Part shown: piece by piece, positions 1 through 35,453 of the stretch | How the letters are laid out: every line of letters begins with the position of its first letter | Numbering within the stretch: position 1 is the first letter of the stretch | NCBI GenBank assembly: GCA_946407635.1 | Contig: CAMJOZ010000008.1 | Coordinates: 1-35,453, forward strand | Length of the DNA: 35,453 bases | Origin: an uncultured Caryophanales bacterium | GTDB lineage: Bacteria > Bacillota_I > Bacilli_A > Acholeplasmatales > Anaeroplasmataceae | Direction: 5' to 3' | The notes under the pieces: generated by a model | Told to the model about the DNA's origin: nothing | The model's input: only the letters and a program-made list of their open reading frames with translations | Databases searched by the model: none | Position numbers and translations under genes: made by a program

Positions 1-30
1 TACAACTAAATATTACACCTTTTTTCAAAG

Positions 31-50
31 TGTCCTTGACTTGGGGTACA
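31..50 (-). mobile_element. Possible terminal inverted repeat of an IS3-family (IS150-like) element running off the left edge
   Basis: Read on the minus strand this 20-mer begins TGTACCCC and continues to GGACAC, the layout of IS150-group IS3-family ends (TGTACTG/ACCC...GGACA). The element would extend leftwards out of the window, so neither its transposase nor its other end can be seen. The call rests on resemblance to remembered IS ends only. Confidence 0.3.
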
Positions 51-211
51 TATTAATTTAATCATTTAAATACATTTCTAAAAACAAAAAAACTCTATAT
101 ATACACAAAAATATGATTGTCTAAAATTTCTATTGATGGACCAACAAGCAATTGAACAACCGTCCCCACATGAGAAAGCAATTCGCGGATTTTTCTTTAA
201 AATAAATCTAA
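51..211. other. Intergenic remnant, no gene seen
   Basis: AT-rich non-coding DNA between the putative IS end and the TfoX-like gene. It holds one GC-richer island at about 138-190 with the core AACCGTCCCCACATG, flanked by two direct copies of AGCAATT (about 147 and 177). Similar ACCGTCCCC strings occur beside REP-type Y1-transposase repeats in Firmicutes, so this could be a dead repeat unit. No clear terminator for the operon ending at 212 is visible. Confidence 0.3.
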
Positions 212-502
212 TTACTTTAAATCATTATACGTTACTTCTATTATTTCTTTTAATAATATTGAATTATCTATTTCATTTACTAAATACATTGCTTTAGCAC
301 CAGGATATGGTATAGATTCTTCCATATTATATTTCTTATTATTTTTTGTAATTTTAATTAATAATCTATCATCATATATACCACCAAATAAAATTCCATC
401 TTTATATAATAAGAATTCTCCCATCATTGGTCTATATGAAATATTATCTACATCTCTTAATTGTTCTAATATATAATCTTTGTATTCTTTAGTAGAAGAC
501 AT
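212..502 (-). CDS. TfoX N-terminal domain protein
   Basis: This 96-residue protein matches the TfoX/Sxy N-terminal domain along its whole length: an N-terminal helix with EYKDYILEQL, then the SYRPMMGEFLLY strand, FGGIYDDRLLIK, and the PYPGAKAMYLV segment. TfoX/Sxy is a competence activator in Haemophilus, but stand-alone N-terminal domains of about 100 residues are common in Firmicutes and have no established role. It is the last gene of the run that begins at cdsA, 22 nt after the rlmCD-like stop and preceded by an SD-like GGGAGAATATA. The family call is secure; the function is unknown. Confidence 0.85.
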   Translation of the reverse strand: MSSTKEYKDYILEQLRDVDNISYRPMMGEFLLYKDGILFGGIYDDRLLIKITKNNKKYNMEESIPYPGAKAMYLVNEIDNSILLKEIIEVTYNDLK

Positions 503-524
503 TATATTCTCCCTATTCTTTAAA

Positions 525-1880
525 TTATTTTAGCGAAAGACAACATACGCTTTCAACCAAAGCTGTATTAGGGAACATATCAAAAGGTGTAATAGAATTA
601 ACATTATATTTTTCCTTTAAAACACTTAAATTCTTCGCTAAAGTTGATGGGTTGCATGAAACATAAATGATTCTTTTAACATTAGAATCAAGTAATGCTT
701 TAATAAATTTATCATTTAAGCCTGTTCTTGGTGGATCCACAACAACAGCATCAAATGTTTCTCCATCTTTAATCATTTTAGGAAGTAATTCTTCTGCGTT
801 TCCTTGTAAGAATTTTGCGTTCTTAATATTATTTAATTTAGCATTTTCATTTGCGGCTAAAACACTAGATTTATTATTCTCAATACCAATTACTTCTTTA
901 GCATTATGAGCTATATATAAACCAATAGCGCCAACTCCAGAATAAGCATCTAATACTCTTTCTTTAAATGAAAGCTTTAAGCTTTTTAATACAGTTTTCA
1001 TCATTTCTTCCGCAACTAAAGTATTTAATTGGAAGAATGTATCTGGATATAACATATATTTAATATTGCCTAAGGTCTCAATAATATATTTATCTCCAGC
1101 TAAATGAATTAAATCTCCACCAACTATGGATGCTCCTTGTGTAAATACAGTATTTAAAGATTGATAAACACCTTTTACACCCTTTAGCTTCATTATTTCT
1201 TCAGCTAAATTCTTTAAATCTTCATATTGATAGCATACTAAATCAACTAAGGCTTCATTATTCTTATTTACTCTAATTGTAATATATCTAATAATTCCCT
1301 TTTTTTCTTTGTAAGAATAAATAGATATTTTATTCTTTTCAATTAATTTACAAATAGAATTATTTAATTCATTTAATAATTTATTTTGAATAATACATTC
1401 ATCAATTGGAATAAATATATTAGAATTTTCTTTAATCATCGCAACCTTTAATTTGTCATCTTCTACTCTTAAAGGTAATTGGCTTCTGTTTCTATAATTA
1501 AATTCATTTAATCCAATAGTTTTTTTTATTTCAAAGGATTTTGTATTTAATCCAGAATATTTATTTAATGCTTCAACTAAAATATCTCTTTTAAAATCTA
1601 GCATCTTATTGTAATCAATGTGCATAGTATTACATCCACCACATTTATCATAATAAACGCATTTAGGTTCTTTTCGATATTCAGATTTAGTTTTTATTTC
1701 TAAGCTTTTTGCAAAAGCCATATTAGGTTTTACTTCAGTTATTTTAATATTATGACCTTCACCTGGTATAGCGTTAGGTACAAATATGGCTAAACGATTG
1801 TAATAACCAATACCTTCACCATTAATACCTAATCTTTTAATATCAAGGATGAATTCATCTTCTTTTTTTATATTATTCAT
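525..1880 (-). CDS. rlmCD: 23S rRNA (uracil-5)-methyltransferase, RlmCD/TrmA family
   Basis: An SAM-dependent RNA m5U methyltransferase. An N-terminal TRAM domain (about residues 5-60) is followed by an iron-sulfur cluster motif C-x5-C-x2-C (KCVYYDKCGGC) with a later fourth Cys in PIDEC. The C-terminal Rossmann domain has the SAM loop DAYSGVGAIGLY, the VVDPPRTGL motif, and the catalytic Cys in YVSCNPSTLA. In Bacillus the orthologue methylates U747 and U1939 of 23S rRNA, but the subtype cannot be fixed from sequence alone. The frame is open to 1934. I start at 1880 because ATG lies about 7 nt after AGGGG and overlaps the GH43 stop by 8 nt (ATGAATAA), which implies translational coupling; the longer start would overlap by 62 nt. 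Confidence 0.9.
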   Translation of the reverse strand: MNNIKKEDEFILDIKRLGINGEGIGYYNRLAIFVPNAIPGEGHNIKITEVKPNMAFAKSLEIKTKSEYRKEPKCVYYDKCGGCNTMHIDYNKMLDFKRDILVEALNKYSGLNTKSFEIKKTIGLNEFNYRNRSQLPLRVEDDKLKVAMIKENSNIFIPIDECIIQNKLLNELNNSICKLIEKNKISIYSYKEKKGIIRYITIRVNKNNEALVDLVCYQYEDLKNLAEEIMKLKGVKGVYQSLNTVFTQGASIVGGDLIHLAGDKYIIETLGNIKYMLYPDTFFQLNTLVAEEMMKTVLKSLKLSFKERVLDAYSGVGAIGLYIAHNAKEVIGIENNKSSVLAANENAKLNNIKNAKFLQGNAEELLPKMIKDGETFDAVVVDPPRTGLNDKFIKALLDSNVKRIIYVSCNPSTLAKNLSVLKEKYNVNSITPFDMFPNTALVESVCCLSLK

Positions 1881-3354
1881 ATTTTTTGCCCCTAACCTTG
1901 AAATATTCAAATCTAGCATATCCCTTAGAATCATTATTTATGTTTCTAGCAAAAATACCATATTTACTACCAATCCATCTACCTGGCTTAGCTATAAATC
2001 TAATCTTAAAATATTTATTATTAAATCCTAAATAATAAATATCTGGATTTTTATATTTTATATTTAATATTAATGAATTATCATTAAATTCTTCTTTATA
2101 AATGATTTCATCATTAGAATCAAATGAGCCTTTAGATATTAATAAATAGTTTTTATTATTCTCTCTTCTTACAGATATAAATGAATATTCTCTACCCATT
2201 AATGCCAACCCTACTTCATCACCATTATTAACTAAATTTAAATTAATTTTAGTTTCAACATTAAATGATGATAAAACTAATTTAGTTAATAATGAATAAG
2301 GATATAAATTTAAATTAGTTGATTTATTATAATATAAACAATTTAATTTTAATCCGTTATCTAGCTCATAAATACCATCTATTTTATTAGCTGGTGTTTG
2401 CCACATAAGTGATAATTTATCATCATTAAAATCATCACTAATTGGTAATTTATAATTAGATTTCTTATTAACTAAATATTCATGATTAATAACTGGAGAT
2501 CCAGCTAATAATTCATCCTTAGCATAACCAATTAAAGGCCAATCATTCACCCATTTAACAGGCTGTAGATGAACTATTCTTCCATATGGACCTTTATCTT
2601 GAAAATGAACAAATGCGTAATTATCTTTATTATCTAAATCAATTAAGGCTCCTTGATGAGGACCATTGATTTTAGAATCATTTTGACACATTACTATTTT
2701 TTCTTCATATGGGCCATAAATATTTTTACTCCTTAAAGCTGTTTGCCATCCTGTTTTAACACTACCTGCAGGAGCTAAAATATAAATATAATCATTATGT
2801 GTATAAAATTTAGGTCCTTCTATTGTAGGTTGTGTATTATGTCCATCGAATATGATTTTATAATCAGTTAATCTCTTTTTACAATCAGGTGTTATTTCAA
2901 ATACACCTAAAACTGAATTAAATCCTATTCTTGATTTAACAAAACCCATAACAACATAACATTTATCACCTAACCAAATAGGGCATGGATCCTCATAACC
3001 AGACCCCTCATATATTGGCCATAATTCAGACCAATCACCCTTTTCTATATCTTCGCATTCAGATACATATATTCCTTCATCAGGGAAAGGAATAAAAGCA
3101 TAAAATTTATTATTATGATATCTGATTGAAGGAGCCCAAGCTCCATGACCATGGCAAACATCATTATATTTATCCCAAGGTAATTTATCAAATACATAAT
3201 TAATAATTTTCCAATCAACTAAGTTCTTACTTTTAAGAACTGGCACACCAGGAGTATGATTAAATGATGAAGCAATCATATAAAAATTATCCTTTACCCT
3301 AATACAATCAGGATCACTGTAATCTGATAAAATTATAGGATTTTGATACTCCAT
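1873..3354 (-). CDS. GH43 beta-xylosidase / alpha-arabinofuranosidase
   Basis: This 493-residue glycoside hydrolase family 43 enzyme has no signal peptide, so it should act in the cytoplasm on imported xylo- or arabino-oligosaccharides. The N-terminal five-bladed propeller (about 1-305) carries the expected triad: Asp14 in YSDPD (base), Asp122 in YEDPCP (pKa modulator) and Glu179 in TIEGPKF (acid). That spacing closely matches characterised GH43 xylosidases. The C-terminal 190 residues form the beta-sandwich typical of GH43 xylosidases, beginning at SDDFNDDKLSLMWQTP. Translation starts behind AAGGAGGG, 11 nt after rseP. A sugar-catabolic gene inside a membrane and isoprenoid housekeeping operon is unusual. 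Substrate choice between xylose and arabinose ends is not decidable here. Confidence 0.92.
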   Translation of the reverse strand: MEYQNPIILSDYSDPDCIRVKDNFYMIASSFNHTPGVPVLKSKNLVDWKIINYVFDKLPWDKYNDVCHGHGAWAPSIRYHNNKFYAFIPFPDEGIYVSECEDIEKGDWSELWPIYEGSGYEDPCPIWLGDKCYVVMGFVKSRIGFNSVLGVFEITPDCKKRLTDYKIIFDGHNTQPTIEGPKFYTHNDYIYILAPAGSVKTGWQTALRSKNIYGPYEEKIVMCQNDSKINGPHQGALIDLDNKDNYAFVHFQDKGPYGRIVHLQPVKWVNDWPLIGYAKDELLAGSPVINHEYLVNKKSNYKLPISDDFNDDKLSLMWQTPANKIDGIYELDNGLKLNCLYYNKSTNLNLYPYSLLTKLVLSSFNVETKINLNLVNNGDEVGLALMGREYSFISVRRENNKNYLLISKGSFDSNDEIIYKEEFNDNSLILNIKYKNPDIYYLGFNNKYFKIRFIAKPGRWIGSKYGIFARNINNDSKGYARFEYFKVRGKKYE

Positions 3355-3365
3355 AATAACCCTCC

Positions 3366-5048
3366 TTAAAGTCTTAATATATCGTTATAGGTAACATATA
3401 CCAATAAGCCTAATAATAATACATAGAAAACGACATTAATTATTATTTCTACCTTCTTAGGTAGTTTTTTCTTTGTTATTAGCTCAATTAAAGCAAATAA
3501 TATCTTACCACCATCAAGTGCAGGTATTGGTAATAAATTAACTATACCAATATTTACTGATAACATAGCCGCAAATGATAATAATGTTAAGAAACCTGAG
3601 GCTATATACTTCTTTATCATCGCAAATATACCAACAAAGCTTGATAAATTTTGTACACCTATCTGTCTTACTCCTGATGGAGCTATTAATAATTTTAATG
3701 TTCTAAATATTAAAGTAAAATCATTCCAGAAATTACTAAATGCTTGACCAACGCATCCTAAAAAATCAAAATGATATGTTGATTTAATACCAATATAATT
3801 TGTTATATTAACAATATTTTGACTTTCTAATACTTCACTTGTATATGGTTCTATTATTTTACATTCACTAGAATCTATTTTTTCGTAATTATCACCATTC
3901 TTATGATAATAAGTAAATCTAACCTCATGAGATTCTTTATCATATGTTTTTTCTTTTAATAACTTCGATAATTGTCCCCAGCTTGTTAAAGCTATTTTTT
4001 CACCATTATCTATTACAATTTCAGTAATATAATCATCTTTAGTGATATTTTTTTCATATTTCTCATCTGATGAATTTTTGTATCTTAAACCAACAACTCC
4101 AACCTTTAAGCCTTTAACATCAGTCCCTGGAATTGTTTGTAATTTTAATTCTTCTTGATTCAAATTATAATTTGATAAGCCTATAGAATTATAGCCAGTA
4201 TAAGCTTCAATAACATATTCTTTTTCTTCGTTATCTCTTACTATTTTTAGTGTTAATGTTGTTTCATATCTATTATATATTTCAGATGAAACATTTTGAT
4301 AATCAGTCCAAGATGAAATATTTTTACCATTAACTGATTTTATTTCATCGCCTTCCTGTAAAATACCATATGCAGGATAATTTTCAGAAACGCCACCTAT
4401 TTTATTAGAAGATAAATCTTGAACTCCAGTTGAAAAAGCAACAATTAAATAAATAAAAATTGCCAAAATAAAGTTCATTAAAGGTCCTGCAAGATAAACT
4501 AAGATTCTTTGCCATACGGGCTTAGCATCAATAGTTCTTTCGTAAGGAGCTATTTGTAATCTTGAATTCTTTTCAAATATATATGTAGCGTTTTGATTAA
4601 CTATATATTGATTTTCTTCTCCATCAACATCAAGTGTAATATATAATTCATCTTGATCTTTACCAATCAAATCAATATCAGTACATTTACCTCTAGCCTG
4701 AGCATCCTGATTAGGATCTAGTATTATTTCAGATACCTTATCATCGTCATCAAAATTTATACCAACAGACGCTTCTTTTTTTATATCATCTGCAAGTATA
4801 TCCTCACCTGCCATAGATACATATCCACCAAGAGGAATAGCTCTAATAGAAAATTGAGTTTCACTTTTTTCAGATTTTTTCTTATAAATAATTGGTCCCA
4901 TACCAATTGAATATTCATAACATAAAACCTTAAATTTTGTCGCTACAATAAAATGCCCTAATTCATGAAGTGCTATGATAACACTAATTATAACTATAAA
5001 GGCTATTATTGAAAGTATTATTAACGCAACCTCATTCATTAAAAACAT
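3366..5048 (-). CDS. rseP: RseP/RasP site-2 zinc metalloprotease
   Basis: A membrane-embedded M50B intramembrane protease that cleaves anti-sigma factors and signal-peptide remnants. The first membrane helix (about 7-30) contains the zinc motif HELGH at residues 28-32. A second helix lies near 180-205 (RILVYLAGPLMNFILAIFI), and the third metal ligand lies in NLLPIPALDGGK near 505-515. At 560 residues it is longer than the roughly 420 of Bacillus RasP. The excess lies between the first PDZ domain (about 210-290) and the third helix, where residues about 315-400 look like a second PDZ domain. The start is 2 nt after the dxr stop, with GGTG inside dxr as SD. Its position after cdsA-dxr is the conserved order. 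Confidence 0.93.
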   Translation of the reverse strand: MFLMNEVALIILSIIAFIVIISVIIALHELGHFIVATKFKVLCYEYSIGMGPIIYKKKSEKSETQFSIRAIPLGGYVSMAGEDILADDIKKEASVGINFDDDDKVSEIILDPNQDAQARGKCTDIDLIGKDQDELYITLDVDGEENQYIVNQNATYIFEKNSRLQIAPYERTIDAKPVWQRILVYLAGPLMNFILAIFIYLIVAFSTGVQDLSSNKIGGVSENYPAYGILQEGDEIKSVNGKNISSWTDYQNVSSEIYNRYETTLTLKIVRDNEEKEYVIEAYTGYNSIGLSNYNLNQEELKLQTIPGTDVKGLKVGVVGLRYKNSSDEKYEKNITKDDYITEIVIDNGEKIALTSWGQLSKLLKEKTYDKESHEVRFTYYHKNGDNYEKIDSSECKIIEPYTSEVLESQNIVNITNYIGIKSTYHFDFLGCVGQAFSNFWNDFTLIFRTLKLLIAPSGVRQIGVQNLSSFVGIFAMIKKYIASGFLTLLSFAAMLSVNIGIVNLLPIPALDGGKILFALIELITKKKLPKKVEIIINVVFYVLLLGLLVYVTYNDILRL

Positions 5049-5050
5049 TA

Positions 5051-6190
5051 CTAATCACCATACTTTTTTAAAAGCTTATTAATAATTTCTTTACTAATAT
5101 TTAAAATATTATCCAAATTATAAGCTATATTCTTATATTCATCTTTAGATATTTCTTCATATATTATTTTTTCTATATCTAAAAATTTAATCTTTTGATC
5201 TAAAAACAATTTAACAGCAGCCTCATTAGAAGCATTTAATACTGCATAATATATTCCACCCTTTTCACATACCATCTTAGTATATTTTAAGGTAGGATAT
5301 CTTTCTTCACTTAATTCTTCAAAATGTAAATTAAGTCCAAATAAATCTAAATATTTAGATTCACAATTCATATGATCAGGATATCTTAAAGCATAAGCGA
5401 TAGGTCTATGCATATCTGTATATCCTAATTCGGCCTTGATTGAACCATCATTAAATTCAACCATAGAATGAACAATTGATTCCTTATGTAAAATAGGCAT
5501 TATTTTATCATATGGCATATCAAATAAGTGATGTGCTTCAATTATTTCAAATCCCTTATTCATCATTGTTGCACTATCAATAGTAATCTTACTACCCATA
5601 CTCCAGTTAGGATGCTTTAAAGCATCATTTACTGTAACATTCTTTAGTTCTTCTCTTTTTTTATCTCTAAAAGAACCACCAGAAGCTGTAATAATTAATT
5701 TTTTTACTTGTTCCTTTTTCTCGCCTGTTAAACATTCTAAAATAGCTGAATGCTCTGAATCAATAGGGACAAGCTTTGTGTTATATTTCTTTATTAAATC
5801 CTTTATTAAGTCTCCAGCAACAACTAAAGTTTCTTTATTTGCTAAAGCGATAATCTTTTTTACTTTAATAGCTTCAACAGTGGGCTTTAATCCCGAAATA
5901 CCAACTAGTGAATTAACTAATATTTCATTATCATACTTACTATATTTGGCTACCTCATCTAATCCTTCATCACCAAAAACAATTATTGGTTTATAAGATA
6001 ATTCTGGAATATCATTAGTTCTAAATGATACTATTTCAGGTTTAAATTCTTCTATTATTGATTTTGCCTTTTCTAAGTTTCTGCCAACAGTCATTCCAAC
6101 AACCTTAAATTCATTAGGATTATTTCTAACTATATCTAAGGTTTGAGTCCCTATTGAACCTGAAGCTCCTAAAATATATAAATATTTCAT
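5051..6190 (-). CDS. dxr: 1-deoxy-D-xylulose 5-phosphate reductoisomerase
   Basis: Catalyses the NADPH-dependent conversion of DXP to MEP, the committed step of non-mevalonate isoprenoid synthesis. The 379-residue length is normal. Visible motifs are the nucleotide loop GASGSIGT at residues 8-15, ANKETLVVAG, the metal and substrate motif PIDSEHSAI, the flexible loop HPNWSMGSKITIDSATMMNKG, and EIIEAHHLF. The ATG overlaps the cdsA stop by one base (TAATG), so the pair is coupled. Its presence shows that the organism makes isoprenoids by the MEP route. Confidence 0.97.
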   Translation of the reverse strand: MKYLYILGASGSIGTQTLDIVRNNPNEFKVVGMTVGRNLEKAKSIIEEFKPEIVSFRTNDIPELSYKPIIVFGDEGLDEVAKYSKYDNEILVNSLVGISGLKPTVEAIKVKKIIALANKETLVVAGDLIKDLIKKYNTKLVPIDSEHSAILECLTGEKKEQVKKLIITASGGSFRDKKREELKNVTVNDALKHPNWSMGSKITIDSATMMNKGFEIIEAHHLFDMPYDKIMPILHKESIVHSMVEFNDGSIKAELGYTDMHRPIAYALRYPDHMNCESKYLDLFGLNLHFEELSEERYPTLKYTKMVCEKGGIYYAVLNASNEAAVKLFLDQKIKFLDIEKIIYEEISKDEYKNIAYNLDNILNISKEIINKLLKKYGD

Positions 6191-7140
6191 TAAATAACAA
6201 CTCCAAATATATTCATTTCACTTATCATAAATGCTAAGAAAATAGCACTAGCAAAGAAACAAGAATCAAATCTATCTAATATTCCACCATGTCCAGGGAA
6301 TAAATTAGAGTAATCCTTAATACCATAAGTTCTTTTTAATTTTGAAGCAACTAAATCTCCAATTTGTCCACAAACAGAAATAAACAATGTTAATGTTACT
6401 GCAAAGAAAAATTTACCAACTGATGTGAATTCAGAATAATTAAATACTCCATCAAAGAAGCCTGTAGCAACACCATTATGGAATACACTAGAAAAATATT
6501 CATATAATAATAAGAATACTGTTCCTATTACAATCGCAACAAATGATCCACCAATCGCACCTTCCCAAGTTTTCTTAGGTGAAATAAATGGTGCCATTTT
6601 ATGCTTACCTAATAACATACCAAATACTAAAGCGAATATATCAGTAGAAACTGTAATTAATAATAAATAAACGATAAAACGAACTCCAAAATATCTTAAA
6701 ACTGTAAATGCACCTACTCCAACGCCAATATAAACTATTGAAACAAATATTTTACCAGCATCAGATACTGTAAATGATGAATTTAAAATCATTATCGCAA
6801 GAATCCCAATGAACATAGTTAAAATAACATTTAGTGGTGTAATAACATGAACTAAATTTGTTGCCTCAAGCCATCTAACAATCAATGAATCAGCACATTT
6901 ATCTCTATATGCTTCTCCATTAACAATAGCTATATATAAAAGTAGTGTAAATAATACATTTATTAATTTTATACACCAGTGTAACTTCTTTTCCTTATCA
7001 TACATATTTAATAATTCGAATGAAGCAATAACACAGGCTCCTAATAAGATTATATCTAATACTCTAATTAATTCTGGAACAATAACTGCAGGAATTAATA
7101 TAACTGCCATTATTATACCTGTTATAATCCTTTTTTTCAT
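6190..7140 (-). CDS. cdsA: Phosphatidate cytidylyltransferase
   Basis: Makes CDP-diacylglycerol from phosphatidate and CTP, the branch point of phospholipid synthesis in the membrane. The protein has 316 residues and roughly eight hydrophobic helices. The family signature is clear: ISPKKTWEGAIGG, then QIGDLVASKLKR with FPGHGGILDRFDS, carrying the metal-binding aspartates. It is a little longer than the roughly 270-residue norm because of a loop near residues 70-95. It is the first gene of the operon and is read from an extended -10 promoter about 40 nt upstream. uppS, usually just before cdsA, is missing here. Confidence 0.95.
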   Translation of the reverse strand: MKKRIITGIIMAVILIPAVIVPELIRVLDIILLGACVIASFELLNMYDKEKKLHWCIKLINVLFTLLLYIAIVNGEAYRDKCADSLIVRWLEATNLVHVITPLNVILTMFIGILAIMILNSSFTVSDAGKIFVSIVYIGVGVGAFTVLRYFGVRFIVYLLLITVSTDIFALVFGMLLGKHKMAPFISPKKTWEGAIGGSFVAIVIGTVFLLLYEYFSSVFHNGVATGFFDGVFNYSEFTSVGKFFFAVTLTLFISVCGQIGDLVASKLKRTYGIKDYSNLFPGHGGILDRFDSCFFASAIFLAFMISEMNIFGVVI

Positions 7141-7180
7141 AATTTACACCACCATTAAAAATTTAAAAATTTCATAAATG

Positions 7181-7189
7181 ATTATATCA
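7181..7189 (-). promoter_or_regulatory. Extended -10 promoter of the cdsA operon
   Basis: The minus strand reads TGATATAAT, a perfect -10 hexamer (7181-7186) with the extended TG dinucleotide. The -35 position at 17 nt spacing is weak (TAGATT), as is usual for extended -10 promoters. It lies between the second 44-bp terminator copy and cdsA, so the lipid operon does not depend on read-through from the island. Confidence 0.65.
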
Positions 7190-7218
7190 TTTATATTTAA
7201 AAAAATCTATAACATAAG

Positions 7219-7262
7219 AAAAATCCCACAATTACACAAATTGTAGGATTTACTATTATTAT
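7219..7262 (-). repeat. 44-bp direct repeat, left copy (terminator of the accessory island)
   Basis: Identical over 44 bases to 13366-13409. It contains an intrinsic terminator for minus-strand transcripts: a 13-bp stem (AAATCCTACAATT pairing with AATTGTGGGATTT, one G-U pair) with a 5-nt loop, then a T run. It begins 21 nt after the stop of the 383-residue gene. Identity covers the loop and the flanks, including the TAATAATAGTAA string that serves as the stop of frr in the other copy, so duplication is more likely than convergence. Confidence 0.92.
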
Positions 7263-7283
7263 TTTTATTATTGAATTGGAATT

Positions 7284-8435
7284 TTAGTTTTTTTCGATTG
7301 AAAAGAAATATTCATTATTCCAATCACGATTGTTTTCACTTTCCCATTCTTTAATACGTTCTTCTACCATAGTATCAACTACCACACGATTCCATAATGA
7401 TATTATATAACGATGTGTGCATTTGTAATCGTTATTATCGTAATCAAACCAGTCTTTTTCCTCATTATCATATTTTGGATAATAATACCAACCATAATCG
7501 ATATGTAAATCTTCTATGTTTAATGTATTATTCGCTGTAGAAATAATTCTTTTAGTAAACTCATCTATTAAAACTTCATAAGATAAATCATGTTGGATTT
7601 TAGTCTTATTCCAACCAGCAGAAGTTCGTTTTTCATTAATTAATTTTGTTGAAACCCATGCTTCAGGTTCGTAAACTATATATCCATTAATTTCATCAAA
7701 TGTAAAGGGTTCATCTAAATCATCTATATTTACGCTTCCATCTTTAATTTGTTTAGGAGCTTTTGTTATAGCATGAAAAAAAGTCTTTTTCCCGTCTTCT
7801 CTAAATATTAGTCTATCATCTTTATCAAATGTTTCTTCATCATCATCAATCAATTCATGTACTCTATCAACTAATTGTTTTGCAAAAGGAATAACCAATC
7901 TATTTAAATATTCTTTTCTATCATCTTCTTTAGTTAAATCTAATCCTCCAGAAACATCTTTAGCATCTTCATCATTTTCTTCTTGCACATCAAATGAATC
8001 ACTAATTGCTTTAAAAACATCATCATTATTATAAACAAATGGTTTAGATTCCTTAGGTAATTTAGAAAATTTAGCTTTATATTTTTTTATTTCGTCCTTA
8101 ATTGATTCATCATGTTCTAATATAAATGTTTCAAGAATATTTACATAATTCTTATTAAAAGAATCAATTTCTTGTTTTAATGCTTCTTGTTTTTTTATTT
8201 CTTCTTGATGTTTTTGTTCAATCACATCAAGTATTGCCATATTAATACCAGATTCTTGAACGATTTGTGGATTGATACCACTTAATTCACTTTTAATATC
8301 TATATATTCTTTATATATTTCATTTGAATATCCAGTTGCAAACATTTTTGCAATTAATGCATCATATTTCCCCTTTATATTCTTTACCTTTTCAATATCA
8401 CCGAAATTTCCACCGCCAAAATCAAAATCACCCAT
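7284..8435 (-). CDS. Acidic orphan protein of the T7SS-like island
   Basis: A 383-residue soluble protein that I do not recognise. It opens with a Gly/Phe-rich tag (MGDFDFGGGNFGD), then a helical and probably coiled-coil region (about 14-135, with KKQEALKQEI), an acidic linker (about 150-175), and an alpha/beta C-terminal half rich in Trp, Tyr and Asp (for example DYGWYYYPKYDNEEKDWFDYDNND). It has no signal peptide, membrane helix or catalytic motif that I can name. It is the last gene of the island, with a strong SD (AGGAGG), 12 nt after the coiled-coil gene. It could be a chaperone, adaptor or effector for the ATPase and WXG100 proteins; that is inference from position only. Confidence 0.8.
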   Translation of the reverse strand: MGDFDFGGGNFGDIEKVKNIKGKYDALIAKMFATGYSNEIYKEYIDIKSELSGINPQIVQESGINMAILDVIEQKHQEEIKKQEALKQEIDSFNKNYVNILETFILEHDESIKDEIKKYKAKFSKLPKESKPFVYNNDDVFKAISDSFDVQEENDEDAKDVSGGLDLTKEDDRKEYLNRLVIPFAKQLVDRVHELIDDDEETFDKDDRLIFREDGKKTFFHAITKAPKQIKDGSVNIDDLDEPFTFDEINGYIVYEPEAWVSTKLINEKRTSAGWNKTKIQHDLSYEVLIDEFTKRIISTANNTLNIEDLHIDYGWYYYPKYDNEEKDWFDYDNNDYKCTHRYIISLWNRVVVDTMVEERIKEWESENNRDWNNEYFFSIEKN

Positions 8436-8447
8436 TTTTATATCCTC

Positions 8448-9413
8448 CTAAAATTTAATTATGCTGGCTATCAAAATCCATGCTAATAGTCCTGATCCTT
8501 CTATTTTTTGACTATCATTAAAAGATTTTAATTTACTTAATTTAATTGTTTTTACTTCTTTTTTTGCATAGCTATCATATTGACTTAAATAATCATACAT
8601 AGCAAGCATTACATCCGCTGCGTCGTTTAAATATCTAACAGTATCTGTTGCGTCTGCCATATTTTTTATTGCACCATCATTCAAACTATCAAAAACATTA
8701 TCTTGATTATTATAAATATCTTTAACATCATTTGCTAATTTAGTAATGATTTTATAAATATCATCAGATTTTTTTATTAAATGTTTATTGTAATCCTTTA
8801 AAATATCTTTATCTATTTTTAAATAATATGATTCGTTGTATCCAACACCTAAAACTGATGGAACTCTATAATAATCAGTTATTATTTCAATTACACTATT
8901 TAAATCATTTAATAATTCTTGATTTCTATCATCAATAAATCTTTTACATTCTTTATAATCTGAATATGCAGTTTCTAAAAATCTCGAAGCGTTTTGTAAC
9001 ATAGTTACATATTCTTGTTGTAATTTAATAACTTGTGTATAAATATTGATATTGTTTTGTAATCTTCCTTTTTCTCTTGACAACACTGCAATTTGTTTAT
9101 TAATTCCTGCTATTTCACGCATAGCAGTAAATTTGCTTTCTTCATCCTTCATTGATTGCATAATTGAATTTCTTGCAGCCTCAAGTTCTGCAATCTTATT
9201 TCTAACAAATGCCAATCTAGATTCAAGTTGACTTTTTTCTGATTGATAATATTGAAGTAAATTTCTTTCTCTTGGTAAAGTATCATTAACTTCATTAAAA
9301 TTATCAGAAATAATTCTGCCTACATCATCAATAAACTTATTGGTATTTTCAATTACTTTATTCTCTAGTAAATCTCTAGTACTTAAAATTGTTTCAAACA
9401 CGAATTCTGCCAT
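8448..9413 (-). CDS. Long coiled-coil protein with hydrophobic C-terminus (T7SS-like island)
   Basis: A 321-residue, almost wholly helical protein. Residues about 50-165 show strong coiled-coil character, rich in Glu, Lys, Gln and Leu (for example EKSQLESRLAFVRNKIAELEAAR), followed by further helices to about 290. The end is abrupt: residues 308-319 (GLLAWILIASII) are purely hydrophobic, then Lys-Phe. Twelve residues is short for a membrane span but could insert in a membrane or pack on a partner. The start has only a weak, distant SD (AAGGG) 2 nt past the 73-residue gene, suggesting translational coupling. A structural component or exported helical substrate is plausible; no family is recognised. 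Confidence 0.8.
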   Translation of the reverse strand: MAEFVFETILSTRDLLENKVIENTNKFIDDVGRIISDNFNEVNDTLPRERNLLQYYQSEKSQLESRLAFVRNKIAELEAARNSIMQSMKDEESKFTAMREIAGINKQIAVLSREKGRLQNNINIYTQVIKLQQEYVTMLQNASRFLETAYSDYKECKRFIDDRNQELLNDLNSVIEIITDYYRVPSVLGVGYNESYYLKIDKDILKDYNKHLIKKSDDIYKIITKLANDVKDIYNNQDNVFDSLNDGAIKNMADATDTVRYLNDAADVMLAMYDYLSQYDSYAKKEVKTIKLSKLKSFNDSQKIEGSGLLAWILIASIIKF

Positions 9414-9415
9414 AA

Positions 9416-9637
9416 TTATTTAAGTCCCTTCAATAGATTATTGATTTTATCTTTCTTAGAGGAATTATGTAATTCATGCATTATCTTTTTACAATTATCC
9501 TGAACCTTATCAAAATACTCTAGACTTTTATTGATTTCAGTAAATGATTCAATAAAATATTTCCCTGTCTTATCTTTCCAACATCCATTATCAATGTTTT
9601 CAATTAAAATATTATATGGATATTCTTTTTTATTCAT
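9416..9637 (-). CDS. Small WXG-like protein, 73 residues
   Basis: A small helical protein with no annotated relative that I recognise. The stretch GCWKDKTGKYFIESF (about 18-32) resembles the turn of WXG100 proteins, a Trp followed by Gly and spaced Phe residues, and the following helix (about 33-70) resembles their second helix. The first helix is much shorter than in true WXG100 proteins (about 100 residues), so this is either a divergent or a shortened member. Its SD is poor and it lies 5 nt after the 97-residue gene, which again suggests coupling. Family placement is tentative. Confidence 0.7.
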   Translation of the reverse strand: MNKKEYPYNILIENIDNGCWKDKTGKYFIESFTEINKSLEYFDKVQDNCKKIMHELHNSSKKDKINNLLKGLK

Positions 9638-9642
9638 AAATT

Positions 9643-9936
9643 CTACTTCTTAATATCCAACTTAACCGCACTAGCAACATCAAGTTCATCAGCCTTAGCT
9701 CTAGCTCTTTTTACTAGTTCTAACATTTCTCTAACTTCGTTATGAGTATTAAGACAAAGAATTCTAAATTGTTCTGTAAACTGATCATATTGTTCACCAG
9801 ACCAATAATTATGCATTTGTTGATGCTTTTTAAAGAAATCATTCATTTCAGAAACAATATCAACACCAAATTTTTGTAGTTCATTACAAAAATCTCTTAA
9901 ACTTTCGGAATTACTATTATTTAAAATATCTGACAT
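9643..9936 (-). CDS. WXG100-family protein (ESAT-6/EsxA-like)
   Basis: A 97-residue protein with the hallmarks of WXG100 proteins: normal length, two amphipathic helices (about 8-42 and 48-85), and a W-S-G turn at residues 45-47 within HNYWSGEQYDQF, where Tyr and Phe follow at the usual spacing. Family members are secreted as helical-hairpin dimers by type VII secretion ATPases of the FtsK/SpoIIIE class. The C-terminal Y-x3-D/E export signal is not evident, which is common for one partner of a heterodimer. It lies between the 90- and 73-residue genes, behind AGAGGA. The adjacent ATPase gene makes a T7SS-like role likely. Confidence 0.85.
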   Translation of the reverse strand: MSDILNNSNSESLRDFCNELQKFGVDIVSEMNDFFKKHQQMHNYWSGEQYDQFTEQFRILCLNTHNEVREMLELVKRARAKADELDVASAVKLDIKK

Positions 9937-9939
9937 ACG

Positions 9940-10212
9940 CTATATCCTCTTATTATATTCCACATATAGTTTGTGAAGCTTCTTAGCAACTTCAGCCATA
10001 TTATCCATAGCTTCACCCATTTTTTTAATATTATCACATATTGTATCAACATGCTCACAAGCTGATGTAATTACTTCATCATTAAAATTTATCGCAGCGT
10101 TTGATGCATCTTTACCATGCTTAACAGTATCAAACATTTTAGATTTCATACTATCTAAGTATTTTAGATATGCATTAAGTGCGTTAGTGTCTAAATAAAA
10201 TTTATCTGCCAT
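9940..10212 (-). CDS. Small helical-hairpin protein, probable WXG100 partner
   Basis: A 90-residue helical protein with two predicted helices (about 7-38 and 46-85) separated by a short turn (NFNDE). Length and layout match WXG100 and related Esx partners, but the W-x-G motif is absent; an Asn-Phe-Asn turn takes its place. The C-terminus ends in LYVEYNKRI, close to but not matching the Y-x3-D/E export motif. It lies directly after the ATPase gene, whose stop falls inside the SD-to-start spacer (GAGGAG then ATG), and just before the W-S-G protein. This gene order suggests that the two small proteins form a heterodimer (inference). Confidence 0.75.
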   Translation of the reverse strand: MADKFYLDTNALNAYLKYLDSMKSKMFDTVKHGKDASNAAINFNDEVITSACEHVDTICDNIKKMGEAMDNMAEVAKKLHKLYVEYNKRI

Positions 10213-10214
10213 AT

Positions 10215-13200
10215 CTATTTCTCCTCAAAATTATATCTCTTGAATTTAATATAATTATCTCCATTAACATATACTGAATTTTGTTTTTCAATATCAACCT
10301 TACGAGATGAATATGATGTCTTCTCTAAATAATAATTAACTGCTTCTTTATTTAAATAAAATCCATATTCAAAATATCCCTTTGTTTGATAATCAAATAT
10401 TCCATCAAGATTTTTATCAGTATCAGAATGGATAAATAAGTAAATGCCATATTTATAGCTTTGAGAATAGATTTCTTTAATCATATCGATAAGTGTTTTA
10501 TCAACACTAGAAGATTTAGATGAACCACCACCCAAGAATGATAAATCTATTGGTAATCCAAATTCGTCAACTGAACTTGAACTAGAATCATTATCTTCTT
10601 CATGAAAGTAATCACTAAATTGTTTATAATCAAAATCATTAATGATTAATATTCTTTCATTTAATTTAGAAATATCGATTCCTTTATTTGATTGCTTTCT
10701 TCTATCAACCATTTCTAAATATAATTCTGATACAACATTATGTAAATCATTCAAAGATTTTAATACTTTTATATCATTTAAATTGTTATTAAAGAAATCG
10801 TATGATTTAGGGGAACAATATAAATTACATTCTAAATCATTTGATGTAACATATTTACTTTTTAATATCGCTGCCTCAATATCATAATTCTTCTTATTAT
10901 CACCAAGAATAATATAATTTGAAAATGTATCATGTGATAATCTCATTGTTACATGCTCATTATCAAATACAGATATACCTAAATCGATAATTCTATCATC
11001 TTGAATTGCTTTATCATCATAATTAACAATTGTTTCATCATTAGAAACTATTATATTAGTTGGATAAATATCAGATGGATATTTTTCTCTAATCATTCTA
11101 ACTATCTTATCTTTAGATATTTCTTTATCATCTTTAGATTTGTTTGGTATATAAGCACTTCTAAATATTGAAGCATCCTTACCATTAGATGTGTGATATG
11201 CAGAACCTTTTGGAAGACCATTTAATTCTTTTTCAGCACTATATGGTAATGATTCTATTAAACCAGTTAATACACCTTCAGATTTGAAAACTACACGATG
11301 ACTAATTTGAGATAGTATCTCTTTACCACAGGCATTAACCTGACTTGCTAGGATTAAAGATATGCCTGCGGTTCTACCTCTTTTAACAATATCTTTTAAG
11401 ATTTCTTCACATTGTGATGCAATTCTAGAATTTGAATTAGATGTACCACCATTTAATAAGACTTGGTATTCATCTATAACAATAAATAATCTAGAAATAG
11501 GATTATCCTTATGATCTTCGTTATAAGAAATAATATCTTTATAATTTCCTTGTCTAATTAAATCATTTCTTCTTTCAAAAATAGTTTGAATCTTTTGCAA
11601 AATAGTTAATGCATCATCTATCGTATTTTTTCTAGAAATTAATTTAATATGCGGAATACTATATTTATCTATATAAGGTCCAAATTCAACGCCATCTTTA
11701 AAATCAATTAAATAAAATTGAAGTTGTTTTGGATTATATAAATAAGCACTATCCAAAATCATAGTATGTAAGAATTCAGATTTACCAGAACCAGTTGTAC
11801 CAGCGACAATCATAAATGATTCACCACTACCTAAAACATCAAATGTAATATTTTTTATACTAGGTCCTGTTTTACCAACAGGTATTGTAATTTTTCTTGA
11901 GAATGATGATGTATCTATATTATTTTCATCATTAACAATATCATTAAATGAAATATATGTATTATTATCAATTTTTCTATTAGATAACGAATCTAAGAAT
12001 GTTTTTAAATTAAAATCTTTTGGTTGTAAATTTAAATTAACTACTTCATCGTTATATTTACAATTCTTTTCATCGAAACAATCAAATTCAATAAAATTAT
12101 AATCATCTGAATTAAATTTTATACATTCATCATTATATGTTTCATTATATTTATCATCACTTATAATAACTGTAAAAATACCATTAGTATTTCCATCTAC
12201 TGCTAGTTGTTCTATTTTTCTCTTACAATCCTCATTCATAGATGTAACATCATCAATTATAACAATAATATAAGGATCCTTATTTGATTGATTATTCTTG
12301 TTAAATTCAAAGAAATCACCATCAAATATATATCTAGAAGCTCTATTTTCTAGTTTTTCAATTAATTCAGTTAAAATAGCATCCGCGTAACTTAATCTAT
12401 GCACTTCAGATATGCTATTTGGATTTGTTGATGATTTTTTTAATAATATTGATAAACCAGCAATATCAGTTGGCATATCACCGACTAATACTATTTCAAT
12501 ATTTTTATCACCTATTTTATCAAAATATTGTAACATTAAATCTTTAATGAATGGATATTTTGAGTTTGAGTTTGCGTGATATAAAATATTACCTTTACCT
12601 TTTAAATCTTGATAGATAAATGGTTCGTGAGTATCATTCTTAAAACCAATAACAACTTTAGAAACATCATCACTTAAACTTGTAGAACATCCTATATAGG
12701 CTTCATTTATTTTAGAAGCTAATTCATTTTCGATATCGTTTATTTGTTGTTTTAAATCATTTATCTTTTCGTTATATTTATTTTCAATAACTACAGCTTT
12801 TTTATAATATTCTTCTTTTTCTGATTCTTTATATTTTGAATCATAAAACTTATCAAAATTATCTAATATGTATTGATTTTGATTTATAGCTGGTCCAATA
12901 AGATTAGTTATTCCTAAAAAAGAAGATAGATTTGTATTTGTTAATCTATTAAATTGATAAGCACCTTGTTTTATTTTTTCTAAATTGTTATTAAAGATGT
13001 TCTCAAAATCAGGTGTAACATCTAATTTTAATGGTTTGAAAACAACCTTTACTTGTTCATTTTTACTAATAAAAAAAGAACGAGAATTATAATCATTAAC
13101 ACCTTTTAATGCACTATTATGAATATTATTTAATGATTCATATAGTTTATTTCTAGCATTTTTGAAAGGAACTAATAAAGAATCGAGTTCTTTATTTTTC

Positions 13201-13253
13201 TCGTCTTCTAATTTATTTATTTGTTTTTGCAATAATTCAATTTCTTCACTCAT
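10215..13253 (-). CDS. FtsK/SpoIIIE-family ATPase, soluble EssC/EccC-like
   Basis: A 1012-residue motor protein. Coiled-coil stretches lie at about 1-55 and 140-185. Three RecA-like modules follow. Module 1 (about 200-400) keeps a Walker B-like IIVIIDDV near 330 but no P-loop. Module 2 (about 445-720) is canonical, with GTTGSGKS at 485-492, RLFIVIDE with Asp594-Glu595, and the family motif RGRTAGISLILASQ. Module 3 (about 755-1012) is degenerate, with a LIINDF strand near 870 and a Ser/Gly-rich insertion near 880-915. This is the EssC/EccC multi-ATPase plan, but no FHA domains or membrane helices are visible, unlike known T7SS motors. It is the first gene of the island; its SD is weak. A DNA-pumping or defence role is the main alternative. 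Confidence 0.88.
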   Translation of the reverse strand: MSEEIELLQKQINKLEDEKNKELDSLLVPFKNARNKLYESLNNIHNSALKGVNDYNSRSFFISKNEQVKVVFKPLKLDVTPDFENIFNNNLEKIKQGAYQFNRLTNTNLSSFLGITNLIGPAINQNQYILDNFDKFYDSKYKESEKEEYYKKAVVIENKYNEKINDLKQQINDIENELASKINEAYIGCSTSLSDDVSKVVIGFKNDTHEPFIYQDLKGKGNILYHANSNSKYPFIKDLMLQYFDKIGDKNIEIVLVGDMPTDIAGLSILLKKSSTNPNSISEVHRLSYADAILTELIEKLENRASRYIFDGDFFEFNKNNQSNKDPYIIVIIDDVTSMNEDCKRKIEQLAVDGNTNGIFTVIISDDKYNETYNDECIKFNSDDYNFIEFDCFDEKNCKYNDEVVNLNLQPKDFNLKTFLDSLSNRKIDNNTYISFNDIVNDENNIDTSSFSRKITIPVGKTGPSIKNITFDVLGSGESFMIVAGTTGSGKSEFLHTMILDSAYLYNPKQLQFYLIDFKDGVEFGPYIDKYSIPHIKLISRKNTIDDALTILQKIQTIFERRNDLIRQGNYKDIISYNEDHKDNPISRLFIVIDEYQVLLNGGTSNSNSRIASQCEEILKDIVKRGRTAGISLILASQVNACGKEILSQISHRVVFKSEGVLTGLIESLPYSAEKELNGLPKGSAYHTSNGKDASIFRSAYIPNKSKDDKEISKDKIVRMIREKYPSDIYPTNIIVSNDETIVNYDDKAIQDDRIIDLGISVFDNEHVTMRLSHDTFSNYIILGDNKKNYDIEAAILKSKYVTSNDLECNLYCSPKSYDFFNNNLNDIKVLKSLNDLHNVVSELYLEMVDRRKQSNKGIDISKLNERILIINDFDYKQFSDYFHEEDNDSSSSSVDEFGLPIDLSFLGGGSSKSSSVDKTLIDMIKEIYSQSYKYGIYLFIHSDTDKNLDGIFDYQTKGYFEYGFYLNKEAVNYYLEKTSYSSRKVDIEKQNSVYVNGDNYIKFKRYNFEEK

Positions 13254-13300
13254 AAATACAACCAGCTTTATTTAAATTAAAATAGTAAATCTATAATAAA

Positions 13301-13329
13301 ATTATATGATATATATACATATATATCAA
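13301..13329 (-). promoter_or_regulatory. Promoter of the T7SS-like island with palindromic spacer
   Basis: The minus strand shows -35 TTGATA (13324-13329), a 17-nt spacer and a perfect -10 TATAAT (13301-13306). Transcription would start near 13294, leaving a leader of about 40 nt before the ATPase ATG. A 22-bp near-perfect palindrome at 13307-13328 (arms TGATATATATA and CATATATATCA, one central mismatch) fills the spacer and covers most of the -35, as a repressor operator would. Confidence 0.75.
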
Positions 13330-13365
13330 GATTTTAATAATTCAAAACATAGTTATATTCGTAAA

Positions 13366-13409
13366 AAAAATCCCACAATTACACAAATTGTAGGATTTAC
13401 TATTATTAT
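13366..13409 (-). repeat. 44-bp direct repeat, right copy (frr terminator)
   Basis: The second identical copy of 7219-7262. It starts inside the last codons of frr (its TAA stop is in the repeat) and forms the intrinsic terminator of the rpsB-tsf-pyrH-frr operon: a 13-bp stem, 5-nt loop and eight Ts on the minus strand. Because it is fused to frr, this copy is probably the original and 7219-7262 the duplicate. The repeat period is 6,147 bp. Confidence 0.92.
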
Positions 13410-13957
13410 ATGCTCATTAAATCTTCGTTCTTTTTCTTAGTGATTTCTTCAATTTCTGATATCTTCTTATCAGTTAATTTTTGAACATCATCTAAAGAAG
13501 ATTTTTCATCATCTTCTGGTAATTCAAGCTTTTTGATTTCATCATTTAAGTCACGTCTAACATTTCTAACATTAACTTTAGCTTGTTCTTCCATTTTACC
13601 AACTAATTTAACTAATTCTCTACGACGCTCTTCTGTCATCTTTGGTAAAATTAATCTAATACCAACAGAATCAAGTTGTGGAGTTAATCCTAGTGGTGAT
13701 GCGAAAATCGCACTTTCAATTAGTTTAATTGAAGATTTGTCATATGGCTTAATATAAAGTTGATTTGCTTCAGGAATAGTAATTGATGAAATTTGCTTAA
13801 TTGGAGTTGGTACACCATAATAATCAATATTAATACTATCAAGTAAGCTTGCATTAGCTCTACCAGTACGAACTGTAGCTAATTCACGAGTATAGGCTTC
13901 AATAGCCTTATCCATTTTTTCTTCGCCCTCTAAAAGAGTCATTTCTAATTCTTCCAT
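13406..13957 (-). CDS. frr: Ribosome recycling factor
   Basis: Splits post-termination ribosomes together with EF-G. At 183 residues it has the normal length. Family motifs include RTGRANASLLDSINIDYYGVPTP near the N-terminus, PEANQLYIKPYDKSS, and the C-terminal helix-bundle stretch EERRRELVKLVGKMEEQAKVNVRNVRRD. It starts 2 nt after the pyrH stop behind GAGGAGG, the conserved pyrH-frr coupling. In most Firmicutes uppS and cdsA follow directly; here the gene is followed by a terminator and the T7SS-like island. Confidence 0.97.
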   Translation of the reverse strand: MEELEMTLLEGEEKMDKAIEAYTRELATVRTGRANASLLDSINIDYYGVPTPIKQISSITIPEANQLYIKPYDKSSIKLIESAIFASPLGLTPQLDSVGIRLILPKMTEERRRELVKLVGKMEEQAKVNVRNVRRDLNDEIKKLELPEDDEKSSLDDVQKLTDKKISEIEEITKKKNEDLMSI

Positions 13958-13959
13958 GA

Positions 13960-14676
13960 TTATTCCTCCTCAAATTTTACTAATGTTCCTATTGTTTCAC
14001 CTTTGACAGCCTTAACAATATTACCACTATTGTTCATATTAAATACTATAATTTGCATTTTATTATCATTACATAAAGAAGCTGCAGTTGAATCCATTAC
14101 CTTTAAATTCTTTGATAGAATTTCAGCAAATGTTAATTCTGTATATAATTTAGCATTTGGATTTGTTTTAGGATCTGAATCATAAACACCTTCTGTTTGA
14201 TTCTTTGCCATTAAAATTACTTCAGCACCAATTTCTGTTGCTCTTAAAACACAAGCAGTATCAGTTGAGAAATAAGGATTTCCTAAACCTCCAACGAAAA
14301 TACATACTCTACCCTTTTCTAAATGTCTAATAGCTCTTCTTCTAATATATGGTTCTGCTATTTGATTCATTGGAAGTGCAGTCATTGCACGAGATGGAAC
14401 ACCTAATTGTTCTAAAGCATCTTGAACAGCTAAACCATTCATGATAGTTGCAAGCATACCCATATAGTCTGCTTGAGCTCTATCCATGCCTAAAGCCTCA
14501 CCTGTTTTACCACGCCAAATATTACCGCCACCAACTACAATACCAATCTCAACACCTAATTCATGTGCTTCCTTGATTTGTAAAGCAATCTTTTGAACTG
14601 TTTGAGGATCAATACCAGCTTGGTTTTCTCCCTTTAAAGCTTCACCACTAATCTTTAATAAAATACGTTTATACAT
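13960..14676 (-). CDS. pyrH: UMP kinase
   Basis: Phosphorylates UMP to UDP in pyrimidine nucleotide synthesis. The 238-residue protein carries the amino-acid-kinase fold motifs: [10 protein letters not shown] at residues 8-17, [43 protein letters not shown], and [13 protein letters not shown]. The start ATG follows AAAGGAG. A hairpin with a T run lies between tsf and this gene, so pyrH-frr expression probably depends on partial read-through. Confidence 0.97.
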
Positions 14677-14698
14677 TTAACATTCTCCTTTTTTAAAA

Positions 14699-14724
14699 AA
14701 TAGGGAGATAAAATACTCCCTATT
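14699..14724 (-). terminator. Intercistronic terminator/attenuator between tsf and pyrH
   Basis: On the minus strand a 9-bp perfect stem (AATAGGGAG with CTCCCTATT, 8-nt loop) is followed by a short T run. With the downstream genes on the same strand and no clear promoter in the gap, it probably lowers pyrH-frr output relative to rpsB-tsf. Confidence 0.75.
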
Positions 14725-14732
14725 CTTGTTAA

Positions 14733-15641
14733 TTAGTTATTAAAAGCAGCAGATTGTGCAGCAACTTCTGCAGCAAAATCATTTACTTGTTTTTCAATAC
14801 CTTCGCCTACTTCAAGACGAACGAATGTTACAACATTCATCTTAGCACCCTTAACATAAGCCTCAACTGTTTGATCAGGATTCTTAACGAATGCTTGAGA
14901 AAGTAAACAAATTTCTTTTAAGTTCTTATCTAAACGACCTGGAACGATTCTTTCAGCAATAATGTTTTCAGGCTTTGGTTTAGCACTTGTAACATTTTCA
15001 TTTAATGCAGCAGCTAAAATAACTTCTCTTTCCTTAGCAATTACATCAGCAGGAATATCATCCTTAGATACATACTTAGGAGATAAAGCAGCAACATGCA
15101 TAGCTATATCTTTAGCAACAGAATCATCACTACCATCTAAAATAGCAACAGTAACAATTCTACCACCCATATGCTTATAAGCACCAAATACTTGGTTATC
15201 ATTCTTTTCTAATACAGTAACTCTTCTTAAAGAAATCTTTTCACCAATTACACCTGAAGCTTCAAGAATAATTGTTTCAAGACTCTTACCATTAGATTCT
15301 ACTTTTAATGCACATTCAGTACATGTAGCATCAGAATTAACTAAAATTTCACCTACAGTTGTAAGTAAATCAACAAATTTAGCATTTTGAGCAACGAAGT
15401 CAGTTTGTGAATTTAATTCAAATAATACAACTTTATTACCCTTAATTGCATAAGAACATAAACCTTCAGCAGCAACAGCGCCTTCTTTTTTAACAGCCTT
15501 TGCAATACCACGTTCACGTAACCAAGTTACAGCTTCTTCCATATTACCATCTGTAGCTGTTAAAGCCTTCTTACAGTCCATCATACCTGCAGAAGTCTTT
15601 TCACGTAAATCTTTAACCATTTGTGCAGTTATATTTGCCAT
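14733..15641 (-). CDS. tsf: Translation elongation factor Ts
   Basis: The guanine nucleotide exchange factor for EF-Tu. It has 302 residues, typical for the family. The N-terminal UBA-like domain has VKDLREKTSAGMMDCKKAL, and the EF-Tu contact motif TDFVA is near residue 80, followed by the core and the dimerisation helices (IAMHVAALSPKYVS). It begins 15 nt after rpsB behind CGGAGG and is followed by a hairpin terminator. Nothing is abnormal. Confidence 0.97.
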   Translation of the reverse strand: MANITAQMVKDLREKTSAGMMDCKKALTATDGNMEEAVTWLRERGIAKAVKKEGAVAAEGLCSYAIKGNKVVLFELNSQTDFVAQNAKFVDLLTTVGEILVNSDATCTECALKVESNGKSLETIILEASGVIGEKISLRRVTVLEKNDNQVFGAYKHMGGRIVTVAILDGSDDSVAKDIAMHVAALSPKYVSKDDIPADVIAKEREVILAAALNENVTSAKPKPENIIAERIVPGRLDKNLKEICLLSQAFVKNPDQTVEAYVKGAKMNVVTFVRLEVGEGIEKQVNDFAAEVAAQSAAFNN

Positions 15642-15656
15642 TTACTTATCCTCCGA

Positions 15657-16559
15657 TTATTCAGCCTTAGCTTCAGTTTCAGCTTTTTCTACTTTTTTAG
15701 CAGGAGCTTTCTTAGCAGCTGGTTTTTTCTTTTCTTCGGCTGGTTTAGCATCATCAGATGCTGCCTTCTTAGCTGGAGCTTTCTTAGCTGGCTTAGCTTC
15801 CTTCTTTTCTTCCTTAGCTACTTCTTCAGATTGATTGATAGCTTCTTGAGCATCATCAAACTTTTCAACAACACCACCGTTAGCTTCAATTACAGCGTTT
15901 GCCATAACCCAAGTAACTAGCTTAACAGCTCTGATAGCGTCATCATTTGCTGGAATAACATAATCAACATCATCAGGATCACAGTTTGTATCAACGATAC
16001 CGAATACTGGGATGTTTAACTTTCTAGCTTCTAAAATTGCATTGTGTTCCTTACGAGGGTCAACAATGAATAATGCATCAGGAAGCTTAGTCATTTCCTT
16101 AATACCGCCTAAGAACTTTTCTAATTTATCTCTTTCAGCGATTAATTTAATTACTTCTTTCTTAGGAAGCTTAGCGAAATCGCCATTTTCTTCCATCTTA
16201 TATAAATCTTGAAGCTTCTTAATTCTCTTTCTGATAGTCTTGAAGTTAGTTAAAGTACCACCTAACCATCTTTGATTAACATAGAATTGACCAGAACGAG
16301 CTGCTTCTTCCTTTACAGCTTCTTGAGCTTGCTTCTTAGTACCAACGAATAATACCTTACCTTCATTCTTGCAGATTTCAAGTAAAGCTGCATAAGCCTT
16401 CTCAATTTCGTTAGCTGTTTTTTGTAAATCGATGATGTAAATACCATTTCTGGCAGTAAAGATATACTTTGCCATCTTTGGATTCCATCTACGAGTAGCA
16501 TGTCCAAAATGAACACCTGACTCTAATAATTGTTTCATTGAAACTACTGATTCAGACAT
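15657..16559 (-). CDS. rpsB: Ribosomal protein S2 with Lys/Ala-rich tail
   Basis: A 30S subunit protein. Residues 1-235 are a standard S2 core ([82 protein letters not shown]). After that it carries a tail of about 60 residues with repeated AKKAPAKKA-like units and Glu/Lys runs, making it 300 residues instead of about 240-260. Such low-complexity tails are seen in several low-GC Firmicutes and may bind RNA. It is the first gene of its operon, behind GGAGG with an 11-nt spacer and a long structured leader. Confidence 0.96.
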
Positions 16560-16675
16560 TTTTTAATTTTCCTCCATTTTATTTTTGTTTTCTGTCCTCT
16601 GCTTTTCTCATCGATTGCCTCCAACAAAACATTTGCACACGACGGCAACCTCAAAAAGCATGTGTATTTTGTGCC
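16560..16675 (-). promoter_or_regulatory. rpsB leader RNA, candidate S2 autoregulatory element
   Basis: The promoter below gives an untranslated leader of about 115 nt. It is markedly GC-richer than its surroundings and contains a 7-bp stem formed by GGTTGCC (16644-16650) and GGCAATC (16613-16619). S2 leaders that bind the protein product are known in several bacterial groups; that this one does so is inference. Confidence 0.5.
16579..16611 (-). CDS. Candidate 10-codon leader ORF in the rpsB leader
   Basis: A tiny reading frame, MRKAEDRKQK, runs from an ATG with an ideal SD (GGAGG at 16618-16622, 6-nt spacer) to TAA, 19 nt before rpsB. The SD overlaps one arm of a leader hairpin. Translation is unproven, and the GGAGG could instead be a conserved part of the S2-binding RNA fold. 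Confidence 0.35.
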   Translation of the reverse strand: MRKAEDRKQK

Positions 16676-16681
16676 TTAAGT

Positions 16682-16710
16682 AGAATAACACAAAAAAACA
16701 TTCTTTTCAA
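16682..16710 (-). promoter_or_regulatory. Promoter of the rpsB-tsf-pyrH-frr operon
   Basis: On the minus strand: -35 TTGAAA (16705-16710), 17-nt spacer, -10 TATTCT (16682-16687). The start site would be near 16675. Confidence 0.7.
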
Positions 16711-16758
16711 GAAAAAAATATTTTTAGTGATTTTTAAGTTTTATTTTATAAAAAATAA

Positions 16759-16782
16759 ACCTTGGATTTAATTCTCCAAGGT
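16759..16782 (-). terminator. Terminator of the feo operon
   Basis: A perfect 8-bp stem (ACCTTGGA with TCCAAGGT, 8-nt loop), followed on the minus strand by a T-rich run. It lies 9 nt after the last feo-operon gene. Confidence 0.8.
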
Positions 16783-16791
16783 CAATTTTTA

Positions 16792-16986
16792 TTATTTACA
16801 ATTACATCTTTCTTTATTTAATTCTTTTCTAATGTCCTTAAACATTTTATTAGCTCTAGTTTTATTACTACAATTAGCACATTCGCCTGTAGGAATATTC
16901 TTAACACGCTTATAAATATAATTAGATATAACTGCTAAAACAACTAATACTGAGCTAACAATAACAATTATTTCTATGGCACTCAT
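16792..16986 (-). CDS. FeoB-associated Cys-rich membrane protein
   Basis: A 64-residue protein with one N-terminal membrane helix (about 4-24, IEIIVIVSSVLVVLAVISNYI), then a basic segment and a cytoplasmic tail with Cys residues in GECANCSNK and at the very end (RCNCK). This matches the small Cys-rich partner often found after feoB in Firmicutes, thought to assist the ferrous iron transporter. It overlaps the feoB stop by one base (TAATG) and ends the operon. The Cys pairs could bind iron or zinc; this is inference. Confidence 0.88.
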   Translation of the reverse strand: MSAIEIIVIVSSVLVVLAVISNYIYKRVKNIPTGECANCSNKTRANKMFKDIRKELNKERCNCK

Positions 16987-19544
16987 TATTTAATAACACC
17001 TGCCTCTTTAAGATCTCTTTTCTTATTGATGAAGAAAATACCAAATCCTAATAAAGTGAATAATGCAGCAAAAATGAATGAAAACCACCATCTTGCAAGT
17101 ATTAAATAAACCATTGATGATGTTATATATGAAGTAACTAACCAGAAGATTATAGTATTTCTAAACTTCTTCTTGCTTAACTCACCACGAGCTGTTGCTA
17201 CTGCAGCGAAGCATGGAATAGTTGTCATATTAAATACGATAAATGCAATCAATACTGGCCAACCAATAAATCCACTACCACTAATTCCTGTTGCACGAGC
17301 TGTTGCTACAGCTGATGATGAACCTTCTTCATCTAATCCAACTGAATAAATATCCATATATGATTGAACATCATTTATCTCACCAGTTGAAACACCTTGA
17401 GATAATACTGTAAATGTTGCAATAACATTTTCTTTTGCAATTAAACCTGTTATTGCAGAAACACCATATACCCAACCATTTTCATTAAGTTGTGAACCAA
17501 ATCCAAGTGGTGTAAATATAGGAGTAATTAATTTACCAAAACCAGCTAGGATTGAATCTCTTGAATCATAATAATCTGATGCACTGGTTGTTTCAACATA
17601 TTCAGCTAATGCTTCTTCAAATACATCATTAACAACAACTTCATATTTAGAATCAAGTGCATCATCCTCATTTAAAGAATAATCAGCAACTAAATCAGCT
17701 AATTCAATTACTACTTCGCCATCTGAAACATATTCTGAATTAATTTCAGCAATTTTATTAACATTTGCTTCATCCTCAATATATGTTGCAAAAATATTAT
17801 TTGCAATATCATTTGGATTAGCTTGTTCAATATATCTCCAATTAAATGTAAAAGATTGTAAGAACCAAATTACAATTGTTGAAGCAAGGATAATAGTAAA
17901 TGCTTTTTTAACATATCCTTTTAATTTATCCCATAAGTGAATCATTAATGATTTAGCTTGTGGCAAATGATATTGTGGTAATTCCATAATAAATGGAGGA
18001 GTTTTACCACGCATAACTGTCTTTTTCATTAAGATTACAGTAACAATCGCAGTAATAATACCTACAAGATACATTGAATATGTAATTATATCAACATTAG
18101 GGAAATTAAATAATTGACATATACAACCAGCAATAGCTGTTAAAATAGGTAATTTGGCACCACATGAGAAAAATGGAATAACACGAACTGTTGCGATTCT
18201 TTCTTCTTCATCTGCTAGAGTTCTTGTATTAATCATTGCAGGAACTGAACAACCAAAGCCCATAATCATAGGCAAAAATGCTCTACCTGACAAGCCAAAT
18301 TTCCTAAATATTCTATCAAGAATAAAAGCGATACGTGCCATATATCCAGTATCTTCAAGAATTGAGAAAAATAAGAATAGTAATAGTATTTGTGGAACAA
18401 ACGATAATACAGAAAATACGCCGGCTAAAACACCATCAACCAAGAATCCTGATACCCAACCAGGGGCACTTGATAATGATGATCCTATTAATCCAGACAA
18501 CCAATCTGTAATACTTATTACAAAATTCTGTAATATTACACCTGGTGAATTAATACCTTCACTTGTCCAAAATAATCCTTCAAATATAGAACCTTCAAAT
18601 GAAGGAGAAACATTTTTAAATAATCCACCAAAATAGAATAAATTATTTGAAAATGTCAAGTGAAATACTAAGAATAATATTGCTAAGAAAATAGGAATAC
18701 CTGCCCATTTGTTAGTCAATACCTTATCAATCTTATATGATTTATTTTCAGCCTTAATATCATTAACTGCCTTTACCTTATGGCATGAATAATTATTAAC
18801 AATATAATTATATCTACCATCAGCAATTAAAGCTTCTAAATCAGAACCAAATATTTCATCATTAAAGTTTTTCTTATATTCTTCAACAATTTTTGAAATT
18901 TTTTCTGAATGAGATTGTTCAATGAAATCTCCTTCAATGAATTTGATAGCATGATATTTTGGAGAAGGAACTTCTTCTTCCTCCATATATTTTGTGATTT
19001 CTTCAATAAATGGACCAATCTTTGTTTGACTTAAAACACTAAATCCTTTTCTAGGCTTACCTGATTCTTTATATGCGATATCCATAAGCTCATCAAGATT
19101 TGTTCCTTTTTGAGCAGATATAGCAACAACAGGAACACCTATTGCTTTTTCTAATGCTTTAATATCAATCTTATCTCCTGCTTTTTCTACAACATCCATC
19201 ATGTTTAATGCTATAACAACAGGAACATCCATTTCTAAGATTTGAGTTGTTAAATATAAATTTCTTTCTAAATTTGTGGCATCAACTATATTGATTACAC
19301 AATCAGGCTTATCATCAACGATAAATCTTCTTGATATAACCTCCTCTGGTGTATAAGGTGAAAGTGAATAAATACCAGGCAAATCAACGATAGAAATTAA
19401 TTCTTCTAATTTCTTGTAATCTCCTTCTCTTTTTTCAACTGTAACACCGGGCCAGTTACCTACATGAGCATTAGAACCTGTAAGTGCGTTATAAAGTGTA
19501 GTTTTACCACAGTTTGGATTACCAGCAAGCGCGAAATGCTTCAT
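16986..19544 (-). CDS. feoB: Ferrous iron transporter B
   Basis: A GTP-gated Fe2+ uptake permease of the cytoplasmic membrane. The N-terminal G domain has GNPNCGKTT (8-16), DLPGIYSLSPYTPEE and NMMD, followed by the GDI-like helical domain (about 170-265). The C-terminal membrane domain has the Gate/nucleoside-recognition motifs, with GFGCSVPAMINTRTLADEEER and FFSCGAKLPI. At 852 residues it is long for the family. The excess is an acidic soluble insertion at about 568-655 between two membrane helices. It is coupled to feoA by a one-base overlap. Iron control is suggested by palindromes at the operon promoter. Confidence 0.96.
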   Translation of the reverse strand: MKHFALAGNPNCGKTTLYNALTGSNAHVGNWPGVTVEKREGDYKKLEELISIVDLPGIYSLSPYTPEEVISRRFIVDDKPDCVINIVDATNLERNLYLTTQILEMDVPVVIALNMMDVVEKAGDKIDIKALEKAIGVPVVAISAQKGTNLDELMDIAYKESGKPRKGFSVLSQTKIGPFIEEITKYMEEEEVPSPKYHAIKFIEGDFIEQSHSEKISKIVEEYKKNFNDEIFGSDLEALIADGRYNYIVNNYSCHKVKAVNDIKAENKSYKIDKVLTNKWAGIPIFLAILFLVFHLTFSNNLFYFGGLFKNVSPSFEGSIFEGLFWTSEGINSPGVILQNFVISITDWLSGLIGSSLSSAPGWVSGFLVDGVLAGVFSVLSFVPQILLLFLFFSILEDTGYMARIAFILDRIFRKFGLSGRAFLPMIMGFGCSVPAMINTRTLADEEERIATVRVIPFFSCGAKLPILTAIAGCICQLFNFPNVDIITYSMYLVGIITAIVTVILMKKTVMRGKTPPFIMELPQYHLPQAKSLMIHLWDKLKGYVKKAFTIILASTIVIWFLQSFTFNWRYIEQANPNDIANNIFATYIEDEANVNKIAEINSEYVSDGEVVIELADLVADYSLNEDDALDSKYEVVVNDVFEEALAEYVETTSASDYYDSRDSILAGFGKLITPIFTPLGFGSQLNENGWVYGVSAITGLIAKENVIATFTVLSQGVSTGEINDVQSYMDIYSVGLDEEGSSSAVATARATGISGSGFIGWPVLIAFIVFNMTTIPCFAAVATARGELSKKKFRNTIIFWLVTSYITSSMVYLILARWWFSFIFAALFTLLGFGIFFINKKRDLKEAGVIK

Positions 19545-19789
19545 TATTTTTCGCCTCCTTCATCCACTTTACATAATACAAGATCAGCCTCACCTTTTCT
19601 TAAGGTTAATTCATATCCTCTTAATGTGATTTCAAGCGGATCTCCCAGTGGAGCCTTCTTTCTTAGAATAACAATAGCTCCAGGTGTTATTCCCATATCG
19701 AAGAGTCTTCTTCTAACTCTTCCCTCTCCAAATACCTTTGATATTGTGCCAAAATCACCAATAGAAAATTCACTTAACTTCTTTTCCAT
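19544..19789 (-). CDS. feoA: Ferrous iron transport protein A
   Basis: An 81-residue SH3-like protein that supports FeoB function. Typical motifs are RRRLFDMGITPGAIVILRKKAPLGDP and ITLRGYELTLRKGEADLVLC. It is the first gene of the feo operon, with AGAGG as SD and a leader of about 90 nt that contains an AT-rich hairpin (about 19830-19856). It overlaps feoB by one base. Confidence 0.95.
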   Translation of the reverse strand: MEKKLSEFSIGDFGTISKVFGEGRVRRRLFDMGITPGAIVILRKKAPLGDPLEITLRGYELTLRKGEADLVLCKVDEGGEK

Positions 19790-19863
19790 ATCAAAAAACC
19801 TCTTTATCCAATTAAAGTAATCTTTATTTAAAAATAAAAAAGATTCTATTAATGTTAAATTTT

Positions 19864-19898
19864 GTTAGTTACGACTAACTATTATTAGTCTATACTAA
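19864..19898 (-). promoter_or_regulatory. Paired operator-like palindromes at the feo promoter
   Basis: Two inverted repeats with the same half-site: GTTAGT-4 nt-ACTAAC (19864-19879) and TTAGT-4 nt-ACTAA (19885-19898). Their centres are about 20 bp apart, two helical turns. One covers the -10 and the other the start region. TTAG/CTAA half-sites are typical of DtxR/IdeR-type metal repressors, so iron repression is likely (inference). No regulator gene is in the window. Confidence 0.6.
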
Positions 19899-19915
19899 CT
19901 TTTGTATAGTGTCAA
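19887..19915 (-). promoter_or_regulatory. Promoter of feoA-feoB
   Basis: On the minus strand: a perfect -35 TTGACA (19910-19915), 17-nt spacer, and -10 TAGACT (19887-19892). The -10 lies inside one of the operator-like palindromes. Confidence 0.75.
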
Positions 19916-19944
19916 GTAATATTTTTTATTTTAAAAAATTATTG

Positions 19945-19950
19945 TATAAT
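19945..19950 (+). promoter_or_regulatory. Probable -10 box for msrC
   Basis: A TATAAT hexamer 18 nt before the msrC ATG, with only an all-T sequence at the -35 position. The message would have a leader of about 12 nt holding a GGTGAT SD. It is divergent from the feo promoter. Confidence 0.4.
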
Positions 19951-19968
19951 TGTTTTTGGTGATTAATT

Positions 19969-20415
19969 ATGGAAAATTTACTTACTGAAGCTAACTATTT
20001 ATTAAATAAGGAAGATAAATGGTATACAATACTAGCTAACGCTTCTGCTTTACTTAATTTACATATTAAAAATATAAATTGGGTAGGATTCTATATATTA
20101 GATAATAATTATTTATATTTAGGTCCATTTATTGGTAAACCAGCATGTACAAAAATAAAGGTTGGTTGTGGTGTATGTGGTACATGTATAAAAGAAAATA
20201 AAACAATAATTGTCCCTAATGTTCATGAATTTGAAGGACATATTGCATGTGATTCAGAATCTAATAGTGAAATATGTGTCCCTATTCATATTAATAATAA
20301 ATTATTTGGATTATTAGATATAGATTCTACTGTTTTTAATAGATTTAATAATGATGATAAATTGATTCTTGAAGAGTTCGTTAAGATTTTAGAAAATAAG
20401 TTTGACAAAGAATAA
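19969..20415 (+). CDS. msrC: Free methionine-(R)-sulfoxide reductase (GAF domain)
   Basis: A 148-residue single-GAF-domain enzyme that reduces free methionine-R-sulfoxide with thioredoxin. The three family cysteines are Cys60 (GKPACTKI), Cys70 (GVCGTC) and Cys94 (GHIACDSES), with the same 10- and 24-residue spacing as the E. coli enzyme. Three additional cysteines (67, 73, 103) lie near the active site and are less usual. It starts behind GGTGAT. The consensus rpsD promoter overlaps its last codons. Confidence 0.92.
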   Translation: MENLLTEANYLLNKEDKWYTILANASALLNLHIKNINWVGFYILDNNYLYLGPFIGKPACTKIKVGCGVCGTCIKENKTIIVPNVHEFEGHIACDSESNSEICVPIHINNKLFGLLDIDSTVFNRFNNDDKLILEEFVKILENKFDKE

Positions 20416-20430
20416 TTAGTTTGCTATAAT
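20402..20430 (+). promoter_or_regulatory. rpsD: Consensus promoter of rpsD
   Basis: A perfect sigma-A promoter: TTGACA (20402-20407), 17-nt spacer, TATAAT (20425-20430). The -35 and part of the spacer lie within the 3' end of msrC. Confidence 0.88.
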
Positions 20431-20436
20431 TAGCGA

Positions 20437-20606
20437 GCGTGGGTAAAAGGCAGCTATCTTTTATTCTAAGATATATATCTTAAAGCACTTGAGTTTAAAT
20501 AGTAACCTTCGCTGCTTGATGGTGAACATTTAGTTTAAGATATACCTATAGAAATAAGATTATGACGTTTACTCCAAAAAAATATTTTTAATAGGAGGAC
20601 ATATAA
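20437..20606 (+). promoter_or_regulatory. rpsD leader, probable S4 autoregulatory RNA
   Basis: An untranslated leader of about 170 nt between the consensus promoter and rpsD. It begins with a GC-rich stretch (AGCGAGCGTGGG) that can pair with a distal TTCGCT, and includes a perfect 16-nt palindrome TAAGATATATATCTTA inside. In Bacillus, rpsD is repressed by S4 binding its own leader; position and structure agree with such an element, but I cannot confirm the fold. Confidence 0.65.
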
Positions 20607-21209
20607 ATGTCAAGATTCACAGGTTCAAGCTGGAAAGTTTCTCGTCGTTTAGGTTATTCTATCAGTGAAACTGGTAAAGAATTACTAAAGAGAAAGACAG
20701 CTCCAGGACAACATGGTGCAAAGCGTTCTAAACAAAAAGAATATGGTGCACAATTAGCTGAAAAGCAAAAAGTAAGATTTACATATGGTATTTCTGAAAA
20801 GCAATTCGTTAAGACTTTTAACGAAGTATCTAAGATGGAAGGTATGACAGGTGTTAACTTCTTAAAGACTTTAGAGTCAAGATTAGATAACCTTGTATAT
20901 CGTATTGGTTTCGCTACTACTAGAGCACAAGCTCGTCAATTAGTAAACCATGGTCATATCTTAGTAGATGGTAAAAAGGTTGATATCCCTTCTTATCGTT
21001 TAAAGCCAGGTCAAACAATTTCTATGAAGGAAACTTCAAAGAACTTAGTTGTAGTTAAGGCTGCACTTGAAGCTAAGGTTAGTCGTCCTGAATATGTATC
21101 ATTCGATGCTGATAAGCAAGTTGGTACTTTCGTAAGATTCCCTGAAAGAGATGAATTCTTACCTGAAATCAACGAACAACTAATTGTCGAATTCTACAAC
21201 AGAGCATAG
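20607..21209 (+). CDS. rpsD: Ribosomal protein S4
   Basis: A primary 16S rRNA-binding protein of the 30S subunit, 200 residues as usual. It has [12 protein letters not shown] at the N-terminus, [20 protein letters not shown], and an S4 RNA-binding domain near 95-155 ([34 protein letters not shown]). Monocistronic: its own consensus promoter, an AGGAGG SD and a strong terminator. The four-Cys zinc motif of some S4 proteins is absent, as in the Cys-minus class. Confidence 0.97.
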
Positions 21210-21219
21210 TTATGAATTT

Positions 21220-21250
21220 AAAAGCTACTTCGGTAGCTTTTTTATTTTTT
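21220..21250 (+). terminator. rpsD terminator with UUCG loop
   Basis: A perfect 9-bp stem AAAAGCTAC/GTAGCTTTT closed by the stable TTCG tetraloop and followed by TTATTTTTT. Confidence 0.93.
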
Positions 21251-21263
21251 CTGCTTCTTCTAC

Positions 21264-21292
21264 TAAAAAAAAGAATGGGCTAACCCATTCTT
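21264..21292 (-). terminator. Terminator of the ecf-truA operon
   Basis: A perfect 9-bp stem (AAGAATGGG with CCCATTCTT, TTAG loop) followed by a run of Ts on the minus strand, just after the NifX-like gene. It faces the rpsD terminator. Confidence 0.9.
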
Positions 21293-21300
21293 ATTATTTA

Positions 21301-21645
21301 TTAATGATTATGTGAACATTCATGAACACAGCTATCATCATATTTTAGATTACCATTAATTAAATCTAAAACATTTTGATCTGCATTACCTGTAACACCT
21401 GTATAAACCTTTATACCATTTTCTGATAACATATCGATAGCGTGTGAACCAATTCCACCTACTAATACCATTTGAACATCTAAATTCATTAAGAAACCAA
21501 CTAAGCTAGCATGACTATATTCTCCAGTCGCTACTACTTCTTCATTAACAATCTTAGTTTGTTCAACTGTATAAATTTTAAAAAACTTAGTTTGACCAAA
21601 ATGACCAAATACTTCCCCATTATTATAACTTACTGCTATTTTCAT
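21301..21645 (-). CDS. NifX/NifB-type dinitrogenase cofactor domain protein with His/Cys tail
   Basis: A 114-residue member of the family of small NifX-like proteins (dinitrogenase iron-molybdenum cofactor domain), common in non-nitrogen-fixing anaerobes. Seen: MKIAVSYNNGEVFGHFGQTKFF at the start, YSHASLVGFL, and MVLVGGIGSHAIDML. Relatives bind metal or iron-sulfur cofactors, but their role is mostly unknown. After the domain there is a short tail rich in Cys and His (SCVHECSHNH), a likely metal-binding site. It is the last gene after truA, separated by 8 nt, with an SD of TAGGAG. Confidence 0.85.
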   Translation of the reverse strand: MKIAVSYNNGEVFGHFGQTKFFKIYTVEQTKIVNEEVVATGEYSHASLVGFLMNLDVQMVLVGGIGSHAIDMLSENGIKVYTGVTGNADQNVLDLINGNLKYDDSCVHECSHNH

Positions 21646-21653
21646 ATTAACTC

Positions 21654-22388
21654 CTAATAATTTACTTTATATAAATATAATCCACATCCATCTAATGATT
21701 TATGTGAAATAGATGGATCTTTTTTATCAAAAACATAATCAATAAAATCTATTGATTCCTTACCTCTACCAATTTCAATTAAAATACCCATCATTCTTCT
21801 AACTTGATATTTTAAAAATCCATTACCAATAAATATGAATTCTAAAATATTATCATTTAAATTAATTTCAGTATGATAAATCTCTTTTATTGTTGATTTT
21901 CTAGGATCAATTGATGATGATGCGAATCCTTTAAAATCATGTACGCCTTCAAATTTTTTAATAGCTTCTTTCATTAAATCTATATTTAATTCATAAGGTA
22001 TTTGTAAAAAATAATTAACCTTTAAAGGATCATATTCTCCTATATTAATATAATATCTATATTCTTTAGATTTAGCACTAAATCTAGCATGAAAATCTTC
22101 ATCAACTATAGATACTTCTTTAAAATATATATCAGCTGGTAAAAAAGAATTAATTCCTTTTTTTATTCCATCAGCTGGAATATTTTCATCTAAATCAAAA
22201 TGAATAACCTGATTAATTGCATGAACACCTTTATCAGTTCTACCACTAGGATAGATTTTAACATCTTTGTTTAATAATTTATAAAAAGCATTTTTTATTT
22301 CAAGTTCAATTGTAGGAAGCTCCTCTTGAATTTGAAATCCCATATAATTATGCCCGTCATATGATAATATTACTTTATATTTAGGCAT
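21654..22388 (-). CDS. truA: tRNA pseudouridine(38-40) synthase
   Basis: Isomerises U38-U40 of tRNA anticodon arms. The 244-residue protein has the catalytic Asp in YPSGRTDKGVHA, plus ILSYDGHNYMGFQ at the N-terminus, FHARFSAKSKEYRY, and the C-terminal NGFLKYQVRRMMGILIEIGRG. It overlaps the end of ecfT by 8 nt. ecfA1-ecfA2-ecfT-truA is a standard Firmicutes order. Confidence 0.97.
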   Translation of the reverse strand: MPKYKVILSYDGHNYMGFQIQEELPTIELEIKNAFYKLLNKDVKIYPSGRTDKGVHAINQVIHFDLDENIPADGIKKGINSFLPADIYFKEVSIVDEDFHARFSAKSKEYRYYINIGEYDPLKVNYFLQIPYELNIDLMKEAIKKFEGVHDFKGFASSSIDPRKSTIKEIYHTEINLNDNILEFIFIGNGFLKYQVRRMMGILIEIGRGKESIDFIDYVFDKKDPSISHKSLDGCGLYLYKVNY

Positions 22389-23376
22389 AATAAATCATAC
22401 TCCAAATAGTTACTCCTAAGAATCCTAGAACTATAATTAAGCATAAATAATCTCTCCATCTTAATTTTAATTCATCAATCTTAGTTCTTTTAGCCCCAAT
22501 AATATAACCTCTAGCTTCCATAGCATTAGATAAATCTTCTGCTCTTTTAAAAGATATAACAAACATCGGAACTAAAAGTGAAATAATTTGATTAATCTTA
22601 TCCTTTAGGTTACCTTCATTAAAATCTACACCACGACTCGCTTGAGCATTCATTATTTTTCTTGTTTCAGAAATCAATGTAGGAATAAATCTTAATGTTA
22701 AGCTTATTAACATAGCGAATACACCAACAGGTATTTTAATTAATTTAAGTGGTGATAAGATTGCTTCTATACCATTATTAATATCAGTAGACATTGTTGA
22801 GATTGTTAATAATGATGTAATACCAATCATTAATAATATTCTAATTAGAATGAATCCACTTTTTATAGCACCTTCTTGATAAACATCAAAATCAAAATTA
22901 GTCCATATTAAATTAAAATCCCAACTGAATTTTTCAAATGGATTATTCCATAATATATTAAATCCTAAAAATAATATTACTAATAAATATAAGAATTTAA
23001 ATTTAATATATTTCTTAGTGAAAAAATAAATCATTAATAATCCTAAACAAATTAATAATTGCCATAATCCGATACTCATATGGAATGTATATAACAATGT
23101 TTGTGATGTACCTTTAGTATACGCAAGCTGTAAAACAAGTGTAAATAATAATAAGAATAAAACACCCTTAATGCCAGAAAGTACCTTTAATACAGGAATT
23201 CTAGTTGAAATAAATATTAATGCAAATGTACCTAAAGCAATTAGCATACCCCAAATATTAGGTATTAAAAATATTACGACAATCAAGACAATTGTTAATA
23301 ATATTTTTAATCTTGGATCTAGCTTATAAATCCAGCTATTACCAGGAACATATTGTCCAAAAGAGATATTATTCAC
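22381..23376 (-). CDS. ecfT: ECF transporter transmembrane protein EcfT
   Basis: The membrane scaffold joining the ATPases to interchangeable substrate-binding S components in vitamin uptake. The coupling-helix motifs ASRGVD and AMEARGY are both present. It has 331 residues against the usual 265: residues about 100-170 form an insertion with two additional hydrophobic segments (GLWQLLICLGLLMIYFF and FLYLLVILFLGFNILW) and an aromatic loop. It starts with GTG behind GGAGG, overlapping the ecfA2 stop by one base. No S component is next to it, so it is of the group II (shared) type. Confidence 0.94.
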   Translation of the reverse strand: MNNISFGQYVPGNSWIYKLDPRLKILLTIVLIVVIFLIPNIWGMLIALGTFALIFISTRIPVLKVLSGIKGVLFLLLFTLVLQLAYTKGTSQTLLYTFHMSIGLWQLLICLGLLMIYFFTKKYIKFKFLYLLVILFLGFNILWNNPFEKFSWDFNLIWTNFDFDVYQEGAIKSGFILIRILLMIGITSLLTISTMSTDINNGIEAILSPLKLIKIPVGVFAMLISLTLRFIPTLISETRKIMNAQASRGVDFNEGNLKDKINQIISLLVPMFVISFKRAEDLSNAMEARGYIIGAKRTKIDELKLRWRDYLCLIIVLGFLGVTIWSMIYYA

Positions 23377-24230
23377 TATAACACCTCCTTCAGATATTCA
23401 AGTAAAGAATCTAAATCATAATGATCATAATCAATATTTAGATTTAATTTTTCATTTAAATAATCTATTAAATTAATTACATCAGGCTTAGTTAAATGGT
23501 TATTCTCATATATTCCACTTTTAAATAGATTATATTTATCACCATCATAAGTTAATTCACTGCCATTTAAAACAATTACTCTTGTTGCGTATTTATATAC
23601 TAAATTCATATCATGAGTAATCATAACAAATGTTTTATTTGATTCCTTATGAATATTATAAAATATTTCCATTATTTCTTCTTGACCCTTAGGATCTAAT
23701 CCTCTTGTGGGCTCATCAAGTAAAATAATATCAGGATTATATGATAATATACCAGCTATTGCCACCTTACGCATTTGACCACCACTTAAATTAAATGGTG
23801 ATTTATTTTGTAAATTTGTTATATGTAATAGCTTTAAAGTTTCTAAAGCACTCTTCTTAGCTTCATCTTGTTTCATACCAAAATTAAGTGGTGCGAACAT
23901 TACATCCTTTAAAACAGTTTCTTCAAATAATTGATATTCAGGGAACTGAAATACAAATCCAACTCTTTTTCTTACATTTTTTAATTTTGGATTCTTATTC
24001 TTTTTAGGAGTAATCTTATTACCGAATATATCTACAACACCACTAGTTGGTATTTTTAAAGCATTCATATGTTGTATTAATGTTGATTTACCAGAACCAG
24101 TTTTTCCTACTATTGCCACAAATTCACCTTGCTCACTAATATTTAAATTAATGTCCTTTAAGGCAATATCGAATACTTTTCTTTTAAGAGTAGGATACTT
24201 ATGCTCTACATTTTGAAATGATATTCCCAT
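23376..24230 (-). CDS. ecfA2: ECF transporter ATPase EcfA2
   Basis: An ABC ATPase of the energy-coupling module. The 284-residue protein has Walker A GKTGSGKST near 42-50, the Q-loop FVFQFPEYQLFEETV, signature NLSGGQMRKVAIAG, Walker B IILLDEPTRGLDP and the switch His in ITHD. The start lies 25 nt inside the end of ecfA1. PEYQLFE identifies it as the A2 type rather than A1. Confidence 0.95.
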   Translation of the reverse strand: MGISFQNVEHKYPTLKRKVFDIALKDINLNISEQGEFVAIVGKTGSGKSTLIQHMNALKIPTSGVVDIFGNKITPKKNKNPKLKNVRKRVGFVFQFPEYQLFEETVLKDVMFAPLNFGMKQDEAKKSALETLKLLHITNLQNKSPFNLSGGQMRKVAIAGILSYNPDIILLDEPTRGLDPKGQEEIMEIFYNIHKESNKTFVMITHDMNLVYKYATRVIVLNGSELTYDGDKYNLFKSGIYENNHLTKPDVINLIDYLNEKLNLNIDYDHYDLDSLLEYLKEVL

Positions 24231-25015
24231 AACGCATCCATTAACTCCTTATTATTATTTAATTTTTCATCTTTTGATGCAAGATAATAAGCCTTTTGGC
24301 TAAATGGCATATCTAAATTAGAGCTTAATAATAATTCTCTTTCTTTAAATATATCCATTGGCTTCCCTTCAGTTATTACATTGCCATCTTTCATAACTAT
24401 AATTCTATCTGATTCTTTAGCAAGGTTTAAATCATGTGTTATAGTTATTACTGTTTTATGATATTTAGTATGTAATTCTTTAATTAATTTTGATATTTCA
24501 ACAACGCCTTCTGGATCTAGCATTGATGTTGCCTCATCTAAAATAACAACATCAACATCAAGTGCTAATATCCCAGCTATCGCAACTCTTTGTTTCTGAC
24601 CACCAGAAAGTGATTCAGGCTCACGCTCTAAATAATCATTCATATCAACCTTTTTAGTGTATTCATCAATTAATCTAATCATTTCTTGACGTTCTACATT
24701 ATGGTTTTCAAGTCCAAAGGCTATATCATATTTAACATTATATCCAACGAATTGGTTATCAGGATTTTGAAATACTATACCAATTCTTGATCTTACTTCA
24801 TTTACTGTTTTTTCATCTAATTTTTTATCATCAAAATATACTTCTCCACTATTAGGAGTAATTAAACCAATTAGTAGCTTCGCAATTGTTGATTTACCAG
24901 AACCATTGTGTCCAATAATAGATACCCATTCGTCCTTATCAACATGAAATGATACATTCTTTAAAGCTACATCATGTTCATTATATTTAAATGATACATC
25001 TTTAACATCAATCAT
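24206..25015 (-). CDS. ecfA1: ECF transporter ATPase EcfA1
   Basis: The partner ABC ATPase of EcfA2. It has Walker A GHNGSGKST, Q-loop VFQNPDNQFVG (typical of A1), signature SLSGGQKQRVAIAG, Walker B VVILDEATSMLDP and ITHD. I start at 25015 (MIDVKDVSFKY), where ATG follows AAAGGAGG by 8 nt, giving 269 residues. The frame stays open upstream to 25096, but those 27 residues are hydrophobic junk lying over the promoter. First gene of the ecf-truA-NifX-like operon. Confidence 0.95.
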   Translation of the reverse strand: MIDVKDVSFKYNEHDVALKNVSFHVDKDEWVSIIGHNGSGKSTIAKLLIGLITPNSGEVYFDDKKLDEKTVNEVRSRIGIVFQNPDNQFVGYNVKYDIAFGLENHNVERQEMIRLIDEYTKKVDMNDYLEREPESLSGGQKQRVAIAGILALDVDVVILDEATSMLDPEGVVEISKLIKELHTKYHKTVITITHDLNLAKESDRIIVMKDGNVITEGKPMDIFKERELLLSSNLDMPFSQKAYYLASKDEKLNNNKELMDALWEYHFKM

Positions 25016-25049
25016 GATGGTTACCTCCTTTAGTGGTAGATACCGCTTA

Positions 25050-25058
25050 ATTATATCA
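25050..25058 (-). promoter_or_regulatory. Extended -10 promoter of the ecf operon
   Basis: The minus strand reads TGATATAAT (hexamer 25050-25055) with a poor -35 (TTTGTG at 17 nt). It is the same type as the cdsA promoter. Confidence 0.6.
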
Positions 25059-25109
25059 TTAAAATTTAAAAACACAAAGAATAAAGAAAAAAGCATAACT
25101 TACGTTACA

Positions 25110-25670
25110 CTATTTCTTCTTCCTGATAGAATATCCAAATGTTCCTAATACTTCACCTAAACTAAAATATTCCCCATGTGAATATGTGATTAATTTAGCT
25201 TTCTTTAAATCAAATTTATTATTTTCATCTAAATATTTAGTATCTATTGTTGTTCCTAAAACATCAGCGATAAACATATCATGACTACCAAGCTCTAATA
25301 TTTTATTAACTCTACATTCTATATTTACAGGTGATTCTAAAATGCTAGGAGCTTTTACATATTTAGATTCTAATTTAGTTAATTTTAATTCATTAAATTT
25401 ATCATGATCCTTACCACTTTTAACACCTGCATAATCACATGCCTTAACTAAATCTTCATTAACTAAATTTATAACAAATTCTTTATTTTGTTTTAAAATA
25501 TCATAACTAAATCTTTCTTTTCTAACTGAAATATATACCATTGGTGGATTAGTATTACAATTACCACACCACGCAACTGTAAATACATTACTATTTGTCA
25601 TATCTCCACAGGTAACCATCACTGCTGGAAGTGGATATAGCATATTTCCACCCTTCCAATAATCTTTCAT
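25110..25670 (-). CDS. Flavin reductase / flavoredoxin-like FMN protein
   Basis: A 186-residue member of the flavin-reductase-like, FMN-binding split-barrel family. Seen: YPLPAVMVTCGD at the N-terminus, NVFTVAWCGNCNTNPPMVYISVRKERFSYD (FMN contact region), EFVINLVNEDLVKACDYAGVKSGKDHDKF, and SPVNIECRV. Flavoredoxins move electrons in anaerobes, but the partner is unknown. I start at 25670, where ATG follows GAGGTG by 6 nt; the frame is open to 25703. It is divergent from a TetR regulator, which is the probable controller. Confidence 0.9.
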   Translation of the reverse strand: MKDYWKGGNMLYPLPAVMVTCGDMTNSNVFTVAWCGNCNTNPPMVYISVRKERFSYDILKQNKEFVINLVNEDLVKACDYAGVKSGKDHDKFNELKLTKLESKYVKAPSILESPVNIECRVNKILELGSHDMFIADVLGTTIDTKYLDENNKFDLKKAKLITYSHGEYFSLGEVLGTFGYSIRKKK

Positions 25671-25689
25671 ATACAACACCTCAATTTTA

Positions 25690-25718
25690 TTGTATTTTAA
25701 CAAATTTAATGATAGAAT
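25690..25718 (+). promoter_or_regulatory. Promoter of the TetR-type regulator
   Basis: TTGTAT (25690-25695), 17-nt spacer, TAGAAT (25713-25718). It lies in the 67-nt gap shared with the divergent flavoredoxin gene, so one operator could control both. No convincing palindrome was found. Confidence 0.55.
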
Positions 25719-25737
25719 TCAATCAAGGGTGATTCGT

Positions 25738-26247
25738 ATGTCCAAAGATAATAATTTCACAAAAGTCTGTATAAAAGAAGCTTTTATAAAGCTTATAAGT
25801 GAAAACGAATATAAAAAAATATCTATAACAAATATTACAGATAAAGCAGGTATTAATAGAACTTCTTTTTATAAATTTTATGAAACAAAGGATGCTTTAC
25901 TTGAAGATATAAAAAATAGATTATTTGAAACAACACATTATTTTGTTGAAAAATTCGATAATGTAAAAAATAGAAAAGAATATATTAACGAATTAGTTAA
26001 TACTATTTATAAATATAAAACATATATAGTAGCCCTTAGAAATGCTAAATTATTAAATAATAATGAATTATATAATACTAAAGTAACAAATTTATTATAT
26101 AAAAAAGATAATAGTTTAGAATCCTATAAAAGAATTAGCGATATTGGAGCTATAACAGGAATAATTATTAAATGGATGGAAAATGATTTTAATTTAGAAC
26201 CATCAATAATAATAGAAATTATTTCAAAAAATGTGTATAACGATTAA
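25738..26247 (+). CDS. TetR/AcrR-family transcriptional regulator
   Basis: A 169-residue repressor. Residues about 5-55 form the TetR DNA-binding domain (CIKEAFIKLISENEYKKISITNITDKAGINRTSFYKFYETKDALLEDI). The C-terminal ligand domain is short and divergent, similar in size to regulators of dihydroxyacetone or redox genes. I start at 25738 (MSKDNNFTK) behind AGGGTG; the frame is open back to 25690, but that part overlaps the promoter. The ligand is unknown; the divergent flavoredoxin is the probable target. Confidence 0.88.
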   Translation: MSKDNNFTKVCIKEAFIKLISENEYKKISITNITDKAGINRTSFYKFYETKDALLEDIKNRLFETTHYFVEKFDNVKNRKEYINELVNTIYKYKTYIVALRNAKLLNNNELYNTKVTNLLYKKDNSLESYKRISDIGAITGIIIKWMENDFNLEPSIIIEIISKNVYND

Positions 26248-26250
26248 AAA

Positions 26251-26275
26251 ATTCCAACGAATGAAATGTTGGAAT
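26251..26275. terminator. Bidirectional terminator between the TetR gene and rpe
   Basis: A perfect 8-bp stem ATTCCAAC/GTTGGAAT with a 9-nt loop, followed by seven or more Ts on the plus strand and by Ts on the minus strand. It serves two convergent genes. Confidence 0.88.
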
Positions 26276-26284
26276 CTTTTTTTA

Positions 26285-26923
26285 TTATAAATTCTTTAGT
26301 TTTAAAGCATTTTCTTTAGGTGTATCACTATTTAATATATATGATCCACTAACAGCTAAATCAACATAATCTTTAATATATACCGCAGTTGTATCTTTAA
26401 TACCACCATCAATATTTATTAAATAATTATAATTATACTTCTTCTTTAATTCAGATAATTCTTTTACTTTATCTATCGCAATAGGCATAAATTTTTGACC
26501 ACCAAAGCCTGGTTCCACACTCATAACTAAAACCATATCTAAACAAGGTAATAAATCCTTTATTTCATCAACTTTAGTATTAGGCTTAATAGAAATACCA
26601 GCCTTAACATTAAATGAATGAATTAAATCTATAGTTTCTTTAGCATCACAATCAGCTTCAATATGGAATGTGATATAATCACTTCCAGCTTCAACGAACT
26701 CTTTAATATATTTATTAGGATGAACCATCATTAAATGTGTATCAAATGGTTTATCTGTTATTTTTCTTAAAGACTTAATGAAACTATATCCAAATGAAAT
26801 ATTAGGAACAAATTCACCATCCATAACATCTAAATGAATATAATCTACTGAATCTATAACATTTTCTAGTGATTTTCTAACATCAGAATAATCAACTGTT
26901 AAAATTGATAACGCAACATCCAT
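26285..26923 (-). CDS. rpe: Ribulose-phosphate 3-epimerase
   Basis: Interconverts ribulose 5-phosphate and xylulose 5-phosphate in the pentose phosphate pathway. A 212-residue TIM barrel with LSILTVDYSD, DYIHLDVMDGEFVPNISFG, DTHLMMVHP, VLVMSVEPGFGGQKFMP and NIDGGI. Normal length. One-base overlap (TAATG) with rsgA upstream, in the conserved rsgA-rpe order. It would also process xylulose 5-phosphate from the xylose released by the GH43 enzyme. Confidence 0.97.
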   Translation of the reverse strand: MDVALSILTVDYSDVRKSLENVIDSVDYIHLDVMDGEFVPNISFGYSFIKSLRKITDKPFDTHLMMVHPNKYIKEFVEAGSDYITFHIEADCDAKETIDLIHSFNVKAGISIKPNTKVDEIKDLLPCLDMVLVMSVEPGFGGQKFMPIAIDKVKELSELKKKYNYNYLINIDGGIKDTTAVYIKDYVDLAVSGSYILNSDTPKENALKLKNL

Positions 26924-27831
26924 TATTTATCCAACTCCTTATAAAGCTTTAAATAACTATTATATCTAGATTCTAATATCTCTTTGTTATTTACAGCTTC
27001 TATTATACCACAGCCTAAACTATTAGGTTTGTGGTTACAATTTTTAAATTTACATTTATATTTTTTAAAATCAACAAACAAATCATTCATATCTTCAAGC
27101 TTAAAACCAATTGCCTCAAGTTTTGAGAATCCTGGAGTATCACCTATAAAGCCACCCATATAAGAATATAAGCTTATTTCTCTAGTAGTGTGTTTACCTC
27201 TTCCTAAAGCTTCAGATATTTCTTGAGTTTTTAAATTGAAATCAGGTATCAAAGCATTAATTAGTGATGATTTACCCGCACCTGTTTGACCAGATAAAAT
27301 ACTAACTTTATCTTTTAATATTTCTTCTAATAGCTTAATACCATCACCTTTTAAGCTATTAACATAATATGTATCAATATTAAGATTATCTTTATAATAA
27401 TTTAATTTATTTTTTAATTCATTAAATTCTTCATCATTTAATAAATCTTTTTTTGTTATTATAATAACAGGCTTAATATTATTTTTAGTAACATTTAGAA
27501 TAAATAAATCTAATAAATAAAATGAAAAATCAGGTTCTTTTGAAGCAAATATTAATAATATTTGATCAACATTAGCGATATCAGGTCGTATTAAAGAATT
27601 CTTTCTAGGTAAATAAGAATCAATCATATCATTTTCGATTAATACAATATCTCCTACTTTAGGTGAATCTTTAACATTATCTAATACTTTTTTATTTGAC
27701 TTGTTATTTAAACTATTAACAAGCATTTTTTTACTTCTTAGCTTACCGCGAGCCTTTATAGATATTACACCATCTTTAGTTAATACCTTATAAACTCCAC
27801 CATTTAAATTAATTATTCTTCCTTCTATCAT
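26923..27831 (-). CDS. rsgA: Small ribosomal subunit biogenesis GTPase RsgA
   Basis: A circularly permuted GTPase that matures the 30S subunit. The 302-residue protein has an N-terminal OB fold (about 1-75), then G4 (VIITKKDLL), G1 (GQTGAGKSS), the G2-region LGRGKHTTRE, G3 (DTPGF), and a C-terminal zinc motif KCKFKNCNHKPNSLGC. Its ATG overlaps the rlmN TGA stop (ATGA). Confidence 0.97.
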   Translation of the reverse strand: MIEGRIINLNGGVYKVLTKDGVISIKARGKLRSKKMLVNSLNNKSNKKVLDNVKDSPKVGDIVLIENDMIDSYLPRKNSLIRPDIANVDQILLIFASKEPDFSFYLLDLFILNVTKNNIKPVIIITKKDLLNDEEFNELKNKLNYYKDNLNIDTYYVNSLKGDGIKLLEEILKDKVSILSGQTGAGKSSLINALIPDFNLKTQEISEALGRGKHTTREISLYSYMGGFIGDTPGFSKLEAIGFKLEDMNDLFVDFKKYKCKFKNCNHKPNSLGCGIIEAVNNKEILESRYNSYLKLYKELDK

Positions 27832-28862
27832 AATTCTTCTTTTTTCATTTGTTTACTTCTTAATTGACCACAGGCGGCATCAATATCTCCACCCTGTTCA
27901 CGTCTTAATTGAACATTTATTCTTCTTTTCTTTAATAAATCAAAGAATGCCATCATGTCATCCTTAGTAGATCTCTTGAATGGTTTTTCAATAACTTCAT
28001 TATATGGTATTAAATTAACATAAATATTTAACCCATGTAATAAATCACATAATTCATTTGCACAAGCTAATGTATCATTAATACTATGTAATAATATATA
28101 TTCTATTGTTACTCTTCTATTTGTTTTAGAAATATAATATTTAATCGCTTCAACAATCTTATCAATAGAATAAGTTTTATTGATTTTCATTATTTGACTT
28201 CTAATTTCGTTATTAGGGGCATGTAGACTTATTGCTAGATTTACTTGAATATCAAAATCACTGAATTCATAAATCTTTGGAACAATACCACATGTAGAAA
28301 CTGTAATATGTCTAGAGCCTATTTGTAATCCTAATGGATGATTTACTATTCTTATAAATCTTAAAACATTATCATAATTATCAAATGGTTCTCCAATACC
28401 CATAACAACAATATGAGAAATCTTAATTCCAGATAATTTTTCAGCCATTAGAATTTGTAAAACAATTTCAGATGTTTCAAGGCTTCTTAGCTTCTTTTTC
28501 ATGCCTGATGCACAAAATTCACATCCCATGTTACAACCAACCTGAGTTGTTACACAAACACTATAACCATATTCATTATTCATTAGAACAGTTTCTATTA
28601 AATTACCATCATTTAATCTAAACAAAAACTTTTGTGTACCATCAGAGGCTTTTTGTTTTGTAACACACTCAAGATCATCTATAATAAAATCATTTTTTAA
28701 TTTTTCGATGAAATCTTTTTTAATGTTAGTCATTTCATCAAAAGATGAAATTTTATGTCTATAAAGCCACTCAATTAATTGTTTAGCTCTAAATGGTTTT
28801 TCATTATTAGCTATAAGATAATCTTTAAAATCATCTTCGCTATAATTATATACACTAACCAT
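27828..28862 (-). CDS. rlmN: Dual-specificity rRNA/tRNA adenine-C2 methyltransferase RlmN
   Basis: A radical-SAM enzyme that methylates A2503 of 23S rRNA and A37 of some tRNAs. The cluster motif is C-x3-C-x2-C in GCNMGCEFCASG, followed by GEPFDNYDNV and the late catalytic Cys in DAACGQL. I start at 28862 (MVSVYNYSE), where ATG follows AGGAGG by 7 nt; the GTG at 28880 has no SD. Length is 344 residues. It is the only gene in the window that ends in TGA, and that TGA is followed directly by an in-frame TAG. Confidence 0.96.
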   Translation of the reverse strand: MVSVYNYSEDDFKDYLIANNEKPFRAKQLIEWLYRHKISSFDEMTNIKKDFIEKLKNDFIIDDLECVTKQKASDGTQKFLFRLNDGNLIETVLMNNEYGYSVCVTTQVGCNMGCEFCASGMKKKLRSLETSEIVLQILMAEKLSGIKISHIVVMGIGEPFDNYDNVLRFIRIVNHPLGLQIGSRHITVSTCGIVPKIYEFSDFDIQVNLAISLHAPNNEIRSQIMKINKTYSIDKIVEAIKYYISKTNRRVTIEYILLHSINDTLACANELCDLLHGLNIYVNLIPYNEVIEKPFKRSTKDDMMAFFDLLKKRRINVQLRREQGGDIDAACGQLRSKQMKKEEL

Positions 28863-28885
28863 ATTGAAGCCTCCTAACACATAGC

Positions 28886-28891
28886 ATTATA
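28886..28891 (-). promoter_or_regulatory. Probable -10 box of the rlmN-rsgA-rpe operon
   Basis: TATAAT on the minus strand 23 nt before the rlmN ATG. The -35 at 17 nt (TTTAAT) is weak and abuts the pheT terminator. Confidence 0.5.
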
Positions 28892-28912
28892 CATTATATT
28901 TATCAAAAATTA

Positions 28913-28935
28913 AATAGGGTGATAAACACCCTATT
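28913..28935 (-). terminator. Terminator of pheST
   Basis: A perfect 9-bp stem AATAGGGTG/CACCCTATT with a 5-nt loop, then TTAATTTTT on the minus strand, 6 nt after the pheT stop. Confidence 0.82.
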
Positions 28936-28941
28936 CAATAA

Positions 28942-31317
28942 TTATCTTAATCTTGCATTATAAAGTTTTGACAATCTATCTAAGATCTTTTCAACTGCTT
29001 TATCTACTTCTTGAGTCTCTAATGTCTTAGTTGAATCCTCAAATACAATTCTAAACGCCAAAGACTTTTCATCTTCATTAACATTTTCACCTGTATATAA
29101 ATCAAATAAAGAAATATTAGTAATCATTCTCTTACCAGTTTCTTTAATTGTATTTAAAATGTTAGATGCTAAAACATCCTTCTTAACAACAATCGCTAAA
29201 TCTCTTTCGATTGAAGGGAATTTATTAATTGGATGATATTTAATAACATTTTCTTCATTAATTAATGATTTTAAATCAATTTCTAAAGCTACTGTTCCTT
29301 CTAATGATTTTTCTTTAGCATATCTTGGATGTAATTCTCCAATAAAACCAATTACTTCATCATTATGCATAATCTTAGCTGTTCTACCAGGATGGAATGT
29401 CTTAATACCATCATAAGGTAAATATGAAACCTTATATGATAATTTTTCAAATAAAGAATCAACCAATCCCTTTAATAAATAGAAATTAGCAGGAGTCTTT
29501 TTACCATTCCATAAATGAGATTGATATAAACCATTTAAAGCAATTGCTAAATGAAGGTTTTCTTCTTTAGTATCATATACCTTACCAATTTCAAATAATG
29601 CTAAATTATCATTATGTCTAGCTAAATTATAAGATACAGCATCTAATACACCATTTAATAAAGATTGTCTCATTACACTTCTATCTTCAGTTAAAGGCAT
29701 TAATACCTTGATTGAATCTTTAACATTTTCAACATATAATCCTAAATCAGCTTCACTTATTAATGAATAAGATACAACTTCATTTAAACCCATAAATGCT
29801 AAAATTTGTCTAACAAGTCTTGTTCTCTTTTGAGAATATGTTAAATAACCCTTATCTCTTGTTTTAGCAATAGTTGTAGGAATATTTTCATATCCATATA
29901 ATCTAGCAACATCTTCAATAATATCTTGAGGTGATTCTTCTAAATCCATTCTTCTTGAAGGAATAGTGATAATATATTTATCATTTTCTTTCTTAAAATC
30001 ATAGCTTAATCTCTTGAATATATCTGAAACAAATTCATCACTTAAATCAGTTCCTAAAACATTATTAATTTTCGCAGTTGTTATTTCAACTGTTTTAGTC
30101 TTGTTTTCAACCTTAACTGCCTTTGAAACTCCCTTATAAACTTTCGCATCAGCATATAAAGTCATTAAATATGCAGCATAGTCTAATGCTCTTTCAACTC
30201 TATCATAGTCAACCTTACGTTCAAAACGAGTTGAAGATTCACTCTTTAATCCTAATCTTGAAGATGTTTTTCTAATTGAAAGTGGATCAAAATAAGCACC
30301 TTCTAATACAATATTTTTAGTATCATTTTCTACTTCTGATACTAAACCACCCATTACACCACCTAAACAATGAGGAGTCTTACCATCAGTAATAACAATA
30401 TCAGTTTCCTCTAATTGTCTTTCAATATTATCAAGTGTAACCATCTTTTCACCCTTATTAGCTAATCTAACAACGATATTATTACCTAGCTTATCAGCGT
30501 CAAAAGCGTGAAGTGGTTGTCCTAATTCAATTAAAACATAATTTGTTATATCAACAACATTATTGATAGGTCTAATACCTGAAGCAATTAATCTTGACTT
30601 CATGAACTCAGGTGATTCTTTAATTTTTACACCTTCAATATATCTTGCGTTATATTTATAACATTTATCAGTTAAAATACTAACCTTAACAGGATTTTCT
30701 TTATTAATTTCTTTTAAATCAAATTTTTTAGGCTCAACATATTGATTTAATGTCGCACCTAAATCATAAGCTATACCTTCAATAGATAATAAATCACTTC
30801 TATTAGATGTTAATTCTAAATCAATAACAGTATCATCTAATCCTAATACCTTTAATGGATTATCTCCGACATTTACCTTATAATCTTCAAATAGATAAAT
30901 ACCATTTTTATATCTCTCATCTACATATTTATCTTCAATACCTAATTCTTGTAATGAACATAACATACCATTTGATTCAACACCACGAATCTTAGATGGT
31001 TTAATCTTAAAACCACCAGGTAATATAGCACCAGGTAGCGCAACAATAACATATTTATCCTTATCAACATTAGGCGCACCACAAACAATTTGTGAAACTA
31101 CACCATTTGATATTTCAACCTGACAAACATGTAAATGATCAGAATCAGGATGTGGAATACAATCTAAAACATGACCGATTGTAAGATTAGTTGCTTCAAC
31201 AAGCTTCTTATATGATTCAATTTCATTAATATGGAAATTGATTTGTTTAAATAATTCTTCATCTGAATATTTAGATAAATCTAAATAATCACTTAACCAA
31301 TTCTTTGAAGCCTTCAT
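28942..31317 (-). CDS. pheT: Phenylalanyl-tRNA synthetase beta subunit
   Basis: A 791-residue subunit of the heterotetrameric PheRS. Domains in order: an N-terminal tRNA-binding OB fold (about 40-150, with VCQVEISNG and QIVCGAPNVDK), the B3/B4 editing domain (about 205-380, GIRPINNVVDITNYV, LGQPLHAFDADKL), B5 (about 400-470), the catalytic-like core, and a C-terminal anticodon-binding FDX-ACB domain (about 700-791, KFPSIERDLAIVV). One base separates it from the pheS stop. Expression is under the T-box upstream of pheS. Confidence 0.97.
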   Translation of the reverse strand: MKASKNWLSDYLDLSKYSDEELFKQINFHINEIESYKKLVEATNLTIGHVLDCIPHPDSDHLHVCQVEISNGVVSQIVCGAPNVDKDKYVIVALPGAILPGGFKIKPSKIRGVESNGMLCSLQELGIEDKYVDERYKNGIYLFEDYKVNVGDNPLKVLGLDDTVIDLELTSNRSDLLSIEGIAYDLGATLNQYVEPKKFDLKEINKENPVKVSILTDKCYKYNARYIEGVKIKESPEFMKSRLIASGIRPINNVVDITNYVLIELGQPLHAFDADKLGNNIVVRLANKGEKMVTLDNIERQLEETDIVITDGKTPHCLGGVMGGLVSEVENDTKNIVLEGAYFDPLSIRKTSSRLGLKSESSTRFERKVDYDRVERALDYAAYLMTLYADAKVYKGVSKAVKVENKTKTVEITTAKINNVLGTDLSDEFVSDIFKRLSYDFKKENDKYIITIPSRRMDLEESPQDIIEDVARLYGYENIPTTIAKTRDKGYLTYSQKRTRLVRQILAFMGLNEVVSYSLISEADLGLYVENVKDSIKVLMPLTEDRSVMRQSLLNGVLDAVSYNLARHNDNLALFEIGKVYDTKEENLHLAIALNGLYQSHLWNGKKTPANFYLLKGLVDSLFEKLSYKVSYLPYDGIKTFHPGRTAKIMHNDEVIGFIGELHPRYAKEKSLEGTVALEIDLKSLINEENVIKYHPINKFPSIERDLAIVVKKDVLASNILNTIKETGKRMITNISLFDLYTGENVNEDEKSLAFRIVFEDSTKTLETQEVDKAVEKILDRLSKLYNARLR

Positions 31318-31318
31318 C

Positions 31319-32362
31319 TTACTTCTCCTCCTTGAACTGATTTAAAAATCTAACATCATTTGTATAGAAATTTCTAATATCATCAATCTTATACTTAAGC
31401 ATTGTAATACGTTCAACACCTATACCAAATGCAAATCCTTGGATTTCTTTAGGATCATATCCTGACATTCTTAATACATTATCATTAACCATACCAGCAC
31501 CTAAAATTTCAATCCAACCTGTATTCTTACATGTAGGGCAACCCTTACCACCACAAATACCACAAGAAACATCAACTTCAACAGATGGTTCTGTGAATGG
31601 GAAGAATGAAGGACGAAGTCTAATTTGTCTATCCTTATCAAACATCTTTCTAACCATTTCAAGTAAAGCACCCTTTAAATCAGCTAAGGTGATATCCTTA
31701 CCTAAAACTAATCCTTCACATTGCATAAATTGATGTGAGTGAGTTGCATCATCTGAATCTCTTCTATAAACCTTACCTGGACAAATAATCTTAATAGGCT
31801 TACCTTTTTCTTCAAGCATTGTTCTAACTTGAACTGGAGAAGTTTGGCTTCTTAATAATAATTCAGGATTAATATAGAAAGTATCTTGCATATCTCTTGC
31901 AGGATGTCCCTTAGGTAAATTTAACTTTTCAAAACAGAACTCATCAGTTTCAATTTCAGGTCCTTCAGCGACTCTATATCCCATACCGATATATAAATCC
32001 TCAAGCTCCATAACTGTTTGATTTAGAGGATGGATTCCACCTACAGGCATACTTACACCTGGAAGTGTAACATCGATTGTTTCACTTTTTAATTTGCGTT
32101 CAACAATATTATCCTCAATTTCTTTTCTCTTCTTTTCAAATAATTCTTCTAATAAAACTTTAATCTTATTAGATTTCATACCTAATTCTTTTCTTTCATC
32201 ATTAGATAGATTTTTCATATTACTCATTACATTAGCTATTATTCCTTTTTTACCTAAATAATTAGCCTTCTTTTGTTGTAATAAGTTTAAATCATCATCC
32301 ATTTGATTTAACTCATTAGATGCTAGATCAATCGCACCTTCAAGCTCTTTTAATTCATCCAT
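31319..32362 (-). CDS. pheS: Phenylalanyl-tRNA synthetase alpha subunit
   Basis: The 347-residue catalytic subunit. It has an N-terminal coiled coil (about 1-85), then class II motifs: [56 protein letters not shown] and [15 protein letters not shown] Cys-rich knuckle ([12 protein letters not shown]) before [10 protein letters not shown] could bind zinc and is common in Firmicutes. It has no strong SD near the ATG beyond AGGTGA. Confidence 0.97.
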
Positions 32363-32405
32363 AATCTCACCTAGTATAACTTTTGTTATACAATCCTTTC
32401 TTTTT

Positions 32406-32635
32406 TTATAAATAAAAAAGTCCTTAGACTAAATCTAAGGACGAATTATTATACGCGGTACCACCCTAGTTCTATATATAAATATAGCACTCATTAATCC
32501 TTAACGCGGAAAACGGGCCTAAGCCATTCCTAGAGTGAATTCATAGAATATCAATTGAAATATCTCACCAAACTATTTCATCTCTTAAATGATATTTAAT
32601 CTACTACGTTTCTAATCATCATATTTTTATAAAAA
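32406..32635 (-). promoter_or_regulatory. T-box riboswitch controlling pheST (Phe)
   Basis: The minus strand carries the diagnostic T-box sequence GGGTGGTACCGCG (32454-32466), which pairs with the uncharged tRNA acceptor end as part of the antiterminator. The terminator follows: a 9-bp stem GTCCTTAGA/TCTAAGGAC (32420-32442) with a T run. A Stem I-like region lies upstream, containing GAATTCAC, where TTC (32537-32539) reads as a Phe specifier, in agreement with the downstream gene. Uncharged tRNA-Phe would relieve termination. Confidence 0.93.
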
Positions 32636-32643
32636 CCACTAAT

Positions 32644-32671
32644 ATTATACATTATATTAATATAATTTCAA
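32644..32671 (-). promoter_or_regulatory. Promoter of the pheST T-box transcript
   Basis: On the minus strand: -35 TTGAAA (32666-32671), 16-nt spacer, -10 TATAAT (32644-32649), just after the serS stop. Confidence 0.75.
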
Positions 32672-32691
32672 CTTCAAATATAAATATAATA

Positions 32692-33969
32692 TTACTTAAT
32701 AATCTCTTTTCCGCCCATATAAGGTCTTAATGCCTTAGGAATAGATATTGAACCATCCTCATTATAATTGTTTTCAATTACGGCAATTAAACCTCTTGGA
32801 GTAGCTAATACAGTATTATTTAAAGTATGAAGTAAATAATTTGAATCAGCACCCTTAGCTCTAATACCTAAACGACGAGCTTGAGCATCTCCTAAAGTTG
32901 AACAAGAACCAACCTCAAAATATTTTTGTTGTCTTGGGCTCCATGCTTCAACATCGCATGATTTAACCTTTAAATCAGCTAAATCACCACTACAACATTC
33001 AAGTGTTCTTACAGGAACATCTAGTGATCTAAAGAATTCAACAGTATAGCTCCACATCTTGTTATACCATTCCATTGAATCCTCAGGCTTACATAAAACA
33101 ATCATTTCTTGTTTTTCAAATTGATGTACTCTATAAATACCACGCTCTTCAATACCATGAGCGCCTACTTCTTTTCTAAAGCATGGAGAATAAGATGTTA
33201 AAGTGATAGGTAATTCAGATTCTTTTACTAATTGACCTTTGAATCTACCAATCATTGAATGCTCAGAAGTACCGATTAAATATAAATCTTCGCCTTCAAT
33301 CTTATACATCATGTTTTCCATTTCCTTAAAGCTCATTACGCCATTTACAACATCAGAGTGAATCATAAATGGTGGAATACAATAAGTAAAGCCCTTATCA
33401 ATCATAAAATCTCTTGCATAAGATAACATAGCACTATGAAGTCTTGCTATATCACCAAGTAGATAATAAAAACCATTACCAGAAGTTCTACCTGAAGCAT
33501 CCTTATCTAAACCATTAAATTTAGCAATAATATCTGCATGATAAGGGATTTCATAGCTTGGAACAACAGGTTCACCAAATTTTTGATTTTCAACATTAAA
33601 TGAATCATCTTTTCCAATTGGAACACTCTTATCAATGATATTAGGAATAACCATCATTCTTTTTAATAATTCAGCTTCAAGTTCAGCTAATTCAGGATCT
33701 ATTTCTGCAATTCTTTGATTATTCTTATTTACAGTTTCTTTTATCTTATTAGCTTCTTCAACTTTCTTTTCTCTCATTAAAGCGCCAATTTGTTTAGATA
33801 AATCATTACGAGAAGCTCTTAAAGCTTCACCTTCTTGTTTTAAAGCTCTAATCTTTTTATCGATATCAATAACTTCATCAACTAAAGGTAATTTCTCGTC
33901 TTGAAATTTTTTCTTAATATTTTCTTTTACAATATCAGGATTTTCTCTTAAAAATTTAATATCTAACAT
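32692..33969 (-). CDS. serS: Seryl-tRNA synthetase, divergent active-site motifs
   Basis: Charges tRNA-Ser (and tRNA-Sec where present). The 425-residue protein has the long N-terminal coiled-coil arm (about 25-110) and a class II core. Motif 2 is recognisable (FRKEVGAHGIEERGIYRVHQFEKQE). The segment that is usually TAEV in bacteria reads GTSEHSMIGRF, and motif 3 reads LHTLNNTVLATPRGLIAVIEN instead of the usual NGSGLAVGR type. These variants recall archaeal and eukaryotic SerRS. The SD is GGAG, with an extended -10 upstream. Confidence 0.95.
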   Translation of the reverse strand: MLDIKFLRENPDIVKENIKKKFQDEKLPLVDEVIDIDKKIRALKQEGEALRASRNDLSKQIGALMREKKVEEANKIKETVNKNNQRIAEIDPELAELEAELLKRMMVIPNIIDKSVPIGKDDSFNVENQKFGEPVVPSYEIPYHADIIAKFNGLDKDASGRTSGNGFYYLLGDIARLHSAMLSYARDFMIDKGFTYCIPPFMIHSDVVNGVMSFKEMENMMYKIEGEDLYLIGTSEHSMIGRFKGQLVKESELPITLTSYSPCFRKEVGAHGIEERGIYRVHQFEKQEMIVLCKPEDSMEWYNKMWSYTVEFFRSLDVPVRTLECCSGDLADLKVKSCDVEAWSPRQQKYFEVGSCSTLGDAQARRLGIRAKGADSNYLLHTLNNTVLATPRGLIAVIENNYNEDGSISIPKALRPYMGGKEIIK

Positions 33970-33999
33970 AATAATATCTCCATTTTTTAATACATAATT

Positions 34000-34008
34000 A
34001 TTTTATCA
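34000..34008 (-). promoter_or_regulatory. Extended -10 promoter of serS
   Basis: The minus strand reads TGATAAAAT (hexamer 34000-34005), 31 nt before the serS ATG, just after the previous terminator. No good -35 is visible. Confidence 0.5.
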
Positions 34009-34024
34009 CAATATAAAAATAAAA

Positions 34025-34052
34025 AAAGGCTAAAATCTTATTTTTAGCCTTT
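34025..34052 (-). terminator. Terminator of the SHOCT membrane-protein gene
   Basis: An 11-bp stem AAAGGCTAAAA/TTTTAGCCTTT with a 6-nt loop, then a T-rich tail on the minus strand. Confidence 0.88.
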
Positions 34053-34072
34053 AAATAATATTTTATTAAATA

Positions 34073-34933
34073 TTAAAGTAATTTTTTCTTTTCTTCTTCA
34101 AATTCTTCTTTAGTCAAAACGCCATCATCATAAAGCTTTTTTAACTTAGCTAGCTTATCATATTTATCTTCTTCAGCTGGCTTAGGTGTTTCAACCTTTT
34201 GATTTTCAGCGATTTGATCAATCTTTTCACCAATCTTTGTTAAGTCTTCAGCATTAGCATCAGCCATTGTTGTCTTTGGTGCATATTTATTAGCGAAGAA
34301 CGCTAATAAACCTAAGCTTACATAAGCAATTAAATCTGTTAAAGTTAAGAATATAGCTGTAACAATTAAATAACCAACTAGATTACTACCTTCTTGTGCA
34401 GGAATCTTTAACATACATACAACAGCACCAACTAAGAATACTAATACAGCAGTCGCTGTAATGAAAGCTGTAACAGCAATATATAAGAATGATTCTTTAT
34501 CCTTTCTATATGCCTTTAAACCTCTTGAGTTTAAAGAGAAAGTGAATGATAAAATCAAGAAAGTAACAATAATAAACACTAATACACCAGTATTTAATTT
34601 TTGACCATCATTATTAGCACTAATAGCTATACCAACTATTGAACCAATGAAACAAGCTAAAGGTCCTAAAGTTTGAACTTTAGAATATTTACCTACTGAC
34701 AAAATAGCAGATTTAACATTACCTTTTCTCATTGATATAAATGAGATAACAGTAACAATCATTAATGATATACCTGTAACTAATACAACTATTAATAAAG
34801 CGATAGTTGATTCAGTATTAGGATATAATTTCTTTAATTCACTATAAGATAAAATACCAAAAATAACTGATATTAATAGTGAAAGAGCAGAACCTATACA
34901 AATATAGGAAAGTTTTTTACTTATTTTTTCCAT
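34073..34933 (-). CDS. Six-helix membrane protein with C-terminal SHOCT domain
   Basis: A 286-residue protein with about six membrane helices in the first 215 residues (for example ICIGSALSLLISVIFGIL, IALLIVVLVTGISLMIV, YLIVTAIFLTLTDLIAYV). A charged linker (EKIDQIAENQKVETPKP) follows, ending in a SHOCT domain (KLAKLKKLYDDGVLTKEEFEEEKKKLL). SHOCT modules are short C-terminal helices thought to mediate oligomerisation; the function of this protein is unknown. I start at ATG 34933 behind AGGGGG; the TTG two codons earlier is less likely. It has its own terminator. Confidence 0.85.
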   Translation of the reverse strand: MEKISKKLSYICIGSALSLLISVIFGILSYSELKKLYPNTESTIALLIVVLVTGISLMIVTVISFISMRKGNVKSAILSVGKYSKVQTLGPLACFIGSIVGIAISANNDGQKLNTGVLVFIIVTFLILSFTFSLNSRGLKAYRKDKESFLYIAVTAFITATAVLVFLVGAVVCMLKIPAQEGSNLVGYLIVTAIFLTLTDLIAYVSLGLLAFFANKYAPKTTMADANAEDLTKIGEKIDQIAENQKVETPKPAEEDKYDKLAKLKKLYDDGVLTKEEFEEEKKKLL

Positions 34934-34959
34934 AAACAACCCCCTAATATTTTTTTCAA

Positions 34960-35453
34960 TTAGAATCCGAAGAATTCTTTTGCGTTGTTATAGCAAATAT
35001 CTTCTACAACCTTACCTAAAGTATCTAATTCTTCTACTGGATATTGACCAGATTCAACTAGATTACCAAACATTTGACATAAAATACGTCTATAGTATTC
35101 ATGACGAGGATAAGCTAAGAAGCTTCTAGAGTCAGTTAACATACCAACTGCTTGAGACATAACTGTAACTTGCATTGCAGTTTCAAAATTTTGTCTCATA
35201 CCATCTTGTTGATCTAAGAACCACCAAGCAGTACCAACTTGAACTCTATTCTTAATTCCTTCTTTTTGGAAGCATCCTGCTAAAACCATTAAAGCATAAT
35301 TATCACGAGGGTTTAAATTATATAAAATAGTCTTAGGAAGACAATCTAATTCATCAAGCTTACCTAATAAAGCTGATAATTTTTCCATATAAACTGCATC
35401 TTCAATTGCATCAAAACCAGTATCTGGTCCAATCTTCTTAAGCATTGATTTAG
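34960..35453 (-). CDS. uxaC: Glucuronate (uronate) isomerase, 3' part
   Basis: Converts D-glucuronate to D-fructuronate (and galacturonate to tagaturonate) for uronate catabolism. Only the C-terminal 164 or so codons are in the window; the frame runs open through the right edge. Family motifs: GPDTGFDAIED, KTILYNLNPRDNYALMVLAGCFQ, QVGTAWWFLDQQDGM, and GMLTDSRSFLAYPRHEYYRRILC. Together with the GH43 enzyme this suggests use of plant glucuronoxylan or pectin. It ends with TAA, 26 nt before the SHOCT gene start. Confidence 0.96.
   Translation of the reverse strand, partial: KSMLKKIGPDTGFDAIEDAVYMEKLSALLGKLDELDCLPKTILYNLNPRDNYALMVLAGCFQKEGIKNRVQVGTAWWFLDQQDGMRQNFETAMQVTVMSQAVGMLTDSRSFLAYPRHEYYRRILCQMFGNLVESGQYPVEELDTLGKVVEDICYNNAKEFFGF

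What the first reader, a model, noticed from the sequence alone, without database searches (positions are those of the whole stretch)
10215..13253. ATPase with one active module between two degenerate ones, and no membrane anchor
Only the middle module has both Walker motifs (485-492, 594-595). The first keeps a Walker B-like strand without a P-loop and the third keeps neither clearly. The N-terminal coiled coils replace the FHA and membrane region of EssC. A substrate-binding role for the outer modules, as proposed for EccC, would fit, but the active module is in a different place.
Basis: partly seen in the sequence, partly recalled or inferred. Interest (0 to 1): 0.55.

Follow-up and report, generated by a model that had tools for sequence, protein, structure and literature searches.

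The report
Membrane-free type VII-like motor cassette
An uncultured Bacilli-type bacterium carries a six-gene insert whose motor protein is kin to the ATPase of type VII secretion but shows no membrane anchor, next to the small hairpin protein that usually goes with such motors, which raises the question of what this motor does inside the cell.

Summary
The 1012-aa ORF (minus strand, 10215-13253) has three FtsK-type modules. Only the middle one has Walker A (485-492) and Walker B (594-595), and no membrane helix or FHA domain is found. It is the first gene of a tight six-gene operon (7284-13253) with a WXG100-type hairpin protein, two other small proteins, a 321-aa coiled-coil-like protein and a 383-aa unknown. 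The operon sits between frr and cdsA, flanked by a 48-bp direct repeat whose 35-base core occurs only there in the genome.

The motor groups with 12 relatives (99/95) inside the EssC module clade (100/99.7), apart from FtsK, SspH-like and viral FtsKs. The same architecture (central module active, N-terminal coiled coil in place of FHA and membrane helices, two WXG100 proteins) was described in 2024 for EssC-like ATPases of Type III-A CoCoNuT defence loci (PMC11090510), and a Caballeronia protein from such a locus lies in our clade. The window is thus a stand-alone Bacilli variant of a known kind.

That the active module is "in a different place" is unresolved: profile alignment favours DUF-D1-D2, trees favour D2. 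Function is inferred: a cytosolic motor controlled by hairpin proteins and acting on a coiled-coil partner, probably in defence or toxin handling.

The parts
10215..13253 (-). EssC/EccC-type ATPase without membrane anchor, 1012 aa; N-terminal helices about 1-190, module 1 (degenerate) about 195-440, module 2 (active, Walker A 485-492, Walker B 594-595) about 441-740, module 3 (degenerate) about 741-1012
9940..10212 (-). 90-aa protein without a WxG motif (WXG100-like by position only)
   Evidence: 2-bp gap to the ATPase gene; no family above its cut-off; sequence
9643..9936 (-). 97-aa WXG100-type hairpin protein, W45-S46-G47 at the turn
   Evidence: PF06013 E 0.0029, below its cut-off; similar to Helicobacter L186 89 aa, E 0.001, and G139 104 aa, E 0.002; AF2 pLDDT 82, two helices 10-44 and 47-96; the 34 best Foldseek hits are all WXG100/Esx structures, E 0.2-1.6, none at 0.001
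9416..9637 (-). 73-aa protein with W-K-D-x-x-G-x-x-F; the same form of motif is in one small protein of four other cassettes
   Evidence: PF06013 E 0.04, below cut-off
8448..9413 (-). 321-aa coiled-coil-like protein with short hydrophobic C-terminus (candidate cargo/partner)
   Evidence: position matches 290-aa (G025) and 322-aa (G139) proteins, which resemble each other (E 3.5e-7) but show no match to this one
7284..8435 (-). 383-aa protein of unknown family, last gene of the operon
   Evidence: 12-bp gap; no family above its cut-off; none in PADLOC
13362..13409 (.). 48-bp direct repeat, copy at the frr end (holds a terminator-like hairpin; overlaps the last 4 bases of the frr ORF)
7215..7262 (.). 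48-bp direct repeat, copy at the cdsA side, 47 of 48 identical, also terminator-like

Best explanation
The cassette encodes a relative of the type VII secretion motor that lacks the membrane part. SHOWN by sequence: three FtsK-type modules with one complete ATP site in the middle; Arg562 and Arg627 conserved in 13 of 13; no membrane anchor found; an operon with a WXG100-type hairpin protein and other small proteins; kinship to a CoCoNuT-linked EssC-like ATPase; position between frr and cdsA inside a direct repeat; no other EssC and no other WXG100 match found in this 95%-complete genome. INFERRED: the middle modules form a hexameric ATPase ring; the degenerate modules and the N-terminal helices hold the ring together and dock partners; the hairpin proteins act as signals or adaptors that switch the motor on, as Esx proteins do for EccC (recalled); and the motor loads, unfolds or keeps in check the 321-aa coiled-coil partner inside the cell. 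Defence or toxin handling is the most likely purpose, because relatives sit in a CoCoNuT-type locus and beside toxin and immunity genes.
For: Family HMM: five relatives not used to build it (L187, L104, L184, L186, L185) score 180-696 bits against 45-74 for the EssC HMM; EssC proteins L088 and L089, not used in the EssC HMM, score 1689 and 1592 there and 154 and 142 with the family HMM. Clade support 99/95, 98/96, 86/88; with EssC modules 100/99.7. Same layout (ATPase, three or four small proteins, then a larger, coiled-coil-like protein) in window, G025, G139, G238, G291, G339 and G614. Caballeronia relative in a VWA/WXG100/CARF/PP2C/kinase/AAA locus. Helicobacter relative beside WXG100 (E 4.6e-5), WHH/colicin-DNase and SMI1 genes. 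G551 relative beside a papain-fold toxin domain, E 2.1e-8. In G000 no TIGR03928 match at E<=1e-60; tblastn of the ATPase finds only itself and a 788-aa FtsK-type frame at 25%; the only WXG100 match at E<=0.01 is this cassette. None of the six operon proteins passes the TM threshold. 48-bp repeat, core unique, frr and cdsA adjacent in 9 of 10 relatives in view.
Against: No toxin, nuclease or immunity domain was found in the window's own 321- and 383-aa proteins, and neither matched a protein of the other cassettes compared. The WXG100 match is below Pfam's cut-off. Several relatives have membrane proteins in or next to the operon (G139 14 TM segments, G238 and G291 6 TM, G196, G551), so secretion by another route is open. 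G196 has a canonical EssC as well, so the two kinds can coexist. Three of the 13 ATPases (G291, L185, L186) and G614 have one segment just over the hydropathy threshold. No model of the ATPase was usable (pLDDT 41). Absence from a 100-contig, 95%-complete genome is not proof. I saw no experimental work on this family.
Confidence: 0.5

Rival explanations
1. A reduced but true secretion system: the ATPase powers export of the hairpin and coiled-coil proteins through a membrane protein encoded elsewhere or through a non-standard partner.
For: Relatives G139, G238, G291, G339, G196 and G551 carry multi-TM proteins in or next to the cassette; WXG100 proteins are classic T7 substrates (recalled); in ESX-1, EccC is split and EccCb1 (D2-D3) is a separate chain (passage).
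Against: None of the window's six cassette proteins and none of G025's passes the TM threshold. In the Helicobacter and Caballeronia loci no multi-TM protein lies next to the ATPase, though one segment is flagged in the Helicobacter ATPase and in the Caballeronia CARF protein. No second T7 locus was seen in the genome.
Confidence: 0.25
2. A protein-remodelling or quality-control motor unrelated to toxins: the ATPase unfolds marked proteins, with ubiquitin-like enzymes in some relatives.
For: G551, G196 and L104 operons have ThiF (E1-like) and JAB genes and L187 has ThiF; the Rhodococcus relative lies beside Hsp70, TPR and GrpE genes.
Against: The window cassette shows no E1, JAB or chaperone gene; CoCoNuT, HNH/SMI1 and papain-fold toxin contexts point to conflict.
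Confidence: 0.15
3. A DNA-translocating FtsK/HerA-type motor of a mobile element, with WXG-like genes there by accident.
For: FtsK superfamily; the cassette sits inside a direct repeat; SspH and mad8 defence profiles hit module 2 (E 7.5e-18 and 1.3e-15).
Against: Module 2 groups with EssC D1/D2 against FtsK, SspH-like and viral FtsKs at 100/99.7; WXG-type genes sit beside the ATPase in many relatives; no integrase, relaxase or replication family above its cut-off in the six proteins.
Confidence: 0.07

Closest known systems
EssC-like ATPase/WXG100 module of Type III-A CoCoNuT loci (PMC11090510; section 10 read in full; other passages)
   Same: Three ATPase modules with only the central one active, N-terminal coiled coil in place of FHA and TM, no TM, WXG100 proteins with and without the motif, coiled-coil partner gene; the Caballeronia CoCoNuT-type ATPase L184 lies in the same clade.
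   Different: The window has no VWA, kinase, phosphatase, CARF or McrBC genes beside it, no recognisable nuclease on the coiled-coil protein, an extra W-K-D small protein, and a Bacilli-type host. The paper itself cites a stand-alone form (Anantharaman 2012, not held).
EssC/EccC of type VII secretion (T7SSa-j; PMC11217815 abstract, outline and passages; PMC9436818 and PMC11154593 passages)
   Same: FtsK-type modules in tandem, degenerate plus active modules, WXG100-type partner, module-level kinship 100/99.7.
   Different: No TM pair, no FHA, three instead of four modules; TIGR03928 gives 75 bits against a cut-off of 778. [quoted passage not shown]
EccCb1 (ESX-1)
   Same: Separate chain of EccC modules without the N-terminal part.
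   Different: EccCb1 holds D2-D3 and works with EccCa1, which holds DUF and D1 (passage); no such second chain was found here.

Membership tests
FtsK/SpoIIIE ATPases (PF01580) | domain above the curated cut-off | tested here: met
   81.8 bits against 24
Canonical EssC/EccC (T7SS ATPase) | pair of N-terminal membrane helices | tested here: not met
   highest 19-residue hydropathy mean 1.43, below all 8 EssC measured (1.50-2.54)
Canonical EssC/EccC (T7SS ATPase) | family model cut-off (TIGR03928, TIGR03924, TIGR03925) | tested here: not met
   75, 80 and 67 bits against 778, 509 and 347
Canonical EssC/EccC (T7SS ATPase) | four modules DUF-D1-D2-D3 | tested here: not met
   three modules
Canonical EssC/EccC (T7SS ATPase) | active module is D1 | tested here: inconclusive
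   profile alignment favours DUF-D1-D2, score 275 against 240; trees favour D2, 98/87 and 97/92, with D1 not rejected, AU p 0.41 and 0.21
Canonical T7SSb | EssB/YukC partner | tested here: inconclusive
   PF10140 found in 0 of 15 genomes, including ones with canonical EssC, so the test has no power here
CoCoNuT-type EssC-like ATPase/WXG100 module | three modules, only the central active | tested here: met
CoCoNuT-type EssC-like ATPase/WXG100 module | no TM, N-terminal coiled coil | tested here: met
   no TM; N-terminal helices predicted, parts with pLDDT 66-82, so the coiled coil itself is only likely
CoCoNuT-type EssC-like ATPase/WXG100 module | clade with a CoCoNuT ATPase | tested here: met
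   13 rows incl. L184: 99/95, 98/96, 86/88
CoCoNuT-type EssC-like ATPase/WXG100 module | WXG100 proteins with and without the motif | tested here: inconclusive
   97-aa protein has WSG and a predicted hairpin but is below Pfam's cut-off; 90-aa protein has no family above cut-off
CoCoNuT locus | McrBC-type core, VWA, kinase, phosphatase | tested here: not met
   neighbours are frr, pyrH, tsf, rpsB and genes that I read as cdsA, dxr and rseP (names from sequence reading)
HerA/VirB4/phage-type motors | closest kin among these | tested here: not met
   HerA E 1.5e-4 against EccC 3e-45; viral FtsK rows outside the clade; no structural test possible

The most novel reading that the evidence does not exclude
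A mobile, purely intracellular WXG100 machine: in at least this genome, where no membrane type VII system was found, an unanchored EssC-type ring and dedicated small hairpin proteins (in the family often with W-x-D instead of W-x-G) act on a cytosolic coiled-coil partner, so that the type VII toolkit has been turned into a defence or toxin-control device rather than a secretion system.
Probability: 0.35. Interest if true: 0.75.

Novelty: new variant of a known kind. Interest (0 to 1): 0.5.

Why it matters
WXG100 proteins and EssC-type motors are read as marks of secretion. A motor of that kind without a membrane anchor, in a genome where no other type VII gene was found, would show that the pair can work in the cytosol. 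It would also give a small six-gene system in which the action of hairpin proteins on the motor can be tested without membrane proteins.

Tried and rejected
AF2 of the ATPase with three sequences gave pLDDT 41, so it was not put to a fold search. Four further viral-contig scans to deepen the alignment gave the L104 contig again or nothing. The first genome-contig scan found nothing; the second found G025's own contig and two FtsK-type proteins with membrane segments. PF10140 as a test for EssB has no power here. PADLOC hits to SspH/mad8 reflect the FtsK module and were rejected by the tree. GC content does not mark the cassette as foreign: 25.2% against 24.9-32.1% in sliding stretches of the same size, some of which overlap it. 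No long direct repeats flank the G025 cassette. 'The active module is D2' and 'it is D1' were each favoured by one method and neither was rejected.

Parts seen only: of 5 plasmid records matched at E<=1e-15 three were opened, of 67 phage records at E<=1e-8 one. Of 44 genomes matched in the phylum sample, 7 have matches over more than 500 profile positions (I count these as the family); the other 37 have shorter matches and most were not opened. Rows left out: G339 is near-identical to G291 and was in alignment A2 but not in the 13-row set; G614 was found last and is in no alignment or tree; three long-branch D2 rows and three FtsK rows (L005, L023, L024) were left out of the careful trees, and all D2 rows of the second T7 group out. 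The second T7 group scores 87-112 and the SspH-like L044 132 with the family HMM, near the 134-154 of canonical EssC, so that HMM alone does not rank the outer kin. The reading of the 154-aa protein in G551/L104 as E2-like is mine; it has no Pfam match. The W-x-D pattern was written after seeing the proteins, so its shuffle control (13 of 31 against mean 0.26, largest 3) overstates it. Paper searches were judged by their listings, apart from the papers named as read.

Full report
What is there. Pfam finds one FtsK/SpoIIIE domain (453-587, 81.8 bits). Walker A (485-492) and Walker B (594-595) are in the middle module only. Module 1 keeps a Walker B-like strand, module 3 a G-x-N turn where the P-loop would be. 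Profile comparison shows that modules 1 and 3 are degenerate copies of the same fold: module 1 against 2 E 1e-10, 2 against 3 E 3e-8, 1 against 3 E 1e-6. No membrane helix was found by hydropathy (1.43 at most) and no FHA match.

The operon. Six minus-strand genes, 7284-13253, are spaced by 2-12 bp: ATPase; 90 aa; 97 aa with WSG; 73 aa with WKD; 321 aa coiled-coil-like; 383 aa. The 97-aa protein matches WXG100 below the cut-off (E 0.0029) and is predicted as a hairpin with W45-S46-G47 at the turn (pLDDT 82). Its 34 best Foldseek matches are all WXG100/Esx structures, although with E 0.2 to 1.6 and none at 0.001. It resembles small proteins of other cassettes (Helicobacter E 0.001, G139 E 0.002).

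An insertion. The operon lies between frr and cdsA. A 48-bp repeat, 47 of 48 identical, flanks it (7215-7262 and 13362-13409); a 35-base core of it occurs exactly twice in the genome, both here. Each copy holds a terminator-like hairpin on the minus strand. In the genus 26 of 27 genomes have frr, the window's among them. Of 11 relatives' loci fetched, 10 reach cdsA: it follows frr after 90-139 bp in 9, and behind one opposite-strand ORF in the tenth.

How common. The ATPase was found in 2 of 27 genomes of the genus (E<=1e-9) and 3 of 160 of the order (E<=1e-50). In a class sample 13 of 395 genomes matched (E<=1e-14); by length, gene context and hydropathy 6 of these hold the unanchored form, the other 7 EssC-length or membrane FtsK-type proteins. 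In a phylum sample 44 of 392 matched (E<=1e-30), 7 of them over more than 500 profile positions, one of these cut by a contig end; most of the other 37 were not opened.

Kinship. The family profile finds EccC/EssC as best solved relatives: 4nh0 E 3e-45, 7np7 5e-33, 9qks (YukB) 3e-29; FtsK 2e-18; HerA 1.5e-4. Family members and canonical EssC separate by HMM score, also for proteins not used in building. In trees of the P-loop module the 13 proteins are one clade (99/95; 98/96; 86/88), and with EssC D1 and D2 they form a clade that excludes FtsK, SspH-like and viral FtsK rows (100/99.7). The clade includes a Caballeronia plasmid protein in a CoCoNuT-type locus.

Which module is active. The literature gives EccC/EssC as DUF (degenerate), D1 (active), D2, D3 (PMC11154593 and PMC9436818, passages read). 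The 13-row profile aligns best as DUF-D1-D2 (score 275, E 7e-31), second as D1-D2-D3 (240, E 1e-26); against a second group of T7 ATPases the difference is larger (262 against 78). With the first, 8-row profile the best hit was the single module on D1 and the three-module hit was D1-D2-D3. Module by module, module 2 is nearest D1, but modules 1 and 3 are nearest D2 rather than DUF or D3. Trees put module 2 beside D2 (98/87, 97/92), with D1 not rejected (AU p 0.41, 0.21). The CoCoNuT authors also call it D2. The register is open.

Prior description. PMC11090510, section 10 (read in full), describes EssC homologs with three ATPase domains, only the central one active, an N-terminal coiled coil in place of FHA and membrane helices, two WXG100 proteins (one without the motif) and a coiled-coil nuclease, and says a stand-alone form was noted before (Anantharaman 2012, not held). 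PMC11217815 (abstract, outline and passages; [quoted passage not shown] My searches for WXG100 with JAB/E1/E2 or with an unanchored ATPase listed no paper whose title or abstract points to the Bacilli form; they cover open-licence papers only and I judged them by the listings.

Contexts of relatives. Few or no extra genes: window, G025, G614 and, with a 14-TM neighbour, G139. With 6-TM proteins: G238, G291, G339. With ThiF and JAB genes: G551, G196, L104; with ThiF: L187. With toxin domains: G551 (papain-fold, E 2e-8), Helicobacter (WHH/colicin-DNase plus SMI1). With Hsp70/GrpE: Rhodococcus. G196 also has a canonical EssC. G537 lies at a contig end and its context was not assigned. Among 31 small proteins of these cassettes 13 hold W-x-D-x-x-[YHGF] and 3 hold W-x-G (pattern chosen after seeing them).

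Mechanism. Shown: one ATP site per chain, conserved arginines (R562 and R627 in 13 of 13), operon partners, no anchor found, no second T7 gene found in the genome. Inferred: a hexameric ring driven by the middle module, hairpin proteins as switches or adaptors, the 321-aa protein as partner or cargo, and a defence or toxin-control purpose. I hold this at 0.5; a reduced secretion system at 0.25.

Verdict. A sound observation and a real, inserted cassette, but a new variant of a kind already described, whose mechanism I found reported for no member.

Noticed in passing
L083 (G551), L104, L039 (G196), L187: Operons in which the unanchored EssC-like ATPase and WXG-type proteins go with ThiF (E1-like) and, in the first three, JAB genes plus a conserved 154- to 199-aa protein without Pfam match (40-82% identity) that may be E2-like (my reading).
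   Followed up: partly
L186:6518-10920: Helicobacter plasmid: WXG100-like protein, 340-aa protein with C-terminal WHH/colicin-DNase domain, SMI1/KNR4 protein and the EssC-like ATPase in one run of genes; looks like a toxin/immunity pair.
   Followed up: partly
L044:8671-10542 (G139): 623-aa FtsK-type protein close to SspH of phage defence (PADLOC E 2.7e-57) amid large unannotated genes.
   Followed up: no
L040:12274-15498 (G139): 1074-aa protein with about 14 hydrophobic segments in its C-terminal half, 11 bp upstream of the EssC-like ATPase gene; no Pfam match.
   Followed up: no
L085, L090-L102 (G185, G236 and others): A second group of T7-type ATPases, open frames of about 1020-1370 aa, below the TIGR03928 cut-off, most of those listed with membrane segments: possibly further T7SS subtypes.
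   Followed up: no
L021:403-2179 (G025): Two neighbouring genes (TPR-like by my reading, not scanned) share a 300-bp repeat (91%) at their 5' ends, as if recently duplicated within the cassette.
   Followed up: no
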